In this document: in pieces, positions 1-64,000 of the stretch
Numbering within the stretch: the first letter of the stretch is position 1
Layout of the letters: every line of letters starts with the position of its first letter
Source of the DNA: Acidobacteriota bacterium
GTDB lineage: Bacteria > Acidobacteriota > Vicinamibacteria > Vicinamibacterales > CAVVIG01
DNA length: 64,000 nucleotides
Reading direction: 5' to 3'
Assembly: GCA_003222395.1 (NCBI GenBank)
Contig: QHWB01000036.1
Span: 1-64,000 of the forward strand
The notes under the pieces: model-generated
What the model saw: only the letters and a program-made list of their open reading frames with translations
Told to the model about the DNA's origin: nothing
The model's database searches: none
Made by a program: the position numbers and the translations under genes

Positions 1-678
1 CGAGAGATTCGTCGGGAAGTTGAATTCGCCTCGATCGACGCCGCGCTTGCCGATCGCGCGAATGAAGCTGCCGTCGGCCGACGAGTAGCAGAGCACCTGA
101 TGCTTTTTCGCGTCGGCCACGTACAGCTGCCGGTGCTGGCGATCGATCGCGAGCCCAGACGGGTTCTGCAGCTCGCCGTCGTGGCCGATCGCGATCGTCA
201 TTTTGCCGTCGGATCCGTAGCCGAACACGCGCTTGAGACTTGCGTCGGCGACGAACACCGTGCCGTCGCCGTCGACGGCGACGCCCACCGGTTTCGAAAT
301 CTTGCCCGTCCCGCTCTCGCCGACGAACGCGACCGATTTCGCCGTGGGATCGAAGACGAACACGCGGCGCGCGGCGGTATCGGTGACGAAGACGCGGCCA
401 TCCTTGGCCACGGCGACCCCGTACGGCTTCATCATCTGGTCGATGTGCTGCTGCGCGTCGGGACCGAGCAGCAGCGATTTCCAGCGCCCGTTCTTCTTCT
501 TGAAGTCGTCGACGCCGTGGTACTCCGTGACGAACCGGATGCGCGGCTGGTCGGGAGGGAGCGGCCAGACGAGCGTCGGCTCGGCCGGCTTCTTCTTGTC
601 GGCAGCATGCACACCGACGGCGGCGCTCCCCAGCGTCAGCGCAGCGACGAATGCGATCGATATGACCTTTCGGTACAT
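1..678 (-). CDS. NHL-repeat beta-propeller protein, secreted, 3' end outside window
   Basis: The reading frame is open from an ATG at 678 to the window edge (226 codons, no stop), so the C-terminus is missing. Residues 1-25 form a signal peptide ending near VHAADKK. The body has repeated blades of the type KPYGVAVAKDGRVFVTD, KPVGVAVDGDGTVFVAD and NPSGLAIDRQHRQLYVAD, the signature of NHL/six-bladed propellers. An AGGAAG ribosome site lies just upstream. It is the last visible gene of a minus-strand group with two multihaem cytochromes; NHL proteins are known beside extracellular cytochrome genes in metal reducers, so a scaffold or partner role is inferred. A ligand cannot be read from the sequence. 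Confidence 0.85.
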   Translation of the reverse strand, partial: MYRKVISIAFVAALTLGSAAVGVHAADKKKPAEPTLVWPLPPDQPRIRFVTEYHGVDDFKKKNGRWKSLLLGPDAQQHIDQMMKPYGVAVAKDGRVFVTDTAARRVFVFDPTAKSVAFVGESGTGKISKPVGVAVDGDGTVFVADASLKRVFGYGSDGKMTIAIGHDGELQNPSGLAIDRQHRQLYVADAKKHQVLCYSSADGSFIRAIGKRGVDRGEFNFPTNLS

Positions 679-813
679 AGTTCTTCCTATGCTCGCGGCG
701 CCGTGGTCGGGCCGGAGGCGTCTCCTATGCTCTATTTCCGCTCGCTCTCACTCGTCGTTCGACGTCGCGCACGACGACGCTGAATGTCCAAACGGCTTTC
801 ATCCGCATCGGCA

Positions 814-1704
814 TCAGAAGCTGTGGCATTTGATACATAACGAGCTGACCCCCTTCGCACCGAAGCGGAGCAACTTGGCTCCGGCCGATCCGTGCGGGTT
901 GTGACAGCTCGCACACCCGAGCGTGCGTCCCCTCGCACTCGGATCCGGACGCGCATCGACTGGATGCGCGATGGTCGGATGTCCCGACACGAGCGACCCG
1001 TCGAGAAGGATGCGCGGGCCCGTCGCGATGAGCCGCTCGATCCCCTCGACCGGCCGCCGGCCGAACATGAATCCGCCCTCGACGACCGACGCGTCGACCG
1101 GCACGTCGACGTGACACGCCAGACACACCGCGTTCCCTGCCGTGCGGAGTTGCGCCGGACTGCTCGCGCCGTGCGGGTCGTGGCAGATCTGGCACGACGC
1201 AGCCGCGGGTGCATGCACGTGATCCTGGGCAAGCGCCTGCGCGATGTCTTCGTGACACGTCATGCACGCGCGGTTGCCTTCCGCCGGCAGCTGAAAGCGA
1301 AACGGCGATCCATGCGGGTCGTGGCACGCCGTGCAGTTCCCTGCCGCGACGGGCGCATGCCGATGCTTTTGCTCGAGTCGGTCCGTGATCTCCTGATGAC
1401 ACGTCACACACAGCGCCGCGGTGTCGCGGCTCGACGCGCCGCCCTTGAGCACGATCCGCCGCCGTCCCGCGGCGCTGCCGACGACGTGGCAGGTCGCGCA
1501 CTGGCCGGCCGCCGCAGGGCCGTGCATCACGCGATGGCTGACCACCTCGGCATGACAGCTGATGCACCCGGCCTCGTTACGCGCCTCTACCGGCGGATGC
1601 TCCGGCCGCGCATCGGGACGGCTCCCGGCGCGCGATCGCTGCGCACCAGGAAGCGTTTGAAACACCACGACAGTCATCAGCATGAATCGCGCGGCTCCGG
1701 GCAC
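814..1704 (-). CDS. Nine-haem c-type cytochrome (doubled CXXCH family)
   Basis: The 296-residue protein has nine CXXCH haem-binding motifs from about residue 47 (CISCH) to the last residues (CIKCH), several followed by DPHG or NPHG as in doubled-CXXCH/cytochrome c3-type proteins. The first residues contain a short hydrophobic stretch that could be a signal peptide. The start is taken as GTG at 1704, behind GGGAGG and overlapping by one base the TAG of the upstream gene; ATG at 1683 is an alternative. Haem attachment places it outside the cytoplasmic membrane. It probably passes electrons to or from the neighbouring 13-haem protein; donor and acceptor are unknown. Confidence 0.88.
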   Translation of the reverse strand: MPGAARFMLMTVVVFQTLPGAQRSRAGSRPDARPEHPPVEARNEAGCISCHAEVVSHRVMHGPAAAGQCATCHVVGSAAGRRRIVLKGGASSRDTAALCVTCHQEITDRLEQKHRHAPVAAGNCTACHDPHGSPFRFQLPAEGNRACMTCHEDIAQALAQDHVHAPAAASCQICHDPHGASSPAQLRTAGNAVCLACHVDVPVDASVVEGGFMFGRRPVEGIERLIATGPRILLDGSLVSGHPTIAHPVDARPDPSARGRTLGCASCHNPHGSAGAKLLRFGAKGVSSLCIKCHSF

Positions 1705-2786
1705 TACCGCCTCCCGGGAGCGACCTCCCGTCGATAGGCGGTCATCGCCCGCGCAGCCGCGGCTGCCGGCGATGGCTCCGGTGCGGCGTACGCGCGCGGA
1801 TCGACGCCGCTGATCGCCTTCGCCCGATCGAATGCCGCGTCGGCCTGCCCGCGATCGCCGTCGGCCTGCAGCAGATATCCGAGATAGGCCACGGCGGCCG
1901 CATCGGCGTCGTTCACCGCCAGCCGCTCGAGCGCCGCGCGCGCCTCCGCTCGCTGCCCGTTCAGCGCCGCGAGCCGCGCCCGCTCGCGCTGTACGCCCAC
2001 ATCGCCGTCGCGGCGGGCGGCCGCGCGATCGAGCAGCCCGCGCGCGGTCGCGAGATCGTTCGCGTCGAGCGCGAGCGAAGCGAGCTCGACGAGCGGATCC
2101 GGAAAGGTCTCGTCGGCTTTGCTGGCCTCCTCGAAGCTGCTGCGCGCCGGTTCCTCGTGCCCCTGCGCGAGCTGCAGGCGTCCGAGCTGCACGCGTCGCA
2201 GCGCGGCCGGCGCGACCTTCGGCAGAGTGGACGACTGGGTCGGCCGCCGTACGATGCCGGCAACCGCGTCGATCGCGTCGAACAGCTGCTCACGCTGTTC
2301 GTGCGAGTAGCCGAAGAGGAAGAACGCGAGCATCCCGTTCGCATCGACGACGGCCGTTGACGGAACGGTGACGACCCCGTACGCGTGAAACAGCTCGAGG
2401 CCACGATCGGCGAACACTGGAACGTGCACGTGAAGCCGCTCGACGCGATCGCGGAGCTGCTTCATCTCCGCGTCGTCGACGTCGTAGCGATCGACGCTCA
2501 CCGCGGCGACGGCGACGCCGTGCGCCGTCATGTCGGACACGGCGGCGTCGAGCCGTTGCAGCTCCTCGATCGAGCGCTCGCTCCATCCGGCCCAGAACAG
2601 CACCACGAGGCCGCGCCGGCCGGCGAGCTGCGCCTTCAACGGCCGATCGGCGCCGGCCAGGTCGCGCACAGCCAGAAGAGGCGCCGGCGCGCCGATCGGC
2701 GGACGGTCGCCTGCCGACAGAGGACGCGCCGCGAGCAGGAGCACCGCCGCCAGGCCGCAGCGAATCGCGCGTGGCATCGCGTTCAT
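1704..2786 (-). CDS. Thioredoxin-fold (redoxin) protein with TPR tail, lacking the CXXC pair
   Basis: This 360-residue exported protein has a signal peptide (residues 1-26), an AhpC/TlpA-like redoxin domain (about 30-190) and a tetratricopeptide-like helical C-terminus (about 200-345). Where family members carry WCxxC, this one reads FWAGWSERS: both cysteines are serine (about S69 and S72), so ordinary thiol-disulfide exchange looks impossible. ATG at 2786 overlaps the TGA of the upstream cytochrome gene by four bases and sits behind GGGGGAAC, implying translational coupling. Inference: a structural or chaperone role in cytochrome assembly rather than a reductase. Confidence 0.82.
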   Translation of the reverse strand: MNAMPRAIRCGLAAVLLLAARPLSAGDRPPIGAPAPLLAVRDLAGADRPLKAQLAGRRGLVVLFWAGWSERSIEELQRLDAAVSDMTAHGVAVAAVSVDRYDVDDAEMKQLRDRVERLHVHVPVFADRGLELFHAYGVVTVPSTAVVDANGMLAFFLFGYSHEQREQLFDAIDAVAGIVRRPTQSSTLPKVAPAALRRVQLGRLQLAQGHEEPARSSFEEASKADETFPDPLVELASLALDANDLATARGLLDRAAARRDGDVGVQRERARLAALNGQRAEARAALERLAVNDADAAAVAYLGYLLQADGDRGQADAAFDRAKAISGVDPRAYAAPEPSPAAAAARAMTAYRREVAPGRR

Positions 2787-4072
2787 CGTTCCCCCGGCGA
2801 GTGAGTGGTTTGCACCAGCTTGCGGCTGTACTCTTTCGGCAGATGACAGCCCGGCGCGCACCGGCCGCCGTCCGGCGTCTGCGTGTAGCCGACCGGAAGC
2901 TGCCACTCGCCGAACGGCACGGTTTCGCGCAGGTGCTTCGGCTCGGTGCTCGAATGCGCCTCGTGGCAGGCACGGCACGTCCGCCCCTTCTCGGTACGGT
3001 TCACGTGAAGGAAATGCAGATTCAGATCGCCGTCTCGGAAGCCCGTGACCGTGGCGGTCCGCTCCACCTTCGCGAGATCGGGCTCATGGCACGAGAAGCA
3101 GAGCTCGTAGTTCTTCGGGTTGTACGGGCTGTAGAACGTTTCCGGGTAGTCCTTGCGCAGCAGCCGGAAATGCTCGGAGTCGTGCGGCAGATGGCAGCCG
3201 ACGCAATCCTGCTGGCGAATGGGCCCGTGCAGGTCGGTGTGTGTCTCCAGCCACCCTTTGACGTTCTGCACTTTTCCGCCGGGCGCATCCTGCTCGCGGT
3301 CGTGGCACGAGAGGCAGAGGTCCATCGACGTGCCCTTCAGCTGCTTCCCGAGATCGCTCGCATGCGGGTCGTGGCAGTTGATGCACTCGCGATCGACGGA
3401 AACCGCTTCGTGCTGCACGCGCGCCGTGACCAGTTCTTTGCGCAGCGTCTTGTGGCACACGAGACACTGCTCGGCGCCGTCGACGCGAATCTGATACTTC
3501 GACGGCGACGCGTGCGGGTTGTGGCACGTGGCGCAGTCCTCCTTGACCGGCTCGTGGGTGAATCGCTTTTCCGCCAGCCGCGCCTTCATGTCGACGTGGC
3601 ACCGCTGACAGAGGTCCGCGCCGAAGACGCGGACCAGCTGCGGCTCCTCGCTGCCGTGCGGGTCGTGGCAGGCGAGGCACTCGCCCGCCGCGACCGGTCC
3701 GTGCACGAATTTGTCGTCCTTCTTCACCATCTGATGACACACCGTGCATTTCTTGTCGTCGAACTGGTGAGCGTCGCGCGTCTTCGGCACGTGACAGCTC
3801 TCGCACTCGGTCGCCTTCGGATGAACGACCGGATGCTTCACCACGTCGCCGTGACACTGCATACACGTGCCAGCCGCGGCCGTCGCCGGCGCCGCGCGAC
3901 GTGGAGCCGCAGCCGCCGTGGCGCGGGCGGGCGTCGCCTGTTGCGGTTGCGCCCCGTTCGCGTACACAGCTGCCGCGACGAGCACGATCATCGCGACGCC
4001 GATCAACGCAGTCGTCGTGTTCTGAAAACCCCCGGCGGTTACTCTCAATCGCCGGCCCCGAGGCGTGTCCAA
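2783..4072 (-). CDS. Large multihaem c-type cytochrome (12 CXXCH plus one CX3CH)
   Basis: The 429-residue protein has an N-terminal hydrophobic export segment (about 22-40), an Ala/Pro-rich linker and then haem motifs spread to the C-terminus: CMQCH, CESCH, CTVCH, CLACH, CQRCH, CATCH, CLVCH, CINCH, CLSCH, CVGCH, CFSCH, CRACH and a final CAPGCH. The last has three residues between the cysteines, a spacing known in a few multihaem cytochromes. DPHGS, NPHAS and DPHAS follow several motifs (doubled-CXXCH family). It is translationally coupled to the redoxin/TPR gene. Likely a periplasmic, surface or filament-type electron carrier; the exact class cannot be told without structure prediction. Confidence 0.9.
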   Translation of the reverse strand: MDTPRGRRLRVTAGGFQNTTTALIGVAMIVLVAAAVYANGAQPQQATPARATAAAAPRRAAPATAAAGTCMQCHGDVVKHPVVHPKATECESCHVPKTRDAHQFDDKKCTVCHQMVKKDDKFVHGPVAAGECLACHDPHGSEEPQLVRVFGADLCQRCHVDMKARLAEKRFTHEPVKEDCATCHNPHASPSKYQIRVDGAEQCLVCHKTLRKELVTARVQHEAVSVDRECINCHDPHASDLGKQLKGTSMDLCLSCHDREQDAPGGKVQNVKGWLETHTDLHGPIRQQDCVGCHLPHDSEHFRLLRKDYPETFYSPYNPKNYELCFSCHEPDLAKVERTATVTGFRDGDLNLHFLHVNRTEKGRTCRACHEAHSSTEPKHLRETVPFGEWQLPVGYTQTPDGGRCAPGCHLPKEYSRKLVQTTHSPGER

Positions 4073-4196
4073 AGCGCGTCCTCACGCACGCTCCGGCGAT
4101 CGAGCCGGAGCGGCCATGCCGTCGTGATCACTCGAAGAAGTCCTCTTCCTCCCCGGGGTCACGCTGTCCCGGCGCCGCGGCGCCGGGTGCGGTCGT

Positions 4197-4805
4197 TTAC
4201 TTGGAGCCCGGTGCCCCCGTCGTCGCGGTCGGGCGCGGCGCCGACGGCGCCGCCGTCAGCACGACGTGAACGTTGATCTGATCGCTCACGCCCACGCCGA
4301 GATACGTCGGCTCGGGAATCTGGAACGCCGAGATCTGAATCGGAAACGTCGCGTCGACGCGATAACCCTTGCCGTCCTGCTGGAGATCGGCCGTGCCTGT
4401 GATATCGCGCTGTTGGCCGTGCAGCATCAGCTTGCCCGAGAAGGTCGTCTTGCCAGCCAGCTTCTGAATCTTGATGTCTTCCATCTTCGCCACGGCGAAG
4501 TCGGCGCCCTTCTGGACTTCGAGGTAGTTGTTGCGCAGATGACGATCGCGTAGCGAGATGCCGGTCTCGAGCTTCATCAGGTCGACGGCGAACGCCCCCT
4601 TGAGGGCACCGGAGCCGTCAGGCGTGACGCTGCCATTCAGCGCTGACGTTTTTGCGTCGAAGCTGCCGCCGATTGTCAGCGGACAGTTGACAGTAACCTC
4701 CGCGTTTGTGACTCGAAGGACTTCGTCGGCGCGTGCGCTGCCAGAAATCAGCATGGCTCCGACGACTGAAGCGGCTAACAGACTCTGTGGACGAAAAATC
4801 TTCAT
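4197..4805 (-). CDS. YceI family periplasmic lipocalin-like protein
   Basis: The 202-residue protein has a signal peptide ending at SGSARADE and a YceI-type beta-barrel body: IGGSFDAKTSALNGSV, then LRDRHLRNNYLEV near the middle, where the family has its RDxHLRSxxFLD motif. YceI proteins bind isoprenoid or other amphipathic molecules and are often near cytochromes. ATG at 4805 is chosen because AGGAAGG precedes it and the signal peptide begins there; the longer frame upstream is non-coding in character. It heads the minus-strand cytochrome group, with 124 bases to the 13-haem gene. A Pro/Ala/Thr-rich tail ends the protein. Confidence 0.88.
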   Translation of the reverse strand: MKIFRPQSLLAASVVGAMLISGSARADEVLRVTNAEVTVNCPLTIGGSFDAKTSALNGSVTPDGSGALKGAFAVDLMKLETGISLRDRHLRNNYLEVQKGADFAVAKMEDIKIQKLAGKTTFSGKLMLHGQQRDITGTADLQQDGKGYRVDATFPIQISAFQIPEPTYLGVGVSDQINVHVVLTAAPSAPRPTATTGAPGSK

Positions 4806-5137
4806 CGCGCACCTTCCTTGAAACGTTGGTTGTCGATAGCACCTAGGGCAACGGAAATGCCATGCACACGCTTCGGGCACGAGGCGGACGGCCCGACAGC
4901 CGATGAGGGTCCTGTTATTCGGACAGTTTCCCCGCACAGAAACCGTGAACGCGAACGCTCCGAATCGATCGAATCGTCGCTGGGTGCTGCCACGCGTGTG
5001 ACGATCATCTCCACCTCAACGACGAAATCGTTATTGGACTCATTTAATCAGCGCGCGTCGGCGTCTCGCGCTTGCGTCATCCGCGACAGACGCAGCGCGA
5101 CATGAACGGACAGAGCGACCGCATCGATCGGCTCGAT

Positions 5138-5701
5138 TCAGAACTGCACTGGAGTTTGGTCGGTCCACACTCGCGTCGGTCGTCCATCCACGCTGGTGGC
5201 GCCCTGCCGGCCGTAGACGACCGAGAGCGACACGCCGTACGCCACGTGCGCAACGAGGCTCGACAGCGCCGGCCCGAGACCGAGGCGCAGCGCAAACCAA
5301 CCGGGTGATGCGGCGCTGCTGTCGTGGACCACGTTCCCGATCGCGCCGATGATCGGCACGCCGATACTCTGGGCGAAGACCCACAGGCAAACGCCGAACA
5401 CCATTCCCGTCGAGGCAGGCTTGAGCGACAGGCGCGGCTCGATCTGCATCGCGAACACCCACGCCCACATCGTTCCGATGAGGAGATGAAGCGCGACGCC
5501 AGTCTCGCCCACTGTGACTGGAGCGGTCGTAAAGATCCGCGCGATCCACGTTGGCAAATCGACCTGTGCCCATCCGAGAAGCGGCAGCATGTACATCACT
5601 GTCGTCATCACGATCGTTGCGACGATGCCGCACGTCGTGACGAGCACACCGTCGATGCGCAGAGAACGGGTCCGGGATCGGGGATACGTCAGAACATTCA
5701 T
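5138..5701 (-). CDS. Small integral membrane protein, about four helices, function unknown
   Basis: The 187-residue protein shows hydrophobic segments around GVLVTTCGIVATIVMTTVMY, GVALHLLIGTMWAWVFAM, GMVFGVCLWVFAQSIGVPII and LGPALSSLVAHVAYGVSLSV. The pattern resembles the small DUF6789-like membrane family seen in Acidobacteriota, but that assignment is tentative. ATG at 5701 is preferred over the longer frame because GGGAGGT lies seven bases upstream. It stands alone, downstream of nothing on its strand. Confidence 0.7.
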   Translation of the reverse strand: MNVLTYPRSRTRSLRIDGVLVTTCGIVATIVMTTVMYMLPLLGWAQVDLPTWIARIFTTAPVTVGETGVALHLLIGTMWAWVFAMQIEPRLSLKPASTGMVFGVCLWVFAQSIGVPIIGAIGNVVHDSSAASPGWFALRLGLGPALSSLVAHVAYGVSLSVVYGRQGATSVDGRPTRVWTDQTPVQF

Positions 5702-6245
5702 ACAGACCTCCCGCGTCGCCATTGCACGCTCGGACATCAGCGGCTACACCACCGTCTGAGATCGAAGCGCTCGATCAAGGTTCGATCGGTTGTCCCTGGG
5801 TCTTGCTTGGGGTGACGTCACCACGCGTCGAGCAAGCGACTTGCCAAAATGAAATCGCGCGGGGCTTCGGCGCGCGAATGATTGTTCAGCCGTGAGCAAC
5901 TATGTTACTGGCGCTGACACAACTGCATCTCGCTGATGCGCCACTTCCTGTCACGAACCACGCGAGCGCTTGACGACGCGCCGATGGTGATTTCGTACCA
6001 GCGCGATTCGCCTTACAGTTTTCGCGTAACACTTACGCATCATCGTGTCTGCGCCACGTCGAGAGATGCTGTGAGCAGGAGATGTACGGCGTTCGGCGCG
6101 TCGGCCGTCGCGGGCGTAAGAATTTCTCGCACGAGTAATAGTTACGCGTGCAACGAATTTCGCGGAAGCCTGCTACAGTAGGCACGCTCGCCTGCAGGAG
6201 ATCATCAATACATCGCAGACGGTCGGCTCCGACGGAGATGTCTGT
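5702..6245. other. Intergenic region with a perfect 12-bp palindrome
   Basis: No convincing gene is seen on either strand. The only conspicuous element is the palindrome GGTGACGTCACC at 5811-5822, upstream of the divergently transcribed membrane gene, which could be an operator. The rest is AT-richer than the flanking genes and probably carries promoters for the divergent genes at 5701 and 6246. Confidence 0.4.
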
Positions 6246-6707
6246 ATGCAGAGGCTGGCGGCGTCTTGGACGGTCATTCGTAGACAGGTTCTTCGCGTAC
6301 TGAATCCGCCGATCGCATCGCGGCACGTGCTCGTCGTCGACGACGAACCGTCGATGTGCGAGTTTCTGCGTACGGTCCTGTGCGCCGCCGGGCACCAGGT
6401 CGTGACCGCGACGAGCGCCGATCAGGCGATCGCGAAGTACCGCGTCTGTCGGCCGTTCGACGTGCTGCTGACCGACGTCGTGATGCCGAGAATGAGCGGC
6501 GACGAGCTCGCGGAGCGGCTTCGCGCCGACGACCCGAACCTCAAAGTGATCTATCTCACCGGCTCGCGCGAGCAGCTCTTTGGAACGAAAGTCCTGTTGT
6601 CGGCCGACGAGGCGTTGCTGGAGAAGCCGTGTACGCCGGCGGCGCTGTTGGATGCCATCTCGCTGGTCGTCGACCTGCGGCGCCAGGACCGACCCATCTG
6701 GACCTGA
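6246..6707 (+). CDS. Single-domain response regulator (CheY-like receiver)
   Basis: The 153-residue protein is one receiver domain after a short leader: the acidic pair in LVVDDEPSM, the phospho-acceptor Asp in VLLTDVVMPRMSG, the switch Thr in VIYLTGS and the conserved Lys in ALLEKPCTP. There is no DNA-binding output domain, so it must act by protein contact. No kinase gene is adjacent. The start at 6246 is not strongly supported; translation could start downstream within the leader before the receiver. Confidence 0.85.
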   Translation: MQRLAASWTVIRRQVLRVLNPPIASRHVLVVDDEPSMCEFLRTVLCAAGHQVVTATSADQAIAKYRVCRPFDVLLTDVVMPRMSGDELAERLRADDPNLKVIYLTGSREQLFGTKVLLSADEALLEKPCTPAALLDAISLVVDLRRQDRPIWT

Positions 6708-6790
6708 TTACTGCTGTCGGCAGCCGCGAGCCGCACGACGTCACACCTAACGTCCCGAGTCGACGTTCGTCGAGAGGTTGCGCGCGCGGT

Positions 6791-7189
6791 TCAATTGTTG
6801 CTCGGCGATTCTTCCGGAGCAGGAGTGGAAAGTCGTTCCGCGCCGGAGTCGGTGCTCACCGGGGCATGGCGATCGGTGGGACGCGCGGTTCGTCGTCGAG
6901 CTGTCCGGGCGCCCCTTCCGGTGTGCTTGCGGGCATGGATCGCATCGGTTGTCGATTGCGCACCCGGTAACGGCCGTCGCTTCGCGGGATCGATGCGCTC
7001 GCGATCGCGGATGAAGGCCTTGATGATCTTGAGGGCGGCGCGAGCCTCGCGCTCGGTGCGGCGGCCTTTGAAGTACGCCGCGAGCTCTCTGGTGGCGCGG
7101 AGCACCTCCTGCTCGCGCATCTGCTGTTCATCCGGACGGGTGGGCGTAGCAGATCGTTTAGGGGATGACGGCATGATTGACAGCGCCAT
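6791..7189 (-). CDS. Hypothetical charged protein
   Basis: A 132-residue frame rich in Arg, Glu and Ala in its first half (REQEVLRATRELAAYFKGRR, then a basic helix ending IDPAKRRPLPG) and low-complexity Arg/Thr/Pro in its second half. No known domain is recognised. The first 75 residues look like a folded or helical domain; the tail may be disordered. Support is the length, the plausible amphipathic helices and the lack of a better frame here. Confidence 0.45.
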   Translation of the reverse strand: MALSIMPSSPKRSATPTRPDEQQMREQEVLRATRELAAYFKGRRTEREARAALKIIKAFIRDRERIDPAKRRPLPGAQSTTDAIHARKHTGRGARTARRRTARPTDRHAPVSTDSGAERLSTPAPEESPSNN

Positions 7190-7277
7190 TGTCGCCCAGC
7201 CCTTTCACTTCGTAACACACAATTAAGAGGCACGATACCGCTGCGATACGGACGGCGGATTACGGTGTACCGCAGAC

Positions 7278-7395
7278 ATGATGGCGAAATCGCGAATCCT
7301 CATCGTCGAAGACGAGCAAGACGTCGCCGGCTTGATCAAGCACGCCGTCGAACGAAACGGCGACGCCGAGGCTCGGCTATCGGTTCGTCGACTGA
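7278..7395 (+). pseudogene. Remnant of an OmpR/PhoB-type response regulator with the middle deleted
   Basis: The frame starts like a receiver domain: MMAKSRILIVEDEQDVAGL, followed by IKHAVERNGDA. About 30 codons in, coding similarity ends, and at 7372-7395 another frame reads LGYRFVD then a stop, which is the usual end of a winged-helix regulator (GxGYRF). So the first 30 and last 7 codons remain and roughly 190 codons between are lost. It lies just upstream of a TonB-receptor remnant decayed in the same manner. Confidence 0.7.
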
Positions 7396-7497
7396 ACGAT
7401 CGAGCTCGCACCCGTTACACGCCCGAAACAGTTCCGTCACGCGACGATCATCGCGTCCTCCTACTCTTCTTCACGAGCGAGACAGTCAGGAGGAGCG

Positions 7498-8591
7498 ATG
7501 AAACAGTACAGACCCCTGGTGATTGCAGCGTATGTGGCCGCGTGCGCGACGGCCGCCGCCGCGCAGAGCGAACGGGGACGCCTCATCGGCAGCGTGCGCG
7601 ACGCGAGCAACGCCTTCGTCGGCGGCGCGACCGTGACGATCAGGAACGAACGGACGAGCGACGCTCGCACGACCGAGACGGATCCTCAAGGAAAATTCTT
7701 CGTGGGATCGCTGAAGCCGTCGACCTACACGGTCAAGGTGGCCATGCCGGGCTTCGCTCCAATCGAGTACACGTCGATGCCGGTCGACGCGCCGAATTAT
7801 TTCGACACCGCCGGGCTGCCGAAGTCTTCGCTGAAGCAGAACCAGTACGGCGGATCGCTCGGCGGACCGATTGCAAAGGATCACGCGTTCTTCTTCGGCA
7901 GCTTCGAAGGCTATCGCCTCGATGCGGGATTCAACAACGTGGAGTTAGTGCCGAGCGATGCCGCCCGGGCGCGCGCTGCTCCTGCCATCGCGGCGCTTCG
8001 CGCGGGATTCGTCGATCCGGCCGCGGTGATGCTCGCCGGCAACTCGACCAATCCGGATTTCGACATCGCGCAGTTGCAGGCGACGCAGGTCGTCCGCGAG
8101 AACGCGGTCAGCGGCCGTCTCGACCCGAGGTTCACCGACACCTGGTCCTCGTACGTACGGGTGTTGCACGACCGGGGCACGAGCGATCAGCCCGAAGGCG
8201 TGAGCGGCCGTGTGGTGCACAATCCGGCGGCGTTTGCGACGCCGCAGCCCGGCGCGTTCGGCAATCTCGAACGCGGCGGGCCCCATGGACCGACCTTCCG
8301 TCAGGTGGATCTCGTGGCAGCGACGCATTTCCCGATTCGCGGGCAGAGCAACGCGGAGTTTCGCGTCGAGGCGTTCAACCTGTTCGACCGGGCGAACTTC
8401 ACCAATCCGTGGCGACGCTGCCGCTCGCCTTGCCGGCGAATAGCCTGAGCGAAGCCAACAAGGTGAAGCCGGGACAGCCGTATACGGCAGCCGCTGCCGG
8501 CACGTTCGGCACGATCACGAGCACCGTGGGACGGACGGTCGGGCTCGGCACCACCCGTCAGGTCCAGTTCGCGTTTCGTTTGAATTTCTGA
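7498..8591 (+). pseudogene. Decayed TonB-dependent receptor with N-terminal carboxypeptidase-regulatory domain
   Basis: The start has a signal peptide (ending TAAAAQSER), then a carboxypeptidase-regulatory domain (RGRLIGSVRDASNAFVGGAT). The plug and most of the barrel are missing: PGFAPIEYTSMPVDAPNYFD joins abruptly to LKQNQYGGSLGGPIAKDHAF, and a later barrel part jumps to the C-terminal region (FRVEAFNLFDRANFTNP). At about 8409 one G is missing; past it the neighbouring frame gives the end, including the terminal VQFAFRLNF typical of an outer-membrane barrel. Family members are about 1000 residues; about 365 codons remain. Confidence 0.82.
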
Positions 8592-8621
8592 ACGATTCAC
8601 AGGCGCCTTGACGAGGGCGTT

Positions 8622-8915
8622 TTACGCAACGCCCGTCGACGACACGTGCCCGCACGCTTCGCAGCGCACGTGAAGGAGCGGCGGGCTTGCAGAACGTCCG
8701 ACCGTTTGCATCGTCGTGCGGCCGCACTTCGGGCAGTCGTGGGCGGAATGCGGTGCCGCTGTTGAAGCCCGCGTCCGCGGTGCGCTTTCATGACGAATCG
8801 GGAAGATGTAGGCGCACGCATCACACCTGAAATAGACGCCAGGCGCCGGCCCGAGACGCCGCGTTCGAGGACTTCCGCACTTCTGGCAGTTGTGCACGGC
8901 CGCGGGGGCGCTCAT
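8622..8915 (-). CDS. Small protein with two zinc ribbons
   Basis: A 97-residue protein with two repeated modules: CQKCG paired with CDAC, then CPKCG paired with CEACG, each pair about 20 residues apart, followed by hydrophobic residues as in rubredoxin-like or zinc-ribbon folds. The internal duplication argues for a real gene. Function is unknown; zinc ribbons usually bind nucleic acid or protein. Confidence 0.6.
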   Translation of the reverse strand: MSAPAAVHNCQKCGSPRTRRLGPAPGVYFRCDACAYIFPIRHESAPRTRASTAAPHSAHDCPKCGRTTMQTVGRSASPPLLHVRCEACGHVSSTGVA

Positions 8916-9020
8916 GCGCCCCTGCGGCTACAAATTCGATTCCGCGCGCGCCATCTCGAAATATCAATGCAGTCGTTCAGTTCGCGCGCCGCGCGACAGT
9001 CGTGTGTGCCGAGTCGAGCC

Positions 9021-9698
9021 ATGGCGCTGACGAAAATGCGGGCGCGGTCGGCCGATCCGCGCTCGGGCGATCTACGGCACCTCCGCGAGCAAGGGCTGAT
9101 CGAGATGGTTCGGGTGCCCGGCTCTCGCGAGTATGCCGCGGCGTTGACGAAAGAAGGCCGGAGCCTGCTCGAACACCATCGTGACCGCGACCACGGTGAC
9201 CGCCAGACGTTCTGGCGTGGCGTTAAACGGGAGCGGGAGTTGGAACACGACCTCCAGGTCTATCGCGCGTACGAACGCGCGGCGGAGCGGCTGGCGGAGC
9301 GTGATGCGCGCATCGAACGGGTCATTCTCGACCACGAGCTCAAGCGTGAGTACCAGAAGTGGCTCCACGAGCGCGATCGCGACCGTCCCGATTACGACGG
9401 ACACCCCGATCGGACCGACGACGAGATCCGCGAATGGGCGCGCGAGCACAACCTGCCGTACTTCGATGACGAGGTGCACTTCCCCGATCTGCGCGTCGAA
9501 TACCAAGAAGCCGGCGGGCGCTGGGACCACGACGATGTCGAGGTCACGACGGAGCATTACCGCGGTGGCCACGCGGCGAGCGTGGCGCAGTCGGGCTTCT
9601 CGTGTTACCGCGGATCCAGCCTCCGCATTGGTGGGCGTGGTGGCGGCAGTCGGGGCAGTGGACATCATGGCGGACTCGCCGAGGAGATCTGGGATTGA
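9021..9698 (+). pseudogene. Mobile-element-associated conserved protein, N-terminally truncated
   Basis: The core is strongly charged and helical (LEHDLQVYRAYERAAERLAE, then ILDHELKREYQKWLHERDRD) and continues into EVHFPDLRVEYQEAGGRWDH and YRGGHAASVAQSGF. From memory, such proteins occur on integrative elements of Proteobacteria and Acidobacteriota and have a longer N-terminus; here the match seems to begin only around RSGDLRHLREQGLIEM, so the gene looks cut at its 5' end. Function unknown. Its TGA overlaps the TTG start of the next fragment, as expected of element-borne partners. Confidence 0.5.
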
Positions 9699-9790
9699 CG
9701 ACCGAGGACCGTGTTCAGGCCGTCGCCGACTACGGCTTCACCGAGCGCCAGGCGCGGTTCCTCGTGCTGGTGACGTCCTCAAAGAGTTGA
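9695..9790 (+). pseudogene. Fragment of the partner gene of the mobile-element protein
   Basis: About 27 codons starting at TTG give LTTEDRVQAVADYGFTERQA, then RFLVLV, which matches my recollection of the N-terminus of the usual downstream gene of the preceding family. The similarity stops at about 9775, where integron-integrase sequence begins, so this is a breakpoint between two elements. Confidence 0.5.
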
Positions 9791-10395
9791 ACGGTGTGTC
9801 GTGGTTGATTGCGTCACTGCTGTTTGGCGCGGGCCTGCGCTTGCAGGAATGTCTCGAGTTGCGCGTGAAGGACGTCGATTTCGATCGGCGGGAGATCGTA
9901 GTACGTCGGGGAAAGGGTCAAAAGGATCGCCGCGTGATGTTGCCGGACGTGGTCCGTGATCGCCTACGAGAGCATCTCGACGTCGTTCGTGGCCTCCACG
10001 AGACGGATTTGGCGGCGGGCTTCGGACGCGTCGTGTTGCCGACTGCCCTGGAGCGCAAATTTCCGAACGCGGCGACGGAGTGGCTCTGGCAGTTTGTGTT
10101 TCCGGCGGGCCGGATCTGCCGTGATCAGCGCTACGGGCCGCCGTCGCGCTTTCACCTGCACGAGACGGTGGTCCAGCGCGCTGTCGCAGAGGCCGCTCGC
10201 CGCGCGGGTCTGACAAAGCGCGTGACGTGTCATACCTTCAGGCATTCCGTTCGCGACGCACCTACTCGAGGCGGGGTACGACATCCGGACGGTGCAGGAA
10301 TTGCTCGGCCACAGCGACGTGTCGACGACTATGATCTATACGCATGTGCTCAATCGGGGTGGTCTCGTGTCAAGAGTCCCATCGATCGGATGTAG
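9778..10395 (+). pseudogene. intI: Integron integrase (IntI-type tyrosine recombinase), 5'-truncated with two frameshifts
   Basis: The catalytic half is recognisable: VSWLIASLLFGAGLRLQECL carries box I Arg, WLWQFVFPAGRICRD belongs to the extra segment specific to IntI enzymes, and CHTFRHS is the HxxR motif. The first roughly 100 codons are missing. After HTFRHS a +1 shift near 10249 moves [20 protein letters not shown] and [13 protein letters not shown], with the second His and catalytic Tyr, into another frame; a -1 shift near 10367 restores KSPIDRM and the stop. The enzyme cannot be active. It points toward the cassette array, whereas most integrons have intI divergent from the array. Confidence 0.88.
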
Positions 10396-10719
10396 GACGT
10401 GCCAAGCGATTAGCTGCGCCGATTTCGCAGCAATGGCATGAGCGTCAATACACCTCTCTCGGTAACTGGTTGAGGCTCAACTGGATTTCCCGCAGCTCAG
10501 TCGGATGCCAGCGGGAATGGCTGTGAGCGCCTCGCAGTCATTCCTGGCGCTCGCCGTCAATGCCGGCGGCTCGCGGACGGGCGACGCGGTGTTAGGATCC
10601 AGTGGTTCAAACAGATATCCCTGGTTTGACCGTTTTACTTTCGTCGAGCATGACTGCAAACGGTGACGCCGGTCAGGTCCATTAATAGTTCGGCGGACAC
10701 GAAGGCGAGCTTTGGCGAA
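10396..10719. other. Leader between integrase remnant and first cassette; possible attI
   Basis: No gene is convincing. GTTAGGA at 10591-10597 resembles a GTTRRR crossover core and GCTCAAC at 10475 an R''-like box, but the sequence between them has no clear paired arms, so a full attC is not supported. An attI or a decayed site is possible. TTGACC at about 10626 could be part of a weak promoter for the first cassette. Confidence 0.3.
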
Positions 10720-11253
10720 ATGAAATTGGGGAACTGTGCCCTTCTGCTCACCATGACGGCAATCACGGCGTGTGGCACTGGGACTCCAGTTGCTCCCTCA
10801 AAGGAGAAGAGCTTTGTGCTGTTGATTAATCCGTCACCGTCATGCCGGACTGTTCAATCGCCGATTCCGCTCGACGCGTTTGAGCTTCTCGTCGCCGGCG
10901 ATCTAGTGGGCCGCGGAGCGTCGACTCTTCGGGCCGCTCCGCCTGCTGACCAGAGATGTAATCCAAGTGATCTTGTTCTCCAGTTCACCGGAGACGAGTC
11001 TACTGTCACCGGACTGATCACGGGCAGTGAGTGTTTCGTGACGGGTGGAGTTTGGACTGCAGGGTTCACACGGCCCGGTGTCCAGCCAGGCCGGCTCCAA
11101 GGAACGCTGCAGCAGCTTGCGAATAATGCCTTGGCAGTCATGAATGGTAACCTAGACGGCACCATTAATATTGGGCTCAAGTTCTCGGCGTTTGGTGGCG
11201 AGTGTACTGCGCCGGATCACCGCTGGAGCCTTCAGCCTCGTGAGGGAAGGTAG
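10720..11253 (+). CDS. Cassette 1: lipoprotein of unknown function
   Basis: The 177-residue protein starts MKLGNCALLLTMTAITACGT: a lipoprotein signal peptide with the lipobox Cys after ITA. The body (VLQFTGDESTVTGLITGSE, then cysteines at intervals) looks like a small beta-rich secreted domain; no family recognised. ATG at 10720 is chosen because the signal peptide begins there. It is followed 50 bases later by an attC site, so it is the first recognisable cassette gene. Confidence 0.7.
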   Translation: MKLGNCALLLTMTAITACGTGTPVAPSKEKSFVLLINPSPSCRTVQSPIPLDAFELLVAGDLVGRGASTLRAAPPADQRCNPSDLVLQFTGDESTVTGLITGSECFVTGGVWTAGFTRPGVQPGRLQGTLQQLANNALAVMNGNLDGTINIGLKFSAFGGECTAPDHRWSLQPREGR

Positions 11254-11303
11254 CCGCGGGATCTTGATCTGTAAGCGAACATGATCGAGTGTGCGGGTAA
11301 GCC

Positions 11304-11377
11304 GCCGAACAACGCGTTGCACCAGACGGCCGCTGCTGCGATCCTGAGCGTCCGCTGGTGAATGCTGGCCGTTGGGT
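11304..11377 (+). other. attC: attC site 1
   Basis: R'' is GCCGAAC at 11304-11310 (one departure from RYYYAAC) and R' is GTTGGGT at 11371-11377. Between them CACCAG at the left pairs with CTGGTG at the right, giving the L''/L' stem with an unpaired offset. Length is 74 bp. The next gene begins 12 bases after R'. Confidence 0.8.
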
Positions 11378-11388
11378 CGACAAGATCG

Positions 11389-11865
11389 ATGAATGACGCT
11401 ATTCCTGAAGGTGCAAGACCCGTGGCTCGCGTGCTACTCGTGGGGCCTGGAAAGAAGTTGCTCCTCCTGCACGCCGAGCATGCAGCCGATGGTCACAGGC
11501 TCTGGCTCACCCCGGGCGGCGGTCTTGAAAAGTATGAAAGCTTCGAAGACGCGACACGTCGAGAACTACGCGAAGAGACTGGCCTCGAGATTGGGGTGGT
11601 TGGTCCATGGGTGTGGACTCGGCGGCACGCGTATTCGTGGAACGGCCGATGGTGTGACCAATACGAACGATTCTTTGTCGCGACGACCGACAACGAGCGG
11701 ATACGTCCGAGAAGCCGAGACGACTATGTGATTGGCCACCGCTGGTGGAGAGTCGGGGACCTCGGTATCTCTCGCGAAGACTTCGTGCCACGCCGCTTGG
11801 CAGCGCTGGTCGGTCACATCATCGAGGGCCGGTACCCAGACGAACCAATCGACTGCGGCGTGTAG
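11389..11865 (+). CDS. Cassette 2: Nudix hydrolase
   Basis: The 158-residue protein has a complete Nudix box (Gx5Ex7REUxEExGU): GGLEKYESFEDATR then RELREETGL at about residues 45-67. It would hydrolyse a nucleoside diphosphate linked to another moiety, with the Glu pair binding Mg; the substrate cannot be told. ATG at 11389 lies 11 bases after attC 1, the usual position for a cassette gene with a short leader. Nudix genes are known cassette cargo. Confidence 0.9.
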   Translation: MNDAIPEGARPVARVLLVGPGKKLLLLHAEHAADGHRLWLTPGGGLEKYESFEDATRRELREETGLEIGVVGPWVWTRRHAYSWNGRWCDQYERFFVATTDNERIRPRSRDDYVIGHRWWRVGDLGISREDFVPRRLAALVGHIIEGRYPDEPIDCGV

Positions 11866-11888
11866 AACGAGGAGCCTGATCTCAGGCG

Positions 11889-11962
11889 GCCCAACATCGG
11901 CTTGCAGCCGACGGCGGCCAGCGCGATCGTGAGGCCGCCGCGGCTGAAGCTGCGCGTTGGGC
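11889..11962 (+). other. attC: attC site 2
   Basis: R'' GCCCAAC (11889-11895) and R' GTTGGGC (11956-11962) are perfect reverse complements. Inner arms GCAGCCGACGGCGGCC and GGCCGCCGCGGCTGAAGC pair with one to a few unpaired bases, as in attC hairpins. Length 74 bp, the same as attC 1 and 3. Confidence 0.92.
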
Positions 11963-11982
11963 CGACGGAAGATAACGTGGCG

Positions 11983-12426
11983 ATGACCTTACGCCAAGCT
12001 CTCGCTTTCATTCGTAAGCACGGTGTCGTGCTCGAAGCCGCGCAGGGGCCGGTCCCGTCGGTTGCTGAGGCCATAGCTGGCGAGCCAGTGCGGGGTAGCT
12101 GGTGGTCTCATCCGAAAAGTCACGAGATTTTCGCGGTGACGCGAGCGATTCGCGACAGCGACGATGTTCTCGTGTGCCGTCTCATTAACGGGAAGATCAC
12201 GTTTGTCCATCGGCGGTTGTGGCCAGCTCTTGTTCGAGCGGCGGGTCGGCTTCCATCGGATCACCTTTCGCAAGTGAGCGAGGTCCACACCAAGTCGGGA
12301 CGTCACTTGACCAAAGAGGTCCCCTTTCCCGATTGGGTTCCGTCGAGCGTCCGCGCAGCTGCCCGAAATCTGTCTGAGGAATCGGCGCTCGCAGAGTTCG
12401 CCTTTAGATCGGATAGAGACGCATAA
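11983..12426 (+). CDS. Cassette 3: conserved hypothetical protein
   Basis: A 147-residue protein starting MTLRQALAFIRKHGVVLEAA, with a tryptophan-rich segment RGSWWSHPKSHEIFAVTRAI and then VLVCRLINGKITFVHRRLWP. I recall uncharacterised proteobacterial proteins with this WWxHP and HRRLWPALVR pattern but know no function. The stop TAA lies inside R'' of attC 3, as often in cassettes. ATG at 11983 is 20 bases after attC 2. Confidence 0.75.
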   Translation: MTLRQALAFIRKHGVVLEAAQGPVPSVAEAIAGEPVRGSWWSHPKSHEIFAVTRAIRDSDDVLVCRLINGKITFVHRRLWPALVRAAGRLPSDHLSQVSEVHTKSGRHLTKEVPFPDWVPSSVRAAARNLSEESALAEFAFRSDRDA

Positions 12427-12494
12427 CAAGCGTTTGCAGCCGTCGGCGGCTGGTGCAATCATGAGCCGCCGCGGCTGAAACGCGGTCGTTAGGC
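12421..12494 (+). other. attC: attC site 3
   Basis: R'' GCATAAC (12421-12427, one mismatch to the consensus) and R' GTTAGGC (12488-12494). Inner arms are related to those of attC 2 (GCAGCCGTCGGCGGCT against AGCCGCCGCGGCTGAAACGC). Length 74 bp. The preceding gene's stop codon is in R''. Confidence 0.88.
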
Positions 12495-12531
12495 CGAACT
12501 CAAAACTGGTTGGGCAGGGTAGACTCGATCA

Positions 12532-12820
12532 GTGGAATTCGAGTGGGATCCCGAGAAAGCCGCCGCGAACGTCAAGAAGCACGGCGTCGAGTTCGGCGAG
12601 GCGATGACGATCTTTGGCGACGCGTTGGAGCTGACTATCCCGGATCCGGATCACTCGGAAGACGAACGCCGATTTCTGAGTATCGGGACTCTCCGCCGAC
12701 GGGCGGCTCCTTGTCGTGGCCTACACGGAGCGTGCAGGTCGAACGCGAATCATCAACGCTCGTGAAGCGAGCTCGAAAGAGCGCAAGAACTATGAGTCCA
12801 CAATCCAACGCGAACGGTAG
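12532..12820 (+). pseudogene. brnT: Cassette 4: BrnT-type toxin broken by one inserted base
   Basis: GTG at 12532 opens a frame reading VEFEWDPEKAAANVKKHGVE, the BrnT N-terminus (ribonuclease toxin of the RelE fold), continuing to IPDPDHSEDERRFLSIG. At about 12685 an extra G shifts the frame; the adjacent frame continues LSADGRLLVVAYTERAGRTR then IINAREASSKERKNYE to a stop at 12820, the correct BrnT C-terminus. A single insertion therefore disables the toxin. It lies between attC 3 and attC 4 with its partner gene. Confidence 0.85.
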
Positions 12821-13094
12821 CGACGAGTTGCGGCCCGAGTATGACTTTTCGGAGGGTGTGCGCGGGAAGCACTACGAGGCATACCGTGCGGGCACGAACG
12901 TCGTGTTTCTCGAACCGGACATCGCGGAGGCTTTTCCAGACTCTGCGTCAGTTAATAACGCGTTGCGGTTGCTCATGAAACTCGCGAAGACAAAAGGGCT
13001 GGTTGGTGGTCGGCCTAACAAGGCGCTGCGGCCGACGAGCCGCCAGAAGCGTAAGGCGAAGTCGAAGCGCCGGTCGCGTGCGGCTCGCGGCTGA
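12792..13094 (+). CDS. Cassette 4: antitoxin partner of BrnT
   Basis: The 100-residue protein overlaps the end of the toxin frame and reads RPEYDFSEGVRGKHYEAY, then TNVVFLEPDIAEAFPDSASV and NNALRLLMKLAK, as in proteins often encoded after BrnT. The ribbon-helix-helix-like second half would bind DNA and neutralise the toxin. From about residue 74 onward the codons are those of attC 4, producing a basic tail (PTSRQKRKAKSKRRSRAARG). The gene is intact although the toxin is not. Confidence 0.75.
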   Translation: MSPQSNANGSDELRPEYDFSEGVRGKHYEAYRAGTNVVFLEPDIAEAFPDSASVNNALRLLMKLAKTKGLVGGRPNKALRPTSRQKRKAKSKRRSRAARG

Positions 13095-13110
13095 GCGCCG
13101 ATCGTTAGGC
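13013..13110 (+). other. attC: attC site 4
   Basis: R'' GCCTAAC (13013-13019) and R' GTTAGGC (13104-13110) are perfect reverse complements. Arms GGCGCTGCGGCCGACGAGCC and GGCTCGCGGCTGAGCGCC pair with small offsets. At 98 bp it is longer than the other three because of a larger loop. It overlaps the 3' end of the antitoxin gene. Confidence 0.9.
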
Positions 13111-13124
13111 CGACAATATTCATA

Positions 13125-13420
13125 ATGAGCTCTCGCGCTCGAGCGTCTCTTGGGATCGTCTTGCTTCTGGTCGGCTGTGCCGGTCGCGGCCATGCCCTTT
13201 CAGTGCATCTCGCAGACTACAGCGATGCACCGGGACGAGGCCGATTTCGCGTTGACATGCCTGGCGGCGAAGCACCTCTGTACGCCGAAGCGGGAGCCGT
13301 GCTCGACGATCGTGACTTCAAAAGCGCGTCATTTGCGCGAGACGACAGAGGGCAACCGTTGTTGCGCTTGTGTTTTGCCCCTGACGGCCGGCGGAAATTC
13401 GTTCACGTCGCGGCGAAAAA
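13125..13420 (+). pseudogene. Cassette 5: lipoprotein with SecDF-P1-head-like domain, truncated
   Basis: ATG at 13125, 14 bases after attC 4, starts a lipoprotein signal ([16 protein letters not shown], lipobox Cys). The following [20 protein letters not shown] and [20 protein letters not shown] resemble the SecDF P1 head subdomain seen in small lipoproteins. Homology stops about 13415, where recombinase sequence in another frame begins, so the C-terminus and the cassette's own attC are lost. Confidence 0.6.
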
Positions 13421-13920
13421 TGCGCACCGAAGGCGAGATGCTCCGCATTCAGAATCGTCATGTCGACTGGGATCGACATCAGATTGCGATTCCGGGGCAA
13501 AACGCGAAGGATGGCGAGAACCGTCGGATTCCGTTCGATCCGCACGGGCGGTTGACGCCGATCCTGAAACGCCGATCCGCTCTGGGTCCCAACGCGTACG
13601 TCTTCGGAACGCCGTCGGGCGAGTTTCAGCAGAGCTTCAAGACGGCGTGGGAGGCGCTGCTCCTCGTCGCCAACCGACACGAGACGAAGCGGATCAATCC
13701 CGGTTCATGGACCGATCGCGATCGCGCCAAGCTTCGGCAGATCGATCTGTACTGGCACGACCTCCGTCACGAAGGCGCATGTCGGCTGCTCGCCGACGGC
13801 GTCGATATCCGTACCATCCAGCAGACGCAGCGCTATCTCAACATCACCGACGAAGAGCTCCGCAAATCGATGACCGGTGTGTGGGAGCGCCGCCGCCAGC
13901 TTCGGGCGGTGAGTCAGTAA
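13420..13920 (+). pseudogene. Tyrosine recombinase (phage-type integrase) C-terminal remnant
   Basis: The frame reads [20 protein letters not shown], then [20 protein letters not shown] and the HxxR motif [20 protein letters not shown]. It then jumps from TIQ directly to [20 protein letters not shown]: the roughly eight residues carrying the LGHxx box are deleted, while the catalytic Tyr (QRYLN) remains. The N-terminal half is absent. It ends 117 bases before tRNA-Arg(CCG), a common integration target. Confidence 0.8.
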
Positions 13921-14037
13921 ACGATTTGAGGCGTCAGGGAACTACCGTGAGCCGCTACAGATTGTCAGTCATTTGTCAGTCGGACGATCGTCAGGAGACG
14001 AGCGGATCTCAAGACGTGCAGATTTGCTCGGAAAAGC

Positions 14038-14114
14038 TGGCGCGCCCGACAGGACTCGAACCTGTAACCTTCGGCTCCGGAGGCCGACGCTCTATCCAAT
14101 TGAGCTACGGGCGC
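14038..14114 (-). tRNA. tRNA-Arg (CCG)
   Basis: Read on the minus strand, acceptor GCGCCCG pairs with CGGGCGC, the D-arm has AGCTCAATTGGATAGAGC, the anticodon loop is CTCCGGA (anticodon CCG) flanked by TCGGC/GCCGA, and the T-loop is GGTTCGAGTCC. Discriminator G and an encoded CCA end the gene at 14038. Confidence 0.95.
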
Positions 14115-14158
14115 AGCCGATGGGACCGTTGGGTGGCCCCATCAGCTGCGAGTTTACC

Positions 14159-15244
14159 TTATTCGATCCGGATCAGACAGCGTGCGTAGTTGCTGTCGAA
14201 TATCGAGGCGGACGCGATGGGGTTGAGCGCGTTGGGATCCGCTACGTAGAGCGCCTGATCCGCGGCGACATTGTCGGCGACCCAGTCGCCGGCGAATCCT
14301 CCCGACGTCGACGGGCTCGCGTAGATGGCGGCGCGCATTTCCGCCGCTGAGGGAAGGTGCGCTCCGATTTGGTTGCAGAAATCGGCGGCCTCGGTAAACG
14401 TCGCGAGATGATCTTGCGTCTCGATGCAGATCGCGCCGCGCCGTTCGAATCCGTCGGGACAGATCGTGCGCGGGCCGCCGTTGCACGCATACGACGCTGC
14501 GCCGTTGAGCGTGAACATCGTGCCGCCGTTCGGGCAATGCGGGTCGCCTGCGACGATCGGCGTGATCGACACCGACGATCCTGCGGCACCTGCCGCGCCG
14601 ATCGGACCCTGCGCGCCCGTCGGTCCGTTGGCGCCCTGCAATCCGGTCGGACCTGTCGGGCCTGCCGGACCGGTCGCACCCGTCGGACCTTGCGCGCCTG
14701 TCGTGCCCGTCGGGCCCTGCGCACCGGTTGCACCAGTCGCGCCTTGCGCACCAGTCGCCCCCGTCGGACCTTGCGGACCGGTGGCACCTTGCGGGCCCGT
14801 CGCGCCAGTCGCGCCGACAGCGCCCGTCGGACCCGTCGCGCCGGTCGGCCCGGTCGCGCCCGTGGCGCCGTTCACGCCATCGTTACCGGCGTCGCCTTTC
14901 GGCCCCGGCGGTCCCGTCGATCCCACGGCGCCGATCGTCGCCGTGAATTCAGCCGCCACGGTGTACTTCGGCGCCTTGCAGACCACGATCCGATAGCTGC
15001 CCGGTACGATCGCCGCCGGCAGCTGCGCGACCACGTGATCCTGACCCGAAGCGATGACGACGACCTCGATCTCGTCGATCATCACGCGCGGCTGCGACGA
15101 ACCGAAGTTGCTCCCTTCAATCGTAATCGTCTGCCCCGCCGCATCTGGAATCACGGCGTAGATGACGGGCGAGGACGTTTGTGCTCCTGCGATCGACGAC
15201 GACAAAGCCACTAGCGCTGCAAACGACATCAAGAGCCGTCGCAT
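14159..15244 (-). CDS. Secreted collagen-like protein with IPT/TIG head and lectin-like tail
   Basis: The 361-residue protein has a signal peptide (ending [10 protein letters not shown]), an IPT/TIG-type domain ([20 protein letters not shown]), about 40 Gly-X-Y triplets dominated by GATGPTGAT and GPQGPT (about residues 120-255), and a Cys-containing C-terminus ([15 protein letters not shown], then [20 protein letters not shown]) resembling a C-type-lectin or sulfatase-modifying fold. ATG at 15244 follows AGAAAGG. Bacterial collagen triple helices commonly form surface stalks; a filament displaying the tail domain is inferred. Confidence 0.85.
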
Positions 15245-15499
15245 GGGCGCACCTTTCTCGGCGAATGGGGCGCGCGAGGTGCTGCATGGGCGGGGAGGTG
15301 ATTCCGTTATAACGTGGCGAACCGACCGGCACAAGGCGAAAAACGATGGACACGAAATTGAAATCACGCGTAGCAAATCAGCACACGATCTACAAGCACT
15401 TGCAGGGACGATGCTCCGATTCTTGACAGAACAAGCATCGGACGGCGCCTGAAAATCGCGCGAAGTTTGGTGCTCGCCGTGTGGTGATCGAGGAAGAAG

Positions 15500-15576
15500 T
15501 GGCGCGCCCGGAGGGAGTCGAACCCCCGGCCTACAGGTTCGAAGCCTGTCGCTCTATCCAGCTGAGCTACGGGCGC
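15500..15576 (-). tRNA. tRNA-Arg (TCG)
   Basis: On the minus strand acceptor GCGCCCG pairs with CGGGCGC, the anticodon loop is CTTCGAA (anticodon TCG) between ACAGG and CCTGT, and the T-arm is GGGGGTTCGACTCCC. Discriminator G plus encoded CCA at 15500-15502. Confidence 0.95.
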
Positions 15577-15862
15577 GTGATGTCGACTATATCATCGCGC
15601 ACACCCAGGAAGCCGCACGGAAGTTTTTCGACAGCCACTCGAGAGTGTTGATCGTGTACGCGGTCGACGCGACCGCTGCGCGGCTGATGCGCCGCGCGCC
15701 GCGTGACGCCCGGTTGGGCGCGCGGCGGCTTTCGCGCCGATGTGCCGATGGAGTAAAATCGAGTTTTGCGCCGACGCGAAACGCCGCGCCGATGCAATCC
15801 CTTCAACCTTCGCTCACGCCGATCAGGTTCGCGTGAGCGGTGGTTGGCGAGCGGGTCGATGC

Positions 15863-15938
15863 GGGCCGGTAGCTCAATTGGCAGAGCAGCAGACTCTTAA
15901 TCTGCGGGTTGTGGGTTCGATTCCCACCCGGCTCACCA
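15863..15938 (+). tRNA. tRNA-Lys (CTT)
   Basis: Acceptor GGGCCGG pairs with CCGGCTC (one G-T), D-arm AGCTCAATTGGCAGAGC, anticodon loop CTCTTAA (anticodon CTT) between GCAGA and TCTGC, T-arm GTGGGTTCGATTCCCAC, discriminator A and encoded CCA. An integrase remnant begins at its 3' end. Confidence 0.95.
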
Positions 15939-15949
15939 CTGATTCGAAA

Positions 15950-16735
15950 CGACTTAACTGATTTTTCTCGCTCGCCGTCAGCGCTTCTAGTTGCGGAGCT
16001 TGCAGACGGTCTCGGCTCGTCGAGTCGATCGACGCCCTTGCGCAGCCGTATCGGGCAGCCAATGCGCGTACACGCGCAAAGTGATCGACGCGTCGCGATG
16101 CCCGAGCTGCTGGCTCACGTAGGTGATCGGCGCGCCTTCCTGCAACAGCACCGAGCGAACGTGTGCCGCATCTGATGCGGTCCGCGACGATGCACGCCGG
16201 CGCCGTCGAGAATTCGGTTGAACGCTTTGCGAACGTTCGATTCATCGAGCGCCGTTCCCGTCACGGACGAGAACACCCACTCGGGAAACGGACGGCCGAC
16301 GGCGAACCAGGCCGCGCGCTGTTGCCGGCGCCAGAGCCGCAGCGTCGCCGTCAGTTGGTGCGACAAATCGACGCGCCGGCGTTGATGATTCTTCGGCGTG
16401 GTCAAGATGCCACGCACCACGTTCCGCTGCACCTGGACGAAGCGGCGGCGCCAGTTTGAAGTCGCCCCACTGCAGCGCGAGCAGCTCGCCGGCGCGCATC
16501 CCCGTGCGAAGGCCGCACAGTAACCAGGGATGCCACTCCGGAAATCGCTGTCGCGCGACCGCAACGATGTGCGCCGCCTCGTCGCGCGTGAATGGATCGA
16601 TGATTGGCTCGGGATCGTCGGCGCTGCGCAAGTAGCGGCCAAGGCGCAGCGCGGGATTCGCCGGCAGCAGCTCGTCTTCGACTGCATGCGTCAATCGTGG
16701 TCAGCGTCCTGGCCATGCCGCGGACCGTTGAGGCC
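15950..16735 (-). pseudogene. Tyrosine recombinase remnant abutting tRNA-Lys
   Basis: Three successive minus-strand frames give one integrase: THAVEDELLPANPALRLGRY and LCGLRTGMRAGELLALQWGD (box I Arg), then a second frame with VQRNVVRGILTTPKNHQRRR, FSSVTGTALDESNVRKAFNR and HQMRHTFA (HxxR), then a third giving VSQQLGHRDASITLRVYAHW (LGH and catalytic Tyr). At least two frameshifts and an N-terminal truncation are needed. The gene runs toward the tRNA-Lys 3' end, typical of an element integrated there. Confidence 0.82.
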
Positions 16736-16742
16736 TTAACGA

Positions 16743-18083
16743 TCACTGCTTCGCAGAAGGCGTGCGCGCGACCCCGTCGACGCCGATGACGGCCGTGACG
16801 AGCGCCGACGCGCCCTGGCGCATTTCGGGCCAGACAATACGGAAACTGCTGTCTGGCAGCGTAACCATGCCGAAGTAGTCGCCATAGGTCGGCTCCATTC
16901 GTATGGCTACCGCATCGATCGTCGACCCACCACACGAGGACACTGACAGGCGCTCGAACGGGCCGAATGTGTCGCCGCCGTCGAAGGACGCCGCGAACAA
17001 TTGTTCGAGACACGAATCACGCACGTCCAAGCGACGCTCCACCATTATCATCCCAAGTACGCCGTTATTGTTGACGGCCATGCTCATCACACGTCGGGCA
17101 TTCGCGTCGAGTGGTCGAGATCCGACGATCACTCCAGGGCGGCTCCACGCACTGAATTGATCCATTGAGTGTGTGACGACGATCGAGCCGCCTCCGCTCT
17201 GACGACAGGCAAAATACAGTCGATCGTGGACGGTCCTTTGGAGCGATCAACGGCCAGCGCTGACAACTGAAAAGGCGGCGGAGGACCGCACGTGTCGTTC
17301 ACCAGTGCCGCTGGAGAGAACGTCGTGGCTCCATCTGTGGAGCGGATCACCAAACCACGTCGATTGGCCAAAAACGGACGCGACCAGGCATCCTCGACGA
17401 ATGACGCGACGACGGTTCCGTCGGCGAGCACAACAGGCATTTCGCCAAACTGGTGTAGGCTCGTCGCCGTCACTTCGGTTGGCCGGTCGAACGTGCGGCC
17501 GCCGTCTCTGGACCGCGCCACGAACACGCTCGATGCAGATGCCCGTTACAGTCGCGCCATCCGTAGTGCGTGGTGATGTACACCCAGCCTTGGCGCTGCG
17601 GTGAGGCCAGGTCGACAGCGATCGCCGGATGGTCGTGGCCCCTGCCGATGACGGTCGGCTTCTCGTCCCAGCTCGTGCCCGCATCGTTCGAGTGATAGGT
17701 CACCAGCCAATTGCCGCGCTCGGGCTGAATGCCCCGGACATCCGCGAGCGCAACGAACACGGCTTGGCCGTCCGGTAAAATCGCAACTTGCGGATCGCCG
17801 CAGTGTGCAAGAGAGAAATCGTGGGGGTCCAGATGCGCCCGCCATCCCGTGAAGCAAAGGCCGAACAGTACTGGCTGCGGTAAATGTCCGGCAGCGACTC
17901 TCCGAGCACCGAGCTGAACGCCGCCACTAAGAGCCGGTTCCCGTCAGACGGATGGACCGCGAGATGCGGCTCCGTGAACCGACGAGGATCTGCTTCACGC
18001 GCAATCTCCGTGGCCGGCGCGACGCGGATGGTCTCGCCGTCCGCGATATTCATCGAGCAGAACCACCCCACCAGCGAGATCAT
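16743..18083 (-). pseudogene. BNR-repeat (sialidase-like) secreted protein, frameshifted
   Basis: Four overlapping minus-strand frames join to one protein: a signal peptide (MISLVGWFCSMNIADG), FTEPHLAVHPSDGNRLLVAA, ASRDGGRIW, then YHSNDAGTSWDEKPTVIGRG with HDHPAIAVDLASPQRQGWVY, SRDGGRTFDRPTEVT, DGATTFSPAALV and FDGGDTFGPFERLS. The repeated S/D-x-D-G-G-x-T-F/W pattern is the BNR/Asp-box of sialidase-type propellers. At least three frameshifts break it. BNR proteins bind or cleave glycans, but the substrate is unknowable here. Confidence 0.75.
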
Positions 18084-18193
18084 CGTCGCCAACAGCCGCA
18101 CGGAGGCGGATGATAGCACCGCCGCGGGTAGACTCGAGCGCTCACGTGCGCCGTCGCAACGCTGTACCGCCACGTCCTGACATTCCGCCGTCA

Positions 18194-18319
18194 TGCGCCC
18201 GCACGGCCGCCGAGGCGGACAGGGTTGGGCACACGGAGATCGGCCCGGAGTACCTTTTGCTCAGTCTGGTGATCGAGGGCGGCTCAGTGCGACTGCTGCG
18301 ACGCACGAATGTCAGCTGA
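18194..18319 (+). pseudogene. Fragment of a Clp N-terminal domain
   Basis: The short frame reads AAEADRVGHTEIGPEYLLLS then LVIEGGSVRLL, matching the Clp_N repeat (A.EA..LGH..IGTEHLLLGLL.EG). Only about 35 codons are present, with nothing of the ATPase domains, so it is a remnant or a recombination scar. Confidence 0.6.
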
Positions 18320-18567
18320 CACCGTCCGCCGGCGCATAGCCGCGGCCCACTCGGGTCACCTGAAGAGTGCGTCGTCTTCGGGAATTGACCCGTTTGTCGT
18401 GGTCGCTCCGGCAACTGCAAACATCGCGGCAGGTGGAGGGTGGGTCAAGGCCGCGCAGCGGTGAGCAAAGCGACGAAGCCTTGACGCGCCCGAACGCTCC
18501 CGCATGCTCGCCAGCCGGAGCGACGCATGACTCGCCTCAGGCGCCGCATCGAGGTGGATGTGGTTCG
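18320..18567. other. No gene seen between the Clp_N scar and the first promoter
   Basis: Several short overlapping frames exist on both strands but none has domain-like composition or a ribosome site. Read as non-coding or decayed. Confidence 0.4.
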
Positions 18568-18596
18568 TTGACACCTCCAGCCTGAACATCTACCGT
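18568..18596 (+). promoter_or_regulatory. Promoter-like element, copy 1
   Basis: TTGACA at 18568-18573 and TACCGT at 18591-18596 with 17-bp spacing. The same hexamers and spacing, with similar flanks (ATCTACCGTGAT), recur at 18913, so the arrangement is probably functional or a duplication. Confidence 0.5.
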
Positions 18597-18664
18597 GATC
18601 GCACAAATGTGGGCCGTCGCAGACATCGCTCGATAGCACGAGGCCGAACTCTCCAAGGCATGGC

Positions 18665-18874
18665 ATGACGACTTCAAACGTTCCGACGGCAACAGCGGCG
18701 GCGGCTCGAAAGGTCCGCGTCACTGATCGCGCGCTCGTGGTCGAGTTGCGCGACGGACGCGTCGTCTCGGTACCGCTGGTCAAGCGCGTAAGGGCATGCG
18801 CCGTGGCCGAGGCAATCGGGTTGAATACGAAGAACGAATCTGGCGCCAAATCGCGGGTCACGACCGGCCGATAA
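18665..18874 (+). CDS. DUF2442-like small protein, C-terminus divergent
   Basis: The 69-residue frame contains KVRVTDRALVVELRDGRVVS followed by VPL, the beta-strand start of DUF2442 proteins (often antitoxin-like). The usual continuation (WYPRL...GIHWPDLDED) is absent; the last 30 residues do not match. It may be a frameshifted or truncated copy. It lies behind promoter-like copy 1. Confidence 0.45.
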   Translation: MTTSNVPTATAAAARKVRVTDRALVVELRDGRVVSVPLVKRVRACAVAEAIGLNTKNESGAKSRVTTGR

Positions 18875-18912
18875 CGATCGCGGTTTCCTGCCGATCGCGC
18901 CGCGACCTACTG

Positions 18913-18941
18913 TTGACACATCTTGCCCGACCATCTACCGT
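18913..18941 (+). promoter_or_regulatory. Promoter-like element, copy 2, upstream of the parD-like gene
   Basis: TTGACA at 18913-18918, 17 bp, TACCGT at 18936-18941; the ATG of the antitoxin gene is only six bases beyond, so a transcript from here would be leaderless or nearly so. Confidence 0.5.
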
Positions 18942-18947
18942 GATGCC

Positions 18948-19229
18948 ATGAATGTTGAGCTCACGCCGGACCAGCGCGCCTTGATAAAACGCGCGATCGA
19001 GAGCGGCCGTTTCAGTCGCGAGGATGAAGCCGTCCAGGAAGCACTCGCGCTGTGGGAGGAACGGGAACGACAACGGCTGGAGCTGGTTGCCGCAATCGAC
19101 GAAGCCGAAGCGTCACTTGCCCGCGGTGAAGGGCGATGGATTACCGCGGAGTCGGTGAAAACGCTGGCTGATGAAATCAAGCAGCGCGGCAGGAGCAGAC
19201 TTGACGCCGAGCGCTCTGCCGGCCGCTGA
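18948..19229 (+). CDS. ParD-like antitoxin (type II toxin-antitoxin)
   Basis: The 93-residue protein starts MNVELTPDQRALIKRAIESG and continues RFSREDEAVQEALALWEERE: a ribbon-helix-helix DNA-binding N-terminus of the ParD/CopG kind, followed by an acidic helical tail that would wrap the toxin. Its TGA overlaps the ATG of the ParE-like gene (TGATG). It is intact, while the toxin is interrupted. Confidence 0.85.
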   Translation: MNVELTPDQRALIKRAIESGRFSREDEAVQEALALWEERERQRLELVAAIDEAEASLARGEGRWITAESVKTLADEIKQRGRSRLDAERSAGR

Positions 19230-19528
19230 TGGACGTCCGCGTCGCAGCCGAGGCTCAATCCGACCTGGATCGCATTTGGTATTTCGTCGCAACACAAAGC
19301 CGCAGCACCGATATCGCTGATCGGCTAATCGACTCGATCACTGCTCGCTTCGTACTCCTGGGCAACTAGCCGCACATCGGCCGCCGCCGCGACGAAGACC
19401 TGCGGCCAGGTGTTCGCACTTTCACAGTCGGAGACTGCGTGATCGCGTACCGGATCGATGGCGACAATCTTCTGATTCTTCGCGTGCTGCGCGGCAGCCG
19501 CGACATCGAATCGTTATTCCGTGCGTAG
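19229..19528 (+). pseudogene. ParE/RelE-type toxin with a nonsense codon
   Basis: The frame begins MDVRVAAEAQSDLDRIWYFV and, read through an in-frame TAG at 19367-19369 (codon 47), continues PHIGRRRDEDLRPGVRTFTV, then VIAYRIDGDNLLILRVLRGS and RDIESLF to TAG at 19526. These are classic ParE features (GRxR..LRPG, YRI, I.RVLHG). The family usually has a polar residue before PxIGR, so CAG to TAG is a plausible single mutation. Total 99 codons if read through, normal for ParE. Confidence 0.88.
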
Positions 19529-20086
19529 TCTCCGTCGTCTTCACAGTCCGCTTCAGCCTACTCAACAGAATGACGTCTGAGTGACGGAGCTGTCATCGCT
19601 GCACACGGCGGCTTGTGCGGCATTCTGCCAGCGCGCGTGCCGGCGATCGTGCGGAGCGATCCACACGGCGTTTTGATCGGTCAAACGCGCCGCCTTCGCT
19701 GCACAACGACGCACTGCGCAGACACCGGGAATCGTGGCGTGAACGACCCCGAACGGGTTCCGGGGCGACAGCGCGAACCATCAGACGGGGTCGTTCACGC
19801 CACGATTCCTCTCCCTTCGACGCGTGGCGCTGGGCTGCCGATGCCCAGCGTGTTCGAAGTCGGTGCTGGTGCGAGCCAACTGGAAGTCTCGACGGTCCAC
19901 GGGACCGACGTGCTGATACAGCGTCGCCAACTTCTCGAACGCGTCGAGCGCGACCTTCGAATGAGAGCATCCGCGGATTGGCGCATGTGCCGCGCGTCCG
20001 ACGGCGACGCGATCATCACTTTCAGAACAGTCGCGGCATAGCAGCCGTGGCGAAAGGATGCGCTGCTGCAAACGGTCTGCGCGGTG
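19529..20086. other. Non-coding or decayed stretch containing an inverted repeat
   Basis: Overlapping frames on both strands reach 140-200 codons, but none has recognisable domains, ribosome sites or natural composition. The only clear structure is the perfect inverted repeat at 19729-19808. Confidence 0.4.
19729..19808. repeat. Perfect 23-bp inverted repeat with 34-nt loop
   Basis: Positions 19729-19751 (beginning GAATCGTGGCGTGAACGACC) are exactly complementary to 19786-19808. There is no T-tract, so a terminator is unlikely; it could be paired ends of a tiny transposable element or a hairpin remnant. No open frame fits between the arms. Confidence 0.8.
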
Positions 20087-20632
20087 TCATCCAGCTGTTT
20101 GCCGCACGTGATAGTGAAGTTGGACAACGCCGTCCGAGAACCGTTGCACAGACAGCAAGCGGAGCGGCACCTGCCGATGCCGACGCGCTATCAACGGTAT
20201 GCCTTCGCCGATGAACATCGGGATGACGCTGACGATGAACTCATCGATTGCCCCATCATCGAGGAAGGAGCCGATGAGCTCGCCGCCGCCCATCATCCAA
20301 ATATTCTTTCCGGCTTCAGCGCGCATCTGTTTCGCGAACGCAGTAATCGGCTGCGTCACGAAACGGACGCCGACGGGAACCGATGGAGGGGGCGGCTGAC
20401 GCGAGAACACGTAGTGCACGTCATTTGCGCTGAAGTTCGCGCCCATCTTGACGCTCAGGTCGAAAGTCTTTCGACCGAGAATCTTCGCGTCGACCGTGCG
20501 CATGAATTTTGGCAAACCGTAAAAACCTTTCGGCGCCGGCCGATTCGTCAGCCAGTCGACGTCGCCGTCAGGGCGAGCAATGTAACCATCAGCGCTCGTC
20601 GCGATGTGAACGATGATTTTTCGCTTCGCCAC
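20087..20632 (-). CDS. Dihydrofolate reductase-family protein (RibD C-terminal type)
   Basis: The 181-residue protein starts at GTG (20632) behind GGGAGGGA. It has KIIVHIATSADGYIARPDGD (N-terminal strand and substrate loop), MRTVDAKILGRKTFD and NIWMMGGGELIGSFL, the NADPH-binding GGG of the RibD/YyaP group, then EFIVSVIPMFIGEGIPLI. These small reductases use NADPH; the substrate of the stand-alone forms is mostly unknown. No riboflavin or folate genes are adjacent. Confidence 0.88.
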   Translation of the reverse strand: MAKRKIIVHIATSADGYIARPDGDVDWLTNRPAPKGFYGLPKFMRTVDAKILGRKTFDLSVKMGANFSANDVHYVFSRQPPPPSVPVGVRFVTQPITAFAKQMRAEAGKNIWMMGGGELIGSFLDDGAIDEFIVSVIPMFIGEGIPLIARRHRQVPLRLLSVQRFSDGVVQLHYHVRQTAG

Positions 20633-20745
20633 CGCGGTCCCTCCCGGTCCTGAGTCGACCTCTGACGAATGAACGGTCAGTCGATGCCTGTACTACATCG
20701 CGGTCATGCCGAGCGCAAACGCGATCGATAACGGACGTGTGGGTC

Positions 20746-20928
20746 ATGAAGACCGACTTGCCGGCGGCCGCACGCCATCCGTTTTATCGGCAGCTGAATA
20801 AGCTGCTGCGCGAGCACGTGTTCGACGATTTCGTCGGACTGCAGTGTGCCAGCTTTTACGCCGAGACGATGGGCCGCGCCGGGGTTGCCGCCGGGGATCT
20901 ATTTCCGATTGCGTTTGATGGGCTCACA
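20746..20928 (+). pseudogene. N-terminal fragment of an IS1182/IS5-like transposase
   Basis: MKTDLPAAARHPFYRQLNKL and LREHVFDDFV, then CASFYAETMGR, match the start of DUF772-type transposases. Near 20880 the frame slips; the adjacent frame gives GLPPGIYFRLRLMG. Then it stops where MATE sequence begins on the other strand. No terminal repeat is visible, so this is a scar rather than a complete IS. Confidence 0.65.
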
Positions 20929-21377
20929 AAGAGTGCGCTATAGGCGAAATTCATGCTGGTGAATGTGATGCCATACGATGCAATCTGAAGAAAACCGTTG
21001 ACCGCGGCGTTCACAGCGTCAGACTCGACGAACCACGATCCGACCGTTGGCCAGACGAGCTTGCGGGCAGCTGTCGACGCGATGCAAACAACGACGACTA
21101 GCACCAGGCCTTGAATGAAGAGGACTCCAATCGCCTCGGGCCGCCGTTGACCGGCTCGGCGGGCAGCGAGAATCTGGATTCCGTCCGCCAGCCCGATCGG
21201 CAAGACCAGGAAGAGCAACAGCACCGAGTCCGCCACGGCAATCGCACCGAGCTCGGTCACGCCAACGCGAGCCAGGAAAGCCGTGTCAATGAGGTGCAGG
21301 ATCGTTTCGTTAGCCTGCACGAGGATGATGGGGAATGAAATCTTCCAGACCACCCGCGAGAGGTTGCCGGTCGTCAT
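20929..21377 (-). pseudogene. MATE-family efflux transporter, truncated at about residue 150
   Basis: The frame starts MTTGNLSRVVWKISFPIILV and continues TILHLIDTAFLARVGVTELG and AVADSVLLLFLVLPIGLADG, the first helices of a MATE transporter. Homology ends at NFAYSALFV, where it meets the transposase fragment. About two thirds of a normal MATE protein (about 450 residues) is missing. Confidence 0.75.
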
Positions 21378-21519
21378 AGTGGCGCATACGCGCCCTGAAC
21401 TCCTTGGCGGCGAGAACGCTGAACCGTCGTCTTATGTGAGCGCGAACTTGTACGAATGTCGGTTGAGCCGCGCGTCTCGGCGACAGGTTTGACCCTCGCA
21501 CACCCGATCGACATTCCGC

Positions 21520-21625
21520 ATCGGTCCGGGCCCGTCTAACCAAGCGACCCATCAAGAGGTCGTGATGCACTCGATCGAACACTTTTCGAGGTCGAGGTCC
21601 ACGACACCGATGACCGCTCGCAAGA
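21520..21625 (-). pseudogene. Group II intron reverse-transcriptase fragment
   Basis: One minus-strand frame gives VIGVVDLDLEK and, after a one-base loss, another gives FDRVHHDLLMGRLVRRA. Joined they are the conserved VVDLDLEKFFDRVNHDLLM segment of bacterial group II intron RTs. Only about 35 codons remain. The surrounding 21378-21858 holds no other recognisable gene. Confidence 0.7.
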
Positions 21626-21858
21626 TGTCATAGCGCCGGGCCAGCCCTGATGTGCCCGCCATCCCGGCCGAAACCTCTGGCTGTGGTCGGAGAACATCGC
21701 CTGGGGCACCTGCAGCACTGCCTGCCGGACAATTGGTCAAGATGAGTACGAACGTCGACAATTTCTTGGCACCGCCCTTGCGCAATGCCGCCGGTCGTCG
21801 CAGCAATGAATAGAGCCGCAGACACACAGCAGGAGCCAGAATCGCGCCGCTCCTCCTT

Positions 21859-24051
21859 ATGAACCGACGCTACACGTTGCTTGTGCTGCTCGTTTGTTGC
21901 TTGCGGCCCTCTGAGGCGAATGCATCAGGGCTGGTCGTCCATAGTGTCACTGATGAAGGGACAGCAGCTACCATCTCTCGTTCCGTGTCACAGATCACCA
22001 TCGATGGAGTATTAGACGAGCCTGACTGGAAAGCAGCAGCACCGATCGGGGAGATACGGCAGCGCGAGCCGCACGAGGGCCAACGGGCAACAGAGTCTAC
22101 AGAAGTAAAGCTGCTTTATGACAGCCGGAATCTCTATGTCGGCGTGATGTGCTTTGACTCAGACCCGAAGCATATTATCGGCACACAGATGTCGCGTGAC
22201 GCTGACCTTTCGGCAGATGATCGCATAGAGATTCTCATCGACAGCCTCCGCGACCGGCGTAATGCCTTCTACTTTGCCACCAACCCGCTGGGTGCGCTCG
22301 TTGACGCGCTCGTCATCGAAAACGGCCAGATGATCAATAAAGAGTGGGATGCAATCTGGCTGGTGCGAACCCGCCGCACAGAGCACGGGTGGAGCGCCGA
22401 GTTTGCGATACCCTTCAAGAGCTTGGGCTTTCATAGAGGGCAACAGGCGTGGGGATTCAACTTCTCTCGCACCATCAAGCGCAAGCTCGAAGAGGACCGG
22501 TGGGCATCTCCACGCCTTGATCTGGCGTTCTTCCAAGTCTCAGAAGCAGGCGAGATCCCGGGCGTTGAAGACATCGAGCAAGGGAACGGATTAGATGTGC
22601 GTCCGTATGTCTCACACAAAGTGCTTCGCGATAGCAACATAGGAAACGACGCGAGCTCTCAACCCGGTGCTGACATCTTCTACAACATAACTCCGAGCTT
22701 GAAATGGACGACAACGATTAACACGGACTTTGCCGAAACTGAGGTAGACACACGCCAGATCAACCTGACGCGTTTTCCGCTGTTCTTTCCCGAAAAGCGC
22801 GCATTCTTTCTCGAGAGCGCGGGAGCGTTGAACTTTTTGAATTCGGATGAGGAGGCCGACGTCATCCCGTTTTTCAGTCGGCGGATCGGGTTGCTCGAAG
22901 GCGAGGAAGTTCCGATGCTGGCCGGGACGAAGCTGACCGGCAAAGTGAGCGGCTATGACGTTGGGCTACTCGCGGCGCATACGCGCGCAACCAACCTGGT
23001 TGAAGCGAAGAATTTTCTCGTGGCCCGCGTCAAGCGCAACATCCTGAAGCAGTCTTACGTCGGCGGCATCTTCACGAGCGGTGATCCCGCCGGCTCCGCC
23101 TTCAGCCGGACCTCTGGCGCAGACTTCAGACTCTTCAGCTCTCGCTTTCTAGGGAAGGACCAAAACTTTGGCGTCGACGGATTTCTGCTCAAGACGTGGA
23201 ACGAGGGATTAAACGGAAAGAATAATTCATTCGGCTTTGGCATTCGCTACCCGAATGATCTGTGGTATCTCATCTTGGACTGGAAGCAGATCGAAGAAAA
23301 CTTCAGACCGACGTTGGGGTTTGTGCCGCGTACGGATGTCCGGAAGCTCAGCATCTCTGCAGAATTCAACCCGAGGCCCGAAGATTTTTTCGACGTCCGG
23401 CAGATGTTCCACCTGTTCTCCTTCACACGCTTTACGAATCTTACTCATAACCAGGTTGAAAGCTGGCGGGTGTATACCTCTCCTATCAATTTCACGTTCA
23501 ACTCAGGCGACGATATTCAATTCAACTATGCCCCACAGTTCGAGCGACTATTCGAGCCATTTGAGATTGCGCAAGGAGTAACACTGCCAGTGGGCAATTA
23601 CCGCTTTACCAGGTGGGGCTTGGAGATCAGTACCGCTTCCAAGCGGCGATGGCAATTTGACAACACCTGGTCGGTCGGCCCATTCTGGTCGGGTCACGCC
23701 AGTCAGCTCGAGACTGGCTTTCAATACAAGGTAGCGCCTCATTTTCAAACAGGCATCACGCTCAAACAGACATTTGCGCGCCTCACAGAAGGGAACTTTG
23801 TCGCGAGGGTTGTCGTCCTGAGGGCTGACTACTCCGTGTCACCGCTGTTGACATTCTTCAATCTCGTCCAGTTCGACAATCAGGGGACGAGCCTCGGCTG
23901 GCAGAGCCGCGTCCGCTGGACTCTGCGGCCAGGCAATGATGTCTTCCTCGTCTTTACTCAGGGTTGGTTAGAGGATGAAGCCCGCAGCCTGAGTTTCCAC
24001 CCTACTGAAACCAAGCTCGCCGGAAAACTGCAATACACCTTCAGATTCTGA
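21859..24051 (+). CDS. CBM9-like/DUF5916 outer-membrane protein
   Basis: The 730-residue protein has a signal peptide (about 1-23), a carbohydrate-binding family 9-like domain (ITIDGVLDEPDWKAAAPIGE to about residue 215, with LYDSRNLYVGVMCFD) and a long beta-barrel region (DUF5916 type, with RFPLFFPEKRAFFLESAGAL), ending in TFRF, an outer-membrane sorting end. Such proteins are common in Acidobacteriota and Bacteroidota; they are presumed to take up or bind glycans but none is well characterised. By eye it is less GC-rich and uses more A/T-ending codons than neighbours, so recent transfer is possible. Confidence 0.88.
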   Translation: MNRRYTLLVLLVCCLRPSEANASGLVVHSVTDEGTAATISRSVSQITIDGVLDEPDWKAAAPIGEIRQREPHEGQRATESTEVKLLYDSRNLYVGVMCFDSDPKHIIGTQMSRDADLSADDRIEILIDSLRDRRNAFYFATNPLGALVDALVIENGQMINKEWDAIWLVRTRRTEHGWSAEFAIPFKSLGFHRGQQAWGFNFSRTIKRKLEEDRWASPRLDLAFFQVSEAGEIPGVEDIEQGNGLDVRPYVSHKVLRDSNIGNDASSQPGADIFYNITPSLKWTTTINTDFAETEVDTRQINLTRFPLFFPEKRAFFLESAGALNFLNSDEEADVIPFFSRRIGLLEGEEVPMLAGTKLTGKVSGYDVGLLAAHTRATNLVEAKNFLVARVKRNILKQSYVGGIFTSGDPAGSAFSRTSGADFRLFSSRFLGKDQNFGVDGFLLKTWNEGLNGKNNSFGFGIRYPNDLWYLILDWKQIEENFRPTLGFVPRTDVRKLSISAEFNPRPEDFFDVRQMFHLFSFTRFTNLTHNQVESWRVYTSPINFTFNSGDDIQFNYAPQFERLFEPFEIAQGVTLPVGNYRFTRWGLEISTASKRRWQFDNTWSVGPFWSGHASQLETGFQYKVAPHFQTGITLKQTFARLTEGNFVARVVVLRADYSVSPLLTFFNLVQFDNQGTSLGWQSRVRWTLRPGNDVFLVFTQGWLEDEARSLSFHPTETKLAGKLQYTFRF

Positions 24052-24490
24052 CGTTCCGTGCCTTCGCCGGATCGCGGGCGAGAACGGATGCGAGGAGAAG
24101 AAGCTTGACCGCTGGTTTCCAGCGGCCCAGCTGCGGTCCCACACGCAACTCTCGAATGCAAGACCTTGGTTAGACACTCTGCACGGCATAGCCAGTCGCG
24201 TGCAGTGAATCGAGGAGATAGTACGCATTGAATCATGACTCGTCATCTTAGCGTGCATGATATCGCACGAAGGCGTTGAGAGGAACGAACTCGAACGTGA
24301 TGTCTGGCGATGACTTGAAGATGACCACCGACAAGTCGCCTTCTGAACCATGACACGGCACTGGTGTTGCTCGGCCCGTCGCTCGGCACGACGGCGGCGG
24401 CGGCAAGAGGTTTCGCCAGAGGCACACTTGGCGGGCGCCGCAATGGGAGTCTGGCGGATGACACTCCAGTCGGGATGAGGCAGACATTTG
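24052..24490. other. Intergenic region before the diaminopropionate cluster
   Basis: No complete gene is seen. A minus-strand stretch ending near 24248 reads GDLSVVIFKSSPDITFEFVP then LNAFVRYHAR, with natural composition but no recognised family; it may be a fragment. Promoters for the downstream cluster probably lie here. Confidence 0.4.
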
Positions 24491-25468
24491 GTGGTGAAAC
24501 TTCTCGACCATATCCCGGTGGCGCATCTCGCCACGCGTTTGGAAACGCTCCGAAATACCCTCCGACCCACGCCGCATGTGCCGTTGGCCATGAAGGGAAT
24601 GGATCTCTTTGCCAAACTCGAGTATGTCAACCCGGTTGGAAGCATCAAGGACCGCCCCGCCTACTGGATCCTCCAGCGCGCCGCGGACAGAGGTGAGATC
24701 TGCGAAGACACGACGGTGATCGAGTCATCCTCGGGGAACTTCGCCGCCGCCCTGGCAGCCTTCACTCACCTGGTCGGCCTGCGGTTCATCCCGGTGATCG
24801 ATCCCAATATCTCCGGCGCCTACGAGTCGTTCCTCCGGCGCGTGTGTCCCGCGGTGGTGAAGGTCGAGGAGCGTGACGACACAGGCGGATTCTTGAAGAC
24901 CCGCCTGCAGAAGGTGAAGCAACTGTGTGCCACCACTCCGAACGCCTATTGGACGAACCAGTACGGAAATCCGGACGCCATGGAGGCGCACTACGAGCTC
25001 ACGGCGACTGAGATCTGCGCCGATTTCGACACGCTTGATTATGTCTTCATCGGCGTCAGCACGGCGGGAACGATCGCCGGAGTGTCCCGTCGGCTCAAGG
25101 AGCACTATCCCGACATTCGTGTCGTCGCCGTCGATACCGAAGGCTCCGCCATCTTCGGTGGGCCACCGCGCAAGCGCCATATTCCCGGCATTGGATCGAG
25201 CATCGTCCCGCCGTTGCTGTCGCATGCCAAGATTGACGATGTTGTCCTGGTATCCGAGTGCGAGACCGTTCAAGCGTGCCGCGAACTCCTCACGACGCAC
25301 GGACTGTTCGTGGGCGGCTCCAGCGGCACAATGTTCGCGGCGATCAAGCGGTATGCGGCGAGGATGCCGACGTCCAAGCACCCTACCGTGCTGTTCCTGT
25401 GCCCTGACCGCGGTACCCCCTACCTCGATACCGTGTTCGATCCCACGTGGGCAACCAGGCTCGAGTAG
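24491..25468 (+). CDS. sbnA: N-(2-amino-2-carboxyethyl)-L-glutamate synthase, SbnA type
   Basis: The 325-residue protein is a fold-II PLP enzyme of the cysteine-synthase family, of the SbnA branch: NPVGSIKDRPAYWIL carries the PLP lysine, VIESSSGNFAAALA the substrate loop, and GVSTAGTIAGV the PLP-phosphate loop. SbnA joins O-phospho-L-serine and L-glutamate, the first step to L-2,3-diaminopropionate in staphyloferrin B synthesis. The identification rests on the sequence and on SbnB being next (15-base gap). Start is GTG at 24491, with TTG 24488 and GTG 24494 as alternatives. First gene of the cluster to 34524. Confidence 0.9.
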   Translation: MVKLLDHIPVAHLATRLETLRNTLRPTPHVPLAMKGMDLFAKLEYVNPVGSIKDRPAYWILQRAADRGEICEDTTVIESSSGNFAAALAAFTHLVGLRFIPVIDPNISGAYESFLRRVCPAVVKVEERDDTGGFLKTRLQKVKQLCATTPNAYWTNQYGNPDAMEAHYELTATEICADFDTLDYVFIGVSTAGTIAGVSRRLKEHYPDIRVVAVDTEGSAIFGGPPRKRHIPGIGSSIVPPLLSHAKIDDVVLVSECETVQACRELLTTHGLFVGGSSGTMFAAIKRYAARMPTSKHPTVLFLCPDRGTPYLDTVFDPTWATRLE

Positions 25469-25483
25469 CGGAGCGTCGAAGCG

Positions 25484-26497
25484 ATGCAATTCGAGCTCTC
25501 TGTCATCAACGGCAAGACCGTATTCGACATCGTCCACGCCCATCGGGCTGAATGCATCGGGATCGTTCGCGAGGCGTATCTCGCGCACGCGGACGGACAG
25601 TCCGTCAATCCCGATAGCTACTTTCTGCGATTTCCCGGCAAGCCAGACTCCCGCATCATTGCGCTCCCGGCCTACCTCGGAAACGGCTTCGACGTGGCCG
25701 GCCTGAAGTGGATCGCCAGCTATCCTGGCAACATCCAGCGAGGTTTTCCTCGTGCCTCGGCCGTACTCGTGCTCAATAGTTACGAGACCGGGTATCCCTT
25801 TGCCATACTCGAAAGTTCGATCATCTCGGCCGCACGAACAGCGGCATCAGCGGCTCTTGCCGCGCACTGGCTGAATGGGCAATCGCACCTGGCGCATTCG
25901 CTGGGAATCGTGGGCACCGGGTTCATCGCTCGGTATGTTTACGAGTTTCTGGTCGACACGGGATGGGAGATCGAGGAGGTTCGCTTATACGACCGGTCGC
26001 CTCTCGAGAGCGAGAAGTTCAGAAACACGGCGTGCCGTCTCGAGCAGCACCGCGCGGTCACGGTTGTCCCCGACGTGGCACAACTTGTGAGGGGCTGTGA
26101 TCTGATTCTCTTCACGACCGTTGCTTCGACGCCCCACATCGCCGATGTCAGCCTGTTCGAGCACAACCCGCTGGTGCTGCATGTTTCGCTTCGCGATCTC
26201 GCTCCCGAGATACTCCTGAACTCGCAGAACGTGGTCGACGACGTCGATCACGTCATGAAGGCGAACACGTCCCCCCATCTCGCCGAGCAGAAGACGGGAA
26301 ATCGAAGCTTCGTGACGGGCACTCTTGCCGATGTCATGACCGGACGACGGTCAGTGAATCGTAGCCGTCCGATCATTTTCTCCCCCTTCGGCATGGGCGT
26401 ACTCGACCTGGCAGTCGGCAAGTGGGTGTACGACCAGGCCGTCGCCAGCGGCCAGGAGCTGCGCTTATCCGATTTCTTCTACGAGACGGCGCGATGA
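25484..26497 (+). CDS. sbnB: N-(2-amino-2-carboxyethyl)-L-glutamate dehydrogenase, SbnB type
   Basis: The 337-residue protein belongs to the ornithine cyclodeaminase/mu-crystallin family: GLKWIASYPGNIQRGFPRAS in the N-terminal domain and the NAD-binding GIVGTGFIARYVYEFL near residue 145, followed by VRLYDRSPLESEKF. SbnB oxidises the SbnA product to release L-2,3-diaminopropionate and 2-oxoglutarate. The 2-oxoglutarate could feed the hydroxylase encoded downstream, an inference. Coupled to sbnA by a 15-base gap. Confidence 0.92.
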   Translation: MQFELSVINGKTVFDIVHAHRAECIGIVREAYLAHADGQSVNPDSYFLRFPGKPDSRIIALPAYLGNGFDVAGLKWIASYPGNIQRGFPRASAVLVLNSYETGYPFAILESSIISAARTAASAALAAHWLNGQSHLAHSLGIVGTGFIARYVYEFLVDTGWEIEEVRLYDRSPLESEKFRNTACRLEQHRAVTVVPDVAQLVRGCDLILFTTVASTPHIADVSLFEHNPLVLHVSLRDLAPEILLNSQNVVDDVDHVMKANTSPHLAEQKTGNRSFVTGTLADVMTGRRSVNRSRPIIFSPFGMGVLDLAVGKWVYDQAVASGQELRLSDFFYETAR

Positions 26498-26534
26498 CCA
26501 CGTTGATTGAGGATCGATGTGGAGTGAAAGGTCA

Positions 26535-27581
26535 ATGAGAACGCTATTCGCAGGGATGGTCTTCAGTCTCATCGCCTCGTCGTCGGCTGCGCAGTGGATC
26601 CAGCTTCCGACGCCGGGAATCCCGCGCACTTCGGACGGCAAACCGAATCTGACCGCACCCGCGCCGAGGACGCGAGACGGCAAACCCGATCTATCCGGAA
26701 TGTGGGCGCGAGAGGGCGACGACCGTTACTATAACAATGCGGCCGCAGATCTGAAGCCCGCGGACGTCAAGCCGTGGGCGCAGGCGCTGTACCAGCGTCG
26801 ATTGCCCGATTTCGGTAAGGACAGCATGGAAGTTCAGTGCCTGCCGCTTGGTCCGGCGGCTGTCACGACGTCGTTCTTCGACTTCAAGTTCATCCAGACG
26901 CCCTCGGTCATCGTGATCCTTATCGAGGACCTCACGTATCGCCAGATTCACTTGGACGGCCGGCAGCTCCCCAAGGATCCGAATCCGAGTTGGATGGGAT
27001 ACTCCGTGGGACACTGGGACGGCGACACGCTGGTCGTCGAAACCAACGGTTTCACCGAGCGTTCGTGGCTCGATTACGACGGCCATCCACACACGGAAGC
27101 TCTCCACATGACCGAGCGCTACCACCGGAGCGATTTCGGTCATCTCGATGTCGAGGTCACCTTCGACGATCCTGGTGCGTATACGAGGCCGTGGACCGTG
27201 TCGGTGCCGCTGGAGCTCTTCCCCGACACAGAGCTGCTCGAAGCCGTGTGCAGGGAAAATGAGAAATCCATCGCGCACATCAGGACCGGCTCGCAGGAGG
27301 CGGCCGCGGTCAACGTGGCGCGAGCGCTGCTGTCGAAGTACGTTGGCTCATACGAGATCAGGGAGCAAGACGAGGTCACAAGCGCCGTCGTCTCGCTTTC
27401 TGGCGACACGCTGTTCCTGGATCTGGATCACACGGGACCCCGAAAGCTGGTGCCGATTTCCGACACGAGCTTTTCCGACAGCGGCAACGTGATCCAGTTC
27501 CTTCCGGACGGCCAGGGCGCGGTCACCGCTTTTCTGATCCGGACGGTCGAGTACGAACAGCGTGCCGTTCGGGTTCGGTAG
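26535..27581 (+). CDS. Secreted protein of unknown function within the NRPS cluster
   Basis: The 348-residue protein starts at ATG 26535 behind GAAAGG, with a signal peptide (FAGMVFSLIASSSAAQWIQ). Features are a repeated DGKPNL/DGKPDLSGMWAR motif, FVIQTP-like core VIVILIEDLTYRQIHLDGRQ, YSVGHWDGDTLVVETNGF and DYDGHPHTEALHMTERYHR. Proteins with this pattern are common in Acidobacteriota without a known role. The collinear position between sbnB and the carrier protein suggests it could act on the exported product, but it may be a bystander. Confidence 0.75.
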   Translation: MRTLFAGMVFSLIASSSAAQWIQLPTPGIPRTSDGKPNLTAPAPRTRDGKPDLSGMWAREGDDRYYNNAAADLKPADVKPWAQALYQRRLPDFGKDSMEVQCLPLGPAAVTTSFFDFKFIQTPSVIVILIEDLTYRQIHLDGRQLPKDPNPSWMGYSVGHWDGDTLVVETNGFTERSWLDYDGHPHTEALHMTERYHRSDFGHLDVEVTFDDPGAYTRPWTVSVPLELFPDTELLEAVCRENEKSIAHIRTGSQEAAAVNVARALLSKYVGSYEIREQDEVTSAVVSLSGDTLFLDLDHTGPRKLVPISDTSFSDSGNVIQFLPDGQGAVTAFLIRTVEYEQRAVRVR

Positions 27582-27709
27582 AGGTACGGCATCATGCGTC
27601 CGTATCGTTCAGCGCGGAGCCTCGTCGAAATGCGTGACGTCCTCGAGTTTCCTGACGATGCGTGTGCACCGATGGGATCACAGAGAGTGAAGGTCATCGT
27701 GCTCGGGCA

Positions 27710-30190
27710 ATGACTGAATCTACGATGATTGCGGATCAGTGCACTGACGCGACGACCCGCGTCGAGAGCATCTTCGCCGAGGTGCTCGCTGACGTCCTCC
27801 GCGTCGATAACGTATCAATCGATCGCCATTTCTTTGCCGAGTTGGGTGCTGACTCGTTGGTGATGGCCCATTTCTGCGCGCGCGTGAGGAAGCGGGGCGA
27901 TTTGCCGTCGGTAGCGATGAAAGATGTCTACCGCTATCCGACGATCAGACGCCTCGCAGCGGCGCTCGCGGACCGTGCGCCCGTCTCTGAGAAGCCGGCG
28001 GCTGCACGAGCGCTGGAGCTGCCGACGCCGACAAGCGCGCGCGAGTACGTCCTCTGCGGAGCGCTGCAAGCCTTGTTTTACTTCGGATATTCATACCTTG
28101 GCGTGCTGGCCGCTATCGAGGGCTACCAGTGGATGGTCGAGGGATCAGAGGGTGTCGAGAGTTACCTGCGGTTGGTCCTGTTCAGCGGCTTGGCTTTCCT
28201 CGTCGTGTGCGCCGTTCCCATCGCCGCGAAGTGGCTGATCATCGGTCGCTGGAAGCCCCAGAGCATCCGCGTCTGGAGCCTCGCCTATGTCCGCTTCTGG
28301 ATCGTCAAGACCTTGATCCGGTCGAACCCGGGCGTCTATTTGTTCGTCGGTTCGCCGCTGTACGGGTTCTTTTTGAGGGCGCTCGGCGCGAAAGTCGGGC
28401 CGCGGGTCGTGATCCTCTCGCGGCACATCCCCGTGTGCACCGATCTACTCACGATCGGCGCAGGAACAGTGATCCGTGGGAAATCGATCTTCCTCTGCTA
28501 CCGGGCACAAGCCGGCCGGATCGAGATCGGACCGGTAACCCTCGGCCAAGACGTATTTGTCGGCGAAGCGACTGTGCTCGACATCAACACGTCGATGGGG
28601 GATGAGGCGCAGCTCGGCCACGCCTCATCCCTCCAAAGTGGCCAGTCGGTGCCGGCCGGAGAGCGGTGGCATGGTTCTCCGGCACGGCGCGCGGACGTGA
28701 ACTACGTGCGAGTCGCGCCGGCCGGGTGCAGCAAGCTGCGTCGAGCCATCTATGCGGCCCTCAGCTTGATCGGCATTCTCTTTCTTTCCGCACCGCTCTT
28801 GGAGGGAGGCCTCGGTCTGCTGTTTTTCGAGGTGTCGTCTTTGATCGAGGTGCTGGACCCGAGCGTGCGATCCAGCATCGGGGCGCTGACGGTGCGGGGG
28901 CTCCTGGTCGAAGCGCTCGCCTTCTCGGCCGTGTTCATCTTCGGCGCGATGCTCGTCGGCCTCCTGGTTGTCGGCACTATTCCTCGCGTGTTGAGGGTGT
29001 TCATCAAGCCGGACACGGTCTATCCGCTGTATGGCTTCCATTACGCGGTGCACCGGGTGATCGCGCGGCTGGGCAGGCTCGAATTTTTCCCGCTTCTCTT
29101 CGGCGACAGCTCCTACATCGTCTACTTCTTGAATTGGTTCGGCTATCGCCTATCTCCCGTCGTGCAGACCGGGTCGAATTTCGGCTGCGAGGTGACGACG
29201 TCGAACCCCTTTCTCACTCGCGTCGGCAGCGGAACGATGGTCGCCGACGGGTTGAACATGATCAATGACGAGATCTCGAGCAGCTCGTTCCGAGTGTCAC
29301 AGGTGACGATCGGGCCGCACAACTTCCTGGGCAACTACGTCACCTATCCCTCTGGAGGGAGGACCGGCGACAACTGCCTGCTCGCGATAAAGGTGATGAT
29401 TCCGCTCGACGGCAGGATTCGCGAAGGGGTCGGCGTGTTGGGCTCGCCTCCCTTCGAGATTCCGCGGTCCGTTGAACGCGACAACCGATACGACCATCTC
29501 CGGAAGGGAGAGGCGCTGCGCCGCGGCCTTGCCGCAAAGAACCGGTTCAACCTTCGGACAATCGGTATTTTCCTTCTCACACGGTGGGTGGGCATCTTCC
29601 TGATCACGGTCATCGACGTGGCCGCCTTCGAATTCTTTTACGACGTGTTTGCGCACACGATCATGGCCGCACTCTTCGCGCTCAGCGTCGTCGTTGCCGC
29701 GGTCTATTACGCGTTGGTGGAGGGCTACCTCGAAGCGATCACCCCGCCGCCGCCGGCCATCTGCTCCATCTACGACTCCCGTTTCTGGTGGGTGGAGCGC
29801 ATTTGGAAGCTGCACCCGATGCACTTCCTCCACATTTTCGACGGCACGCCATTCAGGAGCGTGCTCTGGCGGCTGATCGGTGTGCGGATCGGCAGGCGAG
29901 TGTTCGACGACGGCGTCTACATCTCAGAGCCGACCCTGACTACCGTCGGGGACGAGTGTGTTTTCAATCACACAAGCATGATCCAGTGTGACTCACAGGA
30001 GGACGGCACTTACAAGTCCGGCCGAACCACGCTCGGCGCCGGCTGCACGCTCGGAGTCGGCGCATTCGTTCACTATGGCGTGACGATGGGTGACGGCTCG
30101 GTGCTCGCCGCCGACTCCTTTCTGATGAAAGGAGAGGAGGTCCCAGCACACGCGCGGTGGGGAGGGAACCCAGCGAGGGAGATGCGATGA
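27710..30190 (+). CDS. Carrier domain fused to Pls/PosA-type membrane terminal domain
   Basis: The 826-residue protein starts with a peptidyl-carrier domain (FFAELGADSLVMAHF, phosphopantetheine Ser about 49). The rest is the terminal domain of epsilon-poly-lysine synthetase-type NRPSs: six membrane segments in three pairs (about 120-180, 355-435, 610-680) alternating with three hexapeptide-repeat-like soluble domains (ending PAGERWHGSPARR, then GGRTGDNCLLAIKVMIPLDG, then HYGVTMGDGSVLAADSF and WGGNPAREM). In Pls these condense free amino acids onto a growing isopeptide chain. Here no adenylation domain is in the same chain. The next gene overlaps its stop by four bases. Confidence 0.88.
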   Translation: MTESTMIADQCTDATTRVESIFAEVLADVLRVDNVSIDRHFFAELGADSLVMAHFCARVRKRGDLPSVAMKDVYRYPTIRRLAAALADRAPVSEKPAAARALELPTPTSAREYVLCGALQALFYFGYSYLGVLAAIEGYQWMVEGSEGVESYLRLVLFSGLAFLVVCAVPIAAKWLIIGRWKPQSIRVWSLAYVRFWIVKTLIRSNPGVYLFVGSPLYGFFLRALGAKVGPRVVILSRHIPVCTDLLTIGAGTVIRGKSIFLCYRAQAGRIEIGPVTLGQDVFVGEATVLDINTSMGDEAQLGHASSLQSGQSVPAGERWHGSPARRADVNYVRVAPAGCSKLRRAIYAALSLIGILFLSAPLLEGGLGLLFFEVSSLIEVLDPSVRSSIGALTVRGLLVEALAFSAVFIFGAMLVGLLVVGTIPRVLRVFIKPDTVYPLYGFHYAVHRVIARLGRLEFFPLLFGDSSYIVYFLNWFGYRLSPVVQTGSNFGCEVTTSNPFLTRVGSGTMVADGLNMINDEISSSSFRVSQVTIGPHNFLGNYVTYPSGGRTGDNCLLAIKVMIPLDGRIREGVGVLGSPPFEIPRSVERDNRYDHLRKGEALRRGLAAKNRFNLRTIGIFLLTRWVGIFLITVIDVAAFEFFYDVFAHTIMAALFALSVVVAAVYYALVEGYLEAITPPPPAICSIYDSRFWWVERIWKLHPMHFLHIFDGTPFRSVLWRLIGVRIGRRVFDDGVYISEPTLTTVGDECVFNHTSMIQCDSQEDGTYKSGRTTLGAGCTLGVGAFVHYGVTMGDGSVLAADSFLMKGEEVPAHARWGGNPAREMR

Positions 30191-32736
30191 GCAGTATCAG
30201 CTCGCGTGACACGGTGGAGCAGAGCCGGAAATTCTGGCGCCGTGCGCTTCTCGCCGGTGCATTCACCGCACTCCCGCGGTGGACCTGTCAGCCGATGGCC
30301 GGCGTCAGCGAATACCAAGCGAGAATCTCCGACGAACTCGTCGCGACGTTGCGCGGGCTGGCAGATGATCTATCCGTGCCGCTCAGCTCCGTATGGCTGA
30401 CCGCGCACGCCAAAGTGCTGAGTGCACTGTCGGGCGAGCGCGATGTCTCAATCGGCTATGCCGCGGTGGAGGACCGTTCACCGTTGCTCTGCCGGTTGAC
30501 GACCAAGCCGCACTCCTGGCGGACGATGCTGCTGGAAACGCACCGAGCCGTGCTCGAACTGCTCTCGCACGCGGACTTTCCAGTCGACGATCTGACGCGT
30601 GAGCTGGGCCTGACGAAACCGTTGTTCGAAACCGTGTTCGATCCGACGGGTGACGAACGCGGATACGCGCGGATGAGAGGCGGGGCGCTCGCCGAGGGAA
30701 TCGTTCTATGGGTTGATGTCCTGTGTCAGGACAGGCTCACGCTGCGGCTGCGGCCGAGTACGGACGCGATCCATCGGGACTGCGCCGCCAGGATCGCCGG
30801 CTACTACCTCACTGCGCTTGAGCTGATCGCCAGCAATCCGGATGCTGAGCATCAGCGGCAAAGCCTGCTGTCCCGCGGCGAGCGACATTTTCAGCTTCAT
30901 GATCTTGCTGGACCGCGGAAGAAGCTGCCAGACCGCAGAGTCCACGAGCTGTTCGAGGAGCAGGTTCGCGCACATCCGGATGCCATCGCGGCCGTGCACG
31001 GAGACACGGCGTGGACCTACGAGGAGCTCAACGGCCGCGCCAATCAGGTGGCACGGGCGCTCTTGGCGCGCGGGCTCGGCCGCGAAGGCATCGTGGCCGT
31101 CGTGACCGAGCGCAACCTGGATTGGATGGCCGCGGTGCTCGCGATCTTCAAGGCCGGCGGCGCATACCTCCCGATCGAACCGCACTTCCCCGCCGATCGC
31201 ATCGCGACGACGCTCTCCCGGGCCGGTTGCCGTCTCATTCTTACCGAACGCGGCAGCACGGCGACGCTCGAACGCGCCCTCGATTCCCTGTCCGGAGTCC
31301 AGACTCTCTTCATCGACGCGGCCTGCGCGGACGGTCACGCCGACAGCGATCTGGACCTAGCCGTCGCGTCCGACCAGCTCGCGTACATCTACTTCACCTC
31401 TGGATCCACCGGCGAACCCAAGGGGGCGATGTGCGAGCACGCGGGCATGCTCAACCACATGTGCGCGAAGATCGTGGACCTGGAGATCGGCAAGGGGACC
31501 GTCGTGGCCCAGACGGCGCCCCAATGCTTCGATATCTCGCTGTGGCAGCTGGCCTCCGCGCTGCTGGTCGGCGGGCGCACACTCGTGATCGAGCAAGAGG
31601 CCATCCTGGACGCCGAGCGTTTCGTCGGCAAGCTCGTTGATGGCAGGGTCAACGTCGTTCAGGTCGTGCCGTCCTATCTCGAGATCGTGCTGTCCCATCT
31701 GGCGCAGTATCCCCGCGAGCTGCCGGACCTCAGGTGCGTGTTGGTCACCGGCGAGGCGCTGAAGAAAGGCCTCGCCGAGCGCTGGTTCGCAGCGCAGCCC
31801 GCAATCAAGCTGGTCAACGCGTACGGGCTGACCGAGACCTCCGACGACACCAACCACGAGGTCATGCGCATCGTGCCCCAGCGTGAGCGCGTTCCACTTG
31901 GTCGTCCCATCCACAACGTGCACGTCTACATCGTCGACGAGCATCTGTCATTGGTGCCGATCGGCGCGCCGGGGGAGATCGTCTTCTCCGGCGTCTGTGT
32001 CGGCCGCGGGTACGTCAACGATCCCGAGCGCACGCGCCGAGCCTTCATGGCCGACCCGCACCGCCCGGGCCACCGGATGTACCGGAGTGGCGACTACGGC
32101 CGCTGGCTGCCTGAGGGCAAGCTGGAATTCCTCGGCCGCCGGGACAGCCAAGTCAAGATCAGTGGCTTTCGAATCGAGATCGGGGAAGTCGAGAACGCGT
32201 TGCTGCGCGTGCCTGGTGTCCGCGACGGCGTCGTCGTGGTCGCCGAGCGGGACGACCGCAGCAGGCGCCTCGTGGCCTTCTACTCCGGCGAGCAGCGTCT
32301 CGATGCCGACGCACTGCGCGACGAGCTCGGTCGCTTCCTGCCCGAATACATGGTTCCGTCGGGTTTCCATTGGCGGCCCCGGCTGCCGTTGACGGGCAAT
32401 GGCAAGATCGACAGAAAGGCCTTGACGGCGCTCGCCGGAGAACTAGATGTCGCCGAACACGACCCCGACAGACCGACCACGGCGACCGAGCACAAGTTGG
32501 CGGCTGCATGGGCAGAGGTGCTCGGCATCCCGAAGGAGCAGATCGGCCGACGGGATCACTTCTTCGACCTGGGCGGCACGTCGCTGTCGGCACTGAAGCT
32601 GGCGATTGCCCTGGACCGTGCCGTGTCGTTCAAGGACCTCACTGATCACCCGATTCTCGCCGATCTGGCCGCGCTGATCGATGACACGTTCGCGAATCGG
32701 CTCCGAGCGGCGCCAGAACTGTTGCCTGCATCTTGA
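30187..32736 (+). CDS. Stand-alone NRPS: half-condensation, adenylation, carrier
   Basis: The 849-residue protein has: residues 1-235 like the C-terminal half of a condensation domain, without the HHxxxDG motif; an adenylation domain (about 250-745) with YIYFTSGSTGEPKG, NAYGLTETSDDTNHE, YRSGDYGRWLPEGKLEFLGR, SQVKISGFRIEIGEVE and LPLTGNGKIDRKAL (the Lys); and a carrier (HFFDLGGTSLSALKLA). There is no thioesterase. Aligning by eye to the GrsA pocket gives roughly D-I-W-Q-L-T-A-D-D-K; the two acidic residues could suit a basic side chain, but this is a guess. Probably activates diaminopropionate or a partner amino acid. Confidence 0.9.
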   Translation: MSSISSRDTVEQSRKFWRRALLAGAFTALPRWTCQPMAGVSEYQARISDELVATLRGLADDLSVPLSSVWLTAHAKVLSALSGERDVSIGYAAVEDRSPLLCRLTTKPHSWRTMLLETHRAVLELLSHADFPVDDLTRELGLTKPLFETVFDPTGDERGYARMRGGALAEGIVLWVDVLCQDRLTLRLRPSTDAIHRDCAARIAGYYLTALELIASNPDAEHQRQSLLSRGERHFQLHDLAGPRKKLPDRRVHELFEEQVRAHPDAIAAVHGDTAWTYEELNGRANQVARALLARGLGREGIVAVVTERNLDWMAAVLAIFKAGGAYLPIEPHFPADRIATTLSRAGCRLILTERGSTATLERALDSLSGVQTLFIDAACADGHADSDLDLAVASDQLAYIYFTSGSTGEPKGAMCEHAGMLNHMCAKIVDLEIGKGTVVAQTAPQCFDISLWQLASALLVGGRTLVIEQEAILDAERFVGKLVDGRVNVVQVVPSYLEIVLSHLAQYPRELPDLRCVLVTGEALKKGLAERWFAAQPAIKLVNAYGLTETSDDTNHEVMRIVPQRERVPLGRPIHNVHVYIVDEHLSLVPIGAPGEIVFSGVCVGRGYVNDPERTRRAFMADPHRPGHRMYRSGDYGRWLPEGKLEFLGRRDSQVKISGFRIEIGEVENALLRVPGVRDGVVVVAERDDRSRRLVAFYSGEQRLDADALRDELGRFLPEYMVPSGFHWRPRLPLTGNGKIDRKALTALAGELDVAEHDPDRPTTATEHKLAAAWAEVLGIPKEQIGRRDHFFDLGGTSLSALKLAIALDRAVSFKDLTDHPILADLAALIDDTFANRLRAAPELLPAS

Positions 32737-32761
32737 GCAACAGCGAAAGAAAGGAATCGAG

Positions 32762-33763
32762 ATGGCGTCCTCATTCCCGACCTCACTGCTCAACGTCGAC
32801 GTGCGACCCGAAAGGCCGCCACTGCTGCGCGTCGACGCGGCGGACGATGCGGCGCGCTGGGCGGCCGAGCACCGCGACGCGCTGCGTGCCGCTGTCGTCG
32901 AGCACGGTTCGCTTCTCGTTCGCGGTCTCAGGTTGGGCGACGTGGCCGACATTGAAGCCGTCTTTCGGCGGCTGGGCAGTCTGATGACCGAGAAGGAGGC
33001 GTTCGCAGCTCGGCAAAGCTATGCCCACGGCGTGTACTCGTCGTCGAAGTGGCCACCCAACCAGCCGATGTGCATGCATCACGAGCTCAGCTACGCGCAT
33101 GAGTTCCCCGGCCTCATGCTGTTCGCGTGCCTCGTTGCGCCGACAGAGGGCGGCGCGACCCCCGTGGCCGACTCGCTGACGGTCCTTCGCGCGCTGCCCG
33201 TGGAGTTGATCGAACGCTTTGAGCGAGTGGGCTGGCTGCTCATCCGCAACTACAACAACGAAGTCGGGGCATCGATCGCTGACGCATTCGGCACCGACGA
33301 TCGTCGCGCCGTCGAGAGTTACTGCCGTGCGAACGCGATCGCGCTCGAGTGGCAGCCCGACGGTGCGCTGCGCACGTGGCAGCGCCGCAACGCTGTCGTA
33401 CATCACCCGGGGACCGGCCAGCGGTGCTGGTTCAACCAAATCGCATTCCTCAACGAGTGGACGATCGACCCGGAGGTGCGCGAGTACCTCGTGGACATCT
33501 ACGGCGAGGACGGGCTGCCGTTCAATACGCGCTTCGGGAACGGCGACGCGATCGGCGCGGACGTCGTGCAGTTGATCAACGAAGCGTACGAGGCAAACAC
33601 TGCACGCGAGCGGTGGCAGGCTGGGGACCTGATGCTCGTGGACAACATCCGCACCGCGCATGGGAGGGAGCGCTTCGAGGGACCGCGCGAAGTGCTCGTC
33701 GCGATGGCCGATGCCGTGCACCTGGCCGACTGCTCGCCGACGATCGAGCGGACCGCCAGCTGA
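32762..33763 (+). CDS. TauD/SyrP-like Fe(II)/2-oxoglutarate dioxygenase
   Basis: The 333-residue protein begins at ATG 32762 behind AAAGGAA. Iron ligands are H106 and E108 in PMCMHHELSYAHEF (an HxE motif as in SyrP, AsnO, VioC and clavaminate synthase, rather than HxD of TauD) and H300 in DNIRTAHGRERFEGPRE, with R309 for 2-oxoglutarate. Family members beta-hydroxylate free or carrier-bound amino acids in nonribosomal pathways. Position directly after the NRPS suggests hydroxylation of its substrate. Confidence 0.9.
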   Translation: MASSFPTSLLNVDVRPERPPLLRVDAADDAARWAAEHRDALRAAVVEHGSLLVRGLRLGDVADIEAVFRRLGSLMTEKEAFAARQSYAHGVYSSSKWPPNQPMCMHHELSYAHEFPGLMLFACLVAPTEGGATPVADSLTVLRALPVELIERFERVGWLLIRNYNNEVGASIADAFGTDDRRAVESYCRANAIALEWQPDGALRTWQRRNAVVHHPGTGQRCWFNQIAFLNEWTIDPEVREYLVDIYGEDGLPFNTRFGNGDAIGADVVQLINEAYEANTARERWQAGDLMLVDNIRTAHGRERFEGPREVLVAMADAVHLADCSPTIERTAS

Positions 33764-33771
33764 CGACCGCG

Positions 33772-34524
33772 ATGTCTCTTACCCCGTTGCTACCGAGCTC
33801 CTTTCAACTGGCGTCCGACGAAGTTCATACCTGGTGCGCCAGTCTAGACGTTCCGCCTGGAACAACCGCTCGCCTCCACGCGACCCTCACGCCTGACGAA
33901 CGTAACCGGTGTGCACGCTTTCACATCGAGCGCGATCGCCGGCGTTTCATCGTCGCGCATGGAGTGCTGCGTGACCTCCTAGGGCGTTATCTTCAGACCC
34001 AACCTGACCGAATTAGCTTCGTTTACAACGCATTCGACAAACCTGACCTTAGTCCTGAATTCGGAACCCGGCTCAAATTTAATCTCTCTCACTCAGGCGG
34101 TCTCGCCCTGATCGCCATCGCCACTGCTTCCGATGTCGGTGTCGATGTCGAATACATCCGGCCCCAATCTGATTACGCGGATATCGCGCGACATTTCTTC
34201 TCAGCAGCTGAATGTGACTATTTGATTGCTGTCCCGAGCCATCTGTACCCGGAAGCGTTTTTAAGTTGTTGGACAAAGAAGGAAGCATACGTTAAAGCGT
34301 GTGGCGAGGGTCTCGCGATACCGTTGAATAGTTTTTCTGTCCCGCTGATAACCGATGCTGCGCACACTCCTGTAGATGTTCATGTTGCCTCAAACGATAT
34401 CGTCTCAGCCAAGCGTTGTTCGCTCTATACGCTCCGACCTGCTCCGGGCTACGCGGGAGCACTGGCAATCGAGGGAAGTGGCTGGCGGTTAAGCCATTGG
34501 CAATGGAAGATGCCTCGAGGGTAA
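33772..34524 (+). CDS. Sfp-type 4'-phosphopantetheinyl transferase
   Basis: The 250-residue protein has RFHIERDRRRFIVAHGVLRD, FNLSHSGGLALIAIA, the Mg-binding GVDVEYIRP and CWTKKEAYVKACGEGL, all hallmarks of Sfp-type enzymes, which attach phosphopantetheine from CoA to carrier-domain serines. It starts eight bases after the dioxygenase stop, so it is the last gene of the cluster, and would activate the two carrier domains. Its codon use appears somewhat less GC-rich than the NRPS genes. Confidence 0.93.
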   Translation: MSLTPLLPSSFQLASDEVHTWCASLDVPPGTTARLHATLTPDERNRCARFHIERDRRRFIVAHGVLRDLLGRYLQTQPDRISFVYNAFDKPDLSPEFGTRLKFNLSHSGGLALIAIATASDVGVDVEYIRPQSDYADIARHFFSAAECDYLIAVPSHLYPEAFLSCWTKKEAYVKACGEGLAIPLNSFSVPLITDAAHTPVDVHVASNDIVSAKRCSLYTLRPAPGYAGALAIEGSGWRLSHWQWKMPRG

Positions 34525-35263
34525 GGCCTTTGATCGAAATTGAGTAATCAACTTGGCCACGGTCTCAGCTATAGCTCCAGTCGCCGTGAAACACATGTGG
34601 GCGCGTCACGCCATAGCCGATGACGAGCGATTTGGCCGCTAAGCATGTTCGCCAACGAGTACTTAGCTTCGTGGCACGCATATTCGTGGATGCGGCCCGT
34701 CGACCGCGTCATCGTCAGTTCACTCTCGAGTACCGAGAGCAAGCTTTTCGAGCCCAGCGAATCGATTCTTGTGTACGCCTGACGAGGATAAAAGGCTGAG
34801 GCAACGAGTTCTCGCCCGTTCAGAGGGCGCTCGAAGTGCCGCCGTCCAGGGACGCTGGGACGAGTTCATTGAACTACGTTTGAAGAATCTGGAGGAGATG
34901 GAGGAAGCATTCGTTGGTGAGATCGTGAAGCGACACCCTGAGGTCCAGTACGTCGCGGTCCTCTTTCTAATCATTAAGGATCGCGGGAGCTGGTCGCTCG
35001 TGGGAGTAAGCGATGCTGCGCCGTCTGCGTCTGCGGTTTTGAGAACCCGGGGTGGTCCATCTTCTGAAAACCGACACTTACGGCGGAATCGCGAGCGCCG
35101 CGTATCGTCGATTATCGTAAACTCTACGTGCCATGCCGTTCCGAGGCACAGCGGCTTCGCGGTGGTCGCCATCCGGCCGACTGAGGGTTTACGCTTCATC
35201 GACCGCACTCTCCTTGTCGCGGTGCTTGCCGGCACCGTTCATTCAAAGTCTGGAGGCTGCTAC
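34525..35263. other. Stretch with one possible gene fragment
   Basis: From about 34780 to 34990 a plus-strand frame reads RWDEFIELRLKNLEEMEEAF then HPEVQYVAVLFLIIKDRG, natural-looking and helical, but with no clear start or end and no recognised family. The rest has no convincing coding signal. Confidence 0.4.
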
Positions 35264-35602
35264 ATGAGAGCGCTGTCCATCGCCCTATTGGTTCTTCTGA
35301 CAGCCGTACAAGCCTCGGCCGAACAGTCAACCGCCGATGAATCGGCTCAACTCCGGCGCGGTGCGCGCATGATTTGGACCGGCGTAGCCCTCATCGGCGC
35401 TGGGGCACTTACCGTGCCGATTACGCGTGACTCGCAACGTTCTGATGGACCTCTGGTTGCCGGCTCTGGGCTCATGTTTGCGGGTGGGATCGTCATCGCA
35501 TTCGGAATGAGAGAACGAGAGCGAGCACTCCGCCCGCAGCACGCATTTCAGCTGACGCTCACTCCTCGTACGGCAGCCGTTCGCGTCAGTCGCAGATGGT
35601 GA
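35264..35602 (+). CDS. Small exported membrane protein
   Basis: The 112-residue protein starts at ATG 35264, behind GGAGG, with a signal peptide (MRALSIALLVLLTAVQASAE) and two glycine-rich hydrophobic segments (WTGVALIGAGALTVPI and GPLVAGSGLMFAGGIVIAF), then a basic, strand-like tail. It resembles small Acidobacteriota proteins with paired helices of unknown function. Confidence 0.65.
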   Translation: MRALSIALLVLLTAVQASAEQSTADESAQLRRGARMIWTGVALIGAGALTVPITRDSQRSDGPLVAGSGLMFAGGIVIAFGMRERERALRPQHAFQLTLTPRTAAVRVSRRW

Positions 35603-35745
35603 GTAGATCATCTTGACCTTGCCGAGGTACGCCTTCTGCAGCAGCTTCAGCACTTCGAGGCTGTCATGTGGATCGACGGCTACGACGGCGTCAGTATGTT
35701 GCTGCGGCGCGTTGCGCTGAGCGGTGGCTGAAGCGTTCTGAAATC

Positions 35746-36519
35746 ATGTCCCACTGTAGGGCTTTCAGCAGATCCTTTCTGGTGTATTCGATTCAGGCTC
35801 GACATCTCCGCGAGCATCGCACTGCCAAACGCCGTCTGCGTTGCCGGATCGAACTCGGGTTCGGAGTTCTCGGCTTGATCTTTGGCGTCTGCTCGCCGTT
35901 GGCTGCCCAATCTCGCTTCGCGGCGGCCGGCGCGTTCGGATTCGCTGATTCGGTGAATCACCACAGCGATAGCCGTTTGACTCCGAATCTTGACGGTTCC
36001 GCTTTGACGGGCCTTGTATCTGTGGATCGAATAGTCACTCAGCGGATCAGCGTCGGGGCGGAACTGAGTATCAGCAGCGAAATCAAAGGGCGCCAACAAC
36101 AGCGGACCTCCGACCGGATCACCAACTTCCGAAGTCGCCATCACGACACGATCGCGTCGGGCGCGATTAAGATGAACCTGCTGACATTTGTTCCGACGGC
36201 GCACCGCCCGGACTTTCGGGTTGACGTGGCCGCCGTCGCTGGCGGTGGCTTAGCTTGGCGCCACACGGTACGTGCTGGAACGTCCTATCCGTTTCAAGGT
36301 TCGCTGGTGACCAACGTCGAACAGGATTTTTCAGATGTCGTTTCTGCCGCGACCGTGGGCGTGAACGGCACCTTCGTTTTCAGCCCACGTGTCGCTGCGA
36401 TGCTGACGGCGCGCTACTATATGCTGGCTGACGATGACCGTGACGCTGCTGGCTTTCCGCGGCGAGGTGTTAATTCGAAGCTATTCATTTTTGGTGTCGG
36501 GACACGATTCACGTTCTGA
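35746..36519 (+). CDS. Outer-membrane beta-barrel protein
   Basis: About 257 residues if started at ATG 35746; the export signal is the hydrophobic IELGFGVLGLIFGVCSPLAA ending at AAQSRF, so the start may be later. The body alternates strands (SALTGLVSVDRIVTQRISVG, RPDFRVDVAAVAGGGLAWRH, GVNGTFVFSPRVAAMLTARY) and ends VGTRFTF, an OmpA-like or small porin-like barrel end. No ligand is suggested. Confidence 0.65.
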   Translation: MSHCRAFSRSFLVYSIQARHLREHRTAKRRLRCRIELGFGVLGLIFGVCSPLAAQSRFAAAGAFGFADSVNHHSDSRLTPNLDGSALTGLVSVDRIVTQRISVGAELSISSEIKGRQQQRTSDRITNFRSRHHDTIASGAIKMNLLTFVPTAHRPDFRVDVAAVAGGGLAWRHTVRAGTSYPFQGSLVTNVEQDFSDVVSAATVGVNGTFVFSPRVAAMLTARYYMLADDDRDAAGFPRRGVNSKLFIFGVGTRFTF

Positions 36520-36569
36520 TGTAACTTTTCCTCGCGCGCATTAGGTTAGGGATTGCGTTACCAATCGAA

Positions 36570-36953
36570 ATGTTCAGGGCACTGAGCTTCAGCGGAGACC
36601 TCTCTGCTTCGTCGGGGCGCTTTCTCACGGCTTCCGTTGTTCTACTCCTGCTTTCCGGTTCACGAACCGTGGCGGCTCAAGAGCCAAGCGCATACATGGG
36701 TGGCGCTTTCATGTTTTCTGGGCAAGGCGCCTCAACTCCAAACGCGGCCCCGGACACGGCCAAACCGGGCGTTGGTGGAAAGGCCATTGGAGTCGTAGGC
36801 TCGATCGGAGTATTCCTCTCCCCGCACGTCAGTTTGGCGTTCGAGATCAGCCTGCCTGAGCGGTTCGACGCCATGCAGGAACTTCACTATTTCTTCTCCG
36901 CCCAATATGACAATCACCACCGAGACGTGATCTTATCCGGCCTCTTCCATTAG
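36570..36953 (+). CDS. Small barrel-type exported protein, probably truncated
   Basis: The 127-residue protein has a signal peptide (SVVLLLLSGSRTVAAQEPSA) and strand-rich sequence (VGSIGVFLSPHVSLAFEISL). It stops after RDVILSGLFH, in the middle of what looks like a continuing barrel, so a nonsense change or deletion may have cut it. It is a separate protein from the barrel gene 50 bases upstream. Confidence 0.5.
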   Translation: MFRALSFSGDLSASSGRFLTASVVLLLLSGSRTVAAQEPSAYMGGAFMFSGQGASTPNAAPDTAKPGVGGKAIGVVGSIGVFLSPHVSLAFEISLPERFDAMQELHYFFSAQYDNHHRDVILSGLFH

Positions 36954-37095
36954 TGTGGTTCGTCACCGGACGCCGAATACTTGCCGTGCGTCGTCAACGT
37001 CCAGATAAACAAGAACGCAGCGAACGCGAACCTGCGGGTTCGTTGTCGGTACTTCTGGTCTGCGGCGCTTCGCCCTCGCGGGATAGGCTAGAGTG

Positions 37096-38577
37096 ATGCG
37101 CGTGTTAGGCTGGCGGCTCGCCGTCGTGTGTGTTGGGCTCGCAATCCTTACGATTGCCATCGCTGCGCTCGGGCGCCGCGCGCCGCCGTTTCGCGAGGTG
37201 TCAGACGGCGCGGTCCTCGAGATCTACACGCTCGAGGCGCTCGAGGGCCGGCTGCTCGTGGGCCCGTACTCCCGCTTCGGGTGGCACCATCCAGGTCCAC
37301 TGTTCTTCTATTTCGAGGCGCCGTGGTACTGCCTGAGTTGGCGGCATACCGTGGGGATGCAGTACGGCGCGCTGATCATCAACGTCGCCGCCGTTGCGGT
37401 GATCGTGTGGTCGCTCGCGCAGACAGCGCCCGCGCCGCTGGCGGCTGCCGTTTCGATGGCGATCGCCTTTTTTGTGTGGCGTACGGGCGACATGATCGTC
37501 AGCGTCTGGAACCCGCACATCATCATCCTTCCGATGCTTGCATTCGTCGTGGTCGCGGCCGCCTATGCGGCGAGCGGCGCTGCCGCGTTTCTGTTTTGGA
37601 TGATCCTGATCGGGTCGTTCCTCGTACAGACGCATCTTGCGATGGCGCCAGTGGTCGCGTTGCCAGGCCTACTGTCGATTGTCGGCGCCCGGGACCGAAC
37701 GACCGTGCGACGAACGTGGCTTCTGGTCGTCTTCCTGCCACTCGTTCTGTGGATGCCGCCGCTCGTGGAGCAGATCACCCGCACGCCGGGGAACATGACG
37801 CGAATCGCTCGGTTCTTTCTAGGGAGCGCCTCGCATGGACAGCCTCTCGGCACGGCGGTGACCGCCTGGTCGGCGGCGCTGACCGCTGCGTTCGGTCGCG
37901 GCTTCGAGGTTGCGACGGGCTGGGATCTCGAACCGCAAGTGTCGAAGCAGCCGCTCGCGTGGAGTCTGCTGCTCGTGTGCGCGTCGGGCGCAGCGGCGAG
38001 TGTCGCCTGGCGTCGGCGCGATCGTTTTTCTCTGTGGCTGACGTCGCTTTGCGCGCTCACGTCGCTTGTGGCATTAGCGGCGACGACGCGGATTCGCGGT
38101 CAGATTGTCGATCACGAAGTCTTTTGGATGTCGGCGCTCGGCGTGCTCAACGTAGGGGCAATCGTCGGGCTGGTCACATCGCTGATCGCAGATACTGGGT
38201 CCAACCGCCGTCTGTCTGCGGCTGCTATCTCTGTCGCCGCGCTGCTCGTTGCGCTCGGCACTGGCGTGCTCGGCATGCATCACGCGATGAATCGGCGGCG
38301 CACGCTCGAAGATCATGCGGTCGACGTGCTGGCGGAGAAGATTCGGACGGCGATGTCCGAGGCACACGCGACGCGTCCGCTGTTTCACATCGAGCCGCCG
38401 ATCTGGACGATTGCGGCGGGGGCGCTGCTGCAGATTCGAAAGGACGGCGCCGCGTTCGCCGTTGATCCGCAATGGACCGTGATGTTTGGAGAAGCGTTCG
38501 AGCCAGACGGGCGCGAGGACGCACGTCTTACGCTTGCCGGCTCGATCCGGCTGCCGATCGTGACGAAGACCCCCTAA
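37096..38577 (+). CDS. Polytopic membrane protein, GT-C glycosyltransferase-like
   Basis: The 493-residue protein has roughly ten hydrophobic segments. The first periplasmic loop reads EVSDGAVLEIYTLEALEGRL then YSRFGWHHPGPLFFYFEAPW, where GT-C transferases have their catalytic acidic residues, and the C-terminus is a soluble tail. This resembles ArnT/dolichol-phosphate mannosyltransferase-like proteins, but a precise family is not recognised. No lipid-carrier genes are adjacent. Confidence 0.65.
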   Translation: MRVLGWRLAVVCVGLAILTIAIAALGRRAPPFREVSDGAVLEIYTLEALEGRLLVGPYSRFGWHHPGPLFFYFEAPWYCLSWRHTVGMQYGALIINVAAVAVIVWSLAQTAPAPLAAAVSMAIAFFVWRTGDMIVSVWNPHIIILPMLAFVVVAAAYAASGAAAFLFWMILIGSFLVQTHLAMAPVVALPGLLSIVGARDRTTVRRTWLLVVFLPLVLWMPPLVEQITRTPGNMTRIARFFLGSASHGQPLGTAVTAWSAALTAAFGRGFEVATGWDLEPQVSKQPLAWSLLLVCASGAAASVAWRRRDRFSLWLTSLCALTSLVALAATTRIRGQIVDHEVFWMSALGVLNVGAIVGLVTSLIADTGSNRRLSAAAISVAALLVALGTGVLGMHHAMNRRRTLEDHAVDVLAEKIRTAMSEAHATRPLFHIEPPIWTIAAGALLQIRKDGAAFAVDPQWTVMFGEAFEPDGREDARLTLAGSIRLPIVTKTP

Positions 38578-39185
38578 GATCGCCGCGAGCGCAGCACCCA
38601 TCTGCGGGTTAGCGAAACGAGAGGGTTGTCGCCGGTGGAAGCGGTCGACCAAGGCCGGAAGGGCTCAACCAGCGCCGAGGAGAACGCGCGTCATGCTGTT
38701 GTGGAATGACTCTTTGTCATCCCCGATCTTTCGATGGTGGCTTGGCCGTTGCCGAGCAAGCGTCAGCTTGCTGGCATAGGCGCATCCAACCAAGTGGTGG
38801 CCGTGTCCGCGACGTGGTGCTCCGACGCGTCGGTGACCGGGCCGCGGAGACGACGGATGCTCGAGGCCGCTTCGACGACGAGTCACGCTGATATGGGGAA
38901 TCTGCTTTCGCTCAAAGATGAACCCGAGGAGCACCAAACCATAGGATTTGCGACAGTTTCGCGACAGAAATCGCTTTGAGATAGGGCACCTGCTCATGAC
39001 CTGCCAGCGTGCGGCGCTATCAACATTAGGTGACTGGCTACGCCACTCGCCTCAGCCCTTCGACGTGCCATCCTGAGCCTTGTGGCTTTGTGAACCTCCT
39101 GCAAATTCTGTGATGGCTGGTGACACGCAACCCAACAAGAAGGTGATTGCGAATTGCGTCTAGCCGAACGGGCAGGAGCACTGGC
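38578..39185. other. No gene seen
   Basis: About 600 bases of mixed composition between the membrane protein and the ankyrin remnant. Short frames on both strands lack starts with ribosome sites and domain-like sequence. Confidence 0.4.
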
Positions 39186-39821
39186 TCAATCGCAGTCTTG
39201 CGACATTCGCCGAGAACACCTCCTCATCGGCCGGATTTGCACTCCGTGCAACGTCACGTTTGGCGGCACCATCGATTTGGAATTGGTGCGCACGCTCACA
39301 TCGGAGTGACCAGGCAAGTGCTTGCGATCGAGGGCCGTGCAAGCCACGAACGAAAGAACGTCTTCGACTACAAGGCTTCCCAAAAGGAGCCTCCCGTTCA
39401 GGTCTTCCGTGTCGATGACCGGAATCTGAAGCCGGTGTTCGAACAGGCGATCGGACGAAATCCTGACGGTTTGCTTCTCGGTCGGTGCTTCGGCTCGAGG
39501 TGTGACAGCAGCGTGGAGAAGATTCTCGCGCGCTTCGCGCTTTCGCCGCCGGCTTGCGTGGAGCCGTGACGGCACGATGGCGGCCATGGCACTCAGATGC
39601 GTCAACTCTTCGCGGATCTTCGCGCGTTCTTCCTCCGTCGTTCCTTCCTTATAGAACGCAACCGGCTGGCCGGAGCCGTCGACGGACAGCGGATCGGCGC
39701 CCGGCTCCAGGAGGAGCGCGATCATCTCCTGGCGGTTCATCAGCAGGGCGAAATGCAGCGGCGTGCGGTGATTCTCGTTGCGGCTCTGTCGTCTGTTCAA
39801 GGCCGATGGATCCTCTGCCAC
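39186..39821 (-). pseudogene. Ankyrin-repeat protein remnant
   Basis: The N-terminal part, also readable upstream of the ATG in the same frame (REVRRIVAEDPSALNRRQS), gives the ankyrin signature RTPLHFALLMNRQEMIALLL and PGADPLSVDGSGQPVAFY. After about 85 residues the sequence becomes Arg-rich and unlike any domain, so the gene is probably cut at both ends. Ankyrin proteins mediate protein contacts; nothing more can be said. Confidence 0.5.
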
Positions 39822-39861
39822 GATGCGCCGGACTTCGCGGCAAGATTCATCGCGATTGCGG

Positions 39862-40094
39862 AGAAGATGTGATGCCGCGCGCCGCGGCTCCTTTCCTTTC
39901 GCCCGCCTTCGCGCAGGGCGCTCGGCGAGGCTGGCCCGGTGTCCGCAGGAAGGGCGAGGAACAGAAGGTTGTGGACGAACGGCAGGGGCGGGTTGAACCC
40001 TTTACGCGGACCGTTGGCCGCCCTCACGGCACGTGGATCGAGTGGTATCGCCGGCGTGGAGGGCCAACAAGCGAAAAGGCATTAGACTGCGCCG
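39862..40094. other. Upstream region of the ADOP permease
   Basis: No convincing gene. It probably holds the promoter of the permease starting with GTG at 40095. Confidence 0.3.
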
Positions 40095-42455
40095 GTGCGC
40101 CTTGACCTTCTGCATGTCGCACGGACGCTTCGCCGCTCGCCGGCCAGTGCGGCGGCGGCCATCCTCACGCTGTCGCTCACGCTCGGCGCCGGCGCGTCGA
40201 TCTTCGCAGTCGTCGATGACGTGCTGCTCACGCCACCTCCGTTCGCCAATCCCGCTGCCCTCTTCACCATCGGCGAGATCCCGATCGACGACCTCGCCTC
40301 AGCCCCACGAGTCGTGAGCTACGCGACGTTCCAGGCCTGGCAGGAGCGCGCCGGATCGCTGGCTGCGCTCGAAGCATTCGACGGAACGAACCTCACGCTG
40401 ACAGAGCTCGGCGCGGCGGTGCGCCTGAGCGCGAACGACGTCACGCCAGGATTTCTGACGCTGCTCGGCGTGGCGCCCGCGCTTGGTCGCACGTTCGATC
40501 GCGACGATGTCGGTCAGCCGGTCGCGATCGTCAGCCACGCCTTCTGGCGCGGAAAGCTGGCGGCCGATTCCAACGTCATCGGCCGGCAGCTCGTGCTCGG
40601 CGGCCAGACCCATACGATTGTCGGCGTGCTGCCGGAACAATTCTTCTTTGCGCTCAACCCGTGTGAGATCTGGCGGCCCCTTCCGATGACGGCTGCCCGG
40701 GCGGCGCGCACCGGCTACCGCGTGGGCGTCGTGGCTCGCGTCGCACGCAATGTCTCACCCGAGTACCTGCGAACGGCGCTGGACGAGGTCAGTCGCACCG
40801 CGTCTTCGCCCGCGCGCGTCGTCTCGACTGGTATCGCCGCCGCGATAACGGGCAGCGCTGCGCGAACGCTCGGCCTTCTCGCCGCGGCGGCTGCGGTGGC
40901 GATACTCGTCGCCTTTACCAATCTCGCGGGGCTGCTGATCGTGCGATCGATCGATCGCCGGCGCGAGCTGGCAGTACGAACCGCGCTCGGCGCGCGCCGC
41001 TCCGACATCGCGAGGCAGTTGCTGTCGGAGGCAGAGGCGCTCGTCGCCCTGGGAATCGTTGGCGGTGTACTGCTCGCCGTATGGATTACGCCGACTGTGG
41101 GGCGCCTCGCGCTCGCGCAGTTCGGCGGTGTCGCGAACCGCGTCGTGACCGTGAGCTGGCGGGTCGTCGGCGCCGTCTCGATCGCCGCGGCGGTCTGCGC
41201 GTGGATCTGCGGATCGCTGCCGGTCCTGGTGGCGTCGCGGCAAAGCATCGTCGATGTGCTGCGTCGGGGAGCCACGGCGCCGCCGCGCGAGCTGTCCTTG
41301 CGCCGGACGTTCGTCACCGCGGAGGTTGCGGTCGCGTTCGTGCTGCTCGTGTCCATGATGATCCTCGGCCGGAGCCTTGTCGGAATCCTCGAGATGAATC
41401 CGGGCTTTGACGCTGACGGCGTGTTGGCGCTGCAGGTTTCGCTGCCGGCGGCGATCTACACCAGCAACGACCGGGTGGCGTCGTTCTACTCGACGCTTCA
41501 GAGCCAATTGGAGGAGCGTCTCGGATCGCGCACCATTTCACTCGTCGACGAAATTCCGCTCACGCACGATCGCGGACGCAGTCTGGTGAGGGTGCGGCTG
41601 ACGGATGCAGGACGCGAAGCCGTGGTGCGCGCAGCGGCTCCAGCCTACTTCGATGTGATGCGGATCCCCGTGGTTGCCGGCCGGTCGTTCGACGCGGGCG
41701 ACAACGCCACGGCGCCGCCACGCGTTCTTGTGAGCCAGTCGCTGGCGGCGCGCCTCTTCGCGCACGAACCGGCAATCGGCCGTCAAGTCGAGCTGGCGGC
41801 AGCCGCAACGATGGCGGAAATCATCGGCGTCGTCGGCGACGTCAAGCATCGCGCGCTCGATGAAGCCATGGCTTCGACCGTCTATCTCTCCGCGCTGCAG
41901 TCACCCTCGCGCTCCAGCATCATCGTCGTCCGAAGCGTGCGCCCGGACGCGGACGTGATCGCCACGGTCGGCGAAGAAGTCGCGCGGCTCGACCGCAACT
42001 TGCCTGTCTACAACACGCGATCGATGCGCGACATCGTCCGGGCGTCGCCCGGTGTGCCCGCACGGCGTGTGCTGACGGCAACGTTCATGGGATTCGCGCT
42101 GCTCGCGGTCGCGCTCGGCGCGATTGGACTGTTCGGCGTCGTCGCGCACGATGTCTCGTCCCGGCGTGCGGAGCTCGCGCTTCGCATGGCCCTGGGCGCG
42201 GATCCGATGCGCATCTTCACCGCGACCCTCCGCCAGGGCGCGCTGATCGTGGCATCCGGCCTGGCGGTCGGAGGTTTGTTGTCGATCTGGGCGTCGCGCG
42301 CGCTCGGCGGCCTGATCGTCGCCGCCGATCGTTTCGACGTGCTGAGCGTCAGCGTCGCTGCGGCCGTGCTGATGGCCGCTGGCGCCGCCGCCGTGCTTCC
42401 CACGGCGCGGCAGGCGGCGCGCACTGATCTTCTGATTTCACTTCGAAGCGAATAG
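40095..42455 (+). CDS. ADOP-type ABC transporter permease (MacB/FtsX)
   Basis: The 786-residue protein begins with a helix (LTLGAGASIFAVVDDVLLTP), followed by a MacB periplasmic core domain (ALFTIGEIPIDDLASAPRVV, LGVAPALGRTFDRDDVGQP), three hydrophobic segments of a first FtsX domain (GLLAAAAAVAILVAFTNLAG; SIDRRRELAVRTALGARRSD), a second periplasmic core and a second FtsX set with RRAELALRMALGADPMRIF. This duplicated permease is typical of Acidobacteriota. No ATPase gene adjoins it. The start is GTG. Confidence 0.9.
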   Translation: MRLDLLHVARTLRRSPASAAAAILTLSLTLGAGASIFAVVDDVLLTPPPFANPAALFTIGEIPIDDLASAPRVVSYATFQAWQERAGSLAALEAFDGTNLTLTELGAAVRLSANDVTPGFLTLLGVAPALGRTFDRDDVGQPVAIVSHAFWRGKLAADSNVIGRQLVLGGQTHTIVGVLPEQFFFALNPCEIWRPLPMTAARAARTGYRVGVVARVARNVSPEYLRTALDEVSRTASSPARVVSTGIAAAITGSAARTLGLLAAAAAVAILVAFTNLAGLLIVRSIDRRRELAVRTALGARRSDIARQLLSEAEALVALGIVGGVLLAVWITPTVGRLALAQFGGVANRVVTVSWRVVGAVSIAAAVCAWICGSLPVLVASRQSIVDVLRRGATAPPRELSLRRTFVTAEVAVAFVLLVSMMILGRSLVGILEMNPGFDADGVLALQVSLPAAIYTSNDRVASFYSTLQSQLEERLGSRTISLVDEIPLTHDRGRSLVRVRLTDAGREAVVRAAAPAYFDVMRIPVVAGRSFDAGDNATAPPRVLVSQSLAARLFAHEPAIGRQVELAAAATMAEIIGVVGDVKHRALDEAMASTVYLSALQSPSRSSIIVVRSVRPDADVIATVGEEVARLDRNLPVYNTRSMRDIVRASPGVPARRVLTATFMGFALLAVALGAIGLFGVVAHDVSSRRAELALRMALGADPMRIFTATLRQGALIVASGLAVGGLLSIWASRALGGLIVAADRFDVLSVSVAAAVLMAAGAAAVLPTARQAARTDLLISLRSE

Positions 42456-42466
42456 CGTCAGGCCGT

Positions 42467-43543
42467 TCAATTCGTCACGAAGGCCTCGTAGCGGGCGTTC
42501 CGCTGGTTGTAGCCATAACCGACGACATGTTGTCCATCGGCGGAGATGCCATTGGCGAAAGCCAGATACGAGCCGCTCCCGATCGATCCGGAGTAGAGAG
42601 CGCTCAGACTCTGCATCCCGGTCGACGCGGTCCATCGAAACGCACGCGACTGTCCGCTGGCGTCCTGTGCATCGCCGACGACGATTGATCCGTCGGCGGA
42701 AACGTCGAACGCCTCGCTGCCGACGCCGCCCAGGCTGCCGAGATCTTTCATCCCGCCCGCCGCGGTCCAGCGAAAGGCACGCCGCGTGTTGGCGGCGTTG
42801 GTGGACCTTCCGATGACGACCGAGCCGTCCGCTGACACACCAAAGGCCGCGCTCTCGAGGCCGCCCAAGGTCCCGAGATACTGAATCCCGGTCGCCGCAG
42901 TCCAGCGAAAGGCGTGAGGCTGCCCGTTGGCGTCGCTTGCGTACCCGACGACCACCGAACCATCAGCGGAGACTCCATACGCGCCGCTGTCGTAGCCGCC
43001 GAAGGTACCGAGATCCTGCATGCTCGACGTTGTGCTCCACCGGAACGCATGCTGGTTACTGCTGGCGTCCCACGAATCTCCGACGATGACCAAACCGTTC
43101 GCGGAGACCTTCGCCGCCTCGGCATACGGCCCTCCCAGCGTACCGAGGTCCTGCAGGCCGCCTGCAGCCGTCCACCGAAAGGCACGTTGTTGAAAGTTGG
43201 CGTCCCATGCCTGACCGACGACGACCGACCCGTCGCCGGAAACGCCGTACGCTTCGGCAAAGGCATACCCGAAGTCGCCGAGGTCTTGCATCCCGCCTGC
43301 CGCCGTCCACCGAAACGCGCGGTACTGTCCGCTGGCGTTGGACGCGTATCCCACGACGACCGAACCAGTGGAGGACGCTCCGTACGCCTGGCTCGAGTTG
43401 CCGCCTAACGTTCCAGGCCATATCACGCTCTCCGTCGTAGCAGTGCTACTACCACCACTCGCGCCGAGGCGAGACGTGAACATGCCATCACAGATTGCAA
43501 CGACGGTGAACACCGCTGAGCAGAACAGAATCTTTCTCGTCAC
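42467..43543 (-). CDS. Secreted HAF-repeat protein
   Basis: The 358-residue protein starts at GTG 43543 behind GAGGAGGT, with a signal-like segment (KILFCSAVFTVVAICDGMF). It contains about seven repeats of the HAF type: HAFRWTAATGIQYLGTLGG then SAAFGVSADGSVVIGRS, at about 45-residue intervals, ending GISADGQHVVGYGYN and YEAFVTN. HAF proteins are presumed extracellular propellers of unknown ligand. It converges with the permease gene (12-base gap). Confidence 0.85.
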   Translation of the reverse strand: MTRKILFCSAVFTVVAICDGMFTSRLGASGGSSTATTESVIWPGTLGGNSSQAYGASSTGSVVVGYASNASGQYRAFRWTAAGGMQDLGDFGYAFAEAYGVSGDGSVVVGQAWDANFQQRAFRWTAAGGLQDLGTLGGPYAEAAKVSANGLVIVGDSWDASSNQHAFRWSTTSSMQDLGTFGGYDSGAYGVSADGSVVVGYASDANGQPHAFRWTAATGIQYLGTLGGLESAAFGVSADGSVVIGRSTNAANTRRAFRWTAAGGMKDLGSLGGVGSEAFDVSADGSIVVGDAQDASGQSRAFRWTASTGMQSLSALYSGSIGSGSYLAFANGISADGQHVVGYGYNQRNARYEAFVTN

Positions 43544-43896
43544 GGTACCTCCTCGTTCCAAGCTTTTGAGTGTGGCACCGGTGAATGCCGGTTTCTCGCT
43601 GAAAATGCGAATGTGCAACAGACGTGCTGCCACTGTGGACCATTTTGCGCGAGCAGTAGTTGTGAAGTCGCAGCGTGAACCGTTTTGTCTGCCAGATGAA
43701 TGCGAGTCACGCAAACTCTCCGAGCTCCACCCGCGATCAACTGCTGTCGCGCGGCGGCGACGCGCAAGCGGTGCGGATGGCGATCGTCGTTGCGTAAAAC
43801 TCTGATTACGCTTCGACGCCGATGCACCGAGCACCAGTTTTTTGCCGTAGGATGTGCCTCGTCGCTCTCGACCTCGTGATTTCTGAGGGAGGACTC

Positions 43897-45510
43897 ATGA
43901 TCGCTCGGCAACTCTCGCGGTTCGCGCTCTCCGTCGCTCTGCTCGCAGCGCTGGCGGGCGCCGTGCGGACACTGGCCGTCGTCGGCGGTGGACCGGGTTG
44001 GGGGATGATCGGCAACGATTCCACGAACAGCCGCAATCAGCCGCTCGAGCACACCATCGGACCAGCAAACGCCAATCGCCTCGCGCTGAAGTGGGTCGCG
44101 ACCATCGCGGGCGACGTTTCCGCGACGCCAGCGGTCGTGAACGGAGCGGTGTACTTCGGCGATTTCGGCGGCATGCTGTGGAAGCTCGACGCCGAGACCG
44201 GACAAGTGATTTGGTCGCATTCGGTGTCGGACTACACCGGAATCCCCGGCGACGTCGTGCGCACGAGTCCGTCGGTCGCGGGCAACACGCTGGTGGTCGG
44301 CGATCTCCGGCATCCGAACATGCTGGGCATCGATGCGAAGACCGGAGAGCTTCGCTGGATGACCCAGGTGCATCCGGACCCCAAGGGCATCATGACCGGC
44401 TCGCCGGTCCTCGCCGGCGACACCATCTACACCGGCGTGTCCGCGTCCGGGGCGGCGGGACCAAACGCGACGTTCCGCGGCGCGATCGTCGCTCTCCAAG
44501 CGCAGACGGGCCGCATCCTCTGGCGCAGCTACTCGCTTCCCGACAACGGCGGCGTTTCCGGCGGCTACGCCGGCGCCACGATGTTCTCGCCGCCCGCGGT
44601 CAATCTTCCTGCGGGCCTCGTGTACGGCACTTTCGGACAGCCGTACACCGAACCCGCGAGCGTCACCGCGTGCCATGCGGCCCACGGCGGCTTCACCGAA
44701 TCGTGCGAACAGCCGGGTTCCTTCTTGAAATCCGTTGTCGCCTTCGATCTCAAGACAGGCGAGCCACAGTGGTCATACCGTGTGCAGGGTCGCGGTCCGT
44801 GGCTGCAGGCGTGCGGCGGACAGCCGCCCACAGTGACATGGTGCGCTCCGGAATCCGACGGCGAAAAATGGGACATCGGCGGCTCGGGCGTGAACGTCAT
44901 GCGGCTGCGGATGGACGGGCACTGGCGCGACGTCGTCGGCCTCGGAGGGAAGAGCGGCTTCTACACGCTTCTCGACGCGAAGACCGGAGAGTTCATCTGG
45001 AACACGCTCATCGGTCCCGGCGGCGATCAGGGCGGCATGGAGTGGGGCACGGCGTTCGATGGCAACCGCATCTACGCGTCGATCACGAATCATCATCACA
45101 TTCCCTACAAGCTGACCGAAAACAGCGTGATCACGAACCTCACCGCCACCGGCGGCTCATGGGCGGCGCTCGATCCGATCACCGGAAGGATCCTGTGGCA
45201 GACGGCTGATCCGCAGGTGGAGACGTTGCCTGGACTGGGCGTCGTCGGCGTGTGGGACCTCGCTCCGATTACGGTCGCAAACGGTGTCGTGTACGCCTCG
45301 TCGATGGCGAAGCTCGCGAGCCAGAATCAGATGTTCGCGCTGGACGCCGCGACCGGCGCGATTCTGTGGCAGTTCGGCGCCGGCAGCTCGGTCAATTCCG
45401 GACCGGCCGTCGTGAACGGTACTGTCTATTGGGGCTCGGGTTACTCCAGGTCCGGTGTGGAAGGCAGCGGGAATCGGCAGCTCTTCGCGTTCAGCATCGA
45501 CGGACGGTAA
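43897..45510 (+). CDS. PQQ-propeller protein, polyvinyl-alcohol-dehydrogenase-like
   Basis: The 537-residue protein starts at ATG 43897 behind GGGAGGA with a signal peptide. Repeats such as AVVNGAVYFGDFGGMLWKLD, AETGQVIWSHSVSDYTG, TRGAIVALQ-like FRGAIVALQAQTGRILWRSY and FDLKTGEPQWSYRV form a PQQ-type eight-bladed propeller. The layout resembles polyvinyl alcohol dehydrogenase, but the N-terminal haem domain is absent (no CXXCH). It probably oxidises an alcohol with PQQ in the periplasm, or is a binding-only propeller. Confidence 0.85.
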   Translation: MIARQLSRFALSVALLAALAGAVRTLAVVGGGPGWGMIGNDSTNSRNQPLEHTIGPANANRLALKWVATIAGDVSATPAVVNGAVYFGDFGGMLWKLDAETGQVIWSHSVSDYTGIPGDVVRTSPSVAGNTLVVGDLRHPNMLGIDAKTGELRWMTQVHPDPKGIMTGSPVLAGDTIYTGVSASGAAGPNATFRGAIVALQAQTGRILWRSYSLPDNGGVSGGYAGATMFSPPAVNLPAGLVYGTFGQPYTEPASVTACHAAHGGFTESCEQPGSFLKSVVAFDLKTGEPQWSYRVQGRGPWLQACGGQPPTVTWCAPESDGEKWDIGGSGVNVMRLRMDGHWRDVVGLGGKSGFYTLLDAKTGEFIWNTLIGPGGDQGGMEWGTAFDGNRIYASITNHHHIPYKLTENSVITNLTATGGSWAALDPITGRILWQTADPQVETLPGLGVVGVWDLAPITVANGVVYASSMAKLASQNQMFALDAATGAILWQFGAGSSVNSGPAVVNGTVYWGSGYSRSGVEGSGNRQLFAFSIDGR

Positions 45511-45529
45511 TCCTTAACCTTTGACGAAC

Positions 45530-45690
45530 AGCTGCATCGAACTGAAATCTGACGCCCTTACGGTCGCTGCCGTTGAGCGCAGTCGCCACGACCGGCGTCG
45601 TCTCGAACACGCGGCGGCCGCCGCGGAAGAACGCGATGCTCGTCACGACGCGGATCGCGGGCGCGAGAGCCGGGTCGTACACTCGTAATA
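45530..45690 (-). pseudogene. Fragment of a VWFA-domain-related Acidobacteriota protein
   Basis: A minus-strand frame reads YDPALAPAIRVVTSIAFFRG, then FETTPVVATALNGSDRKGVR and FQFD. A frameshifted stretch just upstream reads LYFYYE, which joins to it after restoring a G. This is the C-terminal strand region of the VWFA-related proteins of this phylum. Both ends are lost. Confidence 0.55.
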
Positions 45691-45696
45691 GAAATA

Positions 45697-45837
45697 GAGG
45701 TGCACTCCGAGTACCTGCGCGTCCTCATCGCGCAGCTGCGCACGAAGGTCGAACCGGTGCCATCGTCGCCGTCCTATCTGATTACCGAACCATGGGTCGG
45801 CTACCGGTTCAACCCCGTGCGAGTGACGCGCGCGTAA
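45697..45837 (+). pseudogene. C-terminal fragment of a KdpE-type response regulator
   Basis: Read in frame to TAA at 45835, the plus strand gives EVHSEYLRVLIAQLRTKVEP then SYLITEPWVGYRFNP, matching the recognition helix and wing of KdpE-type winged-helix regulators (YLRVYMGQLR, LLTEPGVGYR). The receiver and first half are missing. Confidence 0.7.
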
Positions 45838-45855
45838 CGGACTGACGATCGCTGA

Positions 45856-46662
45856 CTAGCGAGCCGGGAGGATTGCGATCGCGCGCAGCGGCGCACCGCT
45901 GCCGCCTTTGATCTTCATCGGCAGCGCGACGATGATGGCGCCGCGCGCAGGAAGCCGATCGAGATTGGTCATGTTCTCGAACGCCGGGATATCGCGCTCG
46001 TACAGGATCCGGTGGGTTTCGTACATCGTCGACTGCCCGTAGTCGATGCTGGCCGTGTCGATTCCGACGGCCTTGATCCTCCGCGCCTCGGCGAGCCATT
46101 TCGCGGCGTTGGGATGAAGCCCCGGAAAATGCAGCTTCGGCACGGCGCCTTCGCCGCGCTCGGCCGTGCCGAGGTATTTCACGGCGTCCGGCCAGTACTT
46201 CGAATATCCGGTGCGAACGAGGACGATGGCGCCCGCCGCGATCTCCCCGTTCCCTTTTTCCCACGCGGTGAAGTCGTCCATCGTCACGCGATAGTCCGGC
46301 TGCCTCGCGCCCGGCGAGGTGACGTCGATCACGACGACGTCGCCGATCAGGCGGTCCAGCGGAATCTGGTCGACAGACCAGTGGCCCTTCGCGAAATGGA
46401 CGGGCGCATCGATGTGCGTGCCGCCGTGCTCCGCTGCAGCGAAGTTATTCGCGGCATAGTAGTAGCCCTGCGGCGTCACGCCGTCGGCGACCTTCTCGAG
46501 CCTGAACGATTCGGCGGTTGGCCAGAAGATTGTCTGATCGCTGTAATCGTGCGAGAGATCCACGATCGTGCCGGCCGGCCAGCGTGACGGCTCCGCCGAC
46601 CGCGAGCATCCCGCCGCGAGAAGCGCAGCTGTGAGAACGATTCGATAACTATCGAATGCCAT
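45856..46662 (-). CDS. Cyclase-family (kynurenine formamidase-like) lipoprotein
   Basis: The 268-residue protein has a lipoprotein signal (LTAALLAAGCSRS). The metal motif HGGTHIDAPVHF lies at about residue 98, with IPLDRLIGDVVVIDV and IDTASIDYGQS later, defining the cyclase/formamidase family that binds Mn or Zn and hydrolyses amide or related bonds. Start is ATG 46662, where the signal begins; no strong ribosome site is seen. The lipobox puts it in the envelope, unlike cytoplasmic formamidases. Confidence 0.85.
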   Translation of the reverse strand: MAFDSYRIVLTAALLAAGCSRSAEPSRWPAGTIVDLSHDYSDQTIFWPTAESFRLEKVADGVTPQGYYYAANNFAAAEHGGTHIDAPVHFAKGHWSVDQIPLDRLIGDVVVIDVTSPGARQPDYRVTMDDFTAWEKGNGEIAAGAIVLVRTGYSKYWPDAVKYLGTAERGEGAVPKLHFPGLHPNAAKWLAEARRIKAVGIDTASIDYGQSTMYETHRILYERDIPAFENMTNLDRLPARGAIIVALPMKIKGGSGAPLRAIAILPAR

Positions 46663-46766
46663 GAATTCAAGGATATGCCCGACGGCGCCGTCGCCGGCCT
46701 CGGAAACGATCGCTGATTGTTGATCGGCTGGGTCGCCGCACGACGTGTTCGCAGTATGCTCCGGCG

Positions 46767-47231
46767 ATGCACTTGAGGCGTCTGGTTGTGGCCGCCGCCG
46801 TGAGCCTCGCAACAACGGGTTGCGATCAAGCGAACGGGCCCTCGCCTCCCCCGACGCAACCCGGCTCGGTCCGCATCGTGTTGGCAGCCGCGACGACGCG
46901 ACGATCCGATCTTCCGCCGTCGGCACAGTCGTGCGCCGATGCCGTGGGCGCGACTCACATCCATCCGAGCTGGCGTAACTTCGCCGCCATCCCGCTGCAA
47001 CCCATTCAACCAGATCGGTACGAGATCGGGTTCACGGATGTGCCTATCAACATGCGGATGTCGTTCCGAATAAATGACCAGAACGCGTGCGACGAGAATC
47101 CTACGGGAGCGGTGACGAGAAACGTTTCGGTGAATGACGTGCCGCTGGTCCAGAACGCGACTACGCCCGGCAACGGCGACGAGCCGGGTTTCGCTTTCAC
47201 GATGGCGCCAAACGGAACGATTAGCCAGTAA
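46767..47231 (+). CDS. Small lipoprotein of unknown function
   Basis: The 154-residue protein begins MHLRRLVVAAAVSLATTGCD (lipobox Cys at 19), then a Pro-rich linker and a beta-rich domain (SVRIVLAAATTRRSDLPPSA, RYEIGFTDVPINMRMSFRIN) with a few cysteines. No family is recognised. The 3' end overlaps an antisense permease remnant. Confidence 0.6.
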   Translation: MHLRRLVVAAAVSLATTGCDQANGPSPPPTQPGSVRIVLAAATTRRSDLPPSAQSCADAVGATHIHPSWRNFAAIPLQPIQPDRYEIGFTDVPINMRMSFRINDQNACDENPTGAVTRNVSVNDVPLVQNATTPGNGDEPGFAFTMAPNGTISQ

Positions 47232-47398
47232 TAACTTCTCTCTGCTCCGCCGCGCGCAATGCGGTGGCCGCGCTGATTCGCCTGGCGCGTCGGGCCGGCA
47301 GGTAGGCGGCGGCCGCCGCCGCCGCGAAGAGGGCGGCGGAAACCGCGGCAAACGTCGGCGGGTCGAGCGGCGTGAGGCCAGCACACCCATGAGTGTCT
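47221..47398 (-). pseudogene. C-terminal remnant of an ADOP/FtsX permease
   Basis: The minus strand gives LTPLDPPTFAAVSAALFAAA, then AAAAYLPARRARRISAATAL and RAAEQREVITG with stop TAA at 47221-47223: the last helix and cytoplasmic tail (LPARRAxxxxPxxALR) of an ADOP permease. The rest is absent. Confidence 0.65.
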
Positions 47399-47504
47399 TG
47401 GCCGGTGTTCCGCCTGGCATGGTTGACACGTCTTATTCACCGGCGATAGTCGAATGCGTCCACCGGTGAATGAAGCAGTCGAGAGAAGACGATGGGGGCT
47501 GTGG

Positions 47505-47843
47505 TCAGCGCGTCAGGGTGCCGAGCACCCACGCCCAGGGCGCCATCGCCGCGACAACATAGACGAGCGTCAACAGGGCGAGCGTCAGATGATGTGCGCG
47601 GATGTGGAGAGCGGTCGCGAGGACGATGGCGAGCGCTTTGGCGCCGATCAGCGTCACGCCGAGACCGAATGTCGACATGTAGAAGAGGAGAACGGGATTC
47701 CCTTCTGCGGCAAAGCCGAATCGCTCGACGGCGTCGAACGTCATCACGGCGTCTGCGACCTGGACGGCGGCGAACAGCGCGAGGATCCACACCGAGCGTG
47801 TGCGCGAGTTCGGCAGCGTCAGCGTGAGGGCCTGCGCCAGCAT
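47505..47843 (-). CDS. Small membrane protein, DUF5658-like
   Basis: The 112-residue protein has three hydrophobic segments: WILALFAAVQVADAVMTFDA, FYMSTFGLGVTLIGAKALAI and LALLTLVYVVAAMAPWAWVL. The first carries the polar QVADAVMTF pattern with GFAAEGNPV following, like DUF5658 proteins. ATG at 47843 is the first start that yields only the membrane core. Function unknown. Confidence 0.65.
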   Translation of the reverse strand: MLAQALTLTLPNSRTRSVWILALFAAVQVADAVMTFDAVERFGFAAEGNPVLLFYMSTFGLGVTLIGAKALAIVLATALHIRAHHLTLALLTLVYVVAAMAPWAWVLGTLTR

Positions 47844-48230
47844 GCGGCTGCACGCGGCAAAGACGGTGCCTCTGAAAGAACCAATGATCCCGGTGTGCTC
47901 GCTGGAAAAGTCTTCGCGGCAGCAGACAAACGTCGCGGCGATGGGATCGGCGATTCGCCAGCACTTGTCGGCGACCTCACGAAGGTGGCGTTCCGATCGC
48001 TTGCACGTTTTTCGAGATGCACACGCAAATCGCGCGGTGCGCGGCGTTTTAATTGCAGTCGCGCGGGCGCGACTTCGATTTCGCGTAGACGCTTGCACCG
48101 ACGCGAAAGCGACGGGCAGCAAATGATTACGCGGTGTGTAAGAAAGTACGTGATGGGTAACCGAATTTCATCTCTTCCCGGGACGACAACCGCTACACGA
48201 CGGTCTGACCGTCACAACGAGGACTCGCGC
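47844..48230. other. No gene seen upstream of the YVTN/Ig protein
   Basis: The apparent plus-strand frame running in from 47454 lacks a signal peptide and domain-like sequence until the ATG at 48231. The region probably carries promoters for the divergent genes. Confidence 0.4.
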
Positions 48231-50606
48231 ATGAGGCACACGAACGGGCCGACCAGGATGCAGCAGAGCTTCACCGCAGTTTTATTTCTCGCCGCGCTCT
48301 TCGTCGGCCTGGGATCAACCGAAGCCGCGGCGCAGACACACACCTTCGTCTCCGACACCGCGAACAATCGCGTCGTGGTGTTCAACACCGGCGACAGCAC
48401 GGCCGTGAAGAGTATCGCGGTCGGTACGGCTCCAACCCAGGTGGTCCTCTCGCAGGACGGCGCGAAGGCGTTCGTCACCAACAGTGGCGCGCCGTTCTCG
48501 ATATCGGTCATCGATACGAGCGAGGCGTGCATCACAACCAACGCCTGTAACGACACGATCACGATTCCGGTTGCGGCCTCGCCGCAGAGCGTCGCCGTCC
48601 GATCGCAGGGAGATTCGGCCTTCGTGTTGACCGACGCCGGCGTCGTGCAGGTCATCGATCTCGGGACCAACATGCCGGGCGATTCGATCTTCGTCGGCGG
48701 CAGCGACGGAGGCCTCGCGGTGACGCCGAACGGATCGTTCTTGTACGTCGCTTCCGGCGACGTGACCGTCCTTCAGATCTCGGACACCAAGACACTGTCC
48801 GTCGTCGGCACGCCCTTCGCGCCTGAAGTGTCGCCCGAACTGGATGTGTTCAATTTCGCCGTGTCGGTGGCGATCGCACGGGATGGAACAGTCTACGTGC
48901 CGTTCAACACGTACTCGTATAACGGTCTGTTCGGTTTCAATGCGAGCGGCGGTATCGCTCGCATCAAGCCTGGCGGCACCAGCGTCTCCGACGTCGTTCA
49001 GCTCTTCTCGCTGCCCGGATCCATCGCCGTGAGCGGCGACGGACGCCTGGTGGACGCCGCGATCAATTACATGTGGTTCCAGACCGGCTACGGCGCCGCC
49101 TTCTTTCCGGGCCGCACCGTCGCTGCAGTCGAAACCGCCGCGATGGGGACCGCTGCGAATCCCTTGTTCGGTTGGACCGACCTGGGCGCGGACGGCATTC
49201 TCTGGAACCAGCAGCACACGCCATCGGGGGTGGCGATCACGCCGGACGGCGCCAGCGTGTACGTGACAATCCCCGGCTTCAACACGATTGCCAGGATTGA
49301 CACCGCAGACAACCTCGTCAAAGAGACCTTCCAACTGGGCGTCACACCCGACGCACCCAACACGGCCAGGCCCAACGGCATCGCGATCACTCCCAATCCG
49401 TCTGCCGCTCCCACGCCGCTCACGATCGACGCCGTCGACGACGCGTCGACGTCGCCGTTGCCGGCCCTGGCCGCCAGACCCGCTGTCGCGAACGTGCTCG
49501 GCAACGACACGCTCGGAGGCGCACCGGCCGTGCCCGCGAACGTGACGCTGTCGTTCGTGTCGGCGACGAGCGCCGGCGTGATGCTTGACTCGGGCAAGGG
49601 CGCGGTCTGGACGAACGGCGACGCACAAGTCGGCCCCCAGAGTCTCGTGTACAAGATTTGTGAGACGGCCAACCCGGAGAATTGCGACACGGCAACGGTC
49701 ACGTTGAACGTCAGGGCGCCTTACGTGATCGACGCGGTGGACGACCACGCCACGTCGTTTGCCGGAACGACGCCGCTGTCAAACGTCGCGGCGAACGACA
49801 CGCTGAACGGCGGAGTCGCGGGTCCGTCGAACGTGACGCTGACGCTCCTCTCCGTCAGCGACGCCGGCATCGGCCTCAACGCCGCCGACGGCTCGGTGTT
49901 CGTCACCGCCGTCGCCAGCGTCGGCGACCATTCGCTCGTCTACCAGATCTGCGAGATTGAGAGCTCGAGCAATTGCGACAACGGCACGGCGACGGTGACG
50001 GTGATTCCGCACGCTGTTCGGGCAGTAAACGACAGCGGCACGTCGCCGCGAACGGGTGGGACGCCGATTGCCAACGTACTGGCGAACGACACGTTCGACG
50101 GATCGCCGGCCACGCTCGGGCAAGTCACGCTGAAGCTGCTGTCGTCGAGCAACCCGGGCGTGACGCTCAACGCAGCAACCGGCGCCGTGTCGGTCGCGTC
50201 GGGAACGCCTGCCGGAGTGCAGACGCTGCAGTATCGAATCTGCGAGGCGGCGAGTCAGTCCAATTGCAGCGACGCGTCGGTCTCGATCACGGTGAATGCG
50301 AATGTCATCCTTGCGGTGGCGGACCGGGCGAGAGCCTCGAACAAGACGGCGAACACGGCCATCGCCAGCGTTCTCGCCAACGACATGCTGGCCGGCGGAC
50401 CCGCGACGACCTCGAACGTGCAGCTGTCGCTCGTTTCTCTGACGCCGGCCAACCGCGATATCCAGCTGAATCTGTCGACCGGCGCCGTCGATGTCCTCAG
50501 GAGGACGAGCGGCGGGACCTTCTCGCTGGTGTATCAGATTTGCGAAGTCGGGAGTCCTACCAACTGCAGTCAGGCGACGGTGACGCTCGACCTGAGCGGC
50601 AAGTAA
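48231..50606 (+). CDS. Secreted YVTN-propeller protein with four Ig-like repeats
   Basis: The 791-residue protein has a signal peptide (ending EAAAQTHTF), a YVTN-type propeller (about 35-395: NNRVVVFNTGDSTAVKSIAV, VTPNGSFLYVAS, VAITPDGASVYVTIPGFNTI), then four repeats of about 93 residues, each with a start like DAVDDxxTSP, VLANDTLxGxPA, LVYQICE and NCxxATV. The Cys pair (ICE...NC) in each repeat suggests a disulfide. Such repeats act as adhesive spacers. A strong terminator follows at 50625. Confidence 0.85.
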   Translation: MRHTNGPTRMQQSFTAVLFLAALFVGLGSTEAAAQTHTFVSDTANNRVVVFNTGDSTAVKSIAVGTAPTQVVLSQDGAKAFVTNSGAPFSISVIDTSEACITTNACNDTITIPVAASPQSVAVRSQGDSAFVLTDAGVVQVIDLGTNMPGDSIFVGGSDGGLAVTPNGSFLYVASGDVTVLQISDTKTLSVVGTPFAPEVSPELDVFNFAVSVAIARDGTVYVPFNTYSYNGLFGFNASGGIARIKPGGTSVSDVVQLFSLPGSIAVSGDGRLVDAAINYMWFQTGYGAAFFPGRTVAAVETAAMGTAANPLFGWTDLGADGILWNQQHTPSGVAITPDGASVYVTIPGFNTIARIDTADNLVKETFQLGVTPDAPNTARPNGIAITPNPSAAPTPLTIDAVDDASTSPLPALAARPAVANVLGNDTLGGAPAVPANVTLSFVSATSAGVMLDSGKGAVWTNGDAQVGPQSLVYKICETANPENCDTATVTLNVRAPYVIDAVDDHATSFAGTTPLSNVAANDTLNGGVAGPSNVTLTLLSVSDAGIGLNAADGSVFVTAVASVGDHSLVYQICEIESSSNCDNGTATVTVIPHAVRAVNDSGTSPRTGGTPIANVLANDTFDGSPATLGQVTLKLLSSSNPGVTLNAATGAVSVASGTPAGVQTLQYRICEAASQSNCSDASVSITVNANVILAVADRARASNKTANTAIASVLANDMLAGGPATTSNVQLSLVSLTPANRDIQLNLSTGAVDVLRRTSGGTFSLVYQICEVGSPTNCSQATVTLDLSGK

Positions 50607-50624
50607 CACAGCAGACGAAAGCGC

Positions 50625-50659
50625 AACGGCGCACGCGATTGTCGCGTGCGCCGTTTTTT
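50625..50659 (+). terminator. Rho-independent terminator
   Basis: A perfect 14-bp stem (AACGGCGCACGCGA with TCGCGTGCGCCGTT), 3-base loop and T-run at 50654-50659, 19 bases after the stop of the YVTN/Ig gene. Confidence 0.92.
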
Positions 50660-50679
50660 CTGGCCGCGATCGGAGCCAA

Positions 50680-50791
50680 GCGTGGATTTCAAACGTCCAC
50701 GCGAGGCCGGCGTGGCTCAATGCCGCGCCTTCAAAAGCCGAGCGGGGGTTTCAGGGGTCCCCGCGAGGCCGGCGCGACTCAATGTCGCGCC
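50680..50791. repeat. Two tandem copies of a double-hairpin element
   Basis: Copy A (50680-50729) and copy B (50742-50791), 62 bp apart, each have hairpin 1 (GCGTGGA with TCCACGC in A; GCGGGG with CCCCGC in B) and hairpin 2 (GGCGTGGC with GCCGCGCC in A; GGCGCGAC with GTCGCGCC in B), both with the loop TCAAT in hairpin 2. Several differences between copies are compensatory pairs. Confidence 0.8.
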
Positions 50792-50884
50792 TTTCAAAAA
50801 TGTGTAAGGTTTTGTCCGGTTTGGAACAGTACGTATTCGTAATAATAAGGGCATCGGACATCGTCCACGACGATCGCCTGTGGG

Positions 50885-51097
50885 TCAGACGTTCCAGCCG
50901 TGCGGCCCCGTCCATCCCTCCGATGTAATCCGCTGCTCGAACTCCTCCTGACGCTTCGTCAGCTCCGCCGAATCGGCGAAGCGCTCGACGTGCTCGGTGC
51001 CGTCCGGATCGATCACGCAGAACTCGTACCCGCCGTTGGCGCCTTCCCTCGCTTCATATCGCAGGAACTGGCCCTTCCGCTCGAACCACCAGAACAC
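50885..51097 (-). CDS. Small hypothetical protein
   Basis: The 70-residue protein starts at GTG 51097 behind AGGAGGT and reads VFWWFERKGQFLRYEARE, then GGYEFCVIDPDGTEHVERF and QEEFEQRITSEGWTGPHGWN. The alternation of strands then a helix looks natural; it is a common kind of small acidobacterial hypothetical with no known role. Confidence 0.7.
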   Translation of the reverse strand: MFWWFERKGQFLRYEAREGANGGYEFCVIDPDGTEHVERFADSAELTKRQEEFEQRITSEGWTGPHGWNV

Positions 51098-51237
51098 ACG
51101 ACCTCCTGTCCGGCTTATCGGACCGCCTTCGCTCCGGCGTTATGACGGAGCTTCGCCGGGGCAGGCGTCGGCTCTGTTCGAACGTGACGAGGGAGCTGCG
51201 GAACGGCGCGAAGACGGCACGATACGCCTGCCGTACG

Positions 51238-52434
51238 ATGGATGTCGCTGTGCCATCGGTGGTGATTGCCGGCGCGGGTATCTTCGGCGTGACCGCTGCG
51301 ATCGAGCTGCGGCGGCGCGGGCATTCGGTGCAGCTGCTGGACCCCGGACCGCTGCCGCACCCGCTCGCCGCTTCCACCGACATCAGCAAGGTCGTCCGAA
51401 TCGAATACGGCGCCGATGAAGAGTACACGTCGCTCGCAGAAAAGGCCATCGAAGGGTGGCGCCGATGGAATCGTGATTTCGGCGTCACGTTGTATCACGA
51501 GACCGGATTGCTGATGCTGCGGCCGACGCCGCTCGCGCCCGGCACCGTCGAGCAGGACAGCTTCGACGTGATTTCGCGCCGCGGCCACCGGCCCGAGATG
51601 GTGGATGCCGCCGCCGTGGGCCGCCGCTTCCGCGCGTGGAACGCCGACGTGTACCGATACGGAACCTTCGATCCCGAAGGCGGCTTCGTCGAGAGCGGCC
51701 GCGTCGTCGCCAGGCTCGTGCAGCAGGCGGCGGCGATTGGCATCGAGATTCACCAGGGCGTGGCGTTTGCCACGCTGGACGAGCAGGACAAGCCGTTCGG
51801 GGCGCGACGGGCGGGATTGATCACTGCAAGCGGCCGGCGGTTCGAAGGCGACCTCGTGATCCTTGCGCTCGGTGCCTGGACGCCGCACGCGATGCCGTGG
51901 CTTGCTTCCGAGCTTCGATCGACCGGTCATCCCATCGTGCACTTCCGCCCGGTGGACCCCGAACCGTTCCGGCCGGAGCGGTTTCCCGTGTTCTGCGCCG
52001 ACATCTCGACGACCGGTTATTACGGCTTTCCCGTTCATCCGATCGAGGGCGTCGTGAAAATTGCGCGCCACGGCGTCGGACGCGTGATGCACCCGGAATC
52101 GCCGGAGCGGGTCGTCACGGCGGAAGAGCTCGCGCACGCGCGCGCGTTCGTCGCCGAGGTCTTTCCCCTGCTCGCCGCTTCGCCCATCGTCTTCAGCGGC
52201 GTGTGCCTCTACTGCGATTCGTGGGACGGACACTTCTGGATCGCGCACGATCCCGATCGGCCGGGCGTCGTCGTGGCAACCGGCGACAGCGGCCACGCGT
52301 TCAAGTTCGGGCCCGTGCTCGGATCGCTGATCGCCGACGTCGCCGAGGGACGCGCCGATCCGCTCCACCAGAAATTCCGATGGAGACCCGGCGTCCGGCC
52401 CCGACGATCCGAGGAGGCGATGCGATCACAATGA
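51238..52434 (+). CDS. FAD-dependent amine/amino-acid oxidase, sarcosine-oxidase-like
   Basis: The 398-residue protein has the FAD-binding [20 protein letters not shown] at its start, [40 protein letters not shown] and the C-terminal [20 protein letters not shown], the pattern of the DAO/monomeric sarcosine oxidase and N-methyltryptophan oxidase group. It oxidises an amine C-N bond using FAD and oxygen; the substrate is unknown. Its stop overlaps by nine bases the convergent kinase gene. Confidence 0.85.
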
Positions 52435-53457
52435 TGAGCGGCTGCGCTCGACGTCGACCGACGGCTTGATCGTTCGGCAGCCGCTGGAAGCGAGCGCGTT
52501 CCGCAGCCGATCGAACGTCGCTTCGGTGGCGTAGGTGCCGACGATCGCGCCGCCTGAGCCGGCGAAGTTCGCGCTTGCGCCGCACGCGCGCGCGGCGTCG
52601 GCCATCTGCACCTGCCACGGTGGAAGCCGGTAGATACTGCGGCGCACGTCGAGGTTGTCGTCGATCGCGCGGGCGAGCATTGCCGCGTCGCCCGCGACGA
52701 TCGCGCGGCGCGCGGTATCGGCCAGTTCCGCGGCGCGGCGCATCGCGTTCACGACGCACGGTTCGCCGCGATCGAAGCGCCCGCGCACGTCGTTGTGGAA
52801 CACGTCGGTCGGCTCGCTGAGGCCTGCGTGATACGCGACATAGATCGGCGGCAGCGATTCGGGGTCGAGCCGCTCGTAGCTGTAACACAGCAGCCCGTCG
52901 ACGCGGCGTTCGCACGGCTCGCTGAAATCCATGTAGACGAGCCCTTCGTACACCTGGATGACCCGATCCTGCAGTCCCGCCGCGATGCCGAGCTCGTCGC
53001 GCTCCACGGACAACACCAGCGACGGCTGCAGGTCGAGCGGCATCGCGACGTCGTAGAACTCCATGAGGCAGCGCAGCGTCGCCACGACAATGGCGCTCGA
53101 TCCGGCGAGGCCGACCTGGCGCGGAATCGTCGTGTGGTAGCGGATCGAGAAGTTGCGATCGTGGAGCGCGATCCCCTTCAGCTCGCAGTAATCGTGAAAG
53201 CGTTTGATCGTCGCCTTGATTAACCGGATGCCGCCGTAGTAGCCGTGCAGCGCCACGTCGCGCGCGAGATCGCGGATGCCATTGAAAGCCGCGCGATCGT
53301 CCTCGGCGAGCACGATGTCGACCGTGTCCCATTCATAGAGGACGACTTCCGCCCAGAAGTCGCCGACGCTCAGGGCGATCGTCTTGCCGTGGTACCCGTC
53401 CGAGGGATTCCCCGCCAGCGCCGCTCTCGCGTACGCGCGCTTACGAATGATGACCAT
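52426..53457 (-). CDS. GHMP kinase, glucuronokinase-like
   Basis: The 343-residue protein has [20 protein letters not shown] (GHMP N-terminal motif with the NPSD variant), [19 protein letters not shown] (ATP loop) and [18 protein letters not shown] (motif 3). The GNPSD.Y.G and RQxGLxGSSAI forms resemble plant glucuronokinases, which make glucuronate-1-phosphate. It overlaps the 3' end of the GalU-like gene by 17 bases, so the pair may convert glucuronate to UDP-glucuronate. ATG at 53457 is inside that gene. Confidence 0.8.
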
Positions 53458-54334
53458 TGACGAGCCGGACGAGGAACTCGCGCAGCGACGCGCCGTGCTT
53501 CGGATCGGCCAGCGCGAGCTCGACGAACGCGCGGAAGTAGGAGTCGAAGTTCCCGATATCGAAGCGGCGCTCGCCCGCGCCGAGCCTGACGCCGTAGACG
53601 CGGCCGCCGCCGTGGATCATCTGCCTGATCGCGTCGGTCAGCTGAATCTCGCCTGCTTTGCCGGGACGCGTCCGCTCGAGGACGTCGAACACCGCGGGCG
53701 ACAGGACGTAGCGGGCCGCGATCGCGAGCCGGCTCGGCGCTTCGTCGCGGCGCGGTTTCTCGACGAGATCCTTCAGCTCGAACACGTCGTCCGCCTCGCC
53801 CTTCGGACTCGCAATGCCATAGTTGTGAACGTCGTCGAGCGGCACTTCCTCGAGCGCGATCACCGCTGCCGCGTCGTGCGCCTCGAACGTGCGAACGAGG
53901 CGCCGGACGACATCGCTGCCGCCACTGGTGCCGATGATCGAGTCGCCGAGCGCGACGATGAACGGCCGATCGTTGACGAACGCGCGCGCGGCGAGCACCG
54001 CGTGCCCCAACCCGAGCGCGCGGCGCTGGCGCGTGTAGAAGTACTGGACGGGCGCCCGTTCGAAGGCCAGATCCGAGAGCAGATCCTCCTTGCCGCTCTC
54101 CCGCAGCGCCTGCACGAGCTCTTCGTTGATGTCGAAGTGGTTCTCGATCGACGCCTTGCCCGGCCCGGTGATGAACACGATGCGCCGAACGCCGACCGAC
54201 GTCAGCTCTTCGAAAACGTACTGCACGACCGGCTTGCGGCCGACCGGCAGCATCTCCTTCGGCTGGGACTTCGTTGCCGGAAGCAGGCGCGTGCCCAGTC
54301 CGGCGACCGGGACGACCGCCGTGTCGATGATCAT
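53441..54334 (-). CDS. galU: UTP-glucose-1-phosphate uridylyltransferase (GalU-like)
   Basis: The 297-residue protein has [20 protein letters not shown] (nucleotide loop), [41 protein letters not shown] and [11 protein letters not shown], all GalU signatures. It joins a sugar-1-phosphate to UTP. Translational coupling to the glucuronokinase-like gene hints that it may also accept glucuronate-1-phosphate, but this is inference. Confidence 0.92.
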
Positions 54335-54558
54335 GGCGCGCCATCATAGTTGTTGTGGCATCGCCTCGATCTCGGATTCTTCAAGGACCTCGAGAGGGAT
54401 TGAACGCGGCGGTTGCGATCGGCGACCATCGACTACAACGCATGACGACCGCTCACGTCGCGCCCGATCGATTCACGCGTGGATCGCCGGCGCAGCGCGT
54501 CGAGTGGCATGCAACACGTTCGCTCGCACGACGCGCTGAGCGCGTCGGGAACCTTGCG

Positions 54559-54756
54559 TTACTGAGGTCGTACGCTGCCCGCGCGCGGGCCCTTCGGGGA
54601 CGGCTCCTCTTCAAAGGCGACCTGCTGTCCTTCGGCCAGCCGAGTGAAATCGCCCTCCACCGAGGACCGATGGAAGAAGAACTCCTGTCCGCGGTCGTCG
54701 CGGATGAACCCGAACCCTTTGTCGTGAACGACGCGTTTGATCCGTCCTTGCGCCAC
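54559..54756 (-). CDS. Cold-shock-domain protein
   Basis: The 65-residue protein starts at GTG 54756 behind AGGAGGG. RNP1 (KGFGFIRDD) and a modified RNP2 (EFFFHRSSV, normally DVFVHxS) identify a single-stranded nucleic-acid-binding cold-shock domain. The upstream extension of the frame is not coding-like. Family members act as RNA chaperones. Confidence 0.88.
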   Translation of the reverse strand: MAQGRIKRVVHDKGFGFIRDDRGQEFFFHRSSVEGDFTRLAEGQQVAFEEEPSPKGPRAGSVRPQ

Positions 54757-54920
54757 GACGCCCTCCTGTCGAGTCTGTCGAGTCTCGTCTCGCGTCAGGA
54801 GCAACTGTCTGCAATCACTGCGCCCGGCTACGGGACGCTGAGGTTGACTTTCGGCGGGCTGGACCTGTGGCTGGACACTGGGTACTGGGAATTGTGGAGT
54901 TAGTGTGAGGGCCGAAGCCC

Positions 54921-54960
54921 GGATCAAAGGCCAGCGGTTTCGCTGACTGGCCTTTGATCC
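54921..54960 (-). terminator. Hairpin after the aldolase gene
   Basis: GGATCAAAGGCCAG at 54921-54934 pairs perfectly with CTGGCCTTTGATCC at 54947-54960 (14 bp, 12-base loop). It lies 16 bases beyond the aldolase stop; no T-tract follows, so termination strength is uncertain. Confidence 0.6.
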
Positions 54961-54976
54961 CTGACCTGTGTTCGTG

Positions 54977-55915
54977 TCACCAAGGCATCTGACGCTTTGT
55001 GAACTGGCGGCCCATCTCCGCGGCGCGCTGATTGGCCGCGCCGATCATCACGCCTTCCTTGATCATGTCGACGACGTTGTCGGCGTTCACCGAGTTGAGG
55101 AAGAAGATCTTGTTCGCTTTCGTGGCGGCGAAGACTCTGGCGCGCGCGGCCTGCATCGCCGGCGGAAGAGGACCCGGACCGCCTTTGACGCCGAGCGAAA
55201 ACGCCATGTCGCCGGGTCCCCATTCGGCGAACCCGATGCCCGGAACCTTTGCGTTCGCGTCGGCGTTCTCGAGCGCGTACTTGTCTTCGAGCTTCAGGCC
55301 GAGCAGAAGCTCACCTTTCGGATTGAGCGGCCAGGCGTCGGCCTTCTCGGCGTACTCGTCGGCGGAGATGCCCCAGATGCGTGCCGCCGTCGGATTGCCG
55401 TGGACGCCGCGCCGTCCGCCGTACGCGGGAAACCGCACCGCTTCGACGAAGGCGCGCACGGCGCCGGGCGCGTCGGCGTGGCACAGCAGGACGCCGTGTA
55501 CTCCCGTCGCGAGCACCTGCTGGAACATCCACGCGTTGGCGCGCACGGTCGCCTCGTCGGTGCCGTTGACCGGCACGTTGACGATGACGGCCGGCGTGCG
55601 ATGTCCGCTCTTGGTCGGACCACCCTTGGCGAGCCCGCGCATGTATTCGGCGAGACCCTTCACGTCGAAGGGCGCGTGCTCCATGTCGTAGCTGATGTAG
55701 TCGGCCCACGTCTGCGCGTCCTTCACGCCCTGCTCGAAGCTGCCTTCGGTGCCTTCGTGGGATCCGGTGTAGTAGACCGGCTGCCCCTGATCGAGCAGCT
55801 CGATCGCGCGGTTGATGCGGTTCGCCTTCGGCGTGTCGGCGGCAAGCCACACGACGGCGAGGACGAACGCGAGACAAACGGCAAGCGCACGCGGCAGATG
55901 TTTGCTGGATTTCAT
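54977..55915 (-). CDS. Exported HpcH/HpaI-family aldolase
   Basis: The 312-residue protein has a signal peptide (ALAVCLAFVLAVVWLAAD) and an HpcH/HpaI barrel: DYISYDMEHAPFDVKGLAEY carries the conserved D-M-E-H region, VNVPVNGTDEATVRANAWM, and LLLGLKLEDKYALEN with KVPGIGFAEWGPGDMAFSLG near the metal-binding Glu and Asp. The cytoplasmic relatives cleave hydroxy-oxo acids; an exported version is unusual and its substrate unknown. ATG at 55915 is chosen at the signal. Confidence 0.82.
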   Translation of the reverse strand: MKSSKHLPRALAVCLAFVLAVVWLAADTPKANRINRAIELLDQGQPVYYTGSHEGTEGSFEQGVKDAQTWADYISYDMEHAPFDVKGLAEYMRGLAKGGPTKSGHRTPAVIVNVPVNGTDEATVRANAWMFQQVLATGVHGVLLCHADAPGAVRAFVEAVRFPAYGGRRGVHGNPTAARIWGISADEYAEKADAWPLNPKGELLLGLKLEDKYALENADANAKVPGIGFAEWGPGDMAFSLGVKGGPGPLPPAMQAARARVFAATKANKIFFLNSVNADNVVDMIKEGVMIGAANQRAAEMGRQFTKRQMPW

Positions 55916-55949
55916 GGGCGTCATCATACCGCCGCTCGGCGCAAAGTGT

Positions 55950-57575
55950 TCACGCTTTCGGTCCGTCGTACCTCACGAGCAGAATCGTGACGTCGTCGCT
56001 CTGCGTCGCGTCTTCGCAGAACGTACGCACGTCGGCGAGCAGCGCCTCGACCGCGGCCTGCGGCGTCGCCACGCGATGTTTGGTCACGGAGGCGATCAGG
56101 CGATCGTCGGTGAATTCGTCGCCCGCCGGATTGAGAGCTTCGGTGACACCGTCGCTGAAGGCGACGACCAAATCGCCGGGCTCGAGCTTGACCGTCTCCT
56201 CGTCGAACGTGGCTTGGTCGAAGAGGCCCAGCACCACGCCGCCGGTTTCCAGGCGTCTGATGCCTGACCGCGAGACGAGGAGCGGCGCGTTGTGGCCGGC
56301 GTTGCAGTACGTCAGCGAGCCGTCCGGCCCGAGCATGCCGTAGAACGTCGTCAGGAACCTCGACTCGATCGCGCGCCGGAACAGGCCATGGTTCAGACGC
56401 GTGATGAGCTGCGAGGCGCTACTGTGATAGGTCGCTTCGGCGCTGAACATGCCGAGCACCGCCGCCGCGAGCAGCGCCGCCGGCGATCCCTTGCCCGCCA
56501 CGTCGCCGACGATGAAGCCGAACTGATCGGTCGGCAGATCGGCGTAGTCGAAGAAATCGCCGCCGACGGCGCGGCAGGCGATCGAGGCCGCGGAGGTCGA
56601 GAAGAACGCGCCGTCGCGGTTCGGCGGCGGCAGCAGCGACTGCTGAATCGCGGCGGCGACCTTCAGCTCCTGCTCGAACTTCGCTTTGTCGAGCGCTTCG
56701 CGGTACAGCCGCGCGTTCTCGATTGCCAGCGCCGCTTCGGCCGACAGCGTCTCGAGCGCCGACTGCGCCGACGCCGACCGCAGCGCGCCGCGCTCGCGGC
56801 TGTCGAGGTACAGGACGCCAATGAGCTCCTCGGCGACCTTCTGCTCGACGCGCTCGACGTACCGGACCAGCCGCAGCGGCGTGCAGAGCACGTGGCGGAT
56901 GCCGAGCGCGACGGTGCCGCTGTGCTGCGCGGCGAAATCGCCGTCGAGGAGATCTTCGACGATCGTCTGCTGCCCCGTCGCGAACACCGTCTCGGGAATC
57001 TTGCGGCTCGTCTCGAACGTCCGTCCGGACAGCGTTACCTTGCCGCGCGCGCGCGCCAGCTTGAACTCGAGCTTCTTCTCGCGGTTGGCGAGCATGATGA
57101 AGCCGCGCTCGGCGCCGGTGACGTCGATCGCCGAGTCGAGCACGAGCGCGAGCACTTCGTCGAGCACGCGTCCCGACCCGAGCGCGCGCAGCCCTTCGAG
57201 GAGCGCCGCCATCTGCCGCAGCTCGGTCGCCGCCGAAATCGCGCTGCGCTCGACCGACGGCGCTTCGCCGTCGACGAAGAACACGATCTCGGTGTCGCCC
57301 GCCTGTCCGAGGCGAATCTGATCGCCGTCGGCGAGCACTTTCTCGCTCGTCCGGTCGCCGTTGACGTACGTGCCGAAGCGCGACTGCTTGTCGCGGATCA
57401 CGTAGCCGCCGTTCTCGGCCGCAATCTCGGCATGCACGCGCGAGATGTCGGCGCCGGTCAGGCGCAGATCGGTCTCGCTGCGCCGGCCGATCGTGAACAG
57501 CGGCTTGTCGATCGGGACGATGCGTCGGCCGAGCGCGTCGGTGATCACCAGGCGCGGCGCGGGAGCGTCGGACAT
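55950..57575 (-). CDS. FHA-GAF-PP2C (RsbU/SpoIIE) phosphatase
   Basis: The 541-residue protein has an FHA domain (TIGRRSETDLRLTGADISRV and FGTYVNG, about 10-100), a GAF domain (about 125-300: DVTGAERGFIMLAN) and a SpoIIE/PP2C domain (about 310-535: AVGGDFFDYADLPTDQFGFI, VGDVAGKGSPAALLAA, YCNAGHNAPLL, VAFSDGVTEALNPAG and SDDVTILLVR). The Asp residues that bind Mn are present. It likely dephosphorylates an anti-sigma-factor antagonist in response to a GAF ligand and a phospho-Thr partner. Confidence 0.92.
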   Translation of the reverse strand: MSDAPAPRLVITDALGRRIVPIDKPLFTIGRRSETDLRLTGADISRVHAEIAAENGGYVIRDKQSRFGTYVNGDRTSEKVLADGDQIRLGQAGDTEIVFFVDGEAPSVERSAISAATELRQMAALLEGLRALGSGRVLDEVLALVLDSAIDVTGAERGFIMLANREKKLEFKLARARGKVTLSGRTFETSRKIPETVFATGQQTIVEDLLDGDFAAQHSGTVALGIRHVLCTPLRLVRYVERVEQKVAEELIGVLYLDSRERGALRSASAQSALETLSAEAALAIENARLYREALDKAKFEQELKVAAAIQQSLLPPPNRDGAFFSTSAASIACRAVGGDFFDYADLPTDQFGFIVGDVAGKGSPAALLAAAVLGMFSAEATYHSSASQLITRLNHGLFRRAIESRFLTTFYGMLGPDGSLTYCNAGHNAPLLVSRSGIRRLETGGVVLGLFDQATFDEETVKLEPGDLVVAFSDGVTEALNPAGDEFTDDRLIASVTKHRVATPQAAVEALLADVRTFCEDATQSDDVTILLVRYDGPKA

Positions 57576-57608
57576 GAAGGCCGGATTATAGCTGTCTTAG
57601 AATGCCTC

Positions 57609-58370
57609 GTGCCGCGCTTCAAGCTGACGATCGAATACGCCGGCACGCGGTACAGCGGCTGGCAGATTCAGAAGAACGCGCGAACGATTCAGGGCGAGAT
57701 CGATCGGGCCGTGCGAACGGCGACGGGCCGCAGCGACTTCGAGCTGTACGGGTCCGGCCGCACCGACGCCGGCGTACACGCGCTCGCGCAGGTCGCGCAT
57801 CTCGATGTCAGCACGAATGTTCCGGCCGAACAGCTGCGGCGCCGCATCAACGACGAGCTCCCCGCCGACATCAACATCCTGGCGGCCGATCGGGTGCCGC
57901 ACCGCTTCCACGCGCGCCACGACGCCGTGGCACGCCGTTATCTGTATCAGATTGCGCGGCGCCGCACCGCGTTCGCGAAAGCGTTCGTGTGGTGGGTGAA
58001 GGAGCCGCTCGCGCTCGATCGCATGCGCGGCGGCGCGCGCGATCTGGTCGGCATGCGCGACTTCAAGGCGTTCGCCGAGAGCGATCAGCCCGATTCGGAA
58101 GCGCCGGCGAAATCGACCGTCGTCCTCGTCGAGCGCCTCGACGTCGTCGAGGACGGCGACCTCGTGCTCGTCAGCGTCGAAGGATCGCACTTCCTGTGGA
58201 AGATGGTGCGCCGCATCGTCGGCGCGCTCGTGGAGGTCGGCCGCGGCCATGCGATGCCGAGCGATCCGGCGCGGTTCACCGCGCCGCCGTCGGGACTGTT
58301 CCTCGAGAGAGTGTTTTACGAGGGCGAACCACGCGACGTACCGATTCGCGCTGCAACGCCGCTCGCCTGA
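57609..58370 (+). CDS. truA: tRNA pseudouridine synthase A
   Basis: The 253-residue protein starts at GTG 57609 and has ARTIQGEIDRAV and GSGRTDAGVHALAQVAHLDV, where the Asp is catalytic, then SFHARHDA-like HRFHARHDAVARRYLYQIA and FLWKMVRRIVGALVEVGRG. TruA makes pseudouridine 38-40 in tRNA anticodon arms. It is divergent from the phosphatase gene by 33 bases. Confidence 0.95.
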   Translation: MPRFKLTIEYAGTRYSGWQIQKNARTIQGEIDRAVRTATGRSDFELYGSGRTDAGVHALAQVAHLDVSTNVPAEQLRRRINDELPADINILAADRVPHRFHARHDAVARRYLYQIARRRTAFAKAFVWWVKEPLALDRMRGGARDLVGMRDFKAFAESDQPDSEAPAKSTVVLVERLDVVEDGDLVLVSVEGSHFLWKMVRRIVGALVEVGRGHAMPSDPARFTAPPSGLFLERVFYEGEPRDVPIRAATPLA

Positions 58371-58426
58371 AAGGCTCGCGCTACAAGGGCTACGCTCGCC
58401 TAAAAGGCTCGCGCTACATCTCGGTA

Positions 58427-58970
58427 CGGTAGCGCGAGGCTTTTAGCCGAGCGTGGATATCACCGGTAGCGCGAGCCTTTCAGCCGAGCGTGGATATCAC
58501 CGGTAGCGCGAGCCTTTCAGGCGAGCGTGGATATCACCGGTAGCGCGAGCCTTTCAAGCGAGCGTGGATATCACCGGTAGCGCGAGCCTTTCAGGCGAGC
58601 GTGGATATCACCGGTAGCGCGAGGCTTTCAGGCGAGCGTGGATATCACCGGTAGCGCGAGGCTTTCAGCCGGGCGTGGATATCACCGGTAGCGCGAGCCT
58701 TTCGGGCGAGCGTGGATATCACCGGTAGCGCGAGGCTTTCAGCCGGGCGTGGATATCACCGGTAGCGCGAGCCTTTCAGGCGAGCGTGGATATCACCGGT
58801 AGCGCGAGGCTTTCAGCCGGGCGTGGATATCACCGGTAGCGCGAGCCTTTCAGGCGAGCGTGGATATCACCGGTGGCGCGAGCCTTTCAGCCGAGCGGGA
58901 TATCACCGGTAGCGCGAGGCTTTCAGCCGAGCGTGGATATCACCGGTAGCGCGAGCCTTTCAGGCGAGCG
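58427..58970 (+). repeat. Tandem array of about 15 REP units of 37 bp
   Basis: The unit begins CGGTAGCGCGAGCCTTTCAG and ends GCGAGCGTGGATATCAC. There are about 15 consecutive copies with no spacer; most are 37 bp, one is 36. The stem around TTTC varies between GCCT/AGGC and GGCT/AGCC in many copies, a compensatory change, though some copies are mismatched. GGT at one end pairs with ACC at the other. Confidence 0.9.
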
Positions 58971-59002
58971 CGCCATGGCCGTGGAATTGCTGACGTCACT
59001 GC

Positions 59003-59494
59003 ATGCCGCATCGCCGTCCGCCGCGCCTCGAAGCCTCCTTGTATCGCGGACCACGGCGGATCGCTTTCACGATGTGCACGTTCGAGCGCCGGACGTACTT
59101 CTCAGCCACCGAAACAGTCAACGCGGTTCGAGATGAACTTCTGCGTACTACAAATCAATACGGCGTTGAAATTCTTGCCTATTGCTTCATGCCCGACCAC
59201 TTACACATCCTCGCCGAGGGACTGACACCGGATTCAGAAGTCGAGAAATGTACGGCGATGTTCCGGCAGCGAACCGGATACGCGCATCGTCAGATGCACG
59301 AGAACCGGTTGTGGCAGGACGGCTACTATGACCACATTCTCCGCGAGGAAGAAATCACTCTCGTGGTCGCCCGGTACATCGTCGCGAATCCCGTTCGCGG
59401 CGGCCTCTGCGAAGACGTCCGACGCTACCCGTTTGTCGGATCGAGCAGATACTCAATCGATGAACTCGCCGCAGCAGTGATGTGGCAACCGTAA
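59003..59494 (+). CDS. REP-associated tyrosine transposase (RAYT, Y1/IS200-like)
   Basis: The 163-residue protein has the HUH motif in MPDHLHILAEG, the RAYT start region PRRIAFTMCTFERRTYFSAT, and YIVANPVRGGLCE with the catalytic Tyr. RAYTs nick single-stranded REP DNA through a Tyr-DNA link. Length is normal for the family and no frameshift is present, so it may be active. Confidence 0.9.
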   Translation: MPHRRPPRLEASLYRGPRRIAFTMCTFERRTYFSATETVNAVRDELLRTTNQYGVEILAYCFMPDHLHILAEGLTPDSEVEKCTAMFRQRTGYAHRQMHENRLWQDGYYDHILREEEITLVVARYIVANPVRGGLCEDVRRYPFVGSSRYSIDELAAAVMWQP

Positions 59495-59500
59495 TGCCTC

Positions 59501-59622
59501 GCTCGCCTGAAAGGCTCGCGCTACGGGGTTCGCTCGCCTGAAAGGCTCGCGCTACCGGGTTCGCTCGCCTGAAAGGCTCGCGCTACACGGTGCTACGCTC
59601 CCCCTGAAAGGCTCGCGCTACG
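59501..59622 (-). repeat. Four REP units downstream of RAYT, inverted
   Basis: Four copies of GCTCGCCTGAAAGGCTCGCG plus CTAC (the last with CTCCCCCTGAAAGG) at about 31-38-base intervals, in the opposite orientation to the upstream array. Confidence 0.88.
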
Positions 59623-59630
59623 GTCTGATG

Positions 59631-60677
59631 TCAACGTCGAAGAGGCGTCCAGTCGTCGCCGAACTTGACGCCGAGCACGAGCCGGACGACTTCGGCGTAG
59701 CTCGCAGCGCCCGACTCGACGCGGTTGGCTTTCAGGTACGAATCGTAGACGCGCCAGCCGGCGGCGGAGAGGCGCGGGTTGAGGTGGCGCGCGACGCGCT
59801 CGCGGATCGCGCGGAGATCGGCTCGCGGTCCGTCGGCGAGCGCCGACGCGAGCGCCGCGCGATCGCGCGCGCCGACCGACGGCGTCAATTCACCGTAGAG
59901 AAACAACCACGCGCTGTACTGGTCCGCCGCCGATCCGCGCAGGCACGCGAGCCAGCCGACGAAATTGGCTTCCCCTTCGTCAGCGATGCCGGCCAGATGG
60001 CTCCACTCGTGCGCGATCACGAACGGCCGTTCGACCGGCAGCAGATCGCTCGCGACGAGCGTTTCGAGCAGAAAGGGATCGGTCATGCCCGCCACGCCGG
60101 CCCGCCGGAAGTACACGTCGAAGAGCGTGCGCTTGGGGCGCCCAAAAGCGATTGACGGCAGATCCAGATCGCGCGAGGCGCGCGCGAATCCCTCCGCGAG
60201 CGATCCGCTCACCCCGGCCGATGCCGGCGACTCCGGGCGATGCGCAGCGGCATACAACCCGTTCACGCGATCGACAGCCACCGCCGCCACGCGGCGCGCC
60301 GAGTCGACGCCGACGGCGGCGCGATCGAACTGAAGCTTGTCGGCGAGCGGCACGCGCCGGTAATTGAGACCCCACGTCGCGAGAAAGACGAGATACAACG
60401 CGGCGCTCCACGTCAGCGTCCGCACGCCAATCGAACCGGACGCGCGCACCCACCCGCGGCGGCGAACGTCGGCGACGGCCAATCCGATCCAGACCGCGAG
60501 GACGCCGAAGAACAGCACGTCGAACAGCGCGATGGGGACGACGTTGGACAGCGCCGTGAGCAGCGATTGAAGCGCGACGTACACGCGCGTCGAGTACACC
60601 CGCTCGACGATCGGCGCGGGCAGCGGCGCGAGTGCGGCGCCGATCGCGACGACGACCAGCGCCGCGGATCGAATCAC
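59631..60677 (-). CDS. DUF3810 membrane protein with HExxH-like motif
   Basis: The 348-residue protein has two or three N-terminal hydrophobic segments (VVVAIGAALAPLPAPIV, VVPIALFDVLFFGVLAVWI, TLTWSAALYLVFLATWGLNY) and a soluble part with FVIAHEWSHLAGIADEGEAN, resembling a zinc-metalloprotease motif (HEWSH then a Glu in DEGEAN). Its active role is unproven. ATG at 60677 directly follows the hydrolase stop. Confidence 0.85.
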   Translation of the reverse strand: MIRSAALVVVAIGAALAPLPAPIVERVYSTRVYVALQSLLTALSNVVPIALFDVLFFGVLAVWIGLAVADVRRRGWVRASGSIGVRTLTWSAALYLVFLATWGLNYRRVPLADKLQFDRAAVGVDSARRVAAVAVDRVNGLYAAAHRPESPASAGVSGSLAEGFARASRDLDLPSIAFGRPKRTLFDVYFRRAGVAGMTDPFLLETLVASDLLPVERPFVIAHEWSHLAGIADEGEANFVGWLACLRGSAADQYSAWLFLYGELTPSVGARDRAALASALADGPRADLRAIRERVARHLNPRLSAAGWRVYDSYLKANRVESGAASYAEVVRLVLGVKFGDDWTPLRR

Positions 60678-60678
60678 A

Positions 60679-61356
60679 TCAGGCTTTCAGCTCGCGGCGG
60701 AGAAACGCGAGCGTCTTCGCCCACGCATCGGACGCCGCGCCGGCGTCGTACACCTGCGGACGCGAATCGTTGAAGAACGCATGGTCGGCGTTCGGATAGG
60801 TGTGGAACTCGTGCCGTTTCCCGAGCGCGGTCAGTTTCTCGTGCAGATCGTTCACCACGGCAGGCGTGACGAAACCGTCCTTGCCGGCGTAGATGCCGAG
60901 CACCGGCGCCTGGAGCGTTTCGAGGTTCGGCTTCACGTTCGGGTGACCGCCATAAAACACCACGCACGCGCCGACCTCGGGATTGAGCGATGCGGCGTAC
61001 AACGACAGCGCGCCTCCCATGCAGAACCCAATCGTTGCGACCCTCTTCGGCGTCGTCTGCGGCAGCGCGGCGAGATAGTCGATCGCGCCGGCCAGATCGC
61101 GCGCCGCCTGATCGATGCGCATGCTCATCATCAGCTTTCCGGCTTCGTCGGGCGATTTGGCCTGTTCGCCGTGATAGAGGTCCGGCGCGAGCGCGACGAA
61201 CCCGGCCTCGGCGAACCGACCGGCGATTCGCTCGATGTGCGGCACGAGACCCCAGTATTCCTGAATGACCACGACTCCCGGCCCGTCAGCGGCCGGTTTG
61301 GCGAGATACGCCTGTGTCGTCCCGCCATTCGCTTTGTATGAAACGCGCTCGCCCAT
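60679..61356 (-). CDS. Dienelactone hydrolase-family protein
   Basis: The 225-residue alpha/beta hydrolase has PGVVVIQEYWGLVPHIERIA, the nucleophile motif IGFCMGGALS (Cys as in dienelactone hydrolase), GKDGFVTP (Asp) and ADHAFFND (His). It would hydrolyse dienelactone or similar esters; the true substrate in such operons is often unknown. Confidence 0.9.
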   Translation of the reverse strand: MGERVSYKANGGTTQAYLAKPAADGPGVVVIQEYWGLVPHIERIAGRFAEAGFVALAPDLYHGEQAKSPDEAGKLMMSMRIDQAARDLAGAIDYLAALPQTTPKRVATIGFCMGGALSLYAASLNPEVGACVVFYGGHPNVKPNLETLQAPVLGIYAGKDGFVTPAVVNDLHEKLTALGKRHEFHTYPNADHAFFNDSRPQVYDAGAASDAWAKTLAFLRRELKA

Positions 61357-61482
61357 TTACGCCTCCAAGCGTTTAGAATCTTGTCGTTCGTCACGGTTTA
61401 GCGGCAAATACCATCATTTCAAGTCGTTACGTCGCTGTTCTGCTGATCGAGGCCGCTCCGGCCGATAGATCTTGAGAATTGT

Positions 61483-62010
61483 ATGCGCCGCCTCGTCTGT
61501 TTGATTGTCCTGCTCGGCACGGGCTCGCTTCACACGGCTGCACAGCAGCAGACCGCGGCGGCCAAAGCGGCGCCTCGGGTGGCGACGCCGCACAACGGCT
61601 CGTTCTCGTCGATCATTCAGGGCCACGCGTTGACCTCCGCCAACGCCGCTATGCCTGACGTCACGGTCCGGCTGCGCGACGCCCGGTTCGGCCGAATTGT
61701 CGACTCGCAGGTGACCGACAAGACCGGCACGTTCACTTTTCGCGACGTCGATCCCGGCAGCTACGTCGTCGAGATGATGGCGGCCGATCATTCAACCATT
61801 CTCGCGGCGAGCCAGTTGTTCCATGTGAACGCCGGCGATGCGATTTCGGCCGTCGTCAAGCTGCCCTTTCGCATACCTCCCTTCGCGGGTCTCCTCGGGT
61901 CGAATTCGGTACCGTCGGCGGCTGCGATCGTGACCGAGGCGGCGGCAAACGGCGTGCTCGCAGTCACAGCGCCGGGCTTCCTCGGCGGGCCGACCTGCCC
62001 ACTGCAATAA
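61483..62010 (+). CDS. Secreted carboxypeptidase-regulatory-like domain protein
   Basis: The 175-residue protein has a signal peptide (LIVLLGTGSLHTAAQQQ) and one carboxypeptidase-regulatory-like (CNA-B-type) beta-sandwich: MPDVTVRLRDARFGRIVDSQ, VTDKTGTFTFRDVDPGSYVV, EMMAADHS. Its stop overlaps the kinase start (TAATG), so the two are co-translated. Such proteins occur before exopolysaccharide genes; role unknown. Confidence 0.8.
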   Translation: MRRLVCLIVLLGTGSLHTAAQQQTAAAKAAPRVATPHNGSFSSIIQGHALTSANAAMPDVTVRLRDARFGRIVDSQVTDKTGTFTFRDVDPGSYVVEMMAADHSTILAASQLFHVNAGDAISAVVKLPFRIPPFAGLLGSNSVPSAAAIVTEAAANGVLAVTAPGFLGGPTCPLQ

Positions 62011-64000
62011 TGGCGGAACCCAAGGCCCCGCACCCTTTGCGCCCCGCCACGACAGCCGATCACCCGGCTGCCGCTGCGCCGACGTCCACCTACACACCCG
62101 ACACCGACGTCCACATCCTCGATCGTCTCGCGGTGCTGTACCGCTACCGGCGCGTCGCGATTGCCGTGTTCATCCTGACGACGGTCGCGATGATGATCCA
62201 GGGGTACAGCAGCACTCAGATGTACCGCGCTCAGGCGCGGCTGCTCATCGAGGACGAGCGCGCGACGGCGGTGCCGGGCATCACGACAGCCGAAAACACG
62301 TATTACGAAGATCCCGACCTTTATTACAAAACCCAGTACCGCATCCTGAAAGGACGCGATCTCGCGCGGCGCGTCGTCAAGCGCGTGAACCTGGGCGCGG
62401 TCCCGGAGTTCAACGGCACCGCGGAGAAGCCGTCGACGCCCGCGACGCTGCTCCACGATCTCAAGCAGAAGATCGTCGGCCTCGTGCGGCCGGCGCCGGC
62501 GCCGGAGAACACGGAGTCGCCCAAGGTCGACGAGACGGCCGACGAGTCGGCGCTCGTCAGCGCGTTTCTGAGCCGCGTCGACGTCGCGCCCGTCTCCGGC
62601 AGCAAGCTCGTCGACGTCACGTTCGATTCGATGGACCGGCGCTTCGCCGCGACGGCGGCCAATACGCTCGTCGACGAGTTCGTCGATCAGAACCTGCAGG
62701 TCAAGCTCCAGAGCACGGAGAACATGATCGACTGGCTCGACAAGGAGCTGGACAAGCAGCAGCAGAAGGTGCAGGACAGCGAGCGCGGGCTGGCCGAATA
62801 CCGCGAGCGGCAGAACGCGCTGTCTCTCGACGACAAGCAGAACATCGTGCTCGCGCGGCTGAACAAGCTGAACGACGACGTGATGATGGCGCGCAGCCGC
62901 CGCATCCAGAAGGAAACACTGTTCAACCAGATCAAGTCGGTGTCGACGCAGGCGCCCGACACGATTCCCGCGATCGCGCAGAACGCGTCGGTCGCGGCGG
63001 CCAAGTCGCGCGTCGTCGAGATGCAGCGGGCGCGCGCGCAGGTCGCCGACCGCTACGGCGAACGCCACCCGAACATGCAGAAGGCGAACGCCGATCTGTC
63101 CGAGGCGCAGCGCCAGTATGACTTCGAGGTCGCGCGGGCGCGCGCTTCGATCAAGAACGACTACGAGTCGGCGTTGATCGAGGAACAGACCATGGCGCGT
63201 GGTCTGGAGAACGCCAAGGCGGACATGCAGGATCTGAGCAAGAAGAGCGTCGACTACAACGTCATGCAGCGCGACTCGCAGACGAACCGGCAGATCTACG
63301 ACGCGCTGCTGACGCGCGAGCGCGAGCTGCGGGTCGCGAGCAACAGCCGCGCGAACAACGTGCGCGTCGTCGACCGCGCCGAGGTCCCGAAGGCGCCGCT
63401 CGCGCCGACCGGCCGGCGCACGTGGCTGCTCTCGCTCGCCGTCGGCCTCACGCTCGCCATTGCCGTGGCCTACGGTCTCGACTACATGAACGACACGATC
63501 AAGACGCCGGAGGAAGTGACGCGGCGCCTGCGCCTGCCCTTCCTCGGCCTGGTGCCGTCGGTGCGCGGCGACAAGCATCCGCTGCTCGCCTCGTCGCACG
63601 TGCCGCACGATTTCGGCGAATCGTTCCGCGCGCTGCGGACGGCGCTGGTCTCGAAGTACCCGTCCGCAGGCACCAAGATCGTCGTCGTGACCAGCGCGCA
63701 GCCGCTCGAGGGAAAGACGACGACGGCCGCGAACATCGCGATGGCGCTGGCGTACGGCGGCTCGCGCGTGCTGCTGGTGGACGCCGACATGCGGCGCCCC
63801 GGCCTGCATCGCCCGCTGCGGCTCACCAACGAGCGCGGTCTGTCGCAGGTCCTGATCGGTCAGGCGCGCGTGCGCGACGTCATCCAGCGCACCGTCGATC
63901 CGAATCTGCTCGCCATCACCGCCGGCCGCACGCCGCCGAACCCGTCGGAACTGCTGTCATCCGAGCGCATGAAGACGCTCCTCACCAACCTCGCGCACGG
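62010..64000 (+). CDS. Wzc-type polysaccharide co-polymerase/tyrosine autokinase, 3' end outside window
   Basis: The 663 codons present include an N-terminal helix (YRRVAIAVFILTTVAMMIQG), the Wzz chain-length domain with YRAQARLLIEDERATAVPG, long coiled coils (about 230-440), a second helix (TWLLSLAVGLTLAIAVAYGL) and the BY-kinase domain with Walker A (AQPLEGKTTTAANIAMALA), and Walker A' VLLVDADMRRPGLH. The C-terminal Tyr cluster is past the window. It controls polymer length and export. Confidence 0.93.
   Translation, partial: MAEPKAPHPLRPATTADHPAAAAPTSTYTPDTDVHILDRLAVLYRYRRVAIAVFILTTVAMMIQGYSSTQMYRAQARLLIEDERATAVPGITTAENTYYEDPDLYYKTQYRILKGRDLARRVVKRVNLGAVPEFNGTAEKPSTPATLLHDLKQKIVGLVRPAPAPENTESPKVDETADESALVSAFLSRVDVAPVSGSKLVDVTFDSMDRRFAATAANTLVDEFVDQNLQVKLQSTENMIDWLDKELDKQQQKVQDSERGLAEYRERQNALSLDDKQNIVLARLNKLNDDVMMARSRRIQKETLFNQIKSVSTQAPDTIPAIAQNASVAAAKSRVVEMQRARAQVADRYGERHPNMQKANADLSEAQRQYDFEVARARASIKNDYESALIEEQTMARGLENAKADMQDLSKKSVDYNVMQRDSQTNRQIYDALLTRERELRVASNSRANNVRVVDRAEVPKAPLAPTGRRTWLLSLAVGLTLAIAVAYGLDYMNDTIKTPEEVTRRLRLPFLGLVPSVRGDKHPLLASSHVPHDFGESFRALRTALVSKYPSAGTKIVVVTSAQPLEGKTTTAANIAMALAYGGSRVLLVDADMRRPGLHRPLRLTNERGLSQVLIGQARVRDVIQRTVDPNLLAITAGRTPPNPSELLSSERMKTLLTNLAH

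Follow-up and report, generated by a model that had tools for sequence, protein, structure and literature searches.

A conserved gene cluster that may encode a two-protein relative of poly(diaminopropionate) synthetase

The closest described relatives of the locus studied here are synthetases built as single chains. Pls, which makes epsilon-poly-lysine, and PosA, which makes poly-ornithine, both carry a terminal polymerisation domain (TD) of family TIGR02353, as does the present locus, and the PosA model has, in the accessible part of its description, six helices and three left-handed beta-helices (PMC10522769). The PDAP synthetase of Streptomyces albulus PD-1, as far as described, likewise has its adenylation (A) domain in the same chain as the carrier (T) and TD; it resembles our locus in its SbnA/SbnB-like supply of L-2,3-diaminopropionate (Dap), its carrier plus TD and its lack of a thioesterase (TE), and the accessible text tells of no oxygenase (PMC4668381). 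In a comparison of this enzyme group, a phenylalanine pocket is assigned to PDAP and PDAB synthetases (PMC10522769, accessible part). Outside these polymerases, CmnA-A1 of capreomycin synthesis is described as charging with Dap both its own carrier and, in trans, that of the A-less CmnI (PMC12400406, in excerpt), and Dap is also activated by SulM (structures 9n1u/9n1v), a multi-module line without a TD, for which the accessible text describes a final monobactam-forming TE with a Gln-Cys-Asn nucleophile, plus a sulfonation step (PMC11298585).

We analysed a window of 64,000 nucleotides, by which we mean the whole stretch of DNA under study, from an Acidobacteriota bacterium. All parts named in the first-pass annotation were found where it had placed them, intact and on the + strand (Table 1). 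By sequence, the operon holds an Sbn pair, a protein with an A domain and its own carrier (A-T protein), an A-less membrane protein with carrier and TD (T-TD), a TauD oxygenase and a carrier-activating transferase. The arrangement is more than chance, since the gene order recurs in other genomes and phyla. The open reading frame listed for the transferase (33349-34524) is overlong at its start; an in-frame ATG at 33772 lies past the end of TauD. The DUF3471-like protein has no match in the corresponding operon of genome G094 and is probably not part of the system. No MbtH gene was detected among the cluster genes scanned, with one located elsewhere in the genome, and no exporter or regulator is common to the clusters compared, whose flanking genes vary.

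Table 1. Features of the operon, in positions of the window.
Feature	Position	Strand	Evidence
SbnA, PLP enzyme of L-2,3-diaminopropionate synthesis	24488..25468	+	TIGR03945, 416 bits (cut-off 350)
SbnB, second enzyme of diaminopropionate synthesis	25484..26497	+	TIGR03944, 446 bits (cut-off 327)
DUF3471-like protein within the operon	26517..27581	+	below Pfam cut-off
T-TD: carrier and Pls/PosA terminal domain, membrane protein without A domain	27662..30190 (possible ATG 27710)	+	PP-binding; TIGR02353
T domain of T-TD, phosphopantetheine Ser65	27776..27967	+	Pfam PP-binding, residues 39-102
TD (polymerisation domain)	28052..30175	+	TIGR02353, 696.6 bits
Half-C/A/T protein	30157..32736 (possible ATG 30187, overlaps T-TD stop)	+	Condensation 185-278/456 (below cut-off), AMP-binding, AMP-binding_C, PP-binding
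A domain, pocket code DIWQLTADDK	30952..32406	+	Pfam; code via alignment
TauD/TfdA-family Fe(II)/2-oxoglutarate dioxygenase	32762..33763 (ORF from 32681; 32762 is a possible ATG)	+	PF02668, 154 bits
Sfp/HetI-type phosphopantetheinyl transferase	33772..34524	+	ACPS, AASDHPPT_N (Pfam); HetI model 182 bits, below its cut-off

The proposed supply of Dap by SbnA and SbnB was supported, both proteins scoring above the curated equivalog cut-offs in the window, as did those of all five other clusters tested (L058, L060, L062, L063 and L069). The proteins of G094 are 85% (SbnA) and 88% (SbnB) identical to those of the window, while those of L058 and L062 reach just 39-44% identity, against 65-75% for T-TD, A-T and TauD; the supply genes thus differ, with the supplied amino acid unchanged. 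In some clusters the stretch examined lacks a complete Sbn pair. The gene first called a SyrP-like hydroxylase belongs to the TauD/TfdA family, with a clavaminate-synthase-like protein as its best solved relative, and the HHE plus distal His motif of the metal site is present in all 16 correctly cut relatives (a wrongly cut L072 row is uncounted, and L079, L065 and L035 were excluded beforehand). The Sfp enzyme expected in the cluster was also recovered, by its two Pfam matches; transferase matches at query residues 1 to ~140, seen at many loci, reflect TauD read out of frame and were disregarded.

The membrane protein was indeed found to carry only a carrier and a TD. TIGR02353 matches the 842-residue T-TD over positions 1-695 of 695, well above its cut-off of 423 bits, indicating a full-length TD, and a Pfam scan gave no AMP-binding match, so that A, T and TD do not lie in one chain. 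Ser65 of the carrier is kept in 20/20 split rows. At the C3 position of the TD, where His is found in 39 of the 42 TDs aligned (17/20 split and 22/22 fused), a conservation observed across the TDs compared here and not an established criterion for synthetase class, the window has Asp (residue 777), as do L057 and L058; the TD of G094 has Glu. The remaining strongly conserved TD residues are retained, and the TD is under the same degree of conservation as the A-T protein. The predicted model of T-TD, of middling confidence (mean pLDDT 67.2), shows three pairs of long helices; Foldseek returned no match for it at E <= 0.001, the best (3.2e-3) being hexapeptide acyltransferases and carrier proteins.

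Adenylation resides on the separate downstream protein, as had been claimed; Pfam matches there are AMP-binding (266 bits), AMP-binding_C and a carrier additional to that of T-TD. The N-terminus of this protein corresponds only to the second half of a condensation (C) domain; the HHxxxDG half is absent, scanned relatives show no HHxxxD motif in their half-C portion, and the protein is not a canonical C-A-T NRPS module. Its predicted model (mean pLDDT 77.0) aligns to C-A structures from C-domain residue ~190-230 onward. Aligned pocket codes read DIWQ(L/V/S)TADDK in 20/20 clusters. The window code lacks the conserved D-x-E of cationic homopoly(amino acid) synthetase A codes (PMC10522769), and agrees with the Pls-A code DAESIGTVVK in 2/10 letters. 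Among solved structures, the active-site stretch best matches 9n1u (138.6 bits; titled as the Dap-bound A3 of the sulfazecin NRPS SulM), followed by 8xjz (119 bits) and the final PvdL module (116 bits; titled A3), whose code agrees in 9/10 letters if its last K is assumed; the PvdL module order is described as Glu-D-Tyr-Dab (PMC12195549, accessible part). The PosA A domain reaches only 60.8 bits against the same stretch. From these sequences, the A domain is of a different NRPS lineage than that of Pls, with a pocket of Dap/Dab type.

The first-pass annotation had presented the cluster as a split Pls-like NRPS. The split layout, the Dap/Dab-type pocket and a TD near fused synthetases of PDAP/PDAB type uphold this in part, but it is not Pls cut in two, having an A domain of other lineage, a second carrier and a half-C domain. 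In a quick TD tree without bootstrap (90 open reading frames extracted, 71 kept after dropping those identical or <600 aa), all 41 A-less TDs form a single clade, which adjoins four fused rows, three reading DFECLS(V/A)VTK and one DFQCLSVVA-; the nearest fused relatives thus mostly have the DFECLS-type phenylalanine pocket given for PDAP/PDAB synthetases (PMC10522769, accessible part). Set against the A domains of fused synthetases, among them the four whose TDs lie nearest, the window's A domain is only 28-38% identical; an A-domain tree of 7 A-T and 30 fused rows, built without canonical NRPS, shows separation rather than parentage. Fission of a fused Pls was rejected because of this low identity, the canonical Dap/Dab pocket and the nearest relatives, which are canonical Dap/Dab modules. 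As judged from these sequence relationships, the origin is replacement, in which a TD from a fused synthetase of poly-Dap/Dab type would work with a Dap-type A domain from another NRPS lineage.

The split layout is common in Streptomyces, where the gene cluster occurs in at least 62 of 246 sampled species. Taking open frames of <1150 aa as short TDs among the 150 matches listed, and the best 99 of 119 A-T rows (the 20 weakest omitted), 66/69 of the listed short TD genes sit directly before an A-T gene; the other three belong to genomes with an A-T gene elsewhere. Among A-less TD loci of named genomes, the A-T gene lies directly downstream in 20/24 (L079 counted), and related gene sets keep the A-T/T-TD pair together in several phyla. 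In the phylum sample of 396 genomes, the open frames of the 18 other TD matches are 1322-1710 aa long. Some genomes hold orphan T-TDs with no A-T gene nearby. Plasmid-borne orphans have copper and cation transport genes (CdTB01) or a ZIP transporter (FW305-BF8) in their vicinity; neighbours in other genomes are mixed, and a metal-related role was dropped.

On balance, we favour the reading that the cluster encodes a relative of poly(diaminopropionate) synthetase built from two proteins. SbnA and SbnB would make L-Dap, which the A domain would adenylate and attach both to the carrier on the same protein and, in trans, to that of T-TD; the TD would join Dap units at the membrane by isopeptide (beta-amide) bonds, and TauD would oxidise Dap, either carrier-bound or within the chain. 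The product expected from these steps is a short Dap isopeptide, with mass steps of 86 Da (plain), 102 Da (hydroxylated) or 84 Da (dehydro). The analogy with CmnA-A1 and CmnI suggests that such trans loading may occur and counts for this reading; CmnI, as described, is A-less like T-TD, but has a canonical C domain instead of a TD. Judged from its description rather than its sequence, the S. albulus PDAP system differs from the window, where adenylation sits on a separate protein with a different pocket and is accompanied by a second carrier, a half-C domain and a TauD gene. Counting against the favoured reading are this single-chain layout of PDAP synthetase (PMC4668381, as far as described), the loss of the C3 His, the orphan T-TDs and the clusters with an incomplete Sbn pair. 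More tentatively, one soluble Dap-activating A-T protein could serve one or several A-less membrane polymerases per cell, among them orphans elsewhere in the genome and T-TDs whose carriers stand two or three in tandem, with the dioxygenase oxidising carrier-bound Dap to give an oxidised Dap isopeptide.

Alternatively, these enzymes might yield a single short, defined product (a Dap dipeptide, an amide or a small ring), with the TD joining Dap on the T-TD carrier to TauD-oxidised Dap on the A-T carrier. The presence of TauD, in 18/20 named and 18/18 further Streptomyces clusters, favours this, since a plain homopolymer would not need it. Clusters also hold two or more carriers, with conserved serines, against one A domain, and an apparent TE domain is present in the actinobacterial cluster L065, with TEs inferred from length and a GxSxG motif only in L060, L067, L074 and L076; a second carrier and such TEs fit a short peptide as well as a polymer. 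However, the TD of characterised relatives is shown, in the accessible descriptions, only to polymerise (PMC10522769, PMC4668381), and the window A-T protein has no TE by Pfam, as in Pls and PDAP synthetase, which leaves a short compound rather unlikely. For a monobactam-like product, a TE would close a beta-lactam on Dap. SulM A3 is the nearest solved active site and some clusters have an apparent TE, but the window's A-T protein lacks a SulM-type C-terminal TE with a Cys nucleophile, the cluster motifs are GHSSG or GHSAG against the Gln-Cys-Asn described for SulM (PMC11298585, accessible part), and none of the neighbours scanned was a sulfotransferase; we consider this highly improbable.

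The Asp at C3 in the window, and A-less T-TD genes that stand alone, would fit a TD that forms no peptide bond, with A-T and TauD making an oxidised Dap monomer on a carrier for T-TD to export or transfer. The His in most split TDs, the other conserved residues and a conservation matching that of the A-T protein make this improbable. Nothing was found in favour of a frameshift or assembly artefact of an ordinary fused synthetase, a prospect rendered practically negligible by the recurrence of the layout in dozens of assemblies, some of them complete chromosomes (L063, for example), by the single clade of split TDs and by an A domain outside the Pls lineage. The layout belongs to a conserved system rather than to a broken gene.

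Activation is here separated from polymerisation, and the pair is kept together over several phyla, whereas characterised relatives, in the accessible descriptions, are one chain. Such separation would let the poorly understood chemistry of the TD be studied, and the TD be re-fed with other carriers. As first claimed, no described system with this layout emerged from an open-access literature search, which most subscription papers lie outside; nor did it yield a match to the pocket codes as single words or a material of the oxidised Dap isopeptide class, if that is the product. The 842-residue split TD falls outside the PosA family network because the network kept only proteins of 1100-1800 aa. 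A further lead, the S. coelicolor SCO6429-6438 'dipeptide' cluster, was dropped, its accessible published detail being too thin for comparison. A Dap-only polymer in the literature, which as described needs more than one kind of bond, resembles the proposed product, and linking it to the cluster would be a guess.

Domain searches recovered in the window the gene set read from the sequence by the first-pass annotation. SbnA and SbnB, the enzymes of diaminopropionate (Dap) synthesis, are followed by a DUF3471-like protein, a membrane protein with a carrier and a Pls/PosA terminal domain (T-TD), a protein with a half condensation domain, an adenylation domain and a carrier (A-T), a TauD/TfdA-family dioxygenase (TauD) and a phosphopantetheinyl transferase. 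The T-TD protein contains a PP-binding domain and the complete terminal domain (TD) model, and the domain search returned no AMP-binding match in it; its stop is overlapped by an ATG of the A-T gene. This TD is the single match to TIGR02353 above cut-off in the whole 7.7-Mb genome. The layout proposed for a Pls-like split Dap system is borne out in that adenylation lies on a separate protein; its interpretation is supported in part, the isopeptide product being proposed by analogy. We found the operon again, interrupted by a contig break, in a genome of the same order and a different family (G094), with identities to the window of 85% (SbnA), 88% (SbnB), 80% and 79% (two pieces of T-TD), 74% (A-T), 76% (TauD) and 67% (transferase), and with no DUF3471 match in the corresponding operon. 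A TD is present in 17 of 396 sampled genomes of the phylum, and the 18 matches besides the window's have open frames of 1322–1710 aa, the size of fused, single-chain synthetases.

The split system is widespread. A single scan over 84,980 species yielded 25 loci, of which 24 have a TD without adenylation domain and one (L073) is fused. The A-T gene lies directly downstream in 20 of these 24; it is absent nearby in L070 and L071, L077 has a contig end inside the TD, and L057 has a weak partial A-T match 1.4 kb downstream, then a contig end, while a different contig of that genome bears A-T, TauD and transferase genes. Among the 20 loci with downstream A-T, TauD is present in 18, the remaining two stopping at contig ends, full-length SbnB is found in 14, and SbnA with at least 36% identity likewise in 14. 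Some loci lacking full Sbn genes are cut contigs; in the Rokubacteria loci L059 and L066, SbnB upstream of T-TD is reduced to a C-terminal fragment, a second copy in genome G512 (L119) has full-length SbnB (91%), and in L076 both SbnA and SbnB are absent from the 5.6 kb after TauD. Named hosts include Streptomyces, Kutzneria, Pseudonocardia, Ktedonosporobacter and Arthrobacter, alongside soil metagenome-assembled Acidobacteria, Rokubacteria, Proteobacteria and Eisenbacteria.

Within 246 Streptomyces genomes, 142 contain a TD and 103 an A-T match at E <= 1e-180. Among the 150 TD matches listed, 69 have an open frame below 1150 aa; for 66 of these short TDs the A-T gene lies within 1 kb downstream, and the genomes of the other three have an A-T gene at another place. 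The pair occurs in at least 62 Streptomyces genomes. Inspection of 20 of these loci, two of them known orphans (T-TD without a nearby A-T gene), left 18, with TauD in 18/18 and SbnB and SbnA each in 17/18, the exception stopping at a contig end; in seven (L141–L147) the A-T query matched only from about residue 195, without the half condensation part.

Features located in the window and in related loci
Feature	Location	Observation
DUF3471-like protein	window 26517-27581	within operon
Immediately upstream of operon	window 22001-24000	G+C 0.547 vs 0.59-0.68 for most of window
TD alignment column 777	window 29990-29992	codon for Asp
Pseudonocardia xinjiangensis	L067:4757-9388	split cluster immediately preceded by a fused A-T-TD synthetase with a 1543-aa frame; 12 TD matches in genome
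Arthrobacter group	L070:9875-12991	three PP-binding stretches in T-TD (Pfam)
Streptomyces sp. CdTB01 plasmid	L136:8911-11451	orphan T-TD; genes for a cation diffusion facilitator and CopC in its vicinity
Pseudonocardia sp. EC080619-01 plasmid	L140:7427-14972	consecutive genes for an AMP-binding protein, T-TD, TauD and a cysteine synthase

When 71 TDs were placed in a quick tree, the 41 without adenylation domain (A-less) fell on one side of a single branch (SH-aLRT 95; 0/500 shuffles as low), adjoined by four fused rows. The pocket codes of these four are DFECLSVVTK in two, DFECLSAVTK and DFQCLSVVA-, with phenylalanine where the accessible part of PMC10522769 gives it for PDAP/PDAB synthetases. 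They disagree with the code of A-T, DIWQ(L/V/S)TADDK in 20/20, with L in the window, V in L058 and S in the other 18. A-T and fused adenylation domains share about one third identity and separate in a tree built without canonical adenylation domains. The best solved match of the A-T active-site stretch is 9n1u (138.6 bits), titled as the Dap-bound A3 domain of the sulfazecin NRPS, ahead of 8xjz (119), PvdL (116) and PosA (60.8). Since LgrA ranks first by whole-chain score and 1amu (44.5) and 9n1u (44.1) are tied in structural comparison, it is the pocket rather than overall similarity that points to Dap. Dab is still compatible with the code alone because Dap and Dab codes are reported to be 80% identical (PMC12283262, accessible part); the Sbn genes argue for Dap.

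In known synthetases, isopeptide bond formation is catalysed by the TD, and by analogy the split TD would join Dap units that the A-T adenylation domain would load in trans onto the T-TD carrier. Carrier serines are kept on both proteins, two or three carrier motifs occur in 13 of the 41 A-less rows, and the Arthrobacter-group loci L072 and L081 have tandem T-TD carriers, seen as motifs. Orphan A-less TDs occur in G513, G516, G517, G518 and G521, genomes that all encode A-T at another site, and additionally in G744 and G756; the arrangement on the Pseudonocardia sp. EC080619-01 plasmid is a further split form. The carriers, the orphans and this plasmid are consistent with trans loading, for which CmnA-A1/CmnI offers a measured precedent with Dap (PMC12400406, accessible part). 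The split system gives a testable prediction. Conservation of the TauD metal site (HHE and distal His, 16/16) makes oxidation of Dap by this enzyme likely. A C-beta oxidised beside nitrogen would be a hemiaminal, stable only when that nitrogen is acylated; hydroxylation of free Dap therefore seems less likely than either desaturation or an oxidation inside the chain.

Searches of an open-access library returned no paper whose entry describes an A-less TD with a separate adenylation protein. In the accessible part of PMC8117764, comparable architectures occur only among single-chain synthetases, and the network of PMC10522769, as far as its accessible part describes it, has a length cut-off of 1100–1800, so split TD proteins would fall outside it. 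The layout, of which the first-pass annotation knew no described system, is provisionally undescribed as far as that library goes.

Column 777 of the TD alignment is Asp in the window, L057 and L058, Glu in G094, and His in 17 other split rows and 22/22 fused rows (39 of 42 TDs); if this His is catalytic, the window TD may be altered or weakened. A thioesterase in some relatives suggests that the product may undergo defined release.
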